Virus record (IMG/VR): IMGVR_UViG_3300013131_003358
Location: 1-49,118 of that record
Origin: a virus
DNA: 49,118 nucleotides
Direction: 5' to 3' (one strand)
Position numbers and translations under genes: made by a program. A model generated the notes under the pieces. That model worked only from the letters and a program-made list of their open reading frames with translations. It was not told the DNA's origin and searched no databases. How positions within the stretch are numbered: position 1 is the first letter of the stretch; every line of letters starts with the position of its first letter. This document shows positions 1-49,118 of this stretch, one piece after another.

Positions 1-540
1 GATTAGGTTTGCGATTTGGTCTATTTGTCTTACCTTAAAAGTCCCTACTCTTTGTTGGTATGTATGTTGGTTTGGTTCATAAGGCCAAGTAACATTTTCA
101 GTTCTTAAAACTTCTTTAGGTTCGTTTACTTCCCAACTTCTCCATTGCTTGCCATACACAGGTCCGAGTTCACCCCACTTCTTAGCAAACTCATTATCTG
201 TTTTAATTTTGTTGATGAATTCTTCTTTTGTGTATTGACCGTCTGCATCCATTGATGTTTTAGCGGCGTAATTCTTATAAGCGTCACCATCCCAAATATG
301 ACAATCGTTATCAATAAGAAACTTAATGTTGGTATCACCTCTTAAAAACCATAACAACTCAGTTACCATTGTCTTCCAAGCCATTTTCTTGGTTGTAAGT
401 AAAGGAAACCCATCAGACATTTTATGTCTAATTTGATGACCAAATGTTGACAATACTTTACCATTACGGGTTTGTTTCTCTACTCCATTAATGAGAATAT
501 ACTCAAGTAGATCTTGATACTGTTCGTCTAAACTATTCAT
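1..540 (-). CDS. thyA: Thymidylate synthase, N-terminal 180 residues (gene runs off the window)
   Basis: Makes dTMP from dUMP with methylene-tetrahydrofolate. The frame is open from ATG at 540 to base 1 without a stop, so the 3' part, including the catalytic Cys, lies outside. Visible family motifs are FGHQIR, FPLLTTKK, ELLWFLRGDTN and GPVYGKQWR. Between IWDGDAYKNY and GPVYG there is an insertion of about 35 residues relative to the short E. coli type; long-insert forms occur in Bacteroidota and phages. The ATG follows an A-rich tract with no Shine-Dalgarno sequence, unlike most neighbours, and a likely terminator separates it from the upstream gene, so it may be a separately expressed, acquired gene. 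It fits with the dUTPase and ribonucleotide reductase elsewhere in the window. Confidence 0.93.
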   Translation of the reverse strand, partial: MNSLDEQYQDLLEYILINGVEKQTRNGKVLSTFGHQIRHKMSDGFPLLTTKKMAWKTMVTELLWFLRGDTNIKFLIDNDCHIWDGDAYKNYAAKTSMDADGQYTKEEFINKIKTDNEFAKKWGELGPVYGKQWRSWEVNEPKEVLRTENVTWPYEPNQHTYQQRVGTFKVRQIDQIANLI

Positions 541-570
541 TTTTTTATTTATATATTTAAAGATAAGAAA

Positions 571-603
571 AGGGAACCAATAGGCCAAGCTTCTTGATTC
601 CCT
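571..603 (-). terminator. Candidate Rho-independent terminator
   Basis: AGGGAA at 571-576 pairs with TTCCCT at 598-603. On the minus strand the hairpin is followed by TTTTCTT, and on the plus strand by CTTTTT, so it could act in both directions. The inner loop holds a weaker CAAG/CTTG pairing. It lies after the stop of the 632-961 gene and before thyA. The stem is only six base pairs. Confidence 0.45.
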
Positions 604-631
604 CTTTTTGAAAGTTCTTTGTTGCTAATTT

Positions 632-961
632 TTAGCTTTTTGTTTCTAATTTGCGAATTAATTCATTCACAGCTTCCCAAATATTCCGGTTTTCGGCCTC
701 CATGTTTTGATGAACGCGGTGATCTAATTTATCAAAACGTGAATCCATTTGACGATAAATTTCTGATATTTCCTGAGAAATATTATCATGATTTGCATCT
801 ATAGTTCTATGCACATGGTCCGTGTTCCATTTAATCGTTTGTTCGAGATCATTATTTTGATCTTCTAACTCTTTTACCTGCCGTACTAATTTAATTGTAC
901 CTACAACTGCATATAATGTAGCACCTGCAAGCACACCTAAAATAAAGTATACTATATCCAT
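632..961 (-). CDS. Small membrane-anchored coiled-coil protein
   Basis: 109 residues of unknown function. Residues 3-24 form one hydrophobic membrane segment (ILGVLAGATLYAVVG). Residues 28-65 are rich in Glu, Gln, Lys and Asn in a heptad-like pattern (VKELEDQNNDLEQ), suggesting a coiled coil. The rest is polar, with several His residues. A protein of this form would sit in the inner membrane with a helical stalk in the cytoplasm. The start has AAAGGA about eight bases upstream. It lies directly downstream of the tRNA array on the same strand and ends before the hairpin at 571-603. No homologue recognised. Confidence 0.7.
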   Translation of the reverse strand: MDIVYFILGVLAGATLYAVVGTIKLVRQVKELEDQNNDLEQTIKWNTDHVHRTIDANHDNISQEISEIYRQMDSRFDKLDHRVHQNMEAENRNIWEAVNELIRKLETKS

Positions 962-1002
962 ATTTTTTTCCTTTAAATAATAAATAAAAACAAAGAACTT
1001 TC

Positions 1003-1085
1003 TGGTGGGGGTAGAAGGACTCGAACCTCCGAACCCGAAGGAGATGATTTACAGTCACCAGCAATTGCCGCTATGCGATACCCCC
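1003..1085 (-). tRNA. tRNA-Tyr (GTA)
   Basis: Class II tRNA with a long variable arm. The acceptor stem GGGGGTA/TACCCCC is perfect, the T arm carries GGTTCGAGTCC, and the anticodon loop reads CTGTAAA, giving anticodon GTA. The 3' CCA is encoded (1003-1005). It is the most promoter-distal tRNA of the minus-strand array. Confidence 0.95.
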
Positions 1086-1095
1086 ATGTTTAGTT

Positions 1096-1332
1096 TTAGT
1101 CTGGACTGATAATTAAATTGTGTACCCCATTGTCCATGAGTATATCTTGAAATTGAACACGTAAGTGTTGGATCATTTCTTTTTCCTTATCTGTTATAGT
1201 TTCATTATACTTATACATTTGGCGCATATACTCTTGAAAATCATTGATAGAACGTCTTAAAACAATTCCATTAATGGCGCATTGATGTTCGAATTCATCT
1301 TCGGGTAAGTCAAAGTGTAATGTTGCTTTCAT
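1096..1332 (-). CDS. Conserved small phage protein
   Basis: 78 residues lying inside the tRNA array, between tRNA-Tyr and tRNA-Trp. The N-terminus MKATLHFDLPEDEFEHQCA matches the pattern MKA-L-F-LPED seen in a widespread family of small phage proteins of unknown function; that recognition is from memory of the family. The middle (RSINDFQEYMRQMYKY) is likely a helix. No catalytic motif, membrane segment or signal is visible. The reading frame is the only substantial one in the gap between the two tRNAs, and it reads in the same direction as the array. Confidence 0.75.
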   Translation of the reverse strand: MKATLHFDLPEDEFEHQCAINGIVLRRSINDFQEYMRQMYKYNETITDKEKEMIQHLRVQFQDILMDNGVHNLIISPD

Positions 1333-1354
1333 AATATGTTCGCTTTTGAATTAG

Positions 1355-1427
1355 CGCGCTAGGTAGGACTCGAACCTACAACATTCGGTTTTGGAGACCG
1401 ACGCTCTACCAATTGAACTACTAGCGC
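1355..1427 (-). tRNA. tRNA-Trp (CCA)
   Basis: 73 nt without encoded CCA. The acceptor stem GCGCTAG/CTAGCGC is perfect, the D arm is GTTCAATTGGTAGAGC, and the anticodon stem-loop CGGTCTCCAAAACCG shows anticodon CCA. The T arm is GTAGGTTCGAGTCCTAC. Confidence 0.95.
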
Positions 1428-1442
1428 GTATTTTATTCTTTG

Positions 1443-1532
1443 TAGTCAGGACAGGATTCGAACCTGCAATCTTTGACATTCACTACTACTTAAAGCGTGT
1501 TTATGTGCGTCTACCAATTCCGCCACCTGACC
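1443..1532 (-). tRNA. Leu-type class II tRNA with an abnormal anticodon arm
   Basis: 90 nt. The acceptor stem GGTCAGG/CCTGACT, the Leu-type D arm (GCG...CGC around GAATTGGTAGA) and the T arm (GCAGG/CCTGT) all fold. The 38 nt between the D and T arms do not give a regular five-pair anticodon stem. The best fold is CATAA/TTAAG, with one A-A mismatch, leaving loop ACACGCT without the usual U33. A TTTAAGT stretch that could present TAA cannot be closed by a stem. A normal tRNA-Leu(TAA) is present at 2203-2291, so this one may be decayed or specialised. The anticodon is left unassigned. Confidence 0.7.
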
Positions 1533-1564
1533 TATAAGTTTTTAGAATACCCCCAGAACTTATA
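1533..1564 (-). other. Perfect 8-bp inverted repeat just 5' of the Leu-type tRNA
   Basis: TATAAGTT at 1533-1540 and AACTTATA at 1557-1564 are exact reverse complements separated by 16 bases. The hairpin abuts the 5' end of the tRNA at 1532. It could be a processing signal or a remnant of another tRNA. The DNA from 1565 to 1640 shows no gene I recognise. Confidence 0.4.
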
Positions 1565-1640
1565 AACTGTGCTAACCTACGATTTAGATGGGAGCAATTA
1601 GAGGCAACCCACGTCTTCGATTCCTGATCAAGGACTAATG

Positions 1641-1713
1641 AGCTTCTGAAAGGAGTCGAACCCTCAACCTACTGAGTACAAATCAGTTGCTCTACCAATT
1701 GAGCTACAGAAGC
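1641..1713 (-). tRNA. tRNA-Thr (TGT)
   Basis: 73 nt without encoded CCA. Acceptor stem GCTTCTG/CAGAAGC, D arm GCTCAATTGGTAGAGC, and anticodon stem-loop ACTGA TTTGTAC TCAGT giving anticodon TGT. T arm GAGGGTTCGACTCCTTT is slightly imperfect. Confidence 0.93.
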
Positions 1714-1718
1714 ATTAG

Positions 1719-1791
1719 AGTTTGTGGTGGGGCTTGAACCCACATCTCCCGAGTGATTAGCCCGAGTGCTTACCAGTTAGCGGACACAAAC
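1719..1791 (-). tRNA. tRNA with apparent anticodon AAT (Ile-type), unusual
   Basis: 73 nt with regular arm lengths. The acceptor stem is GTTTGTG/CACAAAC and the T arm is GTGGG TTCAAGC CCCAC. The anticodon stem TCGGG/CTCGG has two G-T pairs and closes a loop CTAATCA. Positions 34-36 therefore read AAT, which would be an Ile anticodon rarely used in bacteria, and position 37 is C rather than a purine. The sequence CACTCGGG occurs on both sides of the loop, so a local duplication may have distorted an ancestral Met- or Ile-like arm. Confidence 0.75.
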
Positions 1792-1796
1792 CTAAG

Positions 1797-1937
1797 GATC
1801 GTTTTTAAGGGACACTACCGGATATTTCACCTAAATAGTTTTAAACGATCAAACCCTAGCGGTTTCGGGTCTTTCGGGGTTTCTGGTTAAGTGCAATGAG
1901 TGACTTCCTACTATAAACCCTTTTTCGGAAATTAGTA
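1797..1937 (-). ncRNA. Structured non-coding spacer RNA between tRNAs
   Basis: This 180-base tRNA spacer has no ORF. It holds three inverted repeats in a row: GATCGTTT (1797-1804) with AAACGATC (1843-1850), immediately followed by AAACCC (1851-1856) with GGGTTT (1877-1882), then TACTA (1909-1913) with TAGTA (1933-1937). The first two stems would stack end to end. On the minus strand 1930-1960 also resembles a D arm (GGTAGAGTG). It may be a small RNA released during tRNA processing, or the remains of a tRNA. Confidence 0.35.
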
Positions 1938-1972
1938 CACTCTACCTCTTAACTACAGCTTCACTACCGCCA

Positions 1973-2049
1973 TGGTAGGGGCGACAGGACTTGAACCTGT
2001 GACCTTGATGATATAAGCATCCTGCTCTAACCAACTGAGCTACGCCCCC
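1973..2049 (-). tRNA. tRNA-Ile (TAT)
   Basis: 77 nt with encoded CCA (1973-1975). Acceptor stem GGGGGCG/CGCCCCT with one G-T pair, D arm GCTCAGTTGGTTAGAGC, loop CTTATAT giving anticodon TAT, which reads AUA. The outermost anticodon-stem pair is G-A. AUA-reading tRNAs are commonly carried by AT-rich phages. Confidence 0.92.
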
Positions 2050-2124
2050 AATTGATTGCACCTTTTTTAATTCGTAGAGGTGCAGAACGCGAAAAAAACA
2101 ATCGATACGTCAAAGAACAACTCG

Positions 2125-2198
2125 TACGCCCGACAGGATTCGAACCTGTGGCCCACAGCTTAGAAGGCTGTTGCTCTATCCTGCTGAGCTACGGGCGC
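2125..2198 (-). tRNA. tRNA-Arg (TCT)
   Basis: 74 nt without encoded CCA. Acceptor stem GCGCCCG/CGGGCGT, anticodon arm ACAGC CTTCTAA GCTGT with anticodon TCT (reads AGA/AGG), T arm ACAGG TTCGAAT CCTGT. A typical phage tRNA. Confidence 0.96.
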
Positions 2199-2202
2199 AT
2201 TT

Positions 2203-2291
2203 TGGTAGCCGGAGCGGGAATCGAACCCGCAAGACCAATTCTGGTCAACAGATTTTAAGTCTGTCGTGTCTACCAATTTCACCATCCGGCC
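2203..2291 (-). tRNA. tRNA-Leu (TAA)
   Basis: 89-nt class II tRNA with encoded CCA (2203-2205). Acceptor stem GGCCGGA/TCCGGCT, anticodon arm ACAGA CTTAAAA TCTGT with anticodon TAA, variable arm GACCAGAATTGGTC, T arm GCGGG TTCGATT CCCGC. First tRNA in the direction of transcription. Confidence 0.96.
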
Positions 2292-2386
2292 ATTTTATTA
2301 TTCGTCGTTACTTTCAATCTTTGTTAAACATATTAGCTTCAATTCACAATCATAAATATATGAACAAAACACATACGATCAAATCT

Positions 2387-2629
2387 TTATCCAACAATTT
2401 CTGTAACTTTTTCGATAAATGTTGTCTTACTAGACAAATACATTTTACGATAACGATCGGCAACTATTGTCGCATCCTCATATGAATCATAACGCCGCGG
2501 GTGTAAATCATTTACCACTCGCATAATACCGAATGCATAATGCTTTTCACGAATCATAAAAAATTCATGGCCGGCAAACTCATGCCGCTCAATTTCAATT
2601 TTAAATTTCTTCATCTTTCCAATTTTCAT
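2387..2629 (-). CDS. Small hypothetical protein
   Basis: 80 residues, of unknown function. Basic and His-rich N-terminal part (FKIEIERHEFAGHEFFM), then a mixed alpha/beta region with no motif I recognise. The upstream gene (2601-2747) overlaps the start. A second ATG at 2614 (MKKFKIEIE) would shorten the overlap from 29 to 14 bases and is equally possible; neither has a clear Shine-Dalgarno sequence. The stop is about 95 bases before the tRNA array. The tRNAs may be co-transcribed with this gene. Confidence 0.6.
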   Translation of the reverse strand: MKIGKMKKFKIEIERHEFAGHEFFMIREKHYAFGIMRVVNDLHPRRYDSYEDATIVADRYRKMYLSSKTTFIEKVTEIVG

Positions 2630-2747
2630 TTTTACGGTTATACTTAGTTTTATCGCCGTGATCTTTTTGAATCATTCGACGGCGCGCAAGTTGTGCTAGT
2701 TCACCTAATGTATATCCATCAACTATTTTTTTAGGCTTGTTGGCCAT
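2601..2747 (-). CDS. Small basic hypothetical protein
   Basis: 48 residues (MANKPKKIVDGYTLGELAQ...). The middle GYTLGELAQLARRRM is a likely amphipathic helix and resembles the first helix of a helix-turn-helix, but the protein is too short to call a regulator. It overlaps the upstream 2731-2898 gene by 17 bases and the downstream gene by up to 29, in the same strand-wise chain as its neighbours. Function unknown. Confidence 0.6.
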   Translation of the reverse strand: MANKPKKIVDGYTLGELAQLARRRMIQKDHGDKTKYNRKNENWKDEEI

Positions 2748-2898
2748 TATGGTATTCAAGATATAATTTAATAATTTCTAACGCAGCGAACGCCTTGCCG
2801 CTAGCACTAGCATGTTCATCCATTGTAGAAGCACTTTGGTTTGCTTCGATAGCTTTATCACAAAGATTGATAAGGTGTAGTCGATCGTTGCTGGTCAT
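2731..2898 (-). CDS. Small hypothetical protein
   Basis: 55 residues (MTSNDRLHLINLCDKAIEA...), acidic-neutral and almost entirely predicted helical, with no recognised motif. It starts eight bases after the stop of the 2907 gene. It is terminated by TAA inside the next small gene, overlapping it by 17 bases. The tight overlap and same-strand chaining are the main support for it being real. Confidence 0.6.
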   Translation of the reverse strand: MTSNDRLHLINLCDKAIEANQSASTMDEHASASGKAFAALEIIKLYLEYHNGQQA

Positions 2899-2906
2899 GA
2901 GATCTA

Positions 2907-3170
2907 TTATTTATGAATGATGTTAGACTTTTCTGTATAACGATTAGCACGTTTGGATCGCGTACGGTTCAATCGGATTGAAATGCCGGCATAAAACCCT
3001 AGCGCCGATGACATCAAACATACCGCCGCAAATACAATTTCGCTATCAATACTACTAAAGCCGATTGTCTCAGTCAACATACCCGTCGCGGTTGATACAA
3101 ATCCTACCAAGCCTACTAGGCCGACAATAACCGGCGGATGAAGTTCAATAGTAGCAAGTTTAGTCTTCAT
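2907..3170 (-). CDS. Two-span membrane protein
   Basis: 87 residues from MKTKLATIELH. I chose ATG 3170 over the longer frame starting at 3242 because AAGGA lies about seven bases upstream of it. Two hydrophobic segments at about 12-30 (VIVGLVGLVGFVSTATG) and 40-62 (IVFAAVCLMSSALGFYAGI) are joined by a short loop, and the C-terminus is basic (RLNRTRSKRANR), which points to the cytoplasm. The size and layout are compatible with a holin, but no lysis gene is directly adjacent (the transglycosylase is about 1.7 kb upstream), so holin is only a possibility. Confidence 0.65.
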   Translation of the reverse strand: MKTKLATIELHPPVIVGLVGLVGFVSTATGMLTETIGFSSIDSEIVFAAVCLMSSALGFYAGISIRLNRTRSKRANRYTEKSNIIHK

Positions 3171-3248
3171 TCTAAAATCCTTTTGGTTTTTAAACATACT
3201 TAAAGATAAGTACATATTATCACTTATACAACCTTTTTGCAAACTTTT

Positions 3249-3707
3249 TTACTGATTTACTAAATAATCTGCCGCTCGCGAAGCTATAACCTGATCTGGC
3301 TTAGTTATCACACGTACGCCTAGACTAGATGCCCATCCGGTGGCCAATGCATGTAGTTTATAACTATAAAATCGTTCATCAGCATTTACATCGATATCTA
3401 CAGCGTATATCTCAACTGGTATATGTTCTTTAAACCAACTTACAAAGTTCATTAAACGTTCAATTTCAGCCATTAAGCGTTGCCATTTCGTGGTTGGTTT
3501 TGCAGTAACATCTTTATTGTAAATATAATGCACTCCGTTATTGCCATATCTAAATGCAATAACTAATGCATAACGACATTCATCGCCGCGTACTTTACTA
3601 TCAATGCCAATATAGATTTTAGTATCTGGCCGATATGTAATTTGTTCCATTACATAGTTTGATAGACTTGGTATTGGCTTACGTGTAGTGCCGTGTCTAA
3701 ATACCAT
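3249..3707 (-). CDS. RNase H-like protein of the YkuK/DUF458 type
   Basis: 152 residues. Residues 30-55 (KIYIGIDSKVRGDECRYAL) match the first strand of the DUF458 RNase H-like family, with Asp36 in the usual catalytic position. A second acidic cluster, VDIDVNADER, lies around 103-112, and a C-terminal Asp is present in RAADYLV. Family members are predicted nucleases without a settled role. The start overlaps the stop of the HNH gene at 3707 by one base (TAATG), so the two are translationally coupled. Confidence 0.75.
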   Translation of the reverse strand: MVFRHGTTRKPIPSLSNYVMEQITYRPDTKIYIGIDSKVRGDECRYALVIAFRYGNNGVHYIYNKDVTAKPTTKWQRLMAEIERLMNFVSWFKEHIPVEIYAVDIDVNADERFYSYKLHALATGWASSLGVRVITKPDQVIASRAADYLVNQ

Positions 3708-4228
3708 TAATATGAATTTTTCATTCGGCCGCCTAATGGATTGCCGACATTAAGATAATAACAATTATAACAAAGAAAGCGTAAATTTTCGCGTCTATGA
3801 TTGGTAGGATCACCATCGATCCAATCTAATAGCAAAGGCACTGTATAATCCGTCACTCGACGTTCCTCGAAACCACAACATTCACACTTTTCCTCAAAAA
3901 TACCGTTACGTAATAACCTAGGACGAAGTTTATGTCTACTATAATTAGGATACTTCCCATCCAATATTTCTAATAAACCGTAACGGCCTAATAGTCTAGC
4001 ACTTTGTGGCTTCGAGACGCCTTTGCCCACTTGATTTTTGTGCAACTCAAATAAAGTCTTACCGGTGGCTGAATCAACGTACATGGATGCATACTTACGA
4101 AACGTCTCATATGAGATCTTAAGGAATCGCGATGCGCTCAAACATGATTTAGTATTTTCCATAGCATAACGAATCTCTGACTCAGAGATGTTCATGCTAG
4201 GACGACCTTCGGCTAACTTTCGGCCCAT
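3707..4228 (-). CDS. HNH endonuclease-like protein
   Basis: 173 residues. A C-terminal zinc-bound HNH-type domain shows CECC at 115-118, then DWIDGDPTNHRRENLRFL and CYNC at 153-156. The D-x-DG...N-H...NL pattern with two Cys pairs is that of HNH nucleases found as phage homing enzymes. The N-terminal 100 residues contain a helix-turn-helix-like stretch (SCLSASRFLKISYETFRKY) that may bind DNA. Shine-Dalgarno AAAGGA precedes the ATG. It may be a free-standing homing endonuclease or a host-directed nuclease. Confidence 0.8.
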   Translation of the reverse strand: MGRKLAEGRPSMNISESEIRYAMENTKSCLSASRFLKISYETFRKYASMYVDSATGKTLFELHKNQVGKGVSKPQSARLLGRYGLLEILDGKYPNYSRHKLRPRLLRNGIFEEKCECCGFEERRVTDYTVPLLLDWIDGDPTNHRRENLRFLCYNCYYLNVGNPLGGRMKNSY

Positions 4229-4229
4229 G

Positions 4230-4526
4230 TTATCCTTTCAGTAGTTCTTTACTAATTTTAATATTTCGCCATGACTCAGCACGTTTTCTATCAATATATG
4301 CACGCTCCTCATCCGTCAATGATGCATAAAATATTGAAAGTTCGTCGATATCTAGGCGTAGAAATGTTTGCCATACATCACGTTCAGCCTCATGTATTTC
4401 ATAACGATCCAACACTGCATGCAGTATTGTAGTAGCCATTGGCGGGACATGTACCGCCATTACATCCATGGCTTCATACCACTCTGTAACAATATAGCTA
4501 CTTGTTACAATATCTTTATTGTGCAT
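4230..4526 (-). CDS. Hypothetical protein
   Basis: 98 residues from MHNKDIVTSS. This start (4526) is preferred to the longer frame from 4604 because GGAG lies nine bases upstream and it overlaps the previous stop by only 11 bases. The protein is mostly helical, with an acidic C-terminal half (LTDEERAYIDRKRAESWRNIK). No motif recognised. It is followed after one base by the HNH gene. Confidence 0.65.
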   Translation of the reverse strand: MHNKDIVTSSYIVTEWYEAMDVMAVHVPPMATTILHAVLDRYEIHEAERDVWQTFLRLDIDELSIFYASLTDEERAYIDRKRAESWRNIKISKELLKG

Positions 4527-4866
4527 ATACTTCTGCTCCGTTTTCATTATCTTCAAATACCGATACATATTCACATGCGAAAAATTGCAACACTTCTTTT
4601 GCAATCATCTCACATGATTTAGCACCAAACCAATGGCATCTATATGACATATCAAAATACTTGTCACGAAAGTATTGTTCAATGTCACGTTTAAACATAA
4701 TAAACTCTACATCCCTGTCATCATGATTAACACGTTTCTTGGCTGTAATATGAAATATATGCCTATGAGGATCGGAAAGGAATCCTACCTCAGGGACAAT
4801 TTTTTTAGCATCAGGCCATGAATGTAGGCCCTCAACTTGAAGTTTTACAATTACATTTGTTATCAT
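4516..4866 (-). CDS. Conserved phage protein of unknown function
   Basis: 116 residues. Its features match a family of phage proteins I remember: an N-terminal HSWPDA, HRHIFH, HDDRDVEFIMFKRDIE in the middle, SCEMIAKEVL, and a C-terminal VSVFEDNENGAEV. The three-stranded layout and the His pairs recall the pterin-synthase (T-fold) superfamily, but I cannot confirm a catalytic role. The family occurs across many unrelated tailed phages. The gene starts three bases after a TTATATTTAA motif. Confidence 0.7.
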   Translation of the reverse strand: MITNVIVKLQVEGLHSWPDAKKIVPEVGFLSDPHRHIFHITAKKRVNHDDRDVEFIMFKRDIEQYFRDKYFDMSYRCHWFGAKSCEMIAKEVLQFFACEYVSVFEDNENGAEVYAQ

Positions 4867-4869
4867 GTC

Positions 4870-4880
4870 TTAAATATAAA
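4870..4880 (-). promoter_or_regulatory. TTTATATTTAA motif upstream of 4866
   Basis: Minus-strand TTTATATTTAA, one of a set of near-identical AT-rich motifs placed in the longer gene gaps, ending three bases before a start codon. Candidate phage promoter element; see also 6050, 31192 and 38577. Confidence 0.3.
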
Positions 4881-4883
4881 TGA

Positions 4884-5369
4884 TTAATTATTAGATTCCA
4901 AATATGTTTTTACTCTTTGCCAATAAATTTCAGTCGCTGTCTTAATGTAACCGCGGGGACCGCCATTCCAATTTCTAGAGATATGCTCATATGAATTGTC
5001 ATCATGATGGTATGATGCCCAAATCTCAAACATTTCACGTGATGCAATACAATTCCACCGATCTTGTAAATTATATCTATGCTCGATATTCTGGCGTTGC
5101 AATATGTCATTAACTTCTTGAACCATGATAGGGCAAATCTGCAGACAACCAACAGCGTCGGTACTAGCATTATATGCTAATTCATTACCCGAACTTTCAA
5201 CATGAATTAATGCGGCAATTAATTCATCATATCTATGCAGAAACTTCCACTTAAACGATCGTTCAACTTTAAATACTACATGATTAGCCGAAGGAAATGT
5301 AATTAAATACACTTGCGACATAAATACAATCGCGATAACAATTAATAAGCTTATAACTTTTTTCATCAT
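4884..5369 (-). CDS. Lytic transglycosylase-like peptidoglycan hydrolase with N-terminal anchor
   Basis: 161 residues. Residues 4-26 form a signal anchor or signal peptide (VISLLIVIAIVFMSQVYLI). The rest is a small SLT/goose-lysozyme-type fold: Glu58 in ALIHVESSG is the expected catalytic acid, followed by the family pattern DAVGCLQICP (usual form G-x-x-Q-I) and a C-terminal NWNGGPRGYIK with a Tyr in the usual place. It should cleave glycan strands in the periplasm during entry or lysis. ATGATG at the start overlaps the stop of the ClpS-like gene. Confidence 0.82.
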   Translation of the reverse strand: MMKKVISLLIVIAIVFMSQVYLITFPSANHVVFKVERSFKWKFLHRYDELIAALIHVESSGNELAYNASTDAVGCLQICPIMVQEVNDILQRQNIEHRYNLQDRWNCIASREMFEIWASYHHDDNSYEHISRNWNGGPRGYIKTATEIYWQRVKTYLESNN

Positions 5370-5632
5370 CGTTTTAATTCCACTGTTAAGCCAGCTTTCT
5401 TAAGTTGTGCGTATAACACAAAAATATCTGGGCCGGCACCTGTTGCTATTTGGCATATACCGGCTGTATGAACAATCATTGCAATCGACTCTGCCCTAAG
5501 CGTATTACATGCCGGCATTAATGCTGTCAATACCGTGATTACATGCTCAAAAGAATTTAACTCATCATCTATTAGATAAAGTTTTAGTTTGCGTTTTTTC
5601 CTCTTTGAGGATGTAGTTGATTTCAACATCAT
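5366..5632 (-). CDS. clpS: ClpS-like adaptor of the Clp protease
   Basis: 88 residues. After a basic N-terminal extension (KSTTSSKRKKRK), residues 17-88 match the ClpS fold closely: LYLIDDELNSFEHVI corresponds to the NDD-x-(N/T)-F-x-VI motif of bacterial ClpS, AESIAMIVHTAG to the AE-A---VH--G helix, and LKKAGLTVEL to the last strand. ClpS delivers N-degron substrates to ClpAP or ClpCP. Asp22-Asp23 and His55 match residues of the N-degron pocket, but the usual Asn before the Asp pair is Ile21. The form is nearest in memory to Bacteroidota ClpS. A phage copy could redirect or block host proteolysis. No Clp ATPase is seen here. Confidence 0.8.
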   Translation of the reverse strand: MMLKSTTSSKRKKRKLKLYLIDDELNSFEHVITVLTALMPACNTLRAESIAMIVHTAGICQIATGAGPDIFVLYAQLKKAGLTVELKR

Positions 5633-5653
5633 ATGTACATGTTATATACCACA

Positions 5654-5860
5654 TTACTTATGCTCAATTTTTACAATGTATCTGCCATATTTAGCCGTAT
5701 ACATTCGCGTTTTTACCGTACGATCAGCAATGCCATATGCATATGAAGCTTCAATCGGTTGATTGCGGTCATCTAATACATATACAAGATATTGTTCTTG
5801 TATATCAGAGTCAGATAGTTCATAAGTATCAACTGGCTTTGATTCAATTTTCCAGTTCAT
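5654..5860 (-). CDS. Small hypothetical protein
   Basis: 68 residues with alternating hydrophobic and charged positions, suggesting a small beta-rich fold (QYLVYVLDDRNQPIEASYA; RMYTAKYGRYIVKIEHK). No motif recognised. It overlaps the upstream gene by 17 bases and sits between it and the ClpS-like gene in the same direction. Confidence 0.6.
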   Translation of the reverse strand: MNWKIESKPVDTYELSDSDIQEQYLVYVLDDRNQPIEASYAYGIADRTVKTRMYTAKYGRYIVKIEHK

Positions 5861-6041
5861 GGATTACCTCTGATAGTGTTTTACATTTTTCATAATCTTC
5901 GCATCCTTCATAGTACTCAATCAATTCGCGAATAAATTGAACTTTACTTTCGGTAGATGACATACTATTTGGCCATGGCGCCTTACGAGCGACTAGCTGA
6001 AACACTTCATCTAGAGCAAGGTCTAAATAATTTTCTCGCAT
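5844..6041 (-). CDS. Small acidic hypothetical protein
   Basis: 65 residues, helical and acidic, with ALDEVFQLVARKAPWPNS near the N-terminus and EYYEGCEDYEKCKTLSE near the C-terminus. The start has a strong Shine-Dalgarno sequence (AAGGAG, five to six bases before ATG), preceded by a TTATATTTAA motif. Likely the first gene of the small operon running to the transglycosylase and beyond. Function unknown. Confidence 0.65.
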   Translation of the reverse strand: MRENYLDLALDEVFQLVARKAPWPNSMSSTESKVQFIRELIEYYEGCEDYEKCKTLSEVIHELEN

Positions 6042-6049
6042 GATACTCC

Positions 6050-6060
6050 TTAAATATAAG
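6050..6060 (-). promoter_or_regulatory. CTTATATTTAA motif upstream of 6041
   Basis: Minus-strand CTTATATTTAA directly followed by the GGAG of the next gene. It is identical over 11 bases to copies at 31192 and 38577. Candidate promoter element at the head of an operon. Confidence 0.35.
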
Positions 6061-6092
6061 AACTATTTGTTAACGATCAAAAAAAATCTGTA

Positions 6093-6923
6093 TTAAACTT
6101 TATGTATTTTTGTAAAACGTGATGCCGGGATTCTGCCTTTATATCCAAATTGAGAGGTAGTACGGATTGACTGCATATATGAATTTGGGTTGATAGGCTT
6201 GCCCGTTCTCATGACGGCTATCAGTTGCATCATACTCATATTTGTTTTAAAATCATCATCCGCAACAACATTGTCTATAGGCAAATCATCAATTTGAATC
6301 ACCACAGGCTTTGTTTTAATGCCGGCGCGCTTATATACTCCTGCAGCGTGTTCAGCGTAATATTTAGCTCGACTAAAATCTGTAGATAGATATACGTTAT
6401 CAGGCGAATCGCCGGCATAAAATGCATCCCATTTCAAAAATTCATGGTCTATTTTACTCGGCGGTACTATTCCAATACGTTTAATACTTTGCAAATCTCG
6501 CGTAGTCGTGCCATGGAATGCCTTAGGTATCTTGTTAGCATAACTAGCATCATAGTCTAACAACGCGCGGACTGTAGTCGTGCCGAGGTTTTTACCCAGA
6601 TCTGTTAGCGTAATATTTAACTTTTTACTTGGGGTAGTCAACTTTAATCTAACTAGATCCTTAACGGCCTGCTGAACTGCTACGATTGACTTGAATGAAC
6701 TATAATCATCGTAATCCTGTATTGTTATATTGCCGTTTGTTATATGCATATTTACTACATTGCCGGTAACCATCAACATCGCGATATTATCCATGTTCTG
6801 CGCGTCCGGGTTGATAGCCACGACGCCGTTTCGCCAAAGAACATAATTAGTGCCAGATTTTTTCCATGTATCTAGTCCACGGACCTCTCGATATTCAGAT
6901 AACAAGTGTTTGAGCCTAATCAT
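6093..6923 (-). CDS. ADP-ribosyltransferase-like protein with capsid-targeting-like N-terminus
   Basis: 276 residues. The C-terminal half looks like an ADP-ribosyltransferase or RNA 2'-phosphotransferase fold: AFHGTT at 135-140, IKRIGIVPP at 147-155, VYLSTD at 177-182, AKYYAEHA at 186-193 and VVIQIDDLP at 207-215. This is the usual H-G-T ... Y-L-(S/T) ... YA order of the H-Y-E class. The first ten residues, MIRLKHLLSE, resemble the leader that sends T4 internal proteins, including the ADP-ribosyltransferase Alt, into the capsid, and end in an L-x-E cleavage pattern. I infer a head-packaged effector injected with the DNA. It overlaps the upstream gene by 4 bases. The fold call is moderate; the packaging is inference. 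Confidence 0.55.
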   Translation of the reverse strand: MIRLKHLLSEYREVRGLDTWKKSGTNYVLWRNGVVAINPDAQNMDNIAMLMVTGNVVNMHITNGNITIQDYDDYSSFKSIVAVQQAVKDLVRLKLTTPSKKLNITLTDLGKNLGTTTVRALLDYDASYANKIPKAFHGTTTRDLQSIKRIGIVPPSKIDHEFLKWDAFYAGDSPDNVYLSTDFSRAKYYAEHAAGVYKRAGIKTKPVVIQIDDLPIDNVVADDDFKTNMSMMQLIAVMRTGKPINPNSYMQSIRTTSQFGYKGRIPASRFTKIHKV

Positions 6924-7372
6924 TTTTTAAGCATATTTTTAACAGCATCTGGGCCAGACCACATTCTACATGACCAGTACCTAGCTTTTGTTTTTGGCCC
7001 CGGATTATCACAATTGTGCCTCGCTCTAAATGATCGGCGACGATCTGGATCTTTTGTTTTGATACTTAAGCCGGTATTATCACCAAAAGATACCTTTTTG
7101 ATATTTTTAGTTTTGGGATCTCGTACATACACATAAAATTTTCTGCTCCCGCCGCGCTTTACTTGCCCTAGTTCAACATCTTTACCTTGATACTCCGCCT
7201 CATTAATGGTGAATGGCATATTAGACTCTACAATCTCGAGACCTAACTTTTTACTACGGAACACAACATGTTCAACCTTTACACATTTATCCTTACCATT
7301 TTCCGTGCCGGCATATCGGTATCCTTTCCAACAAGCTTTGCCGTCAATTCCCTTTTTTTTATCTGAAGACAT
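6920..7372 (-). CDS. Conserved marine-phage protein with Cys/Arg-rich C-terminal domain
   Basis: 150 residues. The N-terminal part has a Lys/Gly/Cys-rich segment (GKACWKGYRYAG...KDKCVKVE). The C-terminal part (VSFGD...RRRSFRARHNCDNPG...KARYWSCRMW) is a short domain I remember from many marine T4-like phages, where it ends otherwise unrelated proteins. Its function is unknown; the high positive charge and paired Cys residues suggest nucleic-acid or metal binding. Shine-Dalgarno GGAGG is present. It overlaps the ADP-ribosyltransferase-like gene and lies in a group of possible head-associated genes. Confidence 0.7.
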   Translation of the reverse strand: MSSDKKKGIDGKACWKGYRYAGTENGKDKCVKVEHVVFRSKKLGLEIVESNMPFTINEAEYQGKDVELGQVKRGGSRKFYVYVRDPKTKNIKKVSFGDNTGLSIKTKDPDRRRSFRARHNCDNPGPKTKARYWSCRMWSGPDAVKNMLKK

Positions 7373-7389
7373 TTCATTCCTCCAAAATA

Positions 7390-8157
7390 TTATTTTTTCG
7401 CGCTCGGCAAGTCTGGCTGAGGCATCAAATCATCTTTCGTATATGGCTTAAGTTGATTAGCCGTTTTAGTAAATAAATCGCCTGTCTTAAACATATGACC
7501 ATTGTTAGTTACTCTGTATATGACATACTCTTCATCATCATCTAACATTACGCGTTGAACAACACCGATTGAGCCGTATTGTGCACAATCCTTGTTTGTG
7601 TTATGTATGATATCGCCTGGCATAAACTTTTGCGATGATTCTTCAATCGGCTGTTTTTTTAGATTAGCTAACTTCTTTTTAGCTGAATCAATTTTTGCTT
7701 TACCTGCTTCCATTTCTGCCTCCAATGCATCTTCTTGAGCATCACGCTCTTCTTTTGATAGTTCTGATATTAAATTCTTTAATTGCATGAATCCTTCGAA
7801 TGGATTCTTTTCTTGTTTTTTATCACCGTCCGCTTTTTTATCTTTATCTGCATCAGCTTTTTTATCATCAGACTTTTTGTCTGAATCACCTCCTTCCGGC
7901 TCATTATCATCTTCCATAGCCTTCTTAAAAGTCTCGAGATCGACAATTTGCCCGCCGACGTTGATATGCGCAACTAATCGATAATCGAAGTTATGCATTT
8001 CGCCATTAGAGTCCATGCCAAAGCCAATATCATCGTCTTCAACATCATCAGGATCAGTTATGCTAAGATACTGACCATCAACATATACTTTAGTCGGTAT
8101 GCCTGTTAATGCAAATTGTCCAATAGTGATGTTGTCAAAATATTCAGGTGCTTCCAT
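7390..8157 (-). CDS. Highly charged multi-part protein, possibly structural
   Basis: 255 residues in three parts. Residues 1-85 are an acidic beta-rich region (TKVYVDGQYLSI; DDVEDDDIGFG). Residues 85-172 are low-complexity Asp/Lys repeats followed by a long charged helix with coiled-coil character (EERDAQEDALEAEMEAG). Residues 176-255 form a compact domain (FMPGDIIHNTNK...YVIYRV...HMFKTGDLF) resembling small beta-barrel modules. Shine-Dalgarno AAGGA precedes the start, which overlaps the upstream gene by 14 bases. Charged helical linkers of this kind are common in head-scaffold or internal proteins, but I do not recognise the family. Confidence 0.65.
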   Translation of the reverse strand: MEAPEYFDNITIGQFALTGIPTKVYVDGQYLSITDPDDVEDDDIGFGMDSNGEMHNFDYRLVAHINVGGQIVDLETFKKAMEDDNEPEGGDSDKKSDDKKADADKDKKADGDKKQEKNPFEGFMQLKNLISELSKEERDAQEDALEAEMEAGKAKIDSAKKKLANLKKQPIEESSQKFMPGDIIHNTNKDCAQYGSIGVVQRVMLDDDEEYVIYRVTNNGHMFKTGDLFTKTANQLKPYTKDDLMPQPDLPSAKK

Positions 8158-9076
8158 ATTTCCTTAACCTAGCTATTCTAGTAAATTTTTCGCGAATTGA
8201 TTCCGTTGTTGGAGCGTATGGATCATCTACATTAATAGATCCGCGGCTCAGATTTCCTAAATGGTCAATTGCATCTCCGCCGTCGGCATCAGTCTGCGGC
8301 ATATACTTACGCCCTACTGCATCCGGTGATACTCCTTGCTTGATCATTAATTCTAAGTTAGTTGTTATAGCTTTAGCTATGTCCGCTTTCGTATTTTTAA
8401 TCTCAAGTGTTGAATTGCCATATGGGACTGGCGAATACTTTTTCCATATGGCTTCTGCGTCCGGTGTCAGATTATCTTGTACTGCGCTTAAGACCTGTTG
8501 ATATGTTACGCCGTCAAGTAAATTTATACCTTTTGGGTTTGCAGCAGGAACTTTTCCGAGAGATGCTGCAATTGCACCGTGACCTACTTTCAAAATATCT
8601 GCTGGCTTATAGCCTTCCTTACCTTGGATATCTAGTGCTAACATAGTAGCATTTGGATTCGCTGTAAATACTTGGCTCCACCGGTGATGGCCATCGATAA
8701 TATACTTACCATCATATGTCACTATAGGCCCGCCAACACTAGCATTACCTTTAAAAAATGATTCCAATGATTTATATTGATCAGTTAATAAATTCATAAT
8801 ACTCTGATCAAAGCCTATTTCACTCTGCGTTGGTTGAAGGTCTTTAACCTTTAAATAAGTACGCTCATATGGAAACTTATCATCCGACTCGTCGCCGTCA
8901 AATAATCCTGCGTTTAATACGGCTTGTACTTTAGGGTCTGATATAGCGTTTTCTAATTCAGATTGGCTAATATCAACTCGTTTTCCTTTTTGAAAAATTG
9001 CTGCGATATTTGAAACAGCTTTATCAGTTGTTTCATCTTCTTTAAGAATACCTGGCAGTAACGATGATAGCCTCAT
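8144..9076 (-). CDS. ParB/sulfiredoxin-like domain protein, possible head-packaged protein
   Basis: 310 residues. The central region 75-165 has the ParB-like signature: YLKVKDLQPTQ, GPIVTYDGKYIIDGHHRWSQVF with DGHHRW at 128-133, then a strand (TMLALDIQG). This fold includes nucleases, ATP-dependent kinases and CTP-binding proteins; which activity applies here cannot be read from the sequence. The N-terminus MRLSSLLPGILKE resembles the capsid-targeting leader of T4 internal proteins and ends in L-x-E, as does the ADP-ribosyltransferase-like protein two genes on. Shine-Dalgarno AGGAA is present. Confidence 0.7.
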   Translation of the reverse strand: MRLSSLLPGILKEDETTDKAVSNIAAIFQKGKRVDISQSELENAISDPKVQAVLNAGLFDGDESDDKFPYERTYLKVKDLQPTQSEIGFDQSIMNLLTDQYKSLESFFKGNASVGGPIVTYDGKYIIDGHHRWSQVFTANPNATMLALDIQGKEGYKPADILKVGHGAIAASLGKVPAANPKGINLLDGVTYQQVLSAVQDNLTPDAEAIWKKYSPVPYGNSTLEIKNTKADIAKAITTNLELMIKQGVSPDAVGRKYMPQTDADGGDAIDHLGNLSRGSINVDDPYAPTTESIREKFTRIARLRKYGST

Positions 9077-9113
9077 ACAAATTCCTGTTCTTTTTAATAA
9101 ATATCTAAACTGA

Positions 9114-9458
9114 TCATTTCCATAGAATTTGTATCATAACTAGTGCAGTAGCTAGTACTAAACTTACCAATGTCTTGTTAGTAATGCCTTCGCCTAGAAA
9201 AGCATATGAAAGTATTGCAAATGAAAACATACCTGTACCAAATGCAATCATGCGGCCGGGCCATAGTTCGCCGTTAAAATGTTCTACTACAAAGTTAGTA
9301 GCTTTTATAAAAATGTATGATGCCGGTAAGCCAAATGCAAATACCATTGCCCATGGGTGTGACTTAGCCCATGGGTATATAAACTGCAGATTTGTCTGAA
9401 ACCATACGAATGCTTGTCCTATAAAAAATAGAACTACGCTATAAATCAAATATTCCAT
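9114..9458 (-). CDS. Polytopic membrane protein conserved in marine phages
   Basis: 114 residues with four hydrophobic spans at about 3-22, 36-55, 66-88 and 94-113. A recognisable core includes FIGQAFVWFQTN, FGLPASYIFIKATN and LWPGRMIAFGTGMFSF. I recall similar proteins in marine phages and some bacteria, all of unknown function. The high share of aromatic residues and short loops suggest a compact inner-membrane protein. It follows the small basic gene at 9464 and precedes the ParB-like gene. Confidence 0.7.
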   Translation of the reverse strand: MEYLIYSVVLFFIGQAFVWFQTNLQFIYPWAKSHPWAMVFAFGLPASYIFIKATNFVVEHFNGELWPGRMIAFGTGMFSFAILSYAFLGEGITNKTLVSLVLATALVMIQILWK

Positions 9459-9463
9459 ACGTA

Positions 9464-9610
9464 TTACTTACGTTTAGGTTTCTTAGACGGCTTTACGCGA
9501 TCAAATAATTCTGGCACTAACTCATCGTCATGATCTTTTTTATGACGCTTGAATTTCTGATTTCCGGCACGATCATATTCATCTAGATCTTGCCAACGAA
9601 CTTTACCCAT
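9464..9610 (-). CDS. Small basic hypothetical protein
   Basis: 48 residues (MGKVRWQDLDEYDRAGNQK...) rich in Lys, Arg and Asp, ending in KPSKKPKRK. No motif beyond the basic tail, which could bind nucleic acid. It overlaps the upstream gene by eight bases and leaves only five bases to the membrane protein start, fitting the tight gene chain. Confidence 0.6.
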   Translation of the reverse strand: MGKVRWQDLDEYDRAGNQKFKRHKKDHDDELVPELFDRVKPSKKPKRK

Positions 9611-9854
9611 TATCAATCCTAACTTTAAGTTTACTGATTTTATCTAAAAATGATTCTATGGTATATGATTTACCATGATCATCTATAATTGTAAAATGAG
9701 CTACAATGTCATGATTTTCATTTACAGCTTTGCGTAATACGTTTAATCCACTACCGGCCCAAAAAGTACCAAATCCCGTATCTTCGCCTAGCTGATTAAT
9801 GTCATTAATTACCGCAGTGGGCTTGTCACCCGGGTATAAAATATAGTACATCAT
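9603..9854 (-). CDS. Conserved small phage protein
   Basis: 83 residues. MMYYILYPGDKPTAVINDIN, GFGTFWAGSGLNVL and YTIESFLDKISKLK match a small protein I remember from marine T4-like phages, with no known function. The fold looks alpha/beta. It lies between the last glycan-island gene and the small basic gene. A second ATG follows the first directly and may be the true start. Confidence 0.7.
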   Translation of the reverse strand: MMYYILYPGDKPTAVINDINQLGEDTGFGTFWAGSGLNVLRKAVNENHDIVAHFTIIDDHGKSYTIESFLDKISKLKVRIDNG

Positions 9855-9866
9855 TTTGAATAAATA

Positions 9867-10571
9867 TTAGTGATTGATTGCAGTTTTATGTAGATCAAAA
9901 ATTTTGTTTAAGTGTTCGGGTATCAACCCCCTGTCATTAAATGCAATTTCTGATTTAGTGCCTGGCATAAATCCTAAGCATTGTATTGGCCCTGAGGCAG
10001 CATTAATACGATCGTCTATATACGTATAGCCAGCGCAATACATTGTATCTAGACTAGCTAGATAACTTGATACCTCTGTATTATGGCGTAGGAACGCTAA
10101 CCAGTTTTCATCACTTTGATAATCCGCGGGGTTCATTTTCATAGATTCTACTATATACTCGATAACAGATAATCCAGTTCGTTTAATATACAATGCACTC
10201 GTGTTCCATTCTGGCGTACGTATGTATGTAGCAGCGCCGACTTCACCGTCAAATCGCGGAAAGTTCAAGGTATTAACTTGCCAATTATCTTGGTCATGAA
10301 ACCATATATCATCATCAAGTACTCCTTGGTACATTAATTCTAATAAGCCATACCATTTATTATTGAAAATATTGAATCTGCATATATCATGAAGCATATA
10401 TGTTTTGACACCTCTATATTCAAATTCAAAATTTGTTCCTATGACAATGTCATTAATATCCCAGCCATAATATATAGAATTGTCTATTTGCATTTTAAAT
10501 AATGCAAACAACTCATTATATGAATGACGTCGTTTATCACTAACGACATTGTAAATCATTACATTTTTCAT
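9867..10571 (-). CDS. Putative glycosyltransferase (GT-A-like)
   Basis: 234 residues. A GT-A-like layout is suggested by an N-terminal alpha/beta region (MIYNVVSDKRR...IVIGTNFEF) and an acidic motif DDIWFHDQDNW around residues 88-98 that could serve as the metal-binding DxD. Later segments (GAATYIRTPEWNTSALYI; SYLASLDTMYCAGY) resemble substrate-recognition parts of phage glycosyltransferases. It overlaps the UDP-sugar dehydrogenase gene by 4 bases (ATGA), tying it to the island. The family is not certain. Confidence 0.55.
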   Translation of the reverse strand: MKNVMIYNVVSDKRRHSYNELFALFKMQIDNSIYYGWDINDIVIGTNFEFEYRGVKTYMLHDICRFNIFNNKWYGLLELMYQGVLDDDIWFHDQDNWQVNTLNFPRFDGEVGAATYIRTPEWNTSALYIKRTGLSVIEYIVESMKMNPADYQSDENWLAFLRHNTEVSSYLASLDTMYCAGYTYIDDRINAASGPIQCLGFMPGTKSEIAFNDRGLIPEHLNKIFDLHKTAINH

Positions 10572-11386
10572 TCGCTAACTGCTCGTCCTCTCATTAAATG
10601 CCAATCTTGTTCCGACCTTACCTCTAAATTAGTTTTCCATCCGCCTTCAATACTATGCATTGGAACTCCTAGTGATCGGCCTAATGTTATTAACGCATTA
10701 ACATCTTTAGGAAAACATGTGCCGCCATAGCCTAGCTTCCCATCCGGGCCTGGAACATGCAGATGGCTATCACCGATTCTACCGTCAGCTGCAAATCCAT
10801 GAACGGCATCTTCCCAATTAGTGCCTAATGAATCTGATAAACGCTTAAACTCATTCATTATAGATACTTTTGTAGCAAAGAATGTATTATTCATGTATTT
10901 AATAAGTTCAGCCGTAGTTTCGTCTGTAATTATAAAATGTCTATTCATGAATCTTTCACTAAATAATTCTTGTACTTTTAAGCATAATTCTATATCACCA
11001 CCGAAAATAATTCTAGCCTGTGTTAACATATCTAATTTAGCCGTACGCTCCGTCAAAAATTCCGGCGAAAATATAATATCCAAATTTGCATATTTTTGTT
11101 GCAATTGTTTCGTCGTGCCTGGCAATACGGTTGACTTAATTACATATACTGGGCCTGCAGTCACACTTTCAAAAACTCGTTCAATGTATGAGATATCCTG
11201 CGATCCATTAGACTTCATCGGAGTGGGCACGCATATAAATACAATATCACATTGGCACACTTCTTTTAAGTCATGTGTGCTTTTTAATGGATCGATATCA
11301 TAAATACGTACTTCAGTTGTTGGACTGAATGCAAACGCTTGAGATTCTCCGACAAATCCATTCCCTATAATTCCTACCTTTTTCAT
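10568..11386 (-). CDS. UDP-glucose/GDP-mannose 6-dehydrogenase family, short form
   Basis: 272 residues. Oxidises C6 of a nucleotide sugar to the uronic acid with two NAD+. Motifs: Rossmann GNGFVG at 8-13, VPTP at 53-56, FSPEFLTE at 106-113, ELIKYMNNTFFATKVSIMNE with Lys163 and Asn167 of the active site, and GYGGTCFPKD with catalytic Cys224. Typical members have 390-450 residues; this one ends soon after the catalytic Cys and lacks the C-terminal sugar-nucleotide-binding domain, so substrate binding must be arranged differently or shared with a partner. It overlaps its neighbours by 4 bases on both sides. Confidence 0.9.
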   Translation of the reverse strand: MKKVGIIGNGFVGESQAFAFSPTTEVRIYDIDPLKSTHDLKEVCQCDIVFICVPTPMKSNGSQDISYIERVFESVTAGPVYVIKSTVLPGTTKQLQQKYANLDIIFSPEFLTERTAKLDMLTQARIIFGGDIELCLKVQELFSERFMNRHFIITDETTAELIKYMNNTFFATKVSIMNEFKRLSDSLGTNWEDAVHGFAADGRIGDSHLHVPGPDGKLGYGGTCFPKDVNALITLGRSLGVPMHSIEGGWKTNLEVRSEQDWHLMRGRAVSE

Positions 11387-12591
11387 AAAAAAATATTCTC
11401 CTTTTCATATGTTAATACATCATAGATATCCAATTGTAAATTACCTATCTGAAATGATCCGGTAATTGAATCTGATACTAAAATAGAATTTTCAATAATT
11501 TCAGCCAACTGTTGGATGTAAACAAAATCATGTTGCCAACTAAATGACATGCCGTCGATCGAGACTATAATACCCGTATTCAATACAATATCTGATGGTA
11601 TAGTCTTAATTCGATTGGCTAAATTAAACTGAGTATTTTCTTGCTCATCTCTTATATAAGAATCAATAACTCTCTGGGGGGTATCGCAATACAATGTTGA
11701 ACACCACGGCTCTAGCTGAAATAAATGAAAGGAATCGCAGTTAGTTATCTTAAACGATATATTATATTTAGGCGGTATGATAGGCTTTAAATATTCATCA
11801 TGCCGTACGAAATGCCCCCACTTACGAATAAAATTGCGAGTACTACGTATGTTCTGTTGTTCCCATTCTGCTGAATTTTGCCCCGGCGTTGTCAAAGTAG
11901 GATTAAATCGACTGCCGCGGCACGTCATATGATACACGAATCCTTCCCATGTTTGAACAAATTTAACGTCATTAAGTTGAAATCTATTAAAGATATCACT
12001 ATCCTCTTTACTTTGCGGGGCATATAACGGATCATGGCCTCCAATTTCCTGAAAATCAGCTTTCATAAATGCCCATGGTGCGAATATTCCTTCTGTAACT
12101 TTAGATTTAATATATAAGGCATGATTAGGTATATCTGCTAGCAGTTCATCTTCCTTGAAAGATTCAGGTTCTGTTCCAAAATCACGTAGTATTTTTTCTG
12201 GCCCTGGAGGGTGCAGGGGTGGCTCTATCCGAGTCAACGATACAATTTTTTTAGGTGCTATGTATTTTTCTATAGCATCTAATGCCCCGGGACATAGATA
12301 CATATCTGCATGATATATCATACAAATGTCATGACTAGCTACTTCATTGATTAATCTATCATATAAAATAGTATGTCCTAAACGGCTAGGACCTTCATTA
12401 CGAATAGCTTTGAAATGGGGATCTTTTATCATCATTTCTTGACACCACTGCCATGTATTGTCTTTGTCACTAAAATCATCAGCTACGCATATTTCTACAA
12501 CATGGTCGCCTTGATTTTTACGAATTGCTTGATAGGACCACTTAAGATATTTTAAGTTGTTTCTCGACGGCTGTATAATACTTATTTGCAT
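11383..12591 (-). CDS. Glycosyltransferase family 2 with extra C-terminal domain
   Basis: 402 residues. The N-terminal 260 residues are a GT-A glycosyltransferase: SIIQPSRNNLKYL at the start, ICVADDFSDKDN for the nucleotide site, and MIYHADMYL with HADM as the DxD equivalent. GIFAPWAFMKADFQEIGGHD and QSKEDSDIFNRF correspond to the acceptor side and the catalytic acidic ED motif. The last 110 residues (from about 290) form a separate region with no recognised match. Transfers a sugar from a nucleotide donor; donor and acceptor unknown. It follows the gene at 12598 by six bases. Confidence 0.85.
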   Translation of the reverse strand: MQISIIQPSRNNLKYLKWSYQAIRKNQGDHVVEICVADDFSDKDNTWQWCQEMMIKDPHFKAIRNEGPSRLGHTILYDRLINEVASHDICMIYHADMYLCPGALDAIEKYIAPKKIVSLTRIEPPLHPPGPEKILRDFGTEPESFKEDELLADIPNHALYIKSKVTEGIFAPWAFMKADFQEIGGHDPLYAPQSKEDSDIFNRFQLNDVKFVQTWEGFVYHMTCRGSRFNPTLTTPGQNSAEWEQQNIRSTRNFIRKWGHFVRHDEYLKPIIPPKYNISFKITNCDSFHLFQLEPWCSTLYCDTPQRVIDSYIRDEQENTQFNLANRIKTIPSDIVLNTGIIVSIDGMSFSWQHDFVYIQQLAEIIENSILVSDSITGSFQIGNLQLDIYDVLTYEKENIFL

Positions 12592-12597
12592 TTAAAA

Positions 12598-13365
12598 TTA
12601 TCTATTTTTTAAAAAAAGATTCAAATTATTATCATGAGCATTCTGAATATTTTTAAAAGATACACCTTTAAAGTGATAGATATAACTAGTTTTACATAAC
12701 ATGGGATATTCATCGTTCGGAATTAAGACTCCCCAATTAAAGTCATCTTCATTCTTAAAGTTTAAAAAATCAGAATTAAATAGTAATCCATCAGTACGTT
12801 CATAATTAAGTATTTTTCGTTTTAATGAAAAACAAAACCCATTAAACATTAACATTCGAATAGGATCGAATAAAAATCTACGATTTCTCATTTCATATGA
12901 ACTACGATATGAAATTATGCTGTCCTGTATTTCTTGTACATTATCTGCAGTGCAATGTAAATCTGCATAATACCTAGATATATCTTGCATGTTATTGTGA
13001 CCACAACCCAATTGGGTCGTCAATGGTACTATGCATAAACTAGGCCATTTAGTATGACAACTAATCAGTTCATCTAACGCATGTAATGGAATTATAACGT
13101 CATTATTTGAAATAATTAGGTACTCATATTCTTCATGTGATTTAAAATATTGATATGCTAAATTCCAACTATGAGTTAATCCATGTCCTGATGATTTTTC
13201 TATCACGTTAATATTATGTTGCCGACACCATTGCACAGTATCATCTGTCGAACAATCATCGATGACAATTACATCTATATTCTTACTACATGTAAATTGA
13301 CTAAAAAATAATTTTGTATAATCTGATTGATTGTATGTCGTTATTGCCAATAACACTTTGTTCAT
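12598..13365 (-). CDS. Glycosyltransferase family 2
   Basis: 255 residues. A clear GT2 fold: LLAITTYNQSDYTKLF, VIVIDDCSTDDTVQWC for donor binding, HGLTHSWNLAYQY, then YLIISNNDVIIP with NNDV as the metal motif. A late DDFNWGVLIPND may hold the catalytic base. The protein stops near 255 residues, so it is a single-domain enzyme. Likely cytoplasmic, acting in the island's glycan pathway; sugar specificity cannot be read. Confidence 0.88.
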   Translation of the reverse strand: MNKVLLAITTYNQSDYTKLFFSQFTCSKNIDVIVIDDCSTDDTVQWCRQHNINVIEKSSGHGLTHSWNLAYQYFKSHEEYEYLIISNNDVIIPLHALDELISCHTKWPSLCIVPLTTQLGCGHNNMQDISRYYADLHCTADNVQEIQDSIISYRSSYEMRNRRFLFDPIRMLMFNGFCFSLKRKILNYERTDGLLFNSDFLNFKNEDDFNWGVLIPNDEYPMLCKTSYIYHFKGVSFKNIQNAHDNNLNLFLKNR

Positions 13366-13383
13366 ATTTATACCTCTAGCATA

Positions 13384-14316
13384 TTATTTAGCTTTAAATA
13401 TTGAATCTGTTATACTAGCCCAATGTAGTTTGTACACATCTTCATGAAACTGTTTTGCATATAACTCACGTGCTTTATTACTACAATATAAATAAAACTC
13501 TTCATCTTTCCTAAGACGGTCTGATACTTTTTTAGCAGTTGCAATATCCCCTAGTTCTACTGTACAATCAGGATGCAATATTTCTTGTGTATCTAATCCT
13601 TTATACCCTATACACGGAATTCCTAGATAAGCACAATTTAAGGCAAATGTACCAGCTGCATGTGTTCTCATTAAATGTACACCATACTTAAATTTATTAA
13701 GTGCGTGCATCCATTCTTTCCATGTCATATAAGGTAGATGATTAATCAGTTGGTCTTCGCCATCTTGTTTACGACCCATCGATGGCGCCCATATATCTTC
13801 CCCAAATACTGCAGACGTTATCATCGAGTCAAATCCGCCATACCAACTTACAAAGTTACCGCCGATGATTACACCCATACGTTCTACATTAGCTAATTCG
13901 CCAATAGCATCTTCGATCATCAATGAATGTAATACACGCACGTTCTCTTTTCCAGTCAATCCTTGGTAATATTTTATATCAGACTTGTTATGTACGAATA
14001 TTATATCCGCATCTTGCAAATTATTGAAATAGTGAATTTGATTAGCTAATGGATAGTCTTGAAAGTACCAATGCGGCCCTTCTTGCATCACACCAACCTT
14101 GTCACAGTACTGTCTAAGACGTTCTACATCTACCCACATGGGATGTTTTTTTGAATTTATCGCTATTCCCAAATCATAACGCTGAGTCGGAGTATCTTGT
14201 AAATTGTAATGGTCTGCTTCTAATGTACACATCCATGCAAACTCAGTCCTCATATTTTCATGAGTCCTAGATATCTTGCCTTGAAACCCCATTTCTGTAA
14301 AAAATGCTATCTTCAT
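13384..14316 (-). CDS. Glycosyltransferase, GT-B type
   Basis: 310 residues. A two-lobed layout is seen: the N-terminal lobe begins MKIAFFTEMGFQGK and contains HPMWVDVERL and VGVMQEGPHWYF. The C-terminal lobe has a donor site like that of GT4-type enzymes, with GVHLMRTHAAGTFALNCAYLG and PCIGYKGLDTQEILHPD. The usual E-x7-E motif is not evident. Four-base overlap with the gene at 14313. Related in style to the gene at 23195, suggesting paralogy within the island. Confidence 0.72.
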   Translation of the reverse strand: MKIAFFTEMGFQGKISRTHENMRTEFAWMCTLEADHYNLQDTPTQRYDLGIAINSKKHPMWVDVERLRQYCDKVGVMQEGPHWYFQDYPLANQIHYFNNLQDADIIFVHNKSDIKYYQGLTGKENVRVLHSLMIEDAIGELANVERMGVIIGGNFVSWYGGFDSMITSAVFGEDIWAPSMGRKQDGEDQLINHLPYMTWKEWMHALNKFKYGVHLMRTHAAGTFALNCAYLGIPCIGYKGLDTQEILHPDCTVELGDIATAKKVSDRLRKDEEFYLYCSNKARELYAKQFHEDVYKLHWASITDSIFKAK

Positions 14317-15257
14317 AACGCATCATCCCATGTAAATGATTTATAATTTGGATTGAACAAGTTCAAATAGTTTTGCTCACACATATAATTGGCCTTTTTA
14401 TACCATGCATGCGTACCTCGCTTTCCGCCCGGATTCTTATCATCGACATGCTCTTCGCCTAGTATATACTTACGTTTATTTTTATGCTTTCTGTTATGAA
14501 CTAACAATATATTTTTCACAATATATTGTGGTATATTACCTAGTATACGGTTTGTCATAAACATGAATGCGGAATCTTCATGTACAAAGAAAATAGATTT
14601 TGGAATATTAACGCCGGCCTTAATCACTTCCGATGATACGACTAACCCGCAGCCGTTAAATTTATGTGGTGTTATGACACGTACGTCTAATTCTTCAACT
14701 TTATCATTAATTGAATTCATTTCATCCTTAGACATGTCATAACGTAGACTCCACCAATTGGCGGTATCGCCTTCAATAAATGGCATATCTGTGAAATCAG
14801 TATGTTCGACGGGCGCCCATGATGAATCCCACATCTTACATGTACCGAAATATGCTATATATTTTGGATTGTTGTTTTGTTGCGACATATCATGCAATGC
14901 ATCTAGAATAGTAAACATCTGCCTGGGTAGAATAGAATCACTCTCGCCCCATATCAATACATCTACAGTATTACAATATGTCTCATTAAACCATCTTCTA
15001 TAATCAGCTATCGTGTACAGCGAATCTATTTGTCGCACAACGCCTATATTACAAATAGACTGAATTTTTTTAATGCAACTAGCATGTTGTTCTTTTGATA
15101 TACATTTCTCTAAATCTTGATTAGTTACTATAGTAAAATCGACTATTACATCGCCGTCATATAGATTTAATGCATCGTTTAATGAATCAACATATTCTTC
15201 AATGATATCACACTCATACCACTGAACTAAACACCCTATCGCAAATTTAGTTTTCAT
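14313..15257 (-). CDS. Putative glycosyltransferase (GT-A-like)
   Basis: 314 residues from MKTKFAIGCLVQWYE; a longer frame begins four codons earlier at 15269, but the shorter start gives the usual MK-x-K-A-I-G opening and less overlap. DVLIWGESDSILP near residue 105 provides a DxD-like motif, and the region DVRVITPHKFNGCGLVVSS with IFFVHEDSAFMF resembles the acceptor/catalytic part of GT-A enzymes. The basic C-terminus (NRKHKNKRKYI) may contact membranes or an acidic substrate. The fold call is moderate. Confidence 0.6.
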   Translation of the reverse strand: MKTKFAIGCLVQWYECDIIEEYVDSLNDALNLYDGDVIVDFTIVTNQDLEKCISKEQHASCIKKIQSICNIGVVRQIDSLYTIADYRRWFNETYCNTVDVLIWGESDSILPRQMFTILDALHDMSQQNNNPKYIAYFGTCKMWDSSWAPVEHTDFTDMPFIEGDTANWWSLRYDMSKDEMNSINDKVEELDVRVITPHKFNGCGLVVSSEVIKAGVNIPKSIFFVHEDSAFMFMTNRILGNIPQYIVKNILLVHNRKHKNKRKYILGEEHVDDKNPGGKRGTHAWYKKANYMCEQNYLNLFNPNYKSFTWDDAL

Positions 15258-16002
15258 ATAAATACTCATATGTACGCTTCATCCAATACATAGTTTGTTC
15301 TGAGTTATGATTGTTAGGAATTGCGTTAAATTGGTATATGCCTGGATATATTTTAGCGAATGTCATTTCATCATCTAAAATCTGTTTACGTGCTAGATCT
15401 GCCATACAAAATTGATAGTTTAGATACTTAACATCAATACCGGATAAATTGACAATATAATTTATAAGTGGCTGATCTGTGCCCACACCGTACGTTGATT
15501 GCATATGTAGTATCAAATCTCTATTATCATGATAATATTGCTGAAATTTGGTAATCAATTCGCGATGTGATGTGTTTATTACTTGAAACCCAGCATTAAA
15601 GTATCGATGTAATGGAAATGTATTATTGAATACATATTTACCGTAGTTTTCTAAACTACGGCATACCCAATCCATACTACCTTCGGTAGTTGTAACAGTA
15701 TATTTCTGATTGGTCATTTCAAAAAAGTTAGGGCAATCCGGATGTATAATACAATCAGCATCAGTTAAACATATCTGATCATACCCAACGCCCTGACTAT
15801 CTAATAATTCAAATGCCCAATATCGATAAAAATTTGGCTTGCAATATTCTGGCTCGAATATTGGCTCATCTAATACAAATAACTCACAATCGTTTTTTTC
15901 ACACCATTTAGCCCATGACTGAACACCGTATTGGTACGGCTTACTCCTGTGTTCTTGGCCGGGAAATGATATTGCCGTTAAAAATACAATATCACGTTTC
16001 AT
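15247..16002 (-). CDS. Glycosyltransferase (GT8-like), tandem paralogue A
   Basis: 251 residues. QICLTDADCIIHPDCPNFFE carries a DxD (DAD), and HRYFNAGFQVINTSHRELI matches the YFNAG-V-V pattern of GT8-like enzymes. GTDQPLINYIVN corresponds to the catalytic D-Q region of that family. The neighbour at 15992 shares the same plan (SHRELF...FKEFYY, T/QP-x-NY), so the pair arose by tandem duplication. The genes overlap by 11 bases. Confidence 0.78.
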   Translation of the reverse strand: MKRDIVFLTAISFPGQEHRSKPYQYGVQSWAKWCEKNDCELFVLDEPIFEPEYCKPNFYRYWAFELLDSQGVGYDQICLTDADCIIHPDCPNFFEMTNQKYTVTTTEGSMDWVCRSLENYGKYVFNNTFPLHRYFNAGFQVINTSHRELITKFQQYYHDNRDLILHMQSTYGVGTDQPLINYIVNLSGIDVKYLNYQFCMADLARKQILDDEMTFAKIYPGIYQFNAIPNNHNSEQTMYWMKRTYEYLYEN

Positions 16003-16771
16003 AATTACCTTTAATTAAATTCCACGTATCAATTGCAAATGCATTACGTTGCATCTTATCAAAACCAGTCAGAAACCATACATACCCATGCTTAATAAAA
16101 AATGGTGTACGGTCTTCATTAAGCTGCCAATTATAGCCTAACATTTCTTTACGATGTAGATGGGTTAATTTCCATGTTACTGGCATATCCAATCTCAAAT
16201 CAACGTTATTCAATTGTAGCCAATAATTAAATGGCGTTTGTTCTGTGCCTCGTCGTACTAATTGATCCTGCAGTTCGATTAACATACTACTATTAGTATA
16301 ATAAAACTCTTTGAAAGATTCAAATAATTCACGGTGCGATTTATTGAAAATAATAACGCCTGAATTTATATACTTAGTAATATCCAGTTGATAGTTAAAG
16401 TACCGTTCATATCCTTTTACACTTTCATATACCCACTTGAGATTATCTAAGTCATTCCAAGCCGTAAATCTATCATCTATTTCATCAAAAATATTTGGTG
16501 CATCCCATTTAATCATTGACGATGCATCCACTAAAAATACTTTATCTGCATTGATACCACGGCTATCTAATATATCCCAGCAGTGAATAGCCTTTTGCCA
16601 ATTAGCTCTATGGACGTTAATATCTGTATACGGCTCGTCGAATGCAATAAATTCTATACCATGTTTATCACACCAATATTGCCACGTACGTCTAGAAATG
16701 TCCATCCAATCAAACCCACCATACTTAGTTGTTAAGTGCGTTTTTATGCCCGTCCAGAATACTACGTTCAT
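15992..16771 (-). CDS. Glycosyltransferase (GT8-like), tandem paralogue B
   Basis: 259 residues. Shares the plan of its neighbour at 15247: KVFLVDASSMIKWDAPNIFDE has VDAS where the paralogue has TDAD, KYINSGVIIFNKSHRELFESF matches the acceptor strand, and GTEQTPFNYWLQ replaces GTDQPLINYIVN. The altered metal motif may change activity or donor. The gene overlaps the FkbM-like methyltransferase by 4 bases. Confidence 0.75.
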   Translation of the reverse strand: MNVVFWTGIKTHLTTKYGGFDWMDISRRTWQYWCDKHGIEFIAFDEPYTDINVHRANWQKAIHCWDILDSRGINADKVFLVDASSMIKWDAPNIFDEIDDRFTAWNDLDNLKWVYESVKGYERYFNYQLDITKYINSGVIIFNKSHRELFESFKEFYYTNSSMLIELQDQLVRRGTEQTPFNYWLQLNNVDLRLDMPVTWKLTHLHRKEMLGYNWQLNEDRTPFFIKHGYVWFLTGFDKMQRNAFAIDTWNLIKGNYET

Positions 16772-17304
16772 CTATCAAAAATAAAAAAATGGTCTTGTTC
16801 TTGAGTACGTTCTAAACGATATCCATGGTCTTGCATGTACATAATTGCTGCATGTGATTGCGAGCTATATCCTCTATATGAATCATGTTCAAAAGTTATA
16901 ACTTTAAATTGATATTGGTCTAGAGGTAAATTATATAAAACCCGATATGTACTCGTCGGCGGTTCTAGATCAATTGATAAGTAATCAATATTCTTAGGCA
17001 TATGATAGTCGTTAAATGATTGTCTTAAATCATGCATTAGCAGATCTGTGACAATGATTGGCGTCGATCTATGATCATTCCAAAATTTAATATACTCCTT
17101 AGCTGATAACGATCTATCAACGCCGTGCGCATACGGCGGGCCTATATCATATGATATACCAGTCCAATTATATATACTTTCTAATAAAAATGTATTATTT
17201 AAACGTACCGGATGGCCGGCGCCTAAATCAATAAATGTACCGTGTTTTTTGTTTTGCAGTATGTCTAAAACCCATGAATCCTGCCCTATTTGCGAATAAC
17301 TCAT
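16768..17304 (-). CDS. FkbM-family methyltransferase
   Basis: 178 residues. SYSQIGQDSWVLDIL followed by GTFIDLGAGHPVRLNNTFLLE and NWTGISYDIGP is the opening of FkbM-type SAM methyltransferases, with GAG as the cofactor loop. NIDYLSIDLEPPT is the central D-x-E motif, and ITFEHDSY lies downstream. Such enzymes O-methylate sugars or glycans, so this one may cap the island's product. Slightly shorter than typical FkbM domains (about 200-240). Confidence 0.83.
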   Translation of the reverse strand: MSYSQIGQDSWVLDILQNKKHGTFIDLGAGHPVRLNNTFLLESIYNWTGISYDIGPPYAHGVDRSLSAKEYIKFWNDHRSTPIIVTDLLMHDLRQSFNDYHMPKNIDYLSIDLEPPTSTYRVLYNLPLDQYQFKVITFEHDSYRGYSSQSHAAIMYMQDHGYRLERTQEQDHFFIFDR

Positions 17305-17317
17305 AAAATAACTCTTT

Positions 17318-17986
17318 TTATAAAAATTCTATATTTTCAAGTTGTATGATTCTATCATAGTCCATTGTTGTATTTCCCCTTTTCATAGCTTCATAATATA
17401 ATGGCTCATTAATTAAATCATATACAATATTATGTGGTCGCATATTTAGTCGGCGCGAGCCAGCTAGTTCAAAACCCCATGGGGACTCTGACTGACCGGG
17501 TTCGATTAAACATGATTTAAAAAAATCTGTATTCCATATAGACGACTGCATTGAAATTGTAAAAAGACTATCTCGATTCATTTTGTAGAAGCCATCAAAC
17601 TGCTGACTTAGTGAATAAAGCCGAATATCGTGCTCATATTTAATACCAAAACGATCAATGTTATTATCAGATATATACTTAATATATGATATAAGTTGGT
17701 TATATGTTAATTCTGATTGAAAAAAGTAATCATCTTGCAGCCATAAGATATATGGCGTATGAATAGTATTGAGCATAGTTCGTAGACAATCTGAATAGTC
17801 TTTCTTTCCTGTTAAAATAAATTCATAGCCCGGGATTTCAGCTGACAGTGTCTCTGACATAAATATTTTACGTACACCGCCTAGGCCGTCTGTATATTTG
17901 TCAAATAAGTATGAAAACTTTTTCCATAAAAATTGGTATTTATCACATGTGCCTATGACAATTGTCAATGAAGTAGTTAAGTCCAT
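17318..17986 (-). CDS. Putative glycosyltransferase, tandem paralogue C
   Basis: 222 residues. SLTIVIGTCDKYQFLWKKF opens like the neighbour at 18008 (LTLLIGTCDSYSPLWDNF). ILWLQDDYFFQSE supplies a DxD-like motif (QDDY). SMQSSIWNTDFFKSCL and SPWGFELAGSRR match the acceptor-binding part of the neighbour (QPSIWNTSYLKSCL; GPWEFEDSAS). The two are tandem duplicates of a phage-type GT-A enzyme. Confidence 0.75.
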   Translation of the reverse strand: MDLTTSLTIVIGTCDKYQFLWKKFSYLFDKYTDGLGGVRKIFMSETLSAEIPGYEFILTGKKDYSDCLRTMLNTIHTPYILWLQDDYFFQSELTYNQLISYIKYISDNNIDRFGIKYEHDIRLYSLSQQFDGFYKMNRDSLFTISMQSSIWNTDFFKSCLIEPGQSESPWGFELAGSRRLNMRPHNIVYDLINEPLYYEAMKRGNTTMDYDRIIQLENIEFL

Positions 17987-18007
17987 TACCTTATAGTTTA
18001 TTATAAA

Positions 18008-18670
18008 TTAGATATTTAAATCACTTAGCTGTTCTTTTAACTTAAGCTGTTCCCATCCTGCAGATAAACGCATGCCTTGACGAACTGCATTCCAATACGG
18101 CTTTTTATCTCTGATGAAAATGTACGTTTCATGTGTATCGCCGTTAATTAATCTAGATGCACTATCTTCAAATTCCCATGGGCCCCAATTTGGTCTTAAG
18201 CAAGACTTAAGATACGATGTATTCCAGATAGATGGCTGTACTGATGCTAGATATTTACTATTCGGAGCTAATTTACATATCTCTAATCCATTCGATGCTA
18301 TACCATACGGCACTAATCGTAGATGCGGACATCTATACTCTAACATAACTTTATTTGCATTTAATGACTCCATAAATGCCAGATACATTTCAATTTCGTC
18401 ATTTGATATAATCTCTGTGAAATAATAGTCTTCTAATACAAACATTGTATACTTCGTTTCAATGTTATTAACTGCATATAAAATTCTATCCGACCACGGT
18501 AAATTTCCGGGAGTGCACCAGTCATAGTCAGGGTATGTTTTAGAGTTATTCTCAGACACAAATATTTTTTTGCAGTCTGGCTGCCAGTAACGATCACATA
18601 ACGTCACAAAATTGTCCCATAATGGGCTATATGAATCACATGTGCCTATTAGTAGTGTTAAGTCTTTCAT
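18008..18670 (-). CDS. Putative glycosyltransferase, tandem paralogue D
   Basis: 220 residues, a paralogue of the 17318 gene by shared opening (IGTCDSYSPLW), MFVLEDYYFTE at the metal site and QPSIWNTSYLKSCL near residue 155. The metal motif has LEDYY in place of QDDYF. Near the C-terminus YWNAVRQGMR corresponds to YYEAMKRGN of the other copy. Donor and acceptor are unknown. Confidence 0.75.
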   Translation of the reverse strand: MKDLTLLIGTCDSYSPLWDNFVTLCDRYWQPDCKKIFVSENNSKTYPDYDWCTPGNLPWSDRILYAVNNIETKYTMFVLEDYYFTEIISNDEIEMYLAFMESLNANKVMLEYRCPHLRLVPYGIASNGLEICKLAPNSKYLASVQPSIWNTSYLKSCLRPNWGPWEFEDSASRLINGDTHETYIFIRDKKPYWNAVRQGMRLSAGWEQLKLKEQLSDLNI

Positions 18671-18681
18671 AACATGAGTAT

Positions 18682-19545
18682 TTATATCAATTGTTTAATT
18701 TCTTCTATACTAAATTGTTCTACTTCGTTAGAATAAGGGCCGTCATCTAGTACCTTTTCATGCATATTCTCTCCGGGCTGCAGCCCTATAGTCTTAACTG
18801 GTATAATATTACCATTTGAGTACTTTTCGATCATAGCAGCAAGTAGGTTTTCGATTGTCATTGATTTCATGGACGGACAGTACGGTGTCGAATCATTAGC
18901 ATTATCCATACAGTCAATAATTAGTTGAATTGCTTGATCAACACTCCAGAAAAATCTAGTAGCATTAGGATCTGTTATAATAACTTCCTTACCTTGTTGA
19001 ATCAATTCCTTCCATTTACATAAAACTGATCCTGTAGAATATAAGACATTCCCATATCTAACTATACGATACTGACATTTAGGGTTCAATACCTCATATT
19101 GTTTACATAGACGTTCCATTAATAATTTAGTAGCACCATATACTCCAGAAACTTGAGCTGCTTTATCCGTAGATATAGCTAAGATAAAATCTAAGTTGTC
19201 TAAACTCAATGATTCATGCAAAATATTCAAAGTACCTATTATATTTGTTTTAATATTCTCACGCACAAATTTTTCCGCTAGACCTACATGTTTTGAGGCT
19301 GCTAAATGAAATACGCCGGTAACTCCTAGCATTGCCTGCGTCACTTCAAAACTATCGTATATATCTCCACTGTATATTTCAATATCACTAAATTTTTCCT
19401 TTAAATCTATTAATTTACCTTCATCGCGAGCTAATACACGGACATGTCCGCCGTGGTTTAATATATACTCAGCCAATGGAACTCCTAAAAATCCACTCCC
19501 ACCGGTTATCAAATATAACATACCTGGTCTAATCTTACACTTCAT
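18682..19545 (-). CDS. Nucleotide-sugar 4,6-dehydratase/epimerase of the CapD/PseB type
   Basis: 287 residues. Extended short-chain dehydrogenase. NAD-binding TGGSGFLG at 14-21, catalytic region STDKA at 125-129 with Tyr136-x3-Lys140 in VYGATKLLME, then RYGNVLYSTGSV and ITDPNATRFFW. KTIGLQPGENMHEK near the C-terminus is a family marker of UDP-GlcNAc 4,6-dehydratases and 5-epimerases of capsule and flagellin pathways. It would supply a deoxy-amino-sugar nucleotide. An alternative start eight codons in (MLYLITGGSG) is possible. Confidence 0.88.
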   Translation of the reverse strand: MKCKIRPGMLYLITGGSGFLGVPLAEYILNHGGHVRVLARDEGKLIDLKEKFSDIEIYSGDIYDSFEVTQAMLGVTGVFHLAASKHVGLAEKFVRENIKTNIIGTLNILHESLSLDNLDFILAISTDKAAQVSGVYGATKLLMERLCKQYEVLNPKCQYRIVRYGNVLYSTGSVLCKWKELIQQGKEVIITDPNATRFFWSVDQAIQLIIDCMDNANDSTPYCPSMKSMTIENLLAAMIEKYSNGNIIPVKTIGLQPGENMHEKVLDDGPYSNEVEQFSIEEIKQLI

Positions 19546-19567
19546 GTTTATTATCTTTTTTTTTATT

Positions 19568-19852
19568 TTACATTATATCATCTATAAAACATATCCTATC
19601 TGCAAAATGTTTTTGCATATATTCATTATACCATGACTCATGAGTTTGTTCTAACATAATATTGCAACCGGCGTTTAACGCAGGAGCAACTCTTATGAGA
19701 TCGTTATGTATGGTATTCATAGCGCCCACAGATAAAATCCATTTAGACCTCATCATTAAAGCCTTTTGTGTTTTCAGATCCAAATCATTGGTACAATGCA
19801 CATTAAACTTTTCTGATAATTTTCGAATGATTGATTTTCGTCTTTCTGTCAT
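19568..19852 (-). CDS. Glycosyltransferase, C-terminal half (frameshifted gene)
   Basis: 94 residues. Contains the donor-binding lobe of a GT-B enzyme: WILSVGAMNTIHNDLIRVAPALNAGCNIM. The start codon overlaps the stop of the 19849 gene by 4 bases, which would suggest two coupled genes, but upstream of the ATG this frame continues as TDIDILFYGT, the usual strand leading into MTERRK in this family. That shows the two ORFs are one gene broken by a one-base shift at the run of four A at 19882-19885. The product alone would lack the acceptor lobe. Confidence 0.7.
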   Translation of the reverse strand: MTERRKSIIRKLSEKFNVHCTNDLDLKTQKALMMRSKWILSVGAMNTIHNDLIRVAPALNAGCNIMLEQTHESWYNEYMQKHFADRICFIDDIM

Positions 19853-20190
19853 CGTGCCGTAAAATAGTATGTCAATATCCGTTTTATTACCGTGTGATAC
19901 CTAGATTCTAAATTCGGCAGAAGTGGTTTAAATATGCTGCGATCTGCATATGCGGAAAATTGAAAATTCGCTTCAGAATATTCATAAATTGCCGTTGCAT
20001 TATCTAATAAAGCTTTATATCTCGGGACAAGCTTTTCATATGCCGAGCCTAAGTCATGTTCTAAATCCTCCGTTTGATACACAATATATGGATAGTCTAT
20101 AAACTCGTCACGATTCCAAAAAAATTTTACCGGATATTCTGATTTTAGAAGATGCTTTACATCAACTTGTATATTATCTTGCCATGTCAT
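19849..20190 (-). CDS. Glycosyltransferase, N-terminal half (frameshifted gene)
   Basis: 113 residues. PYIVYQTEDLEHDLGSAYEK, NATAIYEYSEANFQF and KPLLPNLESRYHTVIK match the acceptor lobe of a phage/bacterial GT-B enzyme. After VIK the frame turns into RILTYYFTAR and ends, whereas a -1 shift on A-AAA gives VIKTDIDILFYGT and continues into the 19568 ORF. Either one base is missing (assembly error or mutation), or ribosomes slip on the A run. The joined protein would be about 206 residues. Confidence 0.7.
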   Translation of the reverse strand: MTWQDNIQVDVKHLLKSEYPVKFFWNRDEFIDYPYIVYQTEDLEHDLGSAYEKLVPRYKALLDNATAIYEYSEANFQFSAYADRSIFKPLLPNLESRYHTVIKRILTYYFTAR

Positions 20191-20212
20191 GATATGTACC
20201 CGCCCTCTTTAT

Positions 20213-20812
20213 TTATTGTAATTTAAAATAAAGTTTTTCTAACATATCTTCATCTATAATATGCAATAATTCGTGCCTATTTGACTCTAAATAATTCCAT
20301 GTATATTCTATCTGTTTACTATATAGTTGCTGATAGCCGCGGCGTATAATACCTAAACCAACTGCATCTATTAATGTAGCATTCATCTCTAAATCCGTAC
20401 GGGTCGATCTTAACAATGCCCATGTTTCCCATGCACTACTACAATATTTATGCTGTAAATGCATCTCGCTAGGGGGGCTAATATCATGGCATATAATACA
20501 GCCGCCTTCACTTAAGTGAGCTAATGAATTTATAATATCTCTATAAACAAATTCTTTATCGTGATTTGCATCAATAAAAATTATATCATATTGTCTAGTC
20601 GATTCGATTGTATTAAAAAATTCATCTGTCGACATTACGTAATTATTTTCATTTCGATTAATATCGACCGAATCTTTGTGCATGCAATTAATACGATTTA
20701 TAGAGCCTTCTCTGCTGCCCAATTCTAAATATCTAGTATAACCATATTCATCGATAAAGGCTTGAATTAAATCAAATCTCCTTAGCCCCGGGGCCGTATT
20801 TTTTAATATCAT
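20213..20812 (-). CDS. Class I SAM-dependent methyltransferase
   Basis: 199 residues. YLELGSREGSINRI at about 28-41 is the SAM-binding motif I (E-x-G-x-x-x-G). YDIIFIDANHDKEFVYRDI gives motif II-IV with the acidic ID-x-NH, and LSEGGCIICHDISPP is the motif V strand with the metal-binding HD found in O-methyltransferases such as macrocin O-methyltransferase. It probably methylates a sugar of the island's glycan. Confidence 0.83.
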   Translation of the reverse strand: MILKNTAPGLRRFDLIQAFIDEYGYTRYLELGSREGSINRINCMHKDSVDINRNENNYVMSTDEFFNTIESTRQYDIIFIDANHDKEFVYRDIINSLAHLSEGGCIICHDISPPSEMHLQHKYCSSAWETWALLRSTRTDLEMNATLIDAVGLGIIRRGYQQLYSKQIEYTWNYLESNRHELLHIIDEDMLEKLYFKLQ

Positions 20813-20824
20813 TATTTTTTCCTA

Positions 20825-21457
20825 TCATTGATTTTTATTAGAAATATGGGTAAGTCTGCGATGATATGATCTTGTATTACGTCCAACATATGGATCGAAA
20901 ACACTACCAACATCTAAATATATATTATTTTTATTGAAATTCCAAGAATCATGTATAAAAACATTTGCAGCCATTCCTGCGGAAAAACAAAATACTTTAA
21001 ATGTATCATCACATACATTACGTATAAGTTCCATTAATTCTTTGCGCTGTAGCCAGACATTGGTATATGGTATTTCTATAAATTCATTGATAAATGGCAA
21101 TGCACTAAGAGACTGATTTCCTATATATACGACATGTGCTAATTGAAGACTATCTATAAAAGGCTGCAATTGATTATTCATACTAGCCTTATGGAAAATA
21201 TCTGCATCATACCAATTCTGTGGATACTGCCTTGCTTGTTGTACTGAATAGTCGATTAATGACTGGACGCCCATATAATAATCTCGCGGGGTTTCGACTA
21301 TCAATTTTAGCTCGTCTCCCAAATCTGAAAAATATATGTTTCCGTCGCAATTTTGTCCTGGCAGTTTATTTACATTATACCATTCACCGTCGCCCCATCT
21401 AGAAAATGCCATAGGTGTTTTAGATGAAATTGCATTGATAATATTATCTATTGTCAT
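20825..21457 (-). CDS. Putative GT-D-like glycosyltransferase
   Basis: 210 residues from MTIDNIINAI. Start 21457 is chosen over 21493 because GGAG lies six bases upstream and the overlap with the previous gene is 14 bases. MAFSRWGDGEW near residue 17 resembles the RFGDGE signature of the GT-D fold (DUF1792), and IYLDVGSVFDPYVG near the C-terminus matches its last strand and DxG motif. VFCFSAGMAANVFIHD sits between them. The match is by motif memory and moderate. Confidence 0.6.
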   Translation of the reverse strand: MTIDNIINAISSKTPMAFSRWGDGEWYNVNKLPGQNCDGNIYFSDLGDELKLIVETPRDYYMGVQSLIDYSVQQARQYPQNWYDADIFHKASMNNQLQPFIDSLQLAHVVYIGNQSLSALPFINEFIEIPYTNVWLQRKELMELIRNVCDDTFKVFCFSAGMAANVFIHDSWNFNKNNIYLDVGSVFDPYVGRNTRSYHRRLTHISNKNQ

Positions 21458-22193
21458 TGATACTCCGTTCTCTATCAGCTCGCCGCGCTGCACGCCACGA
21501 TCCCCCTAATGTTTTTTGCGACACTGATTTATGCTCTACCCAACACGGTCCAACAACAGTGCAATACACTCCGTTTTCTGCCCAGTATTGTACATTGCCT
21601 TCCTGGCCGCCCCATTTTCCATCACCGCCATTGTATTTATTATCAACTAAAAACAAATCACCGTTTTCATCTGCCCATTTATTATAAAACTCCTTAGTAA
21701 ATGCATATATGCCGCATAAATGTTCGCCGTGTCGATCGCCGCGTAAACGAAAAATTTTATCAATAGGATGATCTGAACATTGGTAATTATGTAAAATATT
21801 TGACGCCATTGTACTATATATAGAAACATCTTTATCTGGATCATTGGCTATATAATCAATAAGTCGATTAATAGTCTCGTTAAAGAGAATGTCATCATTT
21901 GATTGGATAATAATGTCCGCGCCGGCCGCTATAGCTTGTTTTATACTTAAATTCCATGCACCCGTCAAACCATACTTTAATTGATCTTCTATATATGTAT
22001 ATTCGTAGTTATCTTTGTGTAGAAAATCTAGGTTAGAAAAAGTAGTTGCTGGATTAGACTGGTTATCTATTATAAATGATTTAAAATCGCATGTGCAATG
22101 ATCATGAAAAGACTTTAAACTTTCGGGTATAAACTTATCACTAAGTGGTCGATTTTCCGAGTAATGTATTGTAACAGCATGTGCTATTTTCAT
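21444..22193 (-). CDS. Glycosyltransferase family 2
   Basis: 249 residues. FKSFIIDNQSNP, GLTGAWNLSIKQAIAAG and DIIIQSNDDILFNETI give the GT2 order, with NDDI as DxD. Later, YNGGDGKWGGQEGNVQYW supplies the acidic catalytic region (GQE), and CWVEHKSVSQKTLGGSWR the C-terminal His typical of this subfamily. The gene at 24180 has the same order (NEDVFFNETI; WRGQERFQHR; HHEHTGSWR) and is a paralogue. Confidence 0.87.
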   Translation of the reverse strand: MKIAHAVTIHYSENRPLSDKFIPESLKSFHDHCTCDFKSFIIDNQSNPATTFSNLDFLHKDNYEYTYIEDQLKYGLTGAWNLSIKQAIAAGADIIIQSNDDILFNETINRLIDYIANDPDKDVSIYSTMASNILHNYQCSDHPIDKIFRLRGDRHGEHLCGIYAFTKEFYNKWADENGDLFLVDNKYNGGDGKWGGQEGNVQYWAENGVYCTVVGPCWVEHKSVSQKTLGGSWRAARRADRERSINDNR

Positions 22194-22205
22194 GATATAA
22201 CTTAA

Positions 22206-23180
22206 TTAAATTACCGGTAATTGTCTATTCATCCAATAGTCAATAACCGACTTAATTATTTGATCAACGTCGTATGACGGTGACCAGTTTAAGTCGCTAA
22301 CTATTTTTTCTGGATTTGGAATTTTATCCCAAGCTTCTGCATATAACGGGCCATATATTGTAGTTGGGTCTACATAAATAATATCAGACTGAGAATTTGT
22401 CATTGCCTTAACGCGTTTAGCTAGATAATCAATCGATACTTTATTTTTATGATTTCCTATGTTCCATATGTTAGATTGGCTGTCCTGCGATGTTAAATAA
22501 ATACCGTCTATTATGTCCCCTACATATGTAAATGCTCGAACTTGAGAGCCATCGCCAAAGACAGTTATTGGCTTACCTGATAATGCCTGTATTACAAATC
22601 TTGGTAATACAAAGCCAGCATCTGGCAATTGCCGTGCGCCGCTGATATTAAATGGCCTTATAATTTGGTACGCCAATGGCGATACTTTTGCTGTATTACT
22701 TATTACAATTTCACTGAGCAATTTTGCCATAGAATACTCATTGCGAACTTTAAAATCGCCTGATAGTACCTTGTCATCATGCTCTTGTAACATTACAGGC
22801 GTATCTCTGTATCCATAAATTTCAGATGTACTAACAAATATTAATGGACATGCATGAAACTGAGCGCCTTCAATAGCCCAATATACATCATCGAGTATGT
22901 AACGTGCCATGGTGCCTGAATATTGTAGTATTCCAGCTGGGCCGACTGGACTGGCTAAGTGCAAGATCATGTCGTACGTATGATCATGCGTCCATTTATA
23001 CTGTAATATATCGCTTATAATAATATTAACATCTTTACAGATTGGATCACTCGGATCAATAGTATTAGATGATAAATTATCTATTACTGTGATACTCCAT
23101 CCCTCACGTTTATACCGTTCTATCGCATAAGATCCTAAAAATCCTAAGCCGCCGGTAATTAAAATTGATTTTGATTGCAT
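22206..23180 (-). CDS. Extended SDR nucleotide-sugar epimerase/decarboxylase
   Basis: 324 residues. TGGLGFLG at 9-16 binds NAD, HLASPVGPAG at 73-82 resembles the HLA-SPA-P stretch of UDP-glucuronate decarboxylases, STSEIYG at 116-122 and Tyr148-x3-Lys152 (EYSMAKL) form the active site, and VFGDGSQVRAFTYVGDIIDG is a family marker. With the UDP-sugar 6-dehydrogenase at 10568, UDP-glucuronate to UDP-xylose is a possible route, but a 4-epimerase is also possible. Confidence 0.86.
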   Translation of the reverse strand: MQSKSILITGGLGFLGSYAIERYKREGWSITVIDNLSSNTIDPSDPICKDVNIIISDILQYKWTHDHTYDMILHLASPVGPAGILQYSGTMARYILDDVYWAIEGAQFHACPLIFVSTSEIYGYRDTPVMLQEHDDKVLSGDFKVRNEYSMAKLLSEIVISNTAKVSPLAYQIIRPFNISGARQLPDAGFVLPRFVIQALSGKPITVFGDGSQVRAFTYVGDIIDGIYLTSQDSQSNIWNIGNHKNKVSIDYLAKRVKAMTNSQSDIIYVDPTTIYGPLYAEAWDKIPNPEKIVSDLNWSPSYDVDQIIKSVIDYWMNRQLPVI

Positions 23181-23194
23181 AAAACTTCCTTATT

Positions 23195-24151
23195 TTAATT
23201 TTGAATCATTGATAAAAATTTTGTAGCAACTGCACTATATCCATATGTATGCTGTGCCGTATTATATGCGTTTTGTACATATGATGCATGTAATTGTCTA
23301 TCATTGAATATCTGCATAAATTTTTCAGATAATACATGTTCATCATTTGTTGCTAAATCAGGCCATAAAATCTTATGCGAGTCTTGTATCCCGCCAAAAT
23401 TTACAATACCCAATGCTGCACATTGTACGCCCATCGATCCGCCATATTTACTAGGGTCTAGATTAAAACAAAATGAACATTCTGTTATGCCGGATATGAA
23501 TCGCTCCCACTGGTTGAAGTCTGAGCCTTGATATTTGACTGCATGTGTTACAACATGTGTATTGCATGCATTAGCTAAGTCATAAACAATATTTGAATGC
23601 ATTCCGCGGTTGGGGGCTTTATATGATAAAATAGATAAATCACGAACTTCCTTATAAAAAGCATCATATAAATAATCTATGTTATGAGGTTGAGGTATAT
23701 AGTGTACTTGACGGCCAACTAACATTGACAGCTGCTCGATAGCATCGCAGTCATCCCATGGGAATGTAATATAATCACATTCTTTAAAAAACTCAGCACG
23801 TTGTTCCCATGAATAATTTGTCCATGAAGCTTCTTTAACAAAGCTTACTATAATTGCATTCGGATATGCCTTACGCAGTGCAGATACGCGATATCGTGTT
23901 AAGTCTCGTTCTATGGCTACCATAACAATATCTAAATCCAAATTTGGCAATAAATCACACTCAGCCCAATTTATGAAATACCCATCGCTAAATACAAATG
24001 GCCAGCCCCAAATACCCAAATGACATTTGTTACTAATCGAATGATAGTGAATATATGGCTCTAAATTATCTGCAAATAATTTATACGAACTTCCGTCGTT
24101 TACAAAATAAGACTGTTGCGCACAGCCATCGACTATCATAGCAAATTTCAT
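23195..24151 (-). CDS. Putative glycosyltransferase, GT-B-like
   Basis: 318 residues. Two lobes: the N-terminal half holds DIVMVAIERDLTRYRVSAL, IIVSFVKEASW and CDYITFPWDD, similar to the acceptor lobe of the 13384 protein. The C-terminal half holds YIPQPHNIDYLYDAF, THVVTHAVKYQGSDF and a donor-site-like FNLDPSKYGGSMGVQCAALGI. The motif order suits glycosyltransferases of the GT4/GT1 clan, although the classical E-x7-E is absent. Confidence 0.65.
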   Translation of the reverse strand: MKFAMIVDGCAQQSYFVNDGSSYKLFADNLEPYIHYHSISNKCHLGIWGWPFVFSDGYFINWAECDLLPNLDLDIVMVAIERDLTRYRVSALRKAYPNAIIVSFVKEASWTNYSWEQRAEFFKECDYITFPWDDCDAIEQLSMLVGRQVHYIPQPHNIDYLYDAFYKEVRDLSILSYKAPNRGMHSNIVYDLANACNTHVVTHAVKYQGSDFNQWERFISGITECSFCFNLDPSKYGGSMGVQCAALGIVNFGGIQDSHKILWPDLATNDEHVLSEKFMQIFNDRQLHASYVQNAYNTAQHTYGYSAVATKFLSMIQN

Positions 24152-24179
24152 TAATTAATCTCAATTTTTTCAGAACTTA

Positions 24180-24848
24180 TCATAGTTGTTGTAGTTCGTT
24201 AATTGTTTTACGCCAACTTCCAGTATGCTCATGATGTACTAAGCAAGACCCTATAATGTAGCTACGTGCACCACGTAGCCAATCTCTATGCTGAAACCGT
24301 TCCTGGCCACGCCAAATTTTTGTCGGGTCGAATAAATCACCGTTTATATTATATGTACGATAGTAATTTGCCGTAATGCCAGTAAACCAGCCATGAATTC
24401 CATCGTCTATACCCGTAATATCTTTTATTATATCTACGGGCTCTGCAGCCATTTGATGCGGAAATGTTGTTTTATTATCACAAACGGGGCCAAATACTAT
24501 GTTATCTTTATTTTCTAATTGATTGGCAACTGTAAACATTGCATTAATCGTCTCGTTAAAAAAGACATCTTCATTTGTTATACAAATAAAATCATTGCCA
24601 TTTTCAATTGCTAGACGTATGCCCATGTTCCATGCTCTAGTCATGCCCTTTTTTTGATCTGGAAAATAATGATAATGGCAATTGGCAGGCGCATTATATT
24701 TTATATCTGAGGCATTTTCCATTATAAATACATCATACTCTATATCCATTGAATCCGATAATGTTTTTAGATATCTATCTAAAAATACATGACCCTGTGG
24801 CCTATATTTTTCGCTGTTATGTACTGTTACTACAAATGCCGGCTTCAT
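24180..24848 (-). CDS. Glycosyltransferase family 2
   Basis: 222 residues. YDVFIMENASDI, KGMTRAWNMGIRLAIENG, FICITNEDVFFNETI (NEDV as the metal motif) and KIWRGQERFQHRDWL form the GT2 catalytic set, ending with CLVHHEHTGSWRKT. Paralogue of the 21444 gene. Its ATG overlaps the last base of the GalE-like gene (24848), so the pair is translationally coupled. Confidence 0.86.
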   Translation of the reverse strand: MKPAFVVTVHNSEKYRPQGHVFLDRYLKTLSDSMDIEYDVFIMENASDIKYNAPANCHYHYFPDQKKGMTRAWNMGIRLAIENGNDFICITNEDVFFNETINAMFTVANQLENKDNIVFGPVCDNKTTFPHQMAAEPVDIIKDITGIDDGIHGWFTGITANYYRTYNINGDLFDPTKIWRGQERFQHRDWLRGARSYIIGSCLVHHEHTGSWRKTINELQQL

Positions 24849-25861
24849 TATATCTCTTTATTATTTTTCCAAAAACTATAAATATTTTTTTCTAATTCAT
24901 ATGAAGGCCATACAAAACGTTTTCGATTAGGCTGCCGCAAGGCCCATTGCCACATTTCAGTTAATCCAGTTTTTAATGATGTTTTATACTGATAATTCAA
25001 AATATCAACTGATTTTTCCCATGTAGGGATCGAATGTTTAACTTCATGTCGAGCTTCTTTAAACACAATTTTTCCGTCGCCAATGACATCACGCAATATA
25101 TGATTCGCGTCCATAATGGATATCTCTTCTATACCGCCAACATTAATAATTTGTCTAGATGCGCGCGGTTGTATAGCAGCGTTCCAAAAAGGTTCCAGAC
25201 TATCATCTATATAACTAAAGGCTCTAGTTTGAGATCCATCACCAAAAATAGTCATAGGCTGATTGTTTATATGCTGATACATCCATATACCTAACACATT
25301 GCGATATGTATCCCATATGTTCTGTTTAATTCCGTATACGTTATGCGGTCGAATGATACACCAGTCTAGTCCGTGTTGTTCACCGGCGATTTCAATATCC
25401 ATTTCACAGGCATATTTTGCTACACCGTACGGATCAATAGGCTTTGGGACTTGAGATTCGTCAAATGTATCACCATATCCATGTCCATAAACTGCTAATG
25501 TCGACGAAAACACTAATCGTTGCACATCATGCTTAATACATTCATTAATAACTGCAGCTGTTGCTAACAGATTGTTATTATAATTATATTTACGAATAAA
25601 TGGCGATAAACCCTCCGCTGCATATGCCGCAAAATGAAAGACATATTTTGGTTTATACGTCGAAAATAACTCATTTAACTTGTCTATATCATTAACTAAA
25701 TTTAGTTTATGAAAAATCACATGACTATTTACATTATCTATATACCCGCCGCTTAAATCATCGATACCGAGTACGCGTATAGTTGGGTTATGTTGAACTA
25801 TCCAATCAGCTAAACGACTTCCTAATAATCCAGCTACCCCTGTAATTAATACCGTATACAT
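24848..25861 (-). CDS. UDP-glucose 4-epimerase-like SDR enzyme
   Basis: 337 residues. TGVAGLLG at 7-14 for NAD, HFAAYAAEG at 76-84, SSTLAVYG at 119-126 and Tyr145-x3-Lys149 (PYGVAKYACE) of the active site, RPHNVYG and IFGDGSQTRAFSYIDD. The length and order match GalE-type epimerases (about 330-340 residues), which interconvert UDP-glucose and UDP-galactose or their N-acetyl or uronic forms. It supplies a donor sugar to the island. Confidence 0.88.
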   Translation of the reverse strand: MYTVLITGVAGLLGSRLADWIVQHNPTIRVLGIDDLSGGYIDNVNSHVIFHKLNLVNDIDKLNELFSTYKPKYVFHFAAYAAEGLSPFIRKYNYNNNLLATAAVINECIKHDVQRLVFSSTLAVYGHGYGDTFDESQVPKPIDPYGVAKYACEMDIEIAGEQHGLDWCIIRPHNVYGIKQNIWDTYRNVLGIWMYQHINNQPMTIFGDGSQTRAFSYIDDSLEPFWNAAIQPRASRQIINVGGIEEISIMDANHILRDVIGDGKIVFKEARHEVKHSIPTWEKSVDILNYQYKTSLKTGLTEMWQWALRQPNRKRFVWPSYELEKNIYSFWKNNKEI

Positions 25862-25914
25862 ATATCAATAAACTCTTTTAGTAGTTAATAATATTTTTTT
25901 CTAACTCTATACAG

Positions 25915-26553
25915 TTATATTGAGTTATAAAATTTATTTTGCTGTTCTTGCCGTGCAATTGTTTTTTCATGCATTAAACACCATTCATCATCTGTTGGCA
26001 ATTTAGCTTCCAATTGATATCCTTCGATATATTCATGTACAGGCCTGACCCATTTAATATAAGGAACATTTTTGAAAATCCTGGACTGATAATCGGGGAA
26101 GTTTACTCTTCCAGCCCAATCTACACTCCATGCCCATGTTTGAACATGCTCTTGAGTCAAGCCATCTACATGATTGATACGTGGTACCCAAAATAAATCT
26201 ACATTAGGGTTTGAATCTAATAGTTCTGGCAATGTTTCTAACATATATGTAGAAGGAATTTCATCAGCGTCTATTTGAAATATATATTCACCGGCACATG
26301 CGTTTTTAAGGTTATTCTTAAATGCCGCAAAATCCTTATTGAGCGGAAATGCTATAACTTTAAAGTTTAAAGACAATGCTCGCGAGTATTCTTGTAAAAG
26401 ATCCCATACTGCCGGCGTAGTATTATTTTCATCACACTGTATTACTATCTCCCATCCATCATCTGGTAAATTGGTTGTCAGATGAGTAAGTAGCTTATTA
26501 AGCTCGCGATGTTCATTACATGCCGTTATTGCGTAGCTGATCTTGATACTCAT
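25915..26553 (-). CDS. Glycosyltransferase family 2 (WaaE-like)
   Basis: 212 residues. SYAITACNEHRELNKLL, WEIVIQCDENNT, YIFQIDADEIPS with DAD as the metal motif, then YIKWVRPVHEYIEGY, the W-x-x-P-V-H-E stretch found in LPS-core and capsule GT2 enzymes. The first 38 bases overlap the end of the 26516 gene, an unusually long overlap for this window. Confidence 0.85.
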   Translation of the reverse strand: MSIKISYAITACNEHRELNKLLTHLTTNLPDDGWEIVIQCDENNTTPAVWDLLQEYSRALSLNFKVIAFPLNKDFAAFKNNLKNACAGEYIFQIDADEIPSTYMLETLPELLDSNPNVDLFWVPRINHVDGLTQEHVQTWAWSVDWAGRVNFPDYQSRIFKNVPYIKWVRPVHEYIEGYQLEAKLPTDDEWCLMHEKTIARQEQQNKFYNSI

Positions 26554-27031
26554 GAAAATCTTGTTCTAGAATTGAATATAGTTCGTTTAATGCAGAATCA
26601 AAGTCAAGCTTATCATATTGATTAGCGCTGTCTACATCCAACTTAAATGAATAGTATTCACCCGGGTGTCCGGGGACTGGATATAAAGAATTTTCGTCCT
26701 CTGCTACCGGAACGACCTTTGCAACTTCCCATTTAAAATCGTGTACCGATGAGCCAGCGCAGTACAACATGCATGTTGGCATTTGAATGAAGGTAGGAAA
26801 CCATACCAGACCGCGACCATGGTCATCGAATCGCGCATCCTTCATGAGTTGCGAACAATTCATTTCAAATGATTCAATCGCCTCTGAGCCAATTTTCATA
26901 ACATCAGAAGTTGTCCAGCCCGATTCCATACACATATATGATGTTACACCAGTTTCCGTATCTACTTCCTCTAACACACATAAATTGTTTGTTATGGGAG
27001 ATACGCTATCATATGTTAACTTTATGTTCAT
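26516..27031 (-). CDS. Conserved hypothetical phage protein
   Basis: 171 residues. TSYMCMESGWTTSDVMKIG and SFEMNCSQLMKDARF resemble a protein seen in marine T4-like phages (an MCM-x-SG-T motif followed by a region often predicted beta-rich). Function unknown. The C-terminal SALNELYSILEQDFHEYQDQ is helical and acidic. The gene lies between a GT4-type and a GT2 glycosyltransferase, with 4-base and 38-base overlaps, so it is transcribed with the island but is not itself a glycosyltransferase. Confidence 0.68.
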   Translation of the reverse strand: MNIKLTYDSVSPITNNLCVLEEVDTETGVTSYMCMESGWTTSDVMKIGSEAIESFEMNCSQLMKDARFDDHGRGLVWFPTFIQMPTCMLYCAGSSVHDFKWEVAKVVPVAEDENSLYPVPGHPGEYYSFKLDVDSANQYDKLDFDSALNELYSILEQDFHEYQDQLRNNGM

Positions 27032-28359
27032 GCGTCAGCCTCTACCTTTTTTAATTTTGGTAATGTAATCTTTGGTGCAGATTCAGTCATCTTTAATTTA
27101 GGTAACTGCAATGTAGCCTCTTTAGGTATCTTTTGTGCTGCATCATCTACAATTTCACATAAACGCTTAGCCATAACATCACGCGTAAAATATTTACGGC
27201 TAATCTTAAATTGTTCTTTAGCTGCTGATACATAATTTTTATAATTATCGACGCAATCTTTAAGTACTTGCGATGCATACTGATAATTCACGGTAAACCA
27301 GTTTGAATCTCGAAGAATGAATTGATCGGCTGCTGATGCATGTACTTTAGTAAGTCCGCCCGGTAGCATATGGCTATGCTGTAAAAAGTCTTTATGACCT
27401 GAATAGTCTGATGCTATCACTGGCTTGCCGGCGAATGTAAACTCGAGTAGTGGACGGCCAAATCCTTCGCCTTTTGTAAATGATACCATTGCGTGAATCT
27501 TAGGATGATTGTACAGCGAATTCATTTCTTCATCAGTTAAATCGCCGTGAAGTAAATAAATGTTTGGTGCTTTATCGCCATATGGCTCAGTAATACGTTG
27601 GATCTTTTTGAAGATCTCATCTCTATCCATGATACTAAATGTTGCATGGCTTGTTTTTAATACTAAACCCGGACGATTTTTAGCAGCTTTATTTTTAAAT
27701 GTTTCGCAGAATGTTTTAATCATCATCCCAACATCTTTACGATCTTGCCCGATATCACCACGAAGCCAGTGGCCGACAAATAAGAAATTGAATGCTGTAG
27801 GAAGTGAATTTAACTGCTCGTTGACAGAGTCATGAATTTCGGTATTTTTGAGTTTCTTGTAAACTGTTATGTCAGCTCCTTCAGCAAGTACTTCGATAGG
27901 TGTTGTGAGACGTAGATCACCGATCTTTGTATTAGATTCACGATCTACCTTATCATAACTTACTTCTTGCAAGCTCTTTTTAGTAAATTCAGAAGTGGCT
28001 ATAATCAAATCCATTTTATTGCAGCCCTCAATGAATTCACCTGGCGGTTGATCCGTTTCAACTCCCGCTGTGATCCCAATATTATATTTACCAGCTGGCT
28101 GGAATTCATTGGCTACAGACACTTGAATGAATATATCTGGCTTACGAGGAATATTTTGCCGTGCAATACGACTGATAATAGCTTTATGCTCTTCATTATC
28201 TAATTTAAGTGCATCCGTAGGCGTATTACCCCATGGCAAAGATATAATTTGAACATCATATTTATCAGACTGAATAAGACTTGTACATATATCCCTGGTA
28301 TGATTACCGTATCCAGATCTGGTTGCAACCGGGCCTTGAACTACAACAAATGGTTTCAT
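27028..28359 (-). CDS. Glycosyltransferase family 4 (GT-B)
   Basis: 443 residues. FVVVQGPVATRSGYGNHTRDI opens the acceptor lobe, FNFLFVGHWLRGDIGQDRKD opens the donor lobe, and GEGFGRPLLEFTFAGKPVIA is the GT4 E-x7-E region with the donor-binding Glu residues. The C-terminal 40 residues (PKLKMTESAPKITLPKLKKVE) are a low-complexity repeat of PKLK units, shared in style with the N-terminus of the next gene (LPKLRKIDPSKPKKKK). Overlaps it by 4 bases. Confidence 0.9.
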   Translation of the reverse strand: MKPFVVVQGPVATRSGYGNHTRDICTSLIQSDKYDVQIISLPWGNTPTDALKLDNEEHKAIISRIARQNIPRKPDIFIQVSVANEFQPAGKYNIGITAGVETDQPPGEFIEGCNKMDLIIATSEFTKKSLQEVSYDKVDRESNTKIGDLRLTTPIEVLAEGADITVYKKLKNTEIHDSVNEQLNSLPTAFNFLFVGHWLRGDIGQDRKDVGMMIKTFCETFKNKAAKNRPGLVLKTSHATFSIMDRDEIFKKIQRITEPYGDKAPNIYLLHGDLTDEEMNSLYNHPKIHAMVSFTKGEGFGRPLLEFTFAGKPVIASDYSGHKDFLQHSHMLPGGLTKVHASAADQFILRDSNWFTVNYQYASQVLKDCVDNYKNYVSAAKEQFKISRKYFTRDVMAKRLCEIVDDAAQKIPKEATLQLPKLKMTESAPKITLPKLKKVEADA

Positions 28360-29816
28360 AATACTCCTACTGTTTCGAATTTGTAACTTTGTTTTTGTGG
28401 GACTGTATACATTGTAAAACGTTGTTTAGGCGTCCACTTTTCTAAACATGTATTAATACATTCAATAAATCGTGCTGACATTTGTCTTGCTGAGAAGTTT
28501 GATTCGTCGCCGACAACCCATGCACGGCCTTCTAGACCGGCTGCAGCACGATCCTCCGCAGACATTTTATACCAATACATAATTGCATCAGCAACATCTT
28601 TATATTCGACTCGATCATCAAAAATGTATGGCGTAGGAGGCGATCCTTGTAATGATCGACTAGTCGGAAATACTGGCTTAGCCCATACCCCATGGTTTCG
28701 ATAAGTACCTGTATGATTGCTCGGAAACTTTGTAGTGAACTCAATCCAATCCCCATTATCATCCTCGAACCGACAGCCATCCTGTAATCCACCCGTTACA
28801 TTATTAATGATAGGCGTGCCGGCCATTAATGACTCGGCATGTGATAAACCAAAGCCTTCATTGCTAGCAATGTTAACTGTTACATCAGCCATATTATACA
28901 TGAAATTCAATTGCTGAGTGTTTACATGATCCTCGGTAAAGAAAATCTTGCGATCGGGCGCCATGGCATCAGCAACTGCATACAAATCCGTACCGTTAGG
29001 ATCAATTGGCTGTGTATGCATCAACAGGCATGCACGATTAGCTTTATCCGCTGGCAACTGTCGGCAAAATTCATTAAATGCTAAAATAACGTCGCCTGGC
29101 TGCTTACGCCTGATATTTCGATTGTTCCAAAACACGATAAAGTCGACATCATGAGTCTTTTTAAAGTCATTAGCAAATTTAGAATACTCATTCCAATCAC
29201 GATCTAGCGAGTTGATAGGACGAAAATCATTTTCATTAATGCCATGTGGTACCCATTGTACTGCCCAATCGGGTTTAGGAAATTGTTTAAGTACATTTTT
29301 AACGATGTTCTGTGTCTGACGAGAAATATTCATGATCAAATCACATGACTCATAAAATGGCTCGTTCCAATGCGGATACGGCAAATCATCCCAAATGTTG
29401 TAATACATTAGCGGAATGTGTTGACGTAGCGAGTGTTCAATTTGATAAAGCCATTCCCAAAATCTAGGATCTGTAAAGTGAAGAATTGCATCAGGCTTTT
29501 CTATATTCATAACTTGCTGGAGTATGTTAGGATCGCCATATCCAGACACGCCATACAATTTAAGATATGCATCTTCAACGCCAGTTTGTTTTGCAGCGTC
29601 TTCCGAAATGTCCATAATTTGTCCCTCATTGGGATGCTTTACAGCGGCAGCTAGCTGCACCCAGTCGTACTCTTTAAGAGTACCTAGTACAAATTCACGT
29701 GACATTGTTGCAATACCTGAATGCATGCGCAGGTCATCTGACAACAATAATATTTTTTTCTTTTTTGGCTTGCTAGGATCAATTTTCCTAAGCTTAGGTA
29801 ACTGTAATTGACTCAT
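28356..29816 (-). CDS. Glycosyltransferase family 4 (GT-B)
   Basis: 486 residues. LLSDDLRMHSGIATMSREFV opens the acceptor lobe, DFIVFWNNRNIRRKQPGDVI starts the donor lobe, and NEGFGLSHAESLMAGTPII is the donor-site motif with E-x7-E spacing. The N-terminus MSQLQLPKLRKIDPSKPKKKK carries the same PKLK element as the C-terminus of the next gene, a possible pairing segment between the two proteins. First gene of the island in transcription order; Shine-Dalgarno GGAG is present. Confidence 0.9.
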   Translation of the reverse strand: MSQLQLPKLRKIDPSKPKKKKILLLSDDLRMHSGIATMSREFVLGTLKEYDWVQLAAAVKHPNEGQIMDISEDAAKQTGVEDAYLKLYGVSGYGDPNILQQVMNIEKPDAILHFTDPRFWEWLYQIEHSLRQHIPLMYYNIWDDLPYPHWNEPFYESCDLIMNISRQTQNIVKNVLKQFPKPDWAVQWVPHGINENDFRPINSLDRDWNEYSKFANDFKKTHDVDFIVFWNNRNIRRKQPGDVILAFNEFCRQLPADKANRACLLMHTQPIDPNGTDLYAVADAMAPDRKIFFTEDHVNTQQLNFMYNMADVTVNIASNEGFGLSHAESLMAGTPIINNVTGGLQDGCRFEDDNGDWIEFTTKFPSNHTGTYRNHGVWAKPVFPTSRSLQGSPPTPYIFDDRVEYKDVADAIMYWYKMSAEDRAAAGLEGRAWVVGDESNFSARQMSARFIECINTCLEKWTPKQRFTMYTVPQKQSYKFETVGVL

Positions 29817-29844
29817 TAAATCTCCGTATAACCGTTCTTTTTAT

Positions 29845-29855
29845 TTAATATAAAT
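29845..29855 (-). promoter_or_regulatory. ATTTATATTAA motif upstream of the glycan island
   Basis: Minus-strand ATTTATATTAA, a one-base-shorter variant of the TTATATTTAA set, lies between the SLOG gene and the first glycosyltransferase, about 30 bases before its start. It is identical to the copy at 43609. Candidate promoter for the island. Confidence 0.3.
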
Positions 29856-29860
29856 ATGCT

Positions 29861-30259
29861 TTAGGAAACAATAACAACCTTTTTATCTAGTCGTTTTGCT
29901 GCTTCTATTGCACTTTTTGTACCGTTAGTTAGCGTACCATCGACAAATGCAATCATGACGTCACAATCTTTTGCGATTAACATATTGCGATGATGAAATT
30001 GAGAAACGTGATATGGCTTATTATAATAATCTTCAGACATAGCACTATACAAATTTGATGGAGTATGTGCCGGATTGAATTCTCGATATTGTACGCCAAA
30101 TTCTATTGCATATTTACGTACATACTTATCAGCTCCATCGCGAGCGCCGCCTGAAATTACAATCAACTCATCATTGAAACGTCGTCTCATTTCTATAATC
30201 ATCTCACGAATCTTTCTAGACTTTTCATAGTTTCTAGATCCAATCATCGCTACCTTCAT
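29861..30259 (-). CDS. SLOG-family (DUF2493/YspA-like) nucleotide-binding protein
   Basis: 132 residues from MKVAMIGSRNY, chosen because AAGGA lies seven bases upstream; a longer frame begins at 30286. VAMIGSRNY, VISGGARDGADKYVRKYAIEFG and DVMIAFVDGTLTNGTKSAIEAAKR match the SLOG Rossmann-like fold of DprA, lysine-decarboxylase-like and TIR-associated sensor proteins. It probably binds a nucleotide or nucleotide-sugar ligand. It overlaps the Cas4/AddB-like nuclease gene by 4 bases. Confidence 0.8.
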   Translation of the reverse strand: MKVAMIGSRNYEKSRKIREMIIEMRRRFNDELIVISGGARDGADKYVRKYAIEFGVQYREFNPAHTPSNLYSAMSEDYYNKPYHVSQFHHRNMLIAKDCDVMIAFVDGTLTNGTKSAIEAAKRLDKKVVIVS

Positions 30260-31188
30260 GCCGTGATCCTTTTCGCCATTGGGCATAAATCTTCTCGATT
30301 CGCAAATTCACAATATTTACAATTCTTTTTGCTTTTTCCTGCAATAGCCGGATAAACTCTATCAGTGATATAATTTCCATTATCGTCAAAACTTTCTGAA
30401 ATCCATGAATTAACTGACTGCTTAAGTTTGTTACGAGTAGGCTTACCCGATGAAGGAGCAAACTCCTGCACTCGCTTCTGCGGGAACATTGCGCCCTCAA
30501 CTAGCTTACGCTTTACAATAAGATATACAATATCAATCTTTTCTGCATCAACGCCGTATTGTTGTGCAAAATACTCTTTGTATAGAACTAACTGCGAAAC
30601 TTTAATTTTATCAGCCTTTTGATGCTTATTCCATCCCTGTGTACTAGTCTTGATATCGACAATCTTGATCTGGTTTGTACGCTTATTCCGTATTACCACA
30701 TCTAGAAATCCCATCATCATTACTGCACCTGATTCGTTTACGGCGGGGTGATAAATCGGAACCTCAATACCAATCAATTCTTCATCACGTGCCGAAAAAT
30801 ATTTAGACCTATTCTTTTTGATATACTCTAATATAGCAACACCATCTTCGTAAAATTCCGTCAACTCAAATTTGTTAGAGAAATGATCTCCCATTTGTTC
30901 AACGGCTCGAGCATACTCCGAAACCATCTTTTCACGCAGCATCACATTTACATTCAACTCATCAGCTTTTTTTGCAGACTGCGAATACATTGTAGTCAAA
31001 TATTCTTGCAATGTCTCATGAAATGCTGTACCGAATAACGTATGAATACTTTGGCGCGATTCACGCAAATTCTTAACATAGGCAAGTTCCCATTGCTTTG
31101 GACATTTTGAATACATGCCAAATTGAGAATAGGAAACTTTAGGCTCGCCGTTTGGTTCGCGAACATTAAACTTTATTAGACTATGCAT
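30256..31188 (-). CDS. PD-(D/E)XK nuclease with Fe-S cluster (Cas4/AddB-like)
   Basis: 310 residues. The fold markers are SQFGMYSKCPKQWEL with Cys29, LFGTAFHETL with His57, a central GFLDVVIRN and KIVDIKTS (D-x-K of the active site). At the C-terminus CKYC at 290-293 and Cys302 join Cys29 as four ligands of an iron-sulfur cluster. This is the RecB-nuclease/Cas4 family, which cleaves or resects DNA ends. No cas1/cas2 or CRISPR array is seen nearby, so a replication or recombination role is likelier. Confidence 0.87.
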   Translation of the reverse strand: MHSLIKFNVREPNGEPKVSYSQFGMYSKCPKQWELAYVKNLRESRQSIHTLFGTAFHETLQEYLTTMYSQSAKKADELNVNVMLREKMVSEYARAVEQMGDHFSNKFELTEFYEDGVAILEYIKKNRSKYFSARDEELIGIEVPIYHPAVNESGAVMMMGFLDVVIRNKRTNQIKIVDIKTSTQGWNKHQKADKIKVSQLVLYKEYFAQQYGVDAEKIDIVYLIVKRKLVEGAMFPQKRVQEFAPSSGKPTRNKLKQSVNSWISESFDDNGNYITDRVYPAIAGKSKKNCKYCEFANREDLCPMAKRITA

Positions 31189-31191
31189 ACC

Positions 31192-31202
31192 TTAAATATA
31201 AG
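31192..31202 (-). promoter_or_regulatory. CTTATATTTAA motif upstream of 31188
   Basis: Minus-strand CTTATATTTAA, part of a 13-base match (TACTTATATTTAA) with the copy at 38577. It ends three bases before the nuclease start codon. Candidate promoter or leader element. Confidence 0.35.
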
Positions 31203-31211
31203 TAGATTCTA

Positions 31212-31475
31212 TTAAAAATCCAAATTTTTCAGTCTAAGTATTTCTCGTTCTAGATACCATTTCGCTTTCTCTAAATCCTCTAACATTTTATTAGGATCTT
31301 TTTTACCGGCACGAGAAATATATTTTACAGTGTTGCCTAATGAAAATCCTAGTTCCCAAGCTTCAATAACTTTTATAGCTTCATATACATTATCTTCGCC
31401 GCCATAATGTTTAGGGTGATGTACGTATTCTCGTATATCAACTCTGTTAGCGGAGTCTTTTATCATGTCAGCCAT
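31212..31475 (-). CDS. DUF3310 protein
   Basis: 87 residues. HHPKHYGG near residue 19 and AIKVIEAWELGFSLGNTVKY with the following ISRAGKK and EDLEKAKWYLERE match the DUF3310 family, common in phages and sometimes labelled a nucleotide kinase without firm proof. Overlaps the gp62-like gene by 13 bases. Confidence 0.85.
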   Translation of the reverse strand: MADMIKDSANRVDIREYVHHPKHYGGEDNVYEAIKVIEAWELGFSLGNTVKYISRAGKKDPNKMLEDLEKAKWYLEREILRLKNLDF

Positions 31476-31906
31476 TTTTTAATCTCTTTATCAGTTTTAC
31501 CATATCGCCGTAATATATCATACATTGGCTCTGGATTTGACGTTAGCCAGATTTCTATATAATCAATCACTTCATCTGAAGATATTTGAAAATGATTAGC
31601 TAATATACTAACTAATTCTTTATCGTACTTTGCTTCTTTCTTGCCCTTGATATATTTCGCATAATATTGTTTTTTAGGCAAAATATCTAAATACAATTGA
31701 TAAGTATGCTTTGAATTGAGCTGGCCAATTGTATACCGTTGCAACATATCTACAACCTCTATCAAATCATATTGCATCGATAGCCATCGATTGATAATAT
31801 AAGGGGTGAAAGACTTCTGGTCAGCCTCGGTTAGAGATTGCCAGGAGTCTTTCTTATGACTAATGCCTGCTATGTGATCAAAAATTGTTTTAGTTTTTGT
31901 ACTCAT
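31463..31906 (-). CDS. Clamp-loader small subunit, T4 gp62-like
   Basis: 147 residues. YIINRWLSMQYDLIEVVDML, LYLDILPKKQYYAKYIKG and ILANHFQISSDEVIDYI follow the pattern of gp62 proteins of marine T4-like phages (PYIINR-LS ... Y-FL---+KK+R-+KW+K ... Y--S--+A). gp62 joins four gp44-like subunits to load the sliding clamp. The gene lies near gp44-like and gp45-like genes, as in T4, but with GroEL inserted between. Overlaps the zinc-ribbon gene by one base (TAATG). Confidence 0.75.
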   Translation of the reverse strand: MSTKTKTIFDHIAGISHKKDSWQSLTEADQKSFTPYIINRWLSMQYDLIEVVDMLQRYTIGQLNSKHTYQLYLDILPKKQYYAKYIKGKKEAKYDKELVSILANHFQISSDEVIDYIEIWLTSNPEPMYDILRRYGKTDKEIKKWLT

Positions 31907-32133
31907 TAGATAGGCATGAATTCTTCATTAACATGTCCGCAGTCATCACATCTAAATGTCGGTACCGGAATAATCTGCTCTTTAGCGGATGGCGACAATA
32001 ATGCCGGAAGACGCTTAAATGCCGACACTTCCCTAAAAAATCTACCACCGCATGATTCACATACTATGTTAACTAGATCTTCAGCTTTAATTCTTGGTGC
32101 AGGATTTGCATTCATGTTTAATTCTTTAGCCAT
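31906..32133 (-). CDS. Small zinc-ribbon protein
   Basis: 75 residues with CESCGG at about 29-34 and CDDCGH at about 62-67, two CxxC pairs typical of a zinc ribbon. FRCDDCGHVNEEF resembles the end of ribbons in transcription or replication accessory proteins, but the protein has no other domain. It lies between groEL and the gp62-like gene. Shine-Dalgarno AAGGGA is present. A specific role is not evident; similar small ribbons occur next to phage late-transcription genes. Confidence 0.7.
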   Translation of the reverse strand: MAKELNMNANPAPRIKAEDLVNIVCESCGGRFFREVSAFKRLPALLSPSAKEQIIPVPTFRCDDCGHVNEEFMPI

Positions 32134-32154
32134 AATTTCCCTTTATTATATGAA

Positions 32155-33792
<1,638 letters not shown>

Positions 33793-34722
33793 TTATTTTA
33801 TTTCATTTAACAATTTAACAATAGTTGCCATCATGTGCAACTCTTTATCTACTACAAATGCATCTTGATACTGCTGTTCAGCTAGAATCAATATAACACT
33901 TGCAATATGTCCTTTAGCATAATTATCAATTTCATCAAACAAATATTTGTATAGTGCCGTAAAATCTCTTACACGACTATCCGCAATGATTTGACGAATC
34001 GACTTAAATGCATCTTTTTTGTTTTGATCTGACATTAGTATTTCTAATACCTTTGTCATGTAATTTGCTTGAATTATACTAGTGGTATCTATAACTAATT
34101 TACCACTAATAACCTGCCTCTGGCATGAGTTTAATACACGACGTATATCCGGATATCCGGCATTAATGATAGAGACAAGATCTTCTGTCGCATACTGAAT
34201 ATTCAAGCTTTGTAGTATCGATACAATGCGCTTTGCTACTTCCTTTTTATTTGGAGGTGTTATTCCGAATACCTGGCATCTACTTTGTATAGGATCAATA
34301 ATTTTTTCAACGTAGTTACATGTCAATATAAATCGTGTAGTTGTACTAAATGTCTCCATTAGATTACGTAATGCGGCTTGTCCATTCGGTGTCATGTAAT
34401 CTGCCTCATCCAAAATTACAATCTTCCATTTGCGAAAGCCGACGGTACTAGCAAAGTTTTTAATTTTCGTACGTACCGTTTCTACATTATTTTCATCCGA
34501 TGCATTGACATACATTACATCCGCATCTACATTATTTGCGATGATCTTAGCAAGCGTTGTTTTACCAGTACCAGCCTGACCATAGAATAAAAGATGCGGC
34601 ACATCGCCGGACTCAATATAAACTTTAACTTTATCGATTATAGCTTCATTGCCAACATAACCGTCTAAGGTATTTGGCCTAAAAGCCTCGACCCATAGTG
34701 AATTTTCTTGTTTACCGTACAT
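33793..34722 (-). CDS. Clamp-loader large subunit (AAA+), T4 gp44-like
   Basis: 309 residues from MYGKQENSLWV; this start leaves one base after the dUTPase stop, whereas the longest frame begins at 34758 inside dut. LWVEAFRP at the start, Walker A GQAGTGKTT at 48-56, Walker B VILDEAD at 102-108, sensor 1 TCNY at 134-137 and the SRC arginine finger near 147-149 are those of RFC/gp44 subunits. Uses ATP to load the gp45-like clamp (35171) together with the gp62-like protein (31463). Downstream lies groEL. Confidence 0.93.
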   Translation of the reverse strand: MYGKQENSLWVEAFRPNTLDGYVGNEAIIDKVKVYIESGDVPHLLFYGQAGTGKTTLAKIIANNVDADVMYVNASDENNVETVRTKIKNFASTVGFRKWKIVILDEADYMTPNGQAALRNLMETFSTTTRFILTCNYVEKIIDPIQSRCQVFGITPPNKKEVAKRIVSILQSLNIQYATEDLVSIINAGYPDIRRVLNSCQRQVISGKLVIDTTSIIQANYMTKVLEILMSDQNKKDAFKSIRQIIADSRVRDFTALYKYLFDEIDNYAKGHIASVILILAEQQYQDAFVVDKELHMMATIVKLLNEIK

Positions 34723-34723
34723 A

Positions 34724-35164
34724 TTACTTTCCCGTTGATCCATATCCTCCTGTACCACGATCGGTCTCAGTTAAGTCGTCAGCTTGAATCATATTGACTT
34801 CTGGATACGGTAATATAAGTAATTGTCCGACGCGATCACCATCTTGATATCGTTTTAATGATGCAAAATAATTCTTTTTAGGAAATTTATACCGAAATGT
34901 AATTTCACCGCGATATCCGGAGTCAACAACGCCAACACAGTTAGCTAAGCTAATATCTGTCTTTGACACTGACGATCTAGGAAAAAGTAATCCTACGTGC
35001 CCAGCTGGTATCTCAACGGCTAGGCCTGTGTAGTATTCTATAAAATTATGCGTCGTGTCAATTTTATGTGCAATCGCTGTTATATCCATGCCGGCATCGC
35101 CAGGCTTTGCATAACACGGCGTCACTGCATTAGGTGACAATTTTTTGAATTTAACGTCTAACAT
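34724..35164 (-). CDS. dut: dUTPase (trimeric dUTP nucleotidohydrolase)
   Basis: 146 residues with all five family motifs: PGDAGMDITA at 21-30, PRSSVSKTDI, GVVDSGYRGEI with the catalytic Asp, GDRVGQLLIL, and C-terminal RGTGGYGSTG. Converts dUTP to dUMP, keeping uracil out of DNA and feeding thymidylate synthase (1-540). Placed between clamp and clamp-loader genes. The length is typical of trimeric enzymes. Confidence 0.96.
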   Translation of the reverse strand: MLDVKFKKLSPNAVTPCYAKPGDAGMDITAIAHKIDTTHNFIEYYTGLAVEIPAGHVGLLFPRSSVSKTDISLANCVGVVDSGYRGEITFRYKFPKKNYFASLKRYQDGDRVGQLLILPYPEVNMIQADDLTETDRGTGGYGSTGK

Positions 35165-35170
35165 GTAAAA

Positions 35171-35908
35171 TTAACTTGCTTGTAATTGTACCAAGTAATA
35201 TGTAGTTTTATATTCGCCAGCCTTTTCAAAGCTAACTTTAGCCAATCCGGCGGATGATACTTCGAGTGAACCCGAATCAGCATCTTTATTAGCTGTTAGA
35301 ATTTCTTTGAACAGATTGGATGAAAAACATGTTACGCTCATATCCGAACATGACTCGCTATTACATGGCAATGAGAATTTAATACGATTTGTGTTAATAG
35401 ATGAATAATTAATAATCATATCAACTTGGCCGCTTTTGCATGCAATTGCAAAATTTTCAGACTCTGGCAATGCATTTTTTGCTTTGATAAATTTAGTAGT
35501 AAAGTCTTTATCAATGTTAATATGTACATGCCAATCAGGTGTATTTTTTAGTTCTGGCACTTGCCGAATAACCGACAAGTCAGCTAACATAAATGTCATA
35601 TCCATATCGGCATCTTGAATACCAAGTGAAATTGCTTTATTGTCAATTGCCTTGATACTTACATTTACATCATCGTTAACCGCAGAAAGCATTTTTACAA
35701 GCTGAGGTGTTGCATATACGCCAAGCTCCATTGGAACTTTAGCGTCCATATCAGCTGTAATAAAGTTGCCTTCGCCAATTACATTTTGATCATCTGTAAT
35801 AAATTTAGTATTAATAACGCCGGTGCCTGGGACCTCCCATTTGACAGACGTTGTTGCGCCAGCCAAATGGTATCGGCTAACAAAGTTTAGTAACTGAGAT
35901 TTTTTCAT
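35171..35908 (-). CDS. Sliding clamp, T4 gp45-like
   Basis: 245 residues. LGVYATPQLVKMLSAVNDDVNVSI matches the T4 gp45 region (AIYDLNGFLGILSLVNDDAEI), and the end TYYLVQLQAS matches its NYVVALEA end, placing it among the phage processivity clamps. Forms a trimeric ring that tethers DNA polymerase. It is in the order clamp, dut, gp44-like, groEL, zinc ribbon, gp62-like, an altered T4 45-44-62 arrangement. The gene overlaps the DpdA-like gene by 4 bases. Confidence 0.85.
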   Translation of the reverse strand: MKKSQLLNFVSRYHLAGATTSVKWEVPGTGVINTKFITDDQNVIGEGNFITADMDAKVPMELGVYATPQLVKMLSAVNDDVNVSIKAIDNKAISLGIQDADMDMTFMLADLSVIRQVPELKNTPDWHVHINIDKDFTTKFIKAKNALPESENFAIACKSGQVDMIINYSSINTNRIKFSLPCNSESCSDMSVTCFSSNLFKEILTANKDADSGSLEVSSAGLAKVSFEKAGEYKTTYYLVQLQAS

Positions 35909-37110
35909 GATTTAGATTCTTCAAAAAACTGATTAAAAATATCTTTATTAATGGTTGTAATACTCTGCCCGCCAAATTTCTGATAGTACTGCTTATACTT
36001 TTCGTATACTGTTATTGCTTTATCCGGGTCCTCAAACATTTCATGAATACTTTTTAGGACTGCAGCAAGATCATCTGGCACCATATATTGTGCTACTTCG
36101 GGGTGGGCAGCGACAATTTTATTTACCTCTTTAATGGAATGTTGAAATAAATGTACATTATGCAATACCATTCGCGGCACGGCATCTCTGTTATATTCCT
36201 CTAGCATTCCCCATACGAAATCTTCACATGCTGGACAATCTAAACTGCAAGGCACCAAAACATCCTTTTCAAGTTCCGGAATATTGTCGCCTTTAGGCAT
36301 ATATACATCTGAGAATGATAGTTTCTTAATGTTATGTGAATGAAGATATGTTCCATATACAGGATACTGGCCTGGTGAACTTGAATCGGTCGTAACTGTA
36401 ATTCGATTGCCGTAATGTTTGTTAAGCAATTTTTGAATTGTTGCTAATATAAAGAAGTCCGATAGCTTTGATATACCAAGCAAGTGCATGTACTCAAGCC
36501 TAGTATTTTCAAATTCTCTGTTATTTAGCATTAGTGCCAGCGCCCACATAAAATCTACTAATTTCTGCGGACCGCCAATAGCCCAACCGGAAAATTCAAA
36601 ATGCTTAAATTTATGATACCACCAATCATATTCCTGAGGATTTGATCCTTGTAGCATGTTTAAAAACTTCGTCTTACCTGACTGATGCTTTTCGAACCAA
36701 GCAAAGTTATCATAACTGATATCAGCACACTGATAGAACTTATTTTCATATACCGTCTTAGGTGGAATATCTAAGTTAGCCGCAACATCTGAATTTGCCT
36801 CTAACCAATGAAAAATCTTTTCACGCAGGTCATTACTATATTTTAATGCACCTGTAGCAATCTGGTATCCACCCGAATCACCGAATACTAAAACGTCTTT
36901 ACCTAGGCCCATCTGTTGACGGATATCCATCTTTTTATAGTAGTGGCCTGCAGTGACTAGAAAATACTTATGTCTAAATTTTTCTGGGTATTCGTCAGAG
37001 TAAAACCGACATGTTACGCCAGATGACAATCGCTGGTCTTTAATCAAGGCCGAAGCAAATCCGCCGGCAGATAATGACGGAAAGTAGATAAATTCCTTTT
37101 GCTTATCCAT
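35905..37110 (-). CDS. dpdA: DpdA-like 7-deazaguanine DNA transglycosylase
   Basis: 401 residues. A TGT-fold enzyme: GDSGGYQ at 77-83 matches the TGT motif around Asp and GGFQ, NLDIPP at 112-117, SGWAIGGPQKLVDFMWAL around 174-191, MHLLGISKLSDFF at 208-220, TTDSSSP at 240-246 with a candidate nucleophile Asp242, and a zinc site Cys288, Cys292, Cys295 with His317 or His320. tRNA-guanine transglycosylase motifs on a phage replication operon, with FolE, QueD and QueE genes in the same genome, indicate DpdA, which exchanges guanine in DNA for a 7-deazaguanine. A tRNA-directed role is the alternative. Confidence 0.85.
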   Translation of the reverse strand: MDKQKEFIYFPSLSAGGFASALIKDQRLSSGVTCRFYSDEYPEKFRHKYFLVTAGHYYKKMDIRQQMGLGKDVLVFGDSGGYQIATGALKYSNDLREKIFHWLEANSDVAANLDIPPKTVYENKFYQCADISYDNFAWFEKHQSGKTKFLNMLQGSNPQEYDWWYHKFKHFEFSGWAIGGPQKLVDFMWALALMLNNREFENTRLEYMHLLGISKLSDFFILATIQKLLNKHYGNRITVTTDSSSPGQYPVYGTYLHSHNIKKLSFSDVYMPKGDNIPELEKDVLVPCSLDCPACEDFVWGMLEEYNRDAVPRMVLHNVHLFQHSIKEVNKIVAAHPEVAQYMVPDDLAAVLKSIHEMFEDPDKAITVYEKYKQYYQKFGGQSITTINKDIFNQFFEESKS

Positions 37111-38164
37111 TTAATACTTTTTGTAAATTATCACATGAGAAATAATGGTCATGAAGAAATTCGCTTTGAGCTTTAATAGCCTGCTGCAATTCTTCATATT
37201 TCGCCATCATAACTCTAATATATTTAACTAATTTTGATTTATTGCGAATATATGAACTATATGATTCAGTCCACTCACTTGGATACTTAAAAATATCATC
37301 ATACATTTCAGAGTAACTTAGACGATCGGGAACTAATGCCATAGCACCGGCTACCAAACCTTCATAACATGAAATACCCAACGTTTCTTGCAAATTAGCT
37401 GAAAATACTAATTTGGCCTTAGATAACAAAGTATGATACTGATATTTAGATAGATGACCTTCTTGGCATACTACAAATCTATATTCAGGCAATGCCAATG
37501 CTAAATCCTTAAAAATTTCTACTTGTTTTTCCGGAGCGATTCTATGAGGAAACAAAATTAGCTCTTCTTTATAGCCTGGCGTAATAATGTCACGTACATA
37601 TTCCATTGGCCATCCGGTACGATAACATTTGATATCTGCATGATTATACACGGACTGAAACAACTCAATATGATAATCTGAAGCAAACCAATTATAGTCA
37701 ATTGCTTTAGCTAAAGCATTTTCCGTATCCTTTACCCATGAATCAGTAATTAATCTGCCCAAAAAATCATTCTTATCGTAATTACCAGCATGCCATAGGC
37801 CATGTATAATAACAGGAATACCTAACAACTGGCTCATATACTTTAACTGTAAAATAGTAGGATTCCATGCATCAGTATATATAAAATGGTCACCCGCCTT
37901 AACTTTATTGTCTGTGAATAGACGTGCAATTTGCATCATCTGATCACTCTTATAAATGTTTGTTCCGCCGAAGTTTAAAAATGCACCGGGCGTTGTAGCA
38001 GCTGGAATATCACTAGGCCCTGAAATTGTAACAACTTGTTTGACTGTTACTGTTTCTTGTAGTAAACGAGGAATATGGACTTTCCATTGTGCTGTATATC
38101 TAGTTTCTACAGGTTCTAGATCTACTATGTATATCGTAGCATCACTTGTCATGTTTATATCCAT
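37103..38164 (-). CDS. Glycosyltransferase (GT-B) overlapping dpdA
   Basis: 353 residues. KEELILFPHRIAPEKQVEIFKDL opens a donor lobe as in GT4 enzymes, YRFVVCQEGHLSKYQYHTLL follows, and FSANLQETLGISCYEGLVAGAMALVP contains the donor-binding E-x7-E-like spacing. HGLWHAGNYDKNDFLGR lies in the acceptor lobe. It overlaps the DpdA-like gene by eight bases and lies 7 kb from the glycan island, so a role in decorating modified DNA bases, rather than surface glycan, is a reasonable inference. Confidence 0.78.
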   Translation of the reverse strand: MDINMTSDATIYIVDLEPVETRYTAQWKVHIPRLLQETVTVKQVVTISGPSDIPAATTPGAFLNFGGTNIYKSDQMMQIARLFTDNKVKAGDHFIYTDAWNPTILQLKYMSQLLGIPVIIHGLWHAGNYDKNDFLGRLITDSWVKDTENALAKAIDYNWFASDYHIELFQSVYNHADIKCYRTGWPMEYVRDIITPGYKEELILFPHRIAPEKQVEIFKDLALALPEYRFVVCQEGHLSKYQYHTLLSKAKLVFSANLQETLGISCYEGLVAGAMALVPDRLSYSEMYDDIFKYPSEWTESYSSYIRNKSKLVKYIRVMMAKYEELQQAIKAQSEFLHDHYFSCDNLQKVLNG

Positions 38165-38573
38165 CAGGAGTTACTTCCTGCATATTACATTTTGTAATGC
38201 AATGCAGATGGTAATCGTTATGAACCACTTTCATAGAATCATTAGACTTAAGAAGTGCAAAATCTGGCGAATGAAACATATACATGATATGAACCATATT
38301 ACGAATCTGCGGTGGAATCAAATGCAACCTCCCTTCAGGAACTTCAAATGTCACTAACCGATTTTCCTTTTCAATCCAATTTAGTACATCAGACCAATTG
38401 GAGTATTCAATTAGCTGCTCAACAGCTGGTGAGCAAAAATACACATGCGGCTGAACAATAAATGTTATCTTGTTCGACCAATCTTTGTCGACATTGCCAA
38501 TAAACAATGTTTTAATGTCGGATAAGCGACCTTCGCACTCCATACCGACCCAAGTTTCTTTGTAACCAATCAT
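38142..38573 (-). CDS. Hypothetical protein beside the dpdA locus
   Basis: 143 residues. MIGYKETWVGMECEGRLSDI opens the protein, and TFIVQPHVYFCSPAVEQL and MVHIMYMFHSPDFALLKSND follow. There is no motif I can assign. It overlaps the glycosyltransferase by 23 bases, and a TACTTATATTTAA motif abuts its start, so it may head the dpdA-clamp operon. Neighbourhood suggests a part in DNA modification or replication; that is inference only. Confidence 0.68.
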   Translation of the reverse strand: MIGYKETWVGMECEGRLSDIKTLFIGNVDKDWSNKITFIVQPHVYFCSPAVEQLIEYSNWSDVLNWIEKENRLVTFEVPEGRLHLIPPQIRNMVHIMYMFHSPDFALLKSNDSMKVVHNDYHLHCITKCNMQEVTPDGYKHDK

Positions 38574-38576
38574 GCA

Positions 38577-38587
38577 TTAAATATAAG
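38577..38587 (-). promoter_or_regulatory. CTTATATTTAA motif upstream of 38573
   Basis: Minus-strand CTTATATTTAA within TACTTATATTTAA, identical to the copy at 31192, ending three bases before ATG. Candidate promoter element for the modification and clamp genes. Confidence 0.35.
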
Positions 38588-38609
38588 TACATTATTATCA
38601 ATAAACAAA

Positions 38610-38672
38610 TTAAAATGCAAAAAATTTATTTAAATTATTGTTTTCTGGAATACGGCCCCAATTCATTGCATC
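38610..38672 (-). other. In-frame extension of DNA polymerase beyond a TAA stop
   Basis: After the polymerase stop (TAA, 38673-38675) the same frame continues for 20 codons to TAA at 38610-38612: DAMNWGRIPENNNLNKFFAF. Marine T4-like polymerases end in a comparable way (a conserved GW region, then a hydrophobic clamp-binding tail such as L-x-x-FF). The extension therefore looks like the true C-terminus cut off by one stop codon. A TTA to TAA change, readthrough or a sequence error would each explain it. Confidence 0.55.
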
Positions 38673-41090
38673 TTAAAAATCATTTAGTTTGTTTTCAAAT
38701 GACGACTTAAAGATCTTGTCATGATCAATATACTTTTTAATAAAGTCAACAATGATATCTGGATCATCATGTCCTTTCATAGCCATGGTTTCTAAATTCA
38801 TGGAGTTGGGCTTGACATATGTCCATTTAATTTTTTCCCCATCTAGAATTTCACGTATATTTTTAATGCCGTGAAATTGAAGCATATCATTGTAATTGAT
38901 CGCAGACTTTACATGAACCGGTGTGCCTTTTGCTGGCGGAGAGAATGGCGCGGACTTTTTTGGCTTAAACTTAGATATTTGTTTAACGCCAACCGGAAAC
39001 ATAATCTCAAGCAACTCACGATGTTTTATCGATTCCTTAAAATTTAAGATTTTTTCATCCAAGCTTTCTTTACTAATGTCGTTTAGTATATCTTCTAATA
39101 CCTCTGCCATAAATTTACGAAATGCCGGCGGGAATGATGATCGTACAACATCTAACCCTTTAACATCGAGTCTAGAGATAGTATGGCCTTCTTGATTAAT
39201 CAGCCATTGGGCATATCGTTTTTTTGCAATCCATAAGCCAGCCTTTGCGACAAACTCTTGTTTGATATCAAATCTATGAGTAGAAACATTATGGAATTTA
39301 ACGGCATACATATTATATGCGGTATTGATAAATGACTGCACTTCTCCGGCGATTTCTATAGTTTTCTCCGCCATCCATGCCTCATCCTTAATATCAAAGT
39401 CCGGATATCGCTTTTCTATTAATGGCAAAGATGAGAAAAATGTTGAGTCTGTATCAGTATATATACAATAATCTTTATCAGCGCCTAATTCCTTTTTGTA
39501 ATATTGATTTCCAATATCTGCCGTAAATTTAATTAGTTGCTGGCCGGTACTTGTAATTGCAACCGCATTATCTGGATCAAAAAATCTAAAGCCTGGAGTT
39601 CCTAATACACCGTAGAATGAGTTAAGCAAAATTTTAGTCACTAACTGCATACGATCATAATACTCAGCCTTAGCAGCATCGCCCTGCTTTTCATATTGTT
39701 TTTTTAAATTTTTAAATTCAACGCGTTCATCAAACCATTTACGAAGAATAGATGGGAGGAAGCCGTTAATTGTTGTATTGTACACCACACCATTTGCTGC
39801 AATAGAATACGAATTTTTTTCTAAATAACCGCGCAGCGCTGTGCTATCCTCCCACCCATTCCAACCGTCCGTATAATGATGGCCCGTATTTTTTACATAT
39901 TTATTGCCATCAAAATTATTTATCTTCGTAACTTTAGTTTCCGGAGATATGTTAAGTGTCATAATGATACTAGGATACAATGATGTCAAGTCAAGGTCAT
40001 ATACCCATTTATATCGCCCCGGAGACGGGGACTTAACATATGCCCCCATTAAGTCGACAGATTCTCCCGACTCTCGTTGTGCACGGCTTGGTGCTACAAT
40101 ATTATTACGTTTTAAGTACGTTAATGCAGCGCCGTCTAGATAACGTGTAGCAAACAAAAAGTCTTCATATGGAACATGGCCTTTATGACAAATACCACGA
40201 GCCAAATCAATCAATTTCATTTTTTTATCTAGTTCAACGACAAGATCTACGTCATTAATATTGTAATCAACATACTTTTGAATATCTGTCTTTAACAATG
40301 TATCCAACGTGCCATCATACTTAATTTTACCTTTACCCAACTCTTTCTGCGAAATAGCTTCTAACGAGTAGCTCGACTCCTGAGAATATGTAAAGTTCTT
40401 ATACAATGCCATATAGTCTAAACATGACACGCCAGAAATGCGATACCTGTTACGATGCTTTAGCCATATGACATCTGATATTGGTGATAGTTTACGTGCA
40501 AATGTATCGCCCATTACTTTTGACATGCGATTGAATAGATATGGAATATCGAAAAAATCAATGTTCCATCCCGTAATAATCGTAGGAGCAATTTCATGAT
40601 ATTTACTCATAAACTTTTGTAGCAACTCATATTCATTACGGCATGAAACCGTACTTAAATTGCCGCTACGCATATTTGGTACTTGACCACTCGGGTCTAG
40701 AATCCATACAAATTTTTTATCACCGCTGGCATCATAAATTGCAATAGATGTAATTTCATTTTCCGCAGTTTCAGCAGTAGGAAATCCATCTTCAACATCA
40801 ACCTCAATATCTATAAACAATGTTCTATGACCTACTGACGATTCGTCTGAATCTGTATACAAATCAATCAATGTACGAGTTTCTGGATTAACATCATTTT
40901 CATATAATCCTTGCTCATGCTGATCAATATCCGTTACTTTGTTAACACGTTCGCCGTCGAGTGCAACAAACGTACCGTATGTAGATTTACGATATGCATA
41001 TGGTTTGTATTTAAAATTATAATAACCTTTAATATCATCCCAGATGTGAATGCTATTGTCGTTATTTCGATATGCTATCGCTTGATACAT
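38673..41090 (-). CDS. DNA polymerase, family B (T4 gp43-like)
   Basis: 805 residues. 3'-5' exonuclease motifs: FIDIEVD at 92-98, GWNIDFFDIPYL at 174-185 and YNINDVD at 276-282. Polymerase motifs: DLDLTSLYPS at 365-374 (A), KILLNSFYGVLG at 486-497 (B), YTDTDS at 544-549 (C, the two catalytic Asp). Shorter than T4 gp43 (898). The stop after LNDF precedes an in-frame tail with a likely clamp-binding motif (38610-38672). Replicates the phage genome with the gp45-like clamp and 44/62-like loader, and should proofread. Confidence 0.96.
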   Translation of the reverse strand: MYQAIAYRNNDNSIHIWDDIKGYYNFKYKPYAYRKSTYGTFVALDGERVNKVTDIDQHEQGLYENDVNPETRTLIDLYTDSDESSVGHRTLFIDIEVDVEDGFPTAETAENEITSIAIYDASGDKKFVWILDPSGQVPNMRSGNLSTVSCRNEYELLQKFMSKYHEIAPTIITGWNIDFFDIPYLFNRMSKVMGDTFARKLSPISDVIWLKHRNRYRISGVSCLDYMALYKNFTYSQESSYSLEAISQKELGKGKIKYDGTLDTLLKTDIQKYVDYNINDVDLVVELDKKMKLIDLARGICHKGHVPYEDFLFATRYLDGAALTYLKRNNIVAPSRAQRESGESVDLMGAYVKSPSPGRYKWVYDLDLTSLYPSIIMTLNISPETKVTKINNFDGNKYVKNTGHHYTDGWNGWEDSTALRGYLEKNSYSIAANGVVYNTTINGFLPSILRKWFDERVEFKNLKKQYEKQGDAAKAEYYDRMQLVTKILLNSFYGVLGTPGFRFFDPDNAVAITSTGQQLIKFTADIGNQYYKKELGADKDYCIYTDTDSTFFSSLPLIEKRYPDFDIKDEAWMAEKTIEIAGEVQSFINTAYNMYAVKFHNVSTHRFDIKQEFVAKAGLWIAKKRYAQWLINQEGHTISRLDVKGLDVVRSSFPPAFRKFMAEVLEDILNDISKESLDEKILNFKESIKHRELLEIMFPVGVKQISKFKPKKSAPFSPPAKGTPVHVKSAINYNDMLQFHGIKNIREILDGEKIKWTYVKPNSMNLETMAMKGHDDPDIIVDFIKKYIDHDKIFKSSFENKLNDF

Positions 41091-41110
41091 AAATGTCTTT
41101 GTTTATAGAT

Positions 41111-41121
41111 AATATAAGTAC
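41111..41121 (-). promoter_or_regulatory. GTACTTATATT motif upstream of DNA polymerase
   Basis: Minus-strand GTACTTATATT, sharing TACTTATATT with the copies at 31192 and 38577, about 20 bases before the polymerase start in the gap after the 41127 gene. Candidate promoter. Confidence 0.3.
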
Positions 41122-41126
41122 TTTTA

Positions 41127-41348
41127 TTACACTAACTCTTCAATAACACCAACAATTTCACTGCCAATTAACAATGACAGTGCTAGTGTTAAGTTGATAG
41201 GAATACAGAGATATCCAGCAATCCGAATTCCAGATTTAATAAATGAAATTCGCTGATGCTTATCTGGATCAGGAATTTTGTGAAAATCGAATTTGCCACG
41301 TTTGTATTTGTAGCCTTTTTGCAATGCGTCGTATTTTATTGTTGTCAT
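41127..41348 (-). CDS. Small membrane protein
   Basis: 73 residues. N-terminal half basic and polar (KYDALQKGYKYKRGKFDFHK), C-terminal half a single hydrophobic segment (YLCIPINLTLALSLLIGSEIVGV), so probably a tail-anchored inner-membrane peptide. Between hpt and DNA polymerase. Function unknown. Confidence 0.6.
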   Translation of the reverse strand: MTTIKYDALQKGYKYKRGKFDFHKIPDPDKHQRISFIKSGIRIAGYLCIPINLTLALSLLIGSEIVGVIEELV

Positions 41349-41350
41349 GA

Positions 41351-41854
41351 TTAAATTTTATAAATGTTTCTATAATTTCGCTTTAAAGAATTGTCATCAA
41401 ATCCGTAACCTATTACCCACTCATCGTCAATTTCAAAACAAGTATGATCAGCTGGCATATGCGTATTTTTACGTTGAACTAATGTAACTACTTTAACCTC
41501 TGCCGGCATATGACTTGATACACGTTGCAAAATTTCTACCATGGTATTACCCGAGTCAATAATATCTTCGATAATGTAAACCCGTTTTCCTTTAAGATCT
41601 ACTTCTATCTCTTTAGTAAACGTAACTCCTTTGCTATTATCTTGTCCATCGTATGATTTGGGCCGAATAAAGTCTACTTGTATATCGATACCCATATCAC
41701 GTACGAGATCCGTAAAAAACATAAAGCCGCCGTTTAATACACATACCAGTACTGGCGGTAGTGAATTACCGCTATTTTTATGTTCTTCTGAGAGTTTGTG
41801 TGCCATGGCACGTACTCTACGTTCAATCTTATACTCAGGAAATAGAATTTCCAT
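41351..41854 (-). CDS. hpt: Hypoxanthine phosphoribosyltransferase
   Basis: 167 residues. VLVCVLNGGFMFFTDLVRD near 35-52, a flexible loop with KSYDG, and the PRPP-binding motif RVYIIEDIIDSGNT at 91-104 identify a type I purine phosphoribosyltransferase, with a C-terminal DDEWVIGYGFD that binds the base. Salvages hypoxanthine/guanine to nucleotides. Its ORF overlaps folE by 20 bases, so it shares an operon with the deazaguanine genes; it could raise the GTP supply for FolE. Confidence 0.94.
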   Translation of the reverse strand: MEILFPEYKIERRVRAMAHKLSEEHKNSGNSLPPVLVCVLNGGFMFFTDLVRDMGIDIQVDFIRPKSYDGQDNSKGVTFTKEIEVDLKGKRVYIIEDIIDSGNTMVEILQRVSSHMPAEVKVVTLVQRKNTHMPADHTCFEIDDEWVIGYGFDDNSLKRNYRNIYKI

Positions 41855-42512
41855 AACCTCTCACAAATTCGTAAAACTCGTTTCTAGTTGCGGCATCATC
41901 TTTAAATGCACCCGTCAATTTACTAGTCTTCATACTAGCCCCGCCATGCTTTACACCACGACATTGTACGCAATTATGTGTCGCTTCAATCATAACAGCA
42001 ACACCTTTATTATCATCAATAATAGTGTTTATGGCATGGTGTATTGCAACAGTTAACTGTTCTTGGATAGCACCTCTTCGACCAAAGTGCTCAACTAATC
42101 GATTTAGCTTGCTAAGCCCGACAACTTTACTATCTGTTCCCGGAATATATGCAACATGTACTCTACCCATAATTGTCTGGTGATGATGAGAGCACATACT
42201 AGTTAATGGAATGCCTCCCTCAAATACCATACCATCATACCCATCGCTAGGAAAAGCTGTGATGTCAGGCGCGCCTTCATATCGGCCGGCCCATAGATCA
42301 TTAACATAGGCTTTGGCTACGCGATATGGCGTCTTATCGGAGTTCGGATCATTTCGCCAATCACATTTAAGTGCATCTAGAAATTTACCAAATGCATCGG
42401 CAGCTGCATTAATCATATCAGCCTTTTCGCTTTCTGTCAGAGGACGATTCGTCGCAATGCCATTTGCAAATCCGGCAGTAACAAGCTCTAAGTTATGAGC
42501 ATCACTCATCAT
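41835..42512 (-). CDS. folE: GTP cyclohydrolase I
   Basis: 225 residues. KTPYRVAKAYVNDLW at 60-74, SMCSHHHQTIMGRVHVAYIP at 105-124 with zinc ligands Cys107 and His110, VGLSKLNRLVEHFGRR, and HNCVQCRG at 179-186 holding the second Cys of the zinc site. Converts GTP to 7,8-dihydroneopterin triphosphate, the first step of folate and of 7-deazaguanine synthesis. In a phage with queD, queE and dpdA the second role is the more likely. Overlaps groES by 11 bases and hpt by 20. Confidence 0.96.
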   Translation of the reverse strand: MMSDAHNLELVTAGFANGIATNRPLTESEKADMINAAADAFGKFLDALKCDWRNDPNSDKTPYRVAKAYVNDLWAGRYEGAPDITAFPSDGYDGMVFEGGIPLTSMCSHHHQTIMGRVHVAYIPGTDSKVVGLSKLNRLVEHFGRRGAIQEQLTVAIHHAINTIIDDNKGVAVMIEATHNCVQCRGVKHGGASMKTSKLTGAFKDDAATRNEFYEFVRGYGNSIS

Positions 42513-42801
42513 ATGCGACCATTAGGATTTCCGATGCTCTTACCAAATAAAATTTCTCGTTGTCGAGTTCAACGCGATTAGAATGTCCTGATAACAACTC
42601 ACTACGAACAATCACCGTATTGCCCGGCTTAATATCCATTGTAATTCTGTCACCCGTCTGTGTAAAAATACCAGGACCTGCATCTACTACATCTGCATGT
42701 ACCAATGAACTTTGTTGCGGGGTCATAATAATACCACCCGCGGACTTTGTTTCTTCTCGCTTCTTGAGCAAGAGATAATCACCTGTTGGAATCATTTTCA
42801 T
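42502..42801 (-). CDS. groES: GroES-like co-chaperonin
   Basis: 99 residues from MKMIPTGDYLLL; start 42801 is chosen because GAGGAG lies six to seven bases before it, while the longer frame from 42882 lies inside queE. KKREETKSAGGIIMTPQQSS matches the GroES mobile loop that binds GroEL (ETKSAGGIVL), and ADVVDAGPGIFTQTGDR, KPGNTVIVRSE and VRASEILMVAYD complete the fold. Forms the lid for a GroEL ring, presumably the phage's own at 32155. Placed between queE and folE, not beside groEL. Confidence 0.9.
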   Translation of the reverse strand: MKMIPTGDYLLLKKREETKSAGGIIMTPQQSSLVHADVVDAGPGIFTQTGDRITMDIKPGNTVIVRSELLSGHSNRVELDNEKFYLVRASEILMVAYDE

Positions 42802-42802
42802 G

Positions 42803-43573
42803 TTATACTCCTCTTTTTGTATCGTATGCAATAATATGTTCTCTACCGGTAAAATTATATCCGTGTATAGCACACATTTCAAATACTTGTGGATAAATAT
42901 TAATTAGTTCTTGACGATTATCGCCCGCGGGCATAATCCATGTTTTATTTTTTGGGATATCCATCTTAACTCGAAAAGCCTCAATTTCTTGCAATGTCTC
43001 TTCTGTGCCATCCCATACAGGCTTGTAATGATAATCCGTATGATACTCGATCATCTTTTGAATTGCTTCATAATTAAGTCTATGCCTGTTATGCGTATCA
43101 ATGAATTTTTCGTCCACCACTTTACCAGCTGGCGTAGTGATACCGACACGAGGGACAGAATTATTAAACTTAGGGCTAAGGGATACGAGGCCAATCGGAT
43201 AATCAGTGGAAACGAACTGCGACCCCTCTGTTTCGATCGTGATGGTAATGTTCCGTTCATGTGCAAAATGCGTTAATTCATTAACAAGTGCTGGATGCAT
43301 TGTGGGCGATCCACCTGTTAACATCATTTCTGTGACATGTGGATACTTATCATATATTGCAATAATATCGTTAAACGTAAATACGCCTTTCTCCGGATGG
43401 ATACTTGTATACCATGAATCGCACCAACCGCCTTCGCCGAACCAGCATCTATGCGTACAGCCGGTAGTTCGTACTGCAATCGTTGGCATACCGGCGCGAC
43501 TACCTTCACTTTGAACACAAAGATATAGTTCTACTATAGGCAATGTTTTATTGTAATCTTCTACTCTACTCAT
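42803..43573 (-). CDS. queE: 7-carboxy-7-deazaguanine synthase, radical SAM
   Basis: 256 residues. PIVELYLCVQSEGSRAGMPT is the typical QueE opening (F-S-QGEG). The 4Fe-4S cluster Cys residues are Cys39, Cys43 and Cys51, spaced Cx3Cx7C rather than the common Cx3Cx2C, followed by DSWYTS. MMLTGGSPTMHPAL holds the GGxP motif for SAM and IETEGSQ the substrate Glu. Converts 6-carboxy-tetrahydropterin to 7-carboxy-7-deazaguanine. Ends one base before groES starts. Confidence 0.93.
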   Translation of the reverse strand: MSRVEDYNKTLPIVELYLCVQSEGSRAGMPTIAVRTTGCTHRCWFGEGGWCDSWYTSIHPEKGVFTFNDIIAIYDKYPHVTEMMLTGGSPTMHPALVNELTHFAHERNITITIETEGSQFVSTDYPIGLVSLSPKFNNSVPRVGITTPAGKVVDEKFIDTHNRHRLNYEAIQKMIEYHTDYHYKPVWDGTEETLQEIEAFRVKMDIPKNKTWIMPAGDNRQELINIYPQVFEMCAIHGYNFTGREHIIAYDTKRGV

Positions 43574-43608
43574 ATCTTAAAATGATAACCTATTATTTTT
43601 TATCTGAC

Positions 43609-43619
43609 TTAATATAAAT
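43609..43619 (-). promoter_or_regulatory. ATTTATATTAA motif between queD and queE
   Basis: Minus-strand ATTTATATTAA, identical to the copy at 29845, beginning at the queD stop and about 35 bases before queE. Candidate promoter for queE-groES-folE-hpt. Confidence 0.3.
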
Positions 43620-44089
43620 CATTCACTATAGCTAGCACTATTTCGATCATGTTCATACACTTCTACTTTAATAGCTTTAACTCTACCGTTAGTCTCAACT
43701 TCTAAAAATTCATTAATTTTTTCATATAGAAACTCAGCAAACCGTTCGCAGCCGACCGCGGGCAACACTCTCAATTGAATCACGCCCATTCGATCTAACT
43801 GCCTAAACATCTCAAGTTGCGGGTCATCTATCGCAACTAATGTTGTATGATCTAAAAGCCATGCAAAATAATCTTTGGGAGGACGGGTGTCAATTGACGA
43901 CTTTGCGCGTTTCATACCGCCAAAGTCATATACCCAATTACGTTCATCTAGTTCGCCTTCAAACCAAACGCGAAATGATACAGCATAACCATGTAAATAC
44001 TTGCAATGGGTTCCCTCAGCTTTCCATTGTCTAAAACAAGCTGAATACCCATCGAATAATTTTGTCGACTGAAATTTTTTAGACTTCAT
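43619..44089 (-). CDS. queD: 6-carboxy-5,6,7,8-tetrahydropterin synthase
   Basis: 156 residues. GTHCKYLHGYAVSFRVW at 26-42 matches the C---LHGH strand of QueD/PTPS with Cys29 as the catalytic residue and His33 as a metal ligand. The second His of HGH is Tyr35, and the AAH ligand at residue 18 is Cys, so the metal site differs from E. coli QueD; such a form with FRQW is known to me from other phages. WVYDFGGMK, LDHTTLVAIDDP and VEVYEHDRNSASY complete the T-fold. Makes the substrate of QueE. Its ATG overlaps the stop of the 44089 gene. Confidence 0.9.
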   Translation of the reverse strand: MKSKKFQSTKLFDGYSACFRQWKAEGTHCKYLHGYAVSFRVWFEGELDERNWVYDFGGMKRAKSSIDTRPPKDYFAWLLDHTTLVAIDDPQLEMFRQLDRMGVIQLRVLPAVGCERFAEFLYEKINEFLEVETNGRVKAIKVEVYEHDRNSASYSE

Positions 44090-44385
44090 TAATTAGCCTC
44101 GTCCTGATATGTCCATGCCATCCAGTATTTCTTACCGTCAAGCAAATGAGATGCATAACAATCCCAATGCCGAGAAAGCTCGTTCATTTTGATTTGCATC
44201 TTATGATAGTCATTAAACAACATAAAATTGCTAGCATTCGGATACATTTGAACAAATGACTGTCCTGAATGCAAAAATGATGGCGACTGAACTGCTTCAT
44301 ATGCCATCGTCTTCAAGTACTCTTGATCGTACTTTTCTAGGGGCTTCATGTCGAATGTAACATCGACGTCTTTAAACTTAAACAT
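44089..44385 (-). CDS. Hypothetical protein
   Basis: 98 residues. VTFDMKPLEKYDQEYLKTMA, NASNFMLFNDYHKMQIKMNELS and a Trp-rich end (KYWMAWTYQDEAN). No motif assigned. It precedes queD in transcription order and is joined to it by a TAATG overlap, so it is likely co-expressed with the deazaguanine genes; whether it takes part in the pathway is unknown. Confidence 0.62.
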   Translation of the reverse strand: MFKFKDVDVTFDMKPLEKYDQEYLKTMAYEAVQSPSFLHSGQSFVQMYPNASNFMLFNDYHKMQIKMNELSRHWDCYASHLLDGKKYWMAWTYQDEAN

Positions 44386-44424
44386 TGTAACTATTTTTGA
44401 TTTGATATGGTTAATATAGTAACG

Positions 44425-44568
44425 TTATTTCAAATTATCAAATAATTTTTGATATTGTTCCATCCGTTTCTTTAAAAAAAGTTCGTAGAAGTATTCATCG
44501 TCTAGATAATCATCATGTGATTCGGCTAGATTATCATCATGATATAACAATGCTTTGATTTTTCCCAT
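44425..44568 (-). CDS. Small acidic protein
   Basis: 47 residues from MGKIKALLYHDDNLAESHDD. The frame opens as far back as 44652, but the N-terminal part of that longer version is Lys-rich and overlaps the previous gene by 31 bases, so the shorter start is preferred; no clear Shine-Dalgarno sequence for either. Asp, His, Tyr and Lys rich, with no motif recognised. Confidence 0.45.
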   Translation of the reverse strand: MGKIKALLYHDDNLAESHDDYLDDEYFYELFLKKRMEQYQKLFDNLK

Positions 44569-44621
44569 AAAATAAAGATATGAACAAATTTTGTTAAAAC
44601 CAAATATTTTGAATATTTTTT

Positions 44622-45098
44622 TTACTTTTTTATTGGGCCTCCGGACAGCCATGCGTCACACGTACGTGCGCCAGCACATTTAAACCAAAACAATTCGCAG
44701 AAACCTAAATCGGCTTGGTCGACAATTGTTTTACCAGCTGGGCCTATAGCATCTGCTATTTTCTTTATTGTTGCTGGCGATTTATCAAATGCCGAACAAT
44801 TACTACATCTAGACGTTTTTGCATGTTCTACTGTAGTATCCCACATATGTGCTTTATCTTCCCAAAACTTTTCAGTGCCTTTTTCATCATCTGGATTTAG
44901 TGGGCCGTACCGATACTCTTTGATCGTATGATTTCTATTTAGTGTATTAAGATCTAAATCTTCAATTGCATCGTCAGGCTTGACATTCTTACCTTGAATC
45001 TCTTTTTCTTTTTTTAATGCAGCCGGAGTATTGTTATCACCAAAGTCTGACAACTTACCTTCTAATACAATATTTTTTACAATTGTCTTAAGTTTCAT
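44622..45098 (-). CDS. Cys-rich phage protein with capsid-targeting-like N-terminus
   Basis: 158 residues. MKLKTIVKNIVLEGK starts like the other putative head-packaged proteins of the window (6093 and 8144). The C-terminal third has CSNC at 98-101, then Cys134, Cys141 and Cys147 in ADLGFCELFWFKCAGARTCDAW, a conserved phage domain of unknown function; the Cys spacing recalls small iron-sulfur or zinc proteins. It ends SGGPIKK. Overlaps the 45095 gene by 4 bases. Confidence 0.65.
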   Translation of the reverse strand: MKLKTIVKNIVLEGKLSDFGDNNTPAALKKEKEIQGKNVKPDDAIEDLDLNTLNRNHTIKEYRYGPLNPDDEKGTEKFWEDKAHMWDTTVEHAKTSRCSNCSAFDKSPATIKKIADAIGPAGKTIVDQADLGFCELFWFKCAGARTCDAWLSGGPIKK

Positions 45099-45730
45099 TT
45101 ATTATCCCAAATTACATTTTTAAACTGTTCCGGAGGCAATCCAAAATAATTTGTACGCCATAAAGTTTGATCGAAAAAGCTTAATCCATACCACTCATCT
45201 CGCTTACGCCATAACGTAGCTGCCACGTCATCCCAATCCTGAGCTAGTACAAATTGTTCTATACTTGCGCGCTTTTCTTCTACTAATTCATACTGAAACG
45301 AGTCCCACTCATAATGAAATACTTCGAATACAGCATCTTTACTGACATAGTCAATTGATATATCAATGCCCCATTTAGGTTTCATTTTAATGAGTTTATA
45401 TAGCAGCGGATTTTGGTTAGCATAATAATTTAATTGATCTAATGCCTCGGAGTCAAATCCCTTGCGTTCAAACAAATCTGAGTGATTTATATGAGCGCCG
45501 TTATGTTTATTCCATGTTATCCAATCGTATCGTAGACAATCTTCGTGCCGGCGTTCAACGGCAGAATAGCCATTATATATTAAAAATGACTGCTCTGCCG
45601 CTGTTAAATGATAGCCGTTTTGGTCAAACAATTTAACACTAGCCGGATCAATTAAAATCTCATCTAGTTCTGTTGCATTAATGTAACATGGATTAGGATT
45701 TAGTTTGTTTGTCGACAGCTTCATTGTCAT
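45095..45730 (-). CDS. Conserved marine-phage hypothetical protein
   Basis: 211 residues. VFEVFHYEWDSFQYELVEEKR, FVLAQDWDDVAATLWRKRDEW and LSFFDQTLWRTNYFGLPPEQF match a protein I remember from T4-like cyanophages, of unknown function. The Trp content is high. The first residues overlap the small ORF at 45693 by 38 bases. ATG at 45730 or 45724 may be used. Confidence 0.7.
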   Translation of the reverse strand: MTMKLSTNKLNPNPCYINATELDEILIDPASVKLFDQNGYHLTAAEQSFLIYNGYSAVERRHEDCLRYDWITWNKHNGAHINHSDLFERKGFDSEALDQLNYYANQNPLLYKLIKMKPKWGIDISIDYVSKDAVFEVFHYEWDSFQYELVEEKRASIEQFVLAQDWDDVAATLWRKRDEWYGLSFFDQTLWRTNYFGLPPEQFKNVIWDNK

Positions 45731-45815
45731 CTATATTTGTATATGAACAACTAGTTTTATTTTTTAATAAATATTCACGTACATATAGATCGAGTATCCA
45801 ATCGTTGTTCATCAT
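45693..45815 (-). CDS. Possible small ORF after nrdJ
   Basis: 40 residues (MMNNDWILDLYVREYLLKNK...). Its ATG overlaps the nrdJ stop as TAATG, the coupling seen elsewhere in this window, which is the main support. It overlaps the next gene by 38 bases, longer than usual. No family recognised. Confidence 0.4.
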   Translation of the reverse strand: MMNNDWILDLYVREYLLKNKTSCSYTNIDDNEAVDKQTKS

Positions 45816-47671
45816 TATCTAATTTCGCATGCTCCACCAGCACAGGCTAATTCACCTGATAAATCTGTCATATCATCACTTTCAATAATACGTGACAGGT
45901 CAACATCTTTAAGCGACGACATCATACGGTCGAATTGATCTTTAGTAATATCTTCAAATGGCGCCTGTGTATATGTCCCGCCATCATATGGCAGTACTGA
46001 CAATCCGTTGTAATATTCTCGATTTTCCCACATCCACTCACCAGCTGCTTCCCATTCATGCTCACGCAACGAAATTGTTGCTGATACATTATGTGTATTA
46101 GAGCCAGTTCTATGTCCTGGGCGTACCCATTCTTGAGTTACGCGCTTTACACGCTCGAGCAATTGAAATGGCGATTCCGTACGCATAATAGCTCCATCCG
46201 GTGACTTTTGCGGAATGCTAATGACGGCCGTATCATGTGGTCTAAAATACTCATCCTCGACTAACTCTGGATGGTATGTCTTTAAGTATGAATAGATTGA
46301 TTCATTTTTTCCAACACGAATACGACGAATATAATAATCATTGTGCCATGCATGGATGCCTGATGAAGTACCTAACGTTAGTGATGTAGTGCCTGCAGGC
46401 TTAACGGTAGTACAACGAGCTGATTTATTAATCATGATAATATCCGCAACTCGAGCATTTTCATCTTTAACGATTTTTGCAGCCTTCTTCATATCATATC
46501 CCAATACAGTACCTGACCCAATACCTGTCATTGATACTCCTATCAATGCATCTTTTTCCGTTGTACGTTGCCAAATTGGTCGTAAATAATGAAACTCCGT
46601 ATATCCGGCTTGTAATGTGCCGATAAATGCAGCTGCCTTAACTCTAGCATCAAAGTCATCTTGAGATTCGATATTTGATACATTTACTTCACATAAATTA
46701 CAAAATTGAAATGGCCGTAGTGCAATTTCACAGCATGGATTAGTGCCCCAATCTTTATCGTTAGATAGGTAGATGCCCGGCTCGCCAGCGCCAGATAATT
46801 CAACACGCTTCCACAATTCTGTAAAAAATGCTTTAGTGATGCGGTGTCTTAGCAATACAGCTGAATTATTAGCACGTCCGCGTTGTGGATTGATTTCCCA
46901 CCATTCGCCGGATTTACATGCAATCATTTCATCATCGTCCGCCGAAAATAATGATATAAGAGCAGCACGGCGAATCCCCCCGGCAAGAACAGCATCAGCA
47001 ATGTGGCAAACAATATCATGGGTTTCGATTGGAGTAAGTTTTTCACCGTCTTTCTTTTCATTTAGAATCCCTTCAATCTTAACTAAACATTCCTTGAGAG
47101 GCTGCGGGCCCGGTGCTTTTCCACCAGATGTTACTAATCGAGCCCCTTTTGGCCGTATATCAGAAAAGTCAAATTTTAATCTAGAACCACCGTAAAAATA
47201 CGACTTCATTAATGCCTTAACTGCATCTGCCCAGCCTTCGATTGAGTCTGCAATTAAAAATCTACGGCGTCTATCTGTATTAGGCTTTCTTATCTCCGGG
47301 AGTTGACTTACATGATGCTTTTGTACTGAATAGCCGACGCCGGTTCCACCTAACAGTAAAAACATTGTCTCACCAAAAGCTCGCCAGTCATCGATTGGCA
47401 AATATGCACAATTGTAAATCCTATTAGGAGAAATTTCTATCGGTCGGCCGCCGAACTGCAAGCTACGCATAGACGGCAGTATTTTTTTGTCATACACATA
47501 TTTGTAAGTCGCCTCAATCTCATCCTGTAATGCCGGGTACTTACGCTTGTGCATTTCCTTATTACGCGTAACTAATTCATCCCAAGTTTCTCGACGTTGT
47601 AGTTCATCATTATACTTGGCATATTTCATGTAAACTGTAATGTCTGATAGAATTTTGTTTGAAACATCCAT
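45815..47671 (-). CDS. nrdJ: Ribonucleotide reductase, class II (adenosylcobalamin-dependent)
   Basis: 618 residues. ILPSMRSLQFGGRPIEISPNR, NCAYLPIDDWRAFGETMFLLLGGTGVGYSV, NPCCEIALRPFQFCNLCEVN at the active site and KPAGTTSLTLGTSSGIHAWH identify the RNR catalytic barrel. The end CAGGACEIR carries the redox Cys pair. The monomeric layout with no partner small subunit (nrdB) nearby, and the close match to B12-dependent RNRs of marine phages and bacteria, point to class II. Makes deoxynucleotides, using cobalamin rather than oxygen, so the host should have or take up B12. Shine-Dalgarno AAAGGA. Confidence 0.93.
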   Translation of the reverse strand: MDVSNKILSDITVYMKYAKYNDELQRRETWDELVTRNKEMHKRKYPALQDEIEATYKYVYDKKILPSMRSLQFGGRPIEISPNRIYNCAYLPIDDWRAFGETMFLLLGGTGVGYSVQKHHVSQLPEIRKPNTDRRRRFLIADSIEGWADAVKALMKSYFYGGSRLKFDFSDIRPKGARLVTSGGKAPGPQPLKECLVKIEGILNEKKDGEKLTPIETHDIVCHIADAVLAGGIRRAALISLFSADDDEMIACKSGEWWEINPQRGRANNSAVLLRHRITKAFFTELWKRVELSGAGEPGIYLSNDKDWGTNPCCEIALRPFQFCNLCEVNVSNIESQDDFDARVKAAAFIGTLQAGYTEFHYLRPIWQRTTEKDALIGVSMTGIGSGTVLGYDMKKAAKIVKDENARVADIIMINKSARCTTVKPAGTTSLTLGTSSGIHAWHNDYYIRRIRVGKNESIYSYLKTYHPELVEDEYFRPHDTAVISIPQKSPDGAIMRTESPFQLLERVKRVTQEWVRPGHRTGSNTHNVSATISLREHEWEAAGEWMWENREYYNGLSVLPYDGGTYTQAPFEDITKDQFDRMMSSLKDVDLSRIIESDDMTDLSGELACAGGACEIR

Positions 47672-47696
47672 GATTAAAGTCCTTTAAGTGTAAGAT

Positions 47697-47716
47697 TGTA
47701 ACTCTTTAAAGTTACA
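47697..47716 (-). promoter_or_regulatory. Hairpin in the nrdJ leader
   Basis: TGTAACT and AGTTACA pair perfectly over seven bases around a six-base loop, about 25 bases upstream of the nrdJ start. No U run follows on the minus strand, so it is not a terminator. The leader also holds CTATATTTAA at 47737-47746. It might shape translation of nrdJ; no cobalamin riboswitch is recognisable. Confidence 0.35.
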
Positions 47717-47795
47717 AAAACGTTGTGTTTATAATATTAAATATAGTGCACTCACTCATAACCTAACAGCTTTTTGATAAAAATACTTACTTTTT

Positions 47796-49118
47796 TTATT
47801 CAAAGCCATCATTCTTAATCTCATTAAACTTAGCCGCTAACATTTTACGAGCAAGTTCATTGCCATTATCCATTTGCTTTTTAGTATCTTTACCATCTAT
47901 AGATGTATCGGCATAAATATTAAACTGTCCATTCGATGTGTTCATTTTACTAGGCAATGTGATACCATCCGGTCCGAACCGATTTTTAATTACATGCCAT
48001 CTACCGGTACCGGCTAATTTATCCTGAACTTTACGCGATAATGAAATGATAAAGTCAGCAACCATAACCTTACCATATGATTCAGCAACTTTACTTGCAT
48101 CGATAATATCTTCTTCTAGTGCCGATCGATTTGCCTGAGACGCAGTCCACAATGGTATTTCATAGTCGCCAGCAAGGCCACGTAAGTCTTCATATATACC
48201 TTCTAGTTCATGTCGTTTTTCTTGGCCGTGGCCTCTAAGCAAATCAGCATAGTCAACGATGATAATATCAGGACGCTTGCCTTGTAGTATACATTTTTCT
48301 ACGTGAGCTCGAATCCCCATGACTGATACTGTTTTAGTAGGAAAGTATTTGATAATTAACTCACCTTTTATTTTTGACAATTGCTCTTTTACTTCAGTCT
48401 GATAATTCTTTAGGTTTTGATTTGCAATACCCGTGATGACCGAGTCGTATCGTAAGCCGACATACGCTTGATTTAATTCAAGTGTATAATGTACTACCGT
48501 CTTACCTTGTTTTACAGCATGAGCGCCAATATTCATTAAAGCCCATGACTTACCAATACCTGCAGGTGCTACCATTACTCCCAACTCGCCTTTGCCAAGA
48601 CCTCCATCGGTTAATTCATTTATCACTTCCCATGGGGTACCTAATACATCACGAACTGCATCTGTATATCGTTCGTCGATATTTAGCATATACTCATGAC
48701 CAATGTCCTTGTCAGCGCCGGCTTTAAGTGCATTATCAATTTGTACTTTTATTTCTTCGTAGCGTCCGGACTTAAGCAATTCAACTGATCCTAGAATTGC
48801 CTTTTTAATTTCTTGGTTTTTACAAAAATCTAAGGCTTGTTGCTTAATGAAATCTAAATCCGTTGAATCGGTGTACTTCCATGCATCACGTAAATGCTGA
48901 ATTATTTGCGACTTTAAAACTTCTTGTTCAACATCATCAAGCTTAACCTTAAGTACTTCAAGAGTCGGCGTACCTTTATATTGTAAGTTATAATCTAGAA
49001 TTTGTTCAACTAGCCAATTGTTAGCATCACTTTCAAAATACTTTGGTGAGATAATATCAGATATTTGTTGTAAAAATGATTTATCTGTTAATAAAGATGT
49101 TATTACTTTGATCTGAAA
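47796..49118 (-). CDS. Replicative DNA helicase, DnaB/gp41-like (5' end outside the window)
   Basis: The frame is open from the window end to TAA at 47796, giving the last 440 residues; the start is beyond 49118. Walker A VAPAGIGKSWALMNI at about 183-197 of the visible part, Walker B PDIIIVDYADLL, then a QANRSALEEDI region and an arginine-finger-like SRKVQDK stretch identify a RecA-fold helicase of the DnaB/T4 gp41 type. The preceding visible part is helical, as in the linker region. Unwinds DNA ahead of the polymerase. Confidence 0.9.
   Translation of the reverse strand, partial: FQIKVITSLLTDKSFLQQISDIISPKYFESDANNWLVEQILDYNLQYKGTPTLEVLKVKLDDVEQEVLKSQIIQHLRDAWKYTDSTDLDFIKQQALDFCKNQEIKKAILGSVELLKSGRYEEIKVQIDNALKAGADKDIGHEYMLNIDERYTDAVRDVLGTPWEVINELTDGGLGKGELGVMVAPAGIGKSWALMNIGAHAVKQGKTVVHYTLELNQAYVGLRYDSVITGIANQNLKNYQTEVKEQLSKIKGELIIKYFPTKTVSVMGIRAHVEKCILQGKRPDIIIVDYADLLRGHGQEKRHELEGIYEDLRGLAGDYEIPLWTASQANRSALEEDIIDASKVAESYGKVMVADFIISLSRKVQDKLAGTGRWHVIKNRFGPDGITLPSKMNTSNGQFNIYADTSIDGKDTKKQMDNGNELARKMLAAKFNEIKNDGFE

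Follow-up and report, generated by a model that had tools for sequence, protein, structure and literature searches.

Does a T4-like phage encode its own ClpS, and if so, what could it do with it? ClpS is a small bacterial protein that picks which proteins the Clp protease of the host degrades. The window, by which we mean the whole stretch of 49,118 nucleotides that was analysed, is a fragment of 49 kb from the IMG/VR virus record IMGVR_UViG_3300013131_003358, and it is T4-like, with a PolB, a clamp loader and a DnaB-like helicase that match phage families. An earlier note, made from the letters alone, had identified a ClpS-like adaptor in it, and profile, fold and relatives all bear this identification out. 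The ORF spans 5366-5632 on the minus strand, with an ATG at 5632, a stop at 5366 and 88 codons for amino acids, and its start cannot be moved upstream, since the reading frame is closed by a TAA four codons ahead of the ATG (TAA CAT GTA CAT ATG). The features of the locus are as follows:

4516..4866, minus strand: phrog_17812, neighbour of clpS, adjoining or one gene off in 6/6 near-clade contigs
4884..5369, minus strand: SLT-like transglycosylase with an N-terminal hydrophobic segment (PF01464, 22.2 bits against a cut-off of 21.3, a weak match)
5366..5632, minus strand: ClpS-family adaptor, 88 aa, core about 16-87, N-terminal extension about 1-15 (Pfam, Foldseek)
5468..5470, minus strand: codon of His55, aligned with E. 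coli His66 of the N-degron alpha-amino site
5561..5569, minus strand: codons of D22-D23-E24, aligned with E. coli N34-D35-D36 (alpha-amino site and invariant Asp; roles from PMC12493166)
5588..5632, minus strand: polybasic N-terminal extension, residues 1-15, MMLKSTTSSKRKKRK (sequence, net charge, low pLDDT)
5654..5860, minus strand: small ORF of 68 aa upstream of clpS, with a same-place homologue in G036, G015 and G014 and a weaker one in G005

The 88-aa ORF is a genuine, divergent member of the ClpS family. It matches Pfam PF02617 with E=1.4e-8 and 34.8 bits (cut-off 23), the Pfam search gave no credible family besides ClpS, and a comparison with PHROGs gave no match. PF02617 is also the sole Pfam family matched by the near clade (6/6 members), and in the wider set all 34 of 34 members match NCBIfam ClpS models. 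As the best NCBIfam score of the window protein is 36.7 bits and thus remains below the equivalog cut-off of 117, it has to be regarded as a divergent member and not as an assured equivalog. To the earlier note's question of whether the predicted fold departs from that of ClpS, the Foldseek comparison gives a clear answer: the AlphaFold2 model has the ClpS fold and overlays ClpS crystal structures with an rmsd of about 1 Å, and the top 38 matches in the PDB are ClpS structures or ClpS complexes. Among the best are Arabidopsis ClpS1 (AtClpS1) with a peptide (rmsd 1.0 Å, TM 0.87) and Mycolicibacterium smegmatis ClpS with bound PheAla (rmsd 0.9 Å, TM 0.92 on the target), and in the predicted viral structures searched, the best named matches are ClpS proteins of other phages. 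The C-terminal domain of bL12 has the same fold as ClpS, and such domains do occur among the weaker Foldseek matches (E from 0.04, TM 0.55-0.63), so that one could think of a non-functional or misannotated fold relative whose match is really to the bL12 family. However, the E-values of the ClpS structures are better by orders of magnitude, with an rmsd of about 1 Å, no ribosomal family appears in the Pfam result for the window protein, and dN/dS is well under 1 (see below). This reading is therefore extremely improbable, and the Pfam results for window and near clade together with Foldseek refute it in practice.

Are the residues that a ClpS needs still present? In the alignment, the E. coli residues V33, N34, D35, D36, T38 and M40 correspond to I21, D22, D23, E24, N26 and F28 of the window protein, and V43, M62, V65, H66 and L99 to V31, A51, V54, H55 and L82. 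In CcrClpS, the alpha-amino site is formed by Asn47, Asp49 and His79, and further pocket residues have been listed (PMC12493166). The alpha-amino triad Asn34/Asp36/His66 (E. coli numbering) thus appears in the window as Asp22/Glu24/His55, with the His kept and the two others replaced conservatively; in the pocket as a whole, D23, H55, V31, V54 and L82 are kept, and D22 and E24 are acidic. The earlier note had seen an Asp-Asp pair and a His as kept, of which the His stands, as His55 is His66, but the pair is not the canonical one (D22-D23 against N34-D35). Its statement that the usual Asn before the pair is Ile was one residue out of register, since Asn34 corresponds to Asp22 and Ile21 to Val33, and a pocket altered by an Asn-to-Ile exchange, with the change in substrate choice that had been derived from it, is ruled out by the alignment to E. 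coli ClpS. The actual change is Asn to Asp. The same Asp is present in two further near-clade members and in a ClpS from Flavobacteriales (L239), and M. smegmatis ClpS, with its motif WDDPVN, has it as well and has been crystallised with an N-degron dipeptide. Judged by these sequences, Asp at the Asn34 position looks unremarkable, as it occurs in cellular ClpS. The gatekeeper Met40 is replaced by Phe28, and Phe is present in 30/30 of the cellular Bacteroidota ClpS compared, but there the search pattern demanded it; both F28 and A51 agree with the cellular Bacteroidota ClpS compared. The patterns of the collection scans contained the NSF motif, so that conservation at positions 34 to 40 is partly built in, but the alignment of a set gathered by family profile, free of motif bias, gives the same residue picture. 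L117, a near-clade member, has lost the pocket His. In this protein and in the viral ClpS L127, Asp replaces it, as reported for Leptospira ClpS1 (PMC12493166).

In case of the contacts to the unfoldase, the picture is mixed. The Asp equivalent to Asp35, D23 in the window, is invariant in the sequences compared, and this position has been modelled as binding Lys85 of ClpC1 in M. tuberculosis (PMC6274998). The E. coli contacts to the ClpA N-domain are Glu79, Glu82 and Lys84 (PMC12493166), and all that remains of them here is an acidic residue, Asp69, near Glu82; Glu79 is not kept and Lys84 has no counterpart. LinClpS1, which also lacks Lys84, is nevertheless reported to bind its own ClpA with a Kd of 0.44 µM (PMC12493166). 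A loss of all Clp-binding residues, the other outcome that the earlier note had named as speaking against it, is thus not what the alignments give, as key residues are largely kept.

How widespread is this gene, and is it maintained? When IMG/VR was scanned directly at the protein level with the window ClpS as query, no match came back because the sequence diverges too fast, and relatives were gathered via PolB similarity and then searched for ClpS. It was found in 7/47 PolB-related viral records (five close, two distant) and in 3/3 phage-collection records examined. In the five close records (G005, G006, G014, G015 and G036; PolB at least 70% identical), clpS lies at the same locus as in the window, by phrog_17812. 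None of the near records that hold phrog_17812 lacks clpS, and as the clade records without clpS also lack phrog_17812, their contigs probably miss that region. Mean identity is 40% for ClpS and 74% for PolB, 62-68% for two conserved neighbours and 39-42% for the other small genes of the region. For the closest pair, L118/L121, dN is 0.083 and dS 0.555, and the resulting dN/dS of 0.15 indicates that clpS is under purifying selection; other pairs are near saturation. Pattern scans recovered ClpS relatives in 31 and 116 viral contigs (the sets may overlap), with contigs of up to 508 kb, and a genome scan gave 32 loci, all of them in Bacteroidota, for which the pattern required a motif that possibly favours this group. 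INPHARED holds 22 phage records with an E. coli-type ClpS, many annotated as such, and weak matches to the window ClpS occur in 8 records of BF-type phages.

The earlier note had also placed the gene beside a transglycosylase, which is correct: the SLT domain scores above its cut-off, and the transglycosylase ATG overlaps the clpS stop as ATGA (5366-5369). Homologues of the transglycosylase occur in G005 and G015, and it adjoins clpS in the window and in G015 only. A fixed pairing of the two genes can be set aside, as 3/6 near-clade contigs have no homologue in the compared stretch and in G005 it is found elsewhere; an IMG/VR protein scan with the transglycosylase as query gave no match. The motif TTATATTTAA occurs four times on the minus strand (4870-4879, 6050-6059, 31192-31201 and 38577-38586), each time at most about 20 bases upstream of a coding-strand ATG. 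The expected number is 1.2, and four copies were reached in 3/100 shuffles. The motif looks like a late-promoter-type motif, and clpS has no exact copy of it. Elsewhere in the window, eight tRNA genes are clustered at 1003-2291 (minus strand), including a tRNA-Ile with anticodon AAT, and 32155-33783 and 42502-42882 appear from their translations to encode a phage GroEL and GroES-like pair.

Which unfoldase could such a phage ClpS serve? A gene with a Clp N-domain (Clp_N) is absent from 30/31 other ClpS-bearing viral records, and the one exception is phage BF; as the records are fragments, such an absence falls short of proof. An unfoldase of the virus itself is thus an improbable partner, and if the protein acts as a ClpS, its likeliest partner is the Clp unfoldase of the host. 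Genes with a CLP_protease fold are present in 11/31 ClpS-bearing records, and some of these are probably prohead proteases. The records W01, W02, G048, G049, G052, G060 and G061, most of them huge, combine ClpS with strong ClpP homologues and have no Clp N-domain gene. A Leu/Phe-tRNA transferase was found in 0/21 ClpS-bearing viral records searched. As to the identity of the host, the window ClpS is nearest to Bacteroidota ClpS, which hints at a Bacteroidota host, but the motif required in the genome scan may favour this group, and the tree leaves the origin of the window branch uncertain. The window PolB is nearest to that of a Microcystis phage (43.5%), and ClpS is missing from the Microcystis phage whose PolB is the closest named one. 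No photosystem gene was found as a host clue. The Bacteroidota promoter motif gave five matches where 2.2 were expected, all of them on the strand opposite the genes, and was set aside as a clue, and Shine-Dalgarno sequences (18/52 genes) are uninformative on the host. Judging from the ORF list, many sugar-related genes follow one another between 9867 and 28359 (glycosyltransferase-, nucleotide-sugar epimerase/dehydrogenase- and methyltransferase-like); in Microcystis phage Mel-JY01, a putative glycosyltransferase block also lies near PolB.

Phage ClpS is already known and annotated in many phages, and the window copy extends this set by a single divergent clade. With the cellular ClpS of Bacteroidota (Flavobacteriales, Bacteroidales and others) it shares the NSF motif after the pocket Asp, the Phe gatekeeper, Ala at the Met62 position, a short C-terminal half and the G..GL spacing, whereas the window clade differs by its polybasic extension, by a loop between helices 1 and 2 that is one residue longer, by Ser, Glu or Asn in place of the Asp at the Asp36 position, and by forming a separate branch of uncertain origin. 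The ClpS of Serratia phage BF, Agrobacterium phage Atu_ph07 (gp708, annotated as ClpS; PMC6102473), Pseudomonas phage PA5oct and relatives, Cronobacter phage GAP32 and the uncultured huge phages LR745206 and LR756502 resemble it in being a ClpS core in a large phage, and a 2021 review proposed that phage ClpS hijacks host ClpAP by bringing target proteins to it (PMC7824862). In the cases compared, identity to the window protein does not exceed about 38% and the genomes are >280 kb, whereas the window carrier belongs to a T4-like lineage, in which the longest relative contig with ClpS has 182 kb. M. smegmatis ClpS (9ayn, 9ayo, 9b1p) shares the Asp at the Asn34 position, the Asn at the Thr38 position, His66 and the fold, but is a cellular protein with Pro at the Asp36 position and a Met gatekeeper. 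Leptospira ClpS1 likewise has a divergent pocket and an aromatic gatekeeper (Tyr36), and binds ClpA although Lys84 is replaced by Val, but its pocket His is Asp (PMC12493166). In its predicted role, the window protein is comparable to Gp53 of phage SPO1, an adaptor-like modulator that has been studied experimentally and that binds B. subtilis ClpC and modulates ClpCP (PMC6873191); Gp53 has 25 kDa and is likened by description only. The literature searched, with incomplete coverage, contained no experiment on any phage ClpS.

What distinguishes the window clade is its N-terminal extension, and it is here that the alternatives to a normal adaptor function arise. The basic nature noticed in the earlier note is real, as seen from sequence and net charge: in the near clade, the net charge of the 12 residues before strand 1 is +5 to +7, compared to about 0 (-3 to +3) in most other viral and cellular ClpS, with few exceptions of up to +7, which makes the polybasic extension an apparent hallmark of the clade. 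The trait may have arisen once and then counts as one observation, not seven. The extension has about 15 residues in the window, compared to 25 in E. coli, and no proline junction is present in the near clade; in the window model, its pLDDT is low. The E. coli extension mimics a degron: it passes into the channel of ClpA, delivery depends on it, and keeping it out of the channel inhibits delivery (PMC9663308). The main rival to delivery is thus a decoy or brake that docks on host Clp and may hold N-degrons, but whose short basic extension fails in delivery, so that Clp proteolysis is lowered and phage proteins are protected. The extensions of only 8-9 residues in L116 and L120, for which no upstream alternative starts exist, would fit such a role, as would the inhibition of ssrA-type substrate degradation by ClpS (PMC9663308, PMC12493166). 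However, a pure plug would not need the largely conserved N-degron pocket, much of the E. coli extension can be changed without loss of delivery (PMC9663308), and the length of the extension varies from 8 to 22 residues within the clade, and we therefore consider a brake rather unlikely.

Alternatively, the ClpS scaffold may have been repurposed: its polybasic extension would bind, for example, nucleic acid, a phage protein or the ribosome, and docking to Clp would be weakened or gone. The clade-specific charge, the loss of the E. coli-type Glu79 and Lys84 contacts, the faster divergence of ClpS than of PolB in the same contigs and the lost His of L117 are compatible with this, but the near clade keeps the invariant Asp and 6/7 pocket His (with the bias of the search patterns at residues 34-40), equally fast divergence is seen in other small accessory genes at these loci, and the basic tract may be a single inherited trait; such a change of function is thus quite unlikely. 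A dedicated host-takeover effector, in which the truncated polybasic extension brakes Clp or tethers it to a new target while the pocket is reused, appears more doubtful still.

The reading that we favour, and consider fairly probable, is that of a functional ClpS-type adaptor of a T4-like myovirus that delivers N-degron proteins to host Clp, even though the missing Lys84 and Glu79 contacts, the short extension without proline junction and the lost His of L117 argue against it. We infer that the protein is expressed in infection, binds host Clp and N-degrons and benefits the phage. The ClpS core would dock on the N-terminal domain of the host ClpA or ClpC unfoldase, and the conserved pocket would hold the N-terminus of proteins that start with a bulky hydrophobic residue. 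During infection, the phage copy would raise the adaptor dosage or alter adaptor choice, and host ClpAP or ClpCP would thereby be steered to N-degron proteins, which may be cleaved fragments or proteins of the host, at the expense of others, for example substrates with an ssrA tag. A hijack of host Clp by phage ClpS is a reasonable idea, because almost no ClpS-bearing virus examined has a Clp unfoldase N-domain of its own. If functional, the protein would give the virus a small switch to control a protease of its host, and it would demonstrate phage use of the bacterial N-degron pathway, and as ClpS is common in viral contigs, this question is testable in many systems.

Follow-up and report, generated by a model that had tools for sequence, protein, structure and literature searches.

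The closest described counterparts of the polymerase considered here are the gp43 enzymes of T4 and RB69, which are family B replicative polymerases with a short hydrophobic motif at the C-terminus (SLDFLF in T4; PMC12746103) and with a phage clamp and clamp loader adjoining. In T4, these last gp43 residues occupy the gp45 pocket (PMC12746103; see also PMC3012046), and, in the part of PMC12746103 that cites Berdis (1996), gp43 deprived of its last six residues is described as showing no association with the clamp. A comparable ending is found in the gp43 of the cyanophages P-SSM2, S-CRM01, and S-CREM2, where ..IGW..TLDDFF stands at the same place as, and resembles, the AMNWG..NLNKFF of the present locus; this agrees with the first-pass annotation, according to which marine T4-like polymerases end with a GW-like region followed by a hydrophobic motif. 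These cyanophage enzymes are only ~32–34% identical over the matched region, and have no stop before the tail. In Synechococcus phage S-CREM2, gp43 is naturally split (positions 1968–4911 of its record), its annotation giving a subunit A and a subunit B separated by a hypothetical gene of 297 bp. The closest phage record by protein search is the polymerase of Microcystis phage Mel-JY01, which is 43.5% identical over the whole query and ends in FYDALGWTFPSESNKNLSKFFNFK; unlike the enzyme analyzed here, it is full-length and has Tyr where the latter has a stop.

The DNA analyzed, hereafter the window, is the whole of a 49,118-base virus record. The features on which the argument turns are the following:

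38673..41090, minus strand: T4-type (gp43-like) family B DNA polymerase, 805 amino acids as read, with exonuclease and polymerase domains.
38673..38675, minus strand: in-frame TAA at residue 806, where every relative has Tyr (TAT/TAC).
38610..38672, minus strand: severed C-terminal tail DAMNWGRIPENNNLNKFFAF with its own TAA (38612–38610), a predicted clamp-binding segment, conserved in relatives and with a dN equal to that of the polymerase body.
35171..35908, minus strand: intact sliding clamp (DNA polymerase processivity factor), phrog_223 (E=1.4e-10), with full-length matches in relatives; presumed partner of the tail.
33793..34758, minus strand: intact clamp loader ATPase, phrog_168 (E=1.6e-82), 76–87% identical to its relatives.
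1003..1085, minus strand: tRNA-Tyr (gta) from the tRNA search, an ordinary Tyr decoder and not a UAA suppressor.

The polymerase assignment is supported by the PHROG match (phrog_262, E=1.9e-187), by the Pfam exonuclease and polymerase domains (PF03104 and PF00136), and by RB69 gp43 as the best PDB match (E=1.5e-75), and the phage encodes both a clamp and a clamp loader of its own. The reading frame closes with ...FKSSFENKLNDF and TAA (38675–38673), after which frame 0 stays open for 20 codons up to the second TAA; the ending in LNDF-TAA and the continuation of the frame are as they had first been described. If full length, the enzyme would have 826 residues, against 903 in T4/RB69 gp43. As assembled, the tail lies outside the reading frame, in frame after the stop, which is not the case in T4/RB69 gp43, and its motif reads NLNKFFAF, compared with the NLGKFF type of the relatives. 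The body remains a gp43-type polymerase, and only the tail is lost. Since the tail lies in frame 0, a frameshift at TTTTTAA can be set aside. Translation starting again from the ATG that comes three codons past the stop would yield nothing but an unattached peptide of 18 residues, and this Met, being frequent among relatives, represents no new feature.

An open extension of at least 20 codons after the stop is present in 15 of the 66 window genes, part of these being inflated by overlapping genes, and the length of the polymerase extension alone is thus not unusual; it is the homology to relatives that makes it non-random. The tail pattern, with the position of the stop open to every codon that begins with T, occurs once in the window, as opposed to zero occurrences expected from shuffled window sequence. 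The relatives' polymerases run through the stop point with 21–22 matching residues. Among 80 related loci from a viral-contig search, 77 reach the C-terminus, and all 77 show Tyr followed by the tail. When these are pooled with the loci of a Tyr-pattern scan, which were selected for having Tyr, 191 viral loci with 123 distinct sequences are obtained, with TAT in 110, TAC in 13, and no other codon. The unselected evidence for Tyr is therefore that of the 77 viral-contig loci and of a pair of scans of viral records, in which the tail pattern with TRR (the three stops and Trp) gave no match and the same pattern with TAY at least 120, although the records nearest the window were perhaps not covered. 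A looser scan for the stop pattern gave six matches, none of which is a polymerase tail. Among the records scanned, the stop is private to the window contig.

In 69 distinct tails of 21–22 residues, Y806, A808, and F824 are invariant and W811, G812, P815, N817, F823, and F826 nearly so, the consensus of the nearer relatives being FY.A[ML].WG..PENNNLGKFF.F. The tail is kept in all relatives examined, down to ~48% identity. By this alignment, polymerases of this family genuinely end with the segment past the stop, which bears out the earlier description of it as conserved and in frame; a lack of conservation of the downstream codons in relatives had been named as the observation that would speak against this, and those codons are conserved. 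The derivation of the stop from TTA by one change does not hold, since all relatives carry TAT or TAC at this position and never TTA. Judging from these codons, the ancestral residue is Tyr and not Leu, and a single base change turns a Tyr codon into TAA.

The role of the tail can be approached by comparison with T4. Judged by where it stands and by its pattern, with L..FF close to the end, the severed tail very probably corresponds to the clamp-binding peptide of T4 gp43; the clamp-binding function proposed at the outset is most likely right, given the encoded clamp and loader and the binding of T4 gp43 at the same C-terminal position. A true stop should be costly, judging by the effect of losing the last six residues in T4 gp43. 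A real stop would leave a poorly processive polymerase, and an error or a short-lived mutant is therefore favored over a working arrangement.

The age of the stop has been estimated from the nearest relative (L001), whose polymerase is 85% identical in protein to that of the window. In this pair, dS in the body is ~1.8 and thus close to saturation, and dN has the same value of 0.11 in body and tail; the total of ~5 differences in the tail is the number predicted by constraint alone. With a branch dS of ~0.9 and 49 nonsynonymous sites, ~44f extra amino-acid-changing substitutions would be expected, f being the fraction of the window's own branch that postdates the stop and is unconstrained, and a rough Poisson limit (a hand calculation with no fitted model) places f below ~0.12. 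Such a comparison indicates that the tail has been translated until very recently, or still is. Since dN is the same in tail and body, there has been no time for the tail to decay, and the stop is either very recent, an error, or read through.

The reading that we consider probable is that of a one-base consensus error, from sequencing or assembly, in an ordinary full-length T4-type polymerase of 826 residues, whose conserved Tyr codon is shown as TAA. The polymerase of the actual phage population would then extend to ...NKFFAF, with this tail as its means of binding the sliding clamp. Both the error, as opposed to a real mutation, and clamp binding by the tail are what we infer. In favor of an error are the Tyr codons of all 123 distinct relatives, the scan pair, and the undecayed tail, together with the state of the other genes. 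Six related contigs, whole or in part, served for comparison with the window genes, ~20 of which have no homologue there; over the shared stretches, no internal stop or frame break was found in the other genes with a homologue, and, of the genes compared, only the polymerase falls short of all its relatives by ~21 codons and yet matches them right up to its end. The remaining alignments with stops, judged by where they lie and in which strand and frame, apparently involve the opposite strand, another frame, or 5′/3′ extensions of the relatives' frames. Isolated breaks or stops elsewhere in the polymerase gene are also present in three public contigs, namely L058 (~residues 556–570), L141 (~325), and L174 (~171). 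These may be errors or split genes, and public contigs thus contain isolated breaks of this kind, if at a low rate. On the other hand, the window contig is otherwise clean and its error rate not visibly high, and its sequence offers nothing by which an error could be told from a true mutation of very recent origin.

A real and very recent nonsense mutation is accordingly ranked next, as a possibility less likely than an error, the division between the two being a matter of judgment. The polymerase would lack its last 21 residues, clamp binding would be weakened or lost, and the variant would be transient, defective, or complemented in co-infection. A single substitution suffices, neither the remainder of the gene nor the other genes compared show damage, and the undecayed tail sets the rough upper limit given above (~12% of the window's own branch) on the age of the stop; but a strongly deleterious effect is expected, no second genome with the stop has been found, and an exact-tail search gave no near-identical record, although the records nearest the window were perhaps not covered. 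Far less probable is a lineage that has no need of the tail, with a clamp that contacts the polymerase otherwise or is not needed. The stop itself and the normal constraint on the polymerase body would be compatible with it; however, the genome retains a clamp and a clamp loader, both conserved, and the tail is undecayed here and retained across the relatives.

Programmed or tolerated readthrough of the TAA, by which a longer polymerase that binds the clamp would arise beside a shorter one that does not, was the explanation first proposed, and is about as improbable. It would account for a conserved in-frame tail under normal constraint past the stop, but no relative carries the stop, and a stop shared by relatives with a conserved frame downstream is accordingly not found. 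Nor does the window show a stimulatory RNA structure or a suppressor tRNA: the fold around the stop is no stronger than that of shuffled sequence (z = −0.02), there is neither a repeat nor a terminator-like structure near it, and none of the eight tRNAs of the window reads UAA, the tRNA-Leu with anticodon taa reading TTA. General recoding is excluded, TAA being the terminator of 44 of the 66 window genes; a code with a reassigned stop was ruled out on the same count, TAA being the commonest terminator and no other relative-matched gene being interrupted by it. The two polymerase forms are thus not supported, and the alternative that had been offered beside them, mutation or assembly error, explains the private stop better. 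Of similarly low probability is a TAA that is real in this single lineage and leaky enough to supply a minority of clamp-binding polymerase beside the clamp-free form.

Other observations were made along the contig. The eight tRNAs form a cluster at 1003–2291 (minus strand), one of which, called as Ile, has the unusual anticodon aat (1718–1791) and is not listed by Rfam at the gathering score. Four minus-strand genes (35905–37110, 41835–42512, 42803–43573, and 43619–44089), coding for a GTP cyclohydrolase I, a QueE-like radical SAM protein, a QueD-like protein, and a 401-amino-acid protein (35905–37110), likely constitute a 7-deazaguanine modification set. The 401-amino-acid protein has no Pfam or PHROG match; it carries the motif DSGGYQ, matches tRNA-guanine transglycosylase weakly (E=0.0038), and is possibly a DpdA-like DNA-modifying enzyme. 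It is 95% identical to its L001 homologue, compared with 73–79% for the immediate neighbors, which reflects either unusually strong conservation or recent exchange. In the related contig that carries L002, an in-frame stop divides the homologue (L219) of the window gene at 37103–38164, a glycosyltransferase-like gene, into two ORFs.

The stop in the polymerase gene thus has the look of a newly arisen mutation or a sequencing error, and not of a regulatory switch. If readthrough were true, it would represent a new way to tune the processivity of the replisome. The lesson of the locus is that conserved in-frame sequence past a stop does not speak for readthrough unless that stop is also present in relatives, and the case documents a strongly conserved C-terminal polymerase tail in a group of uncultured T4-like phages.
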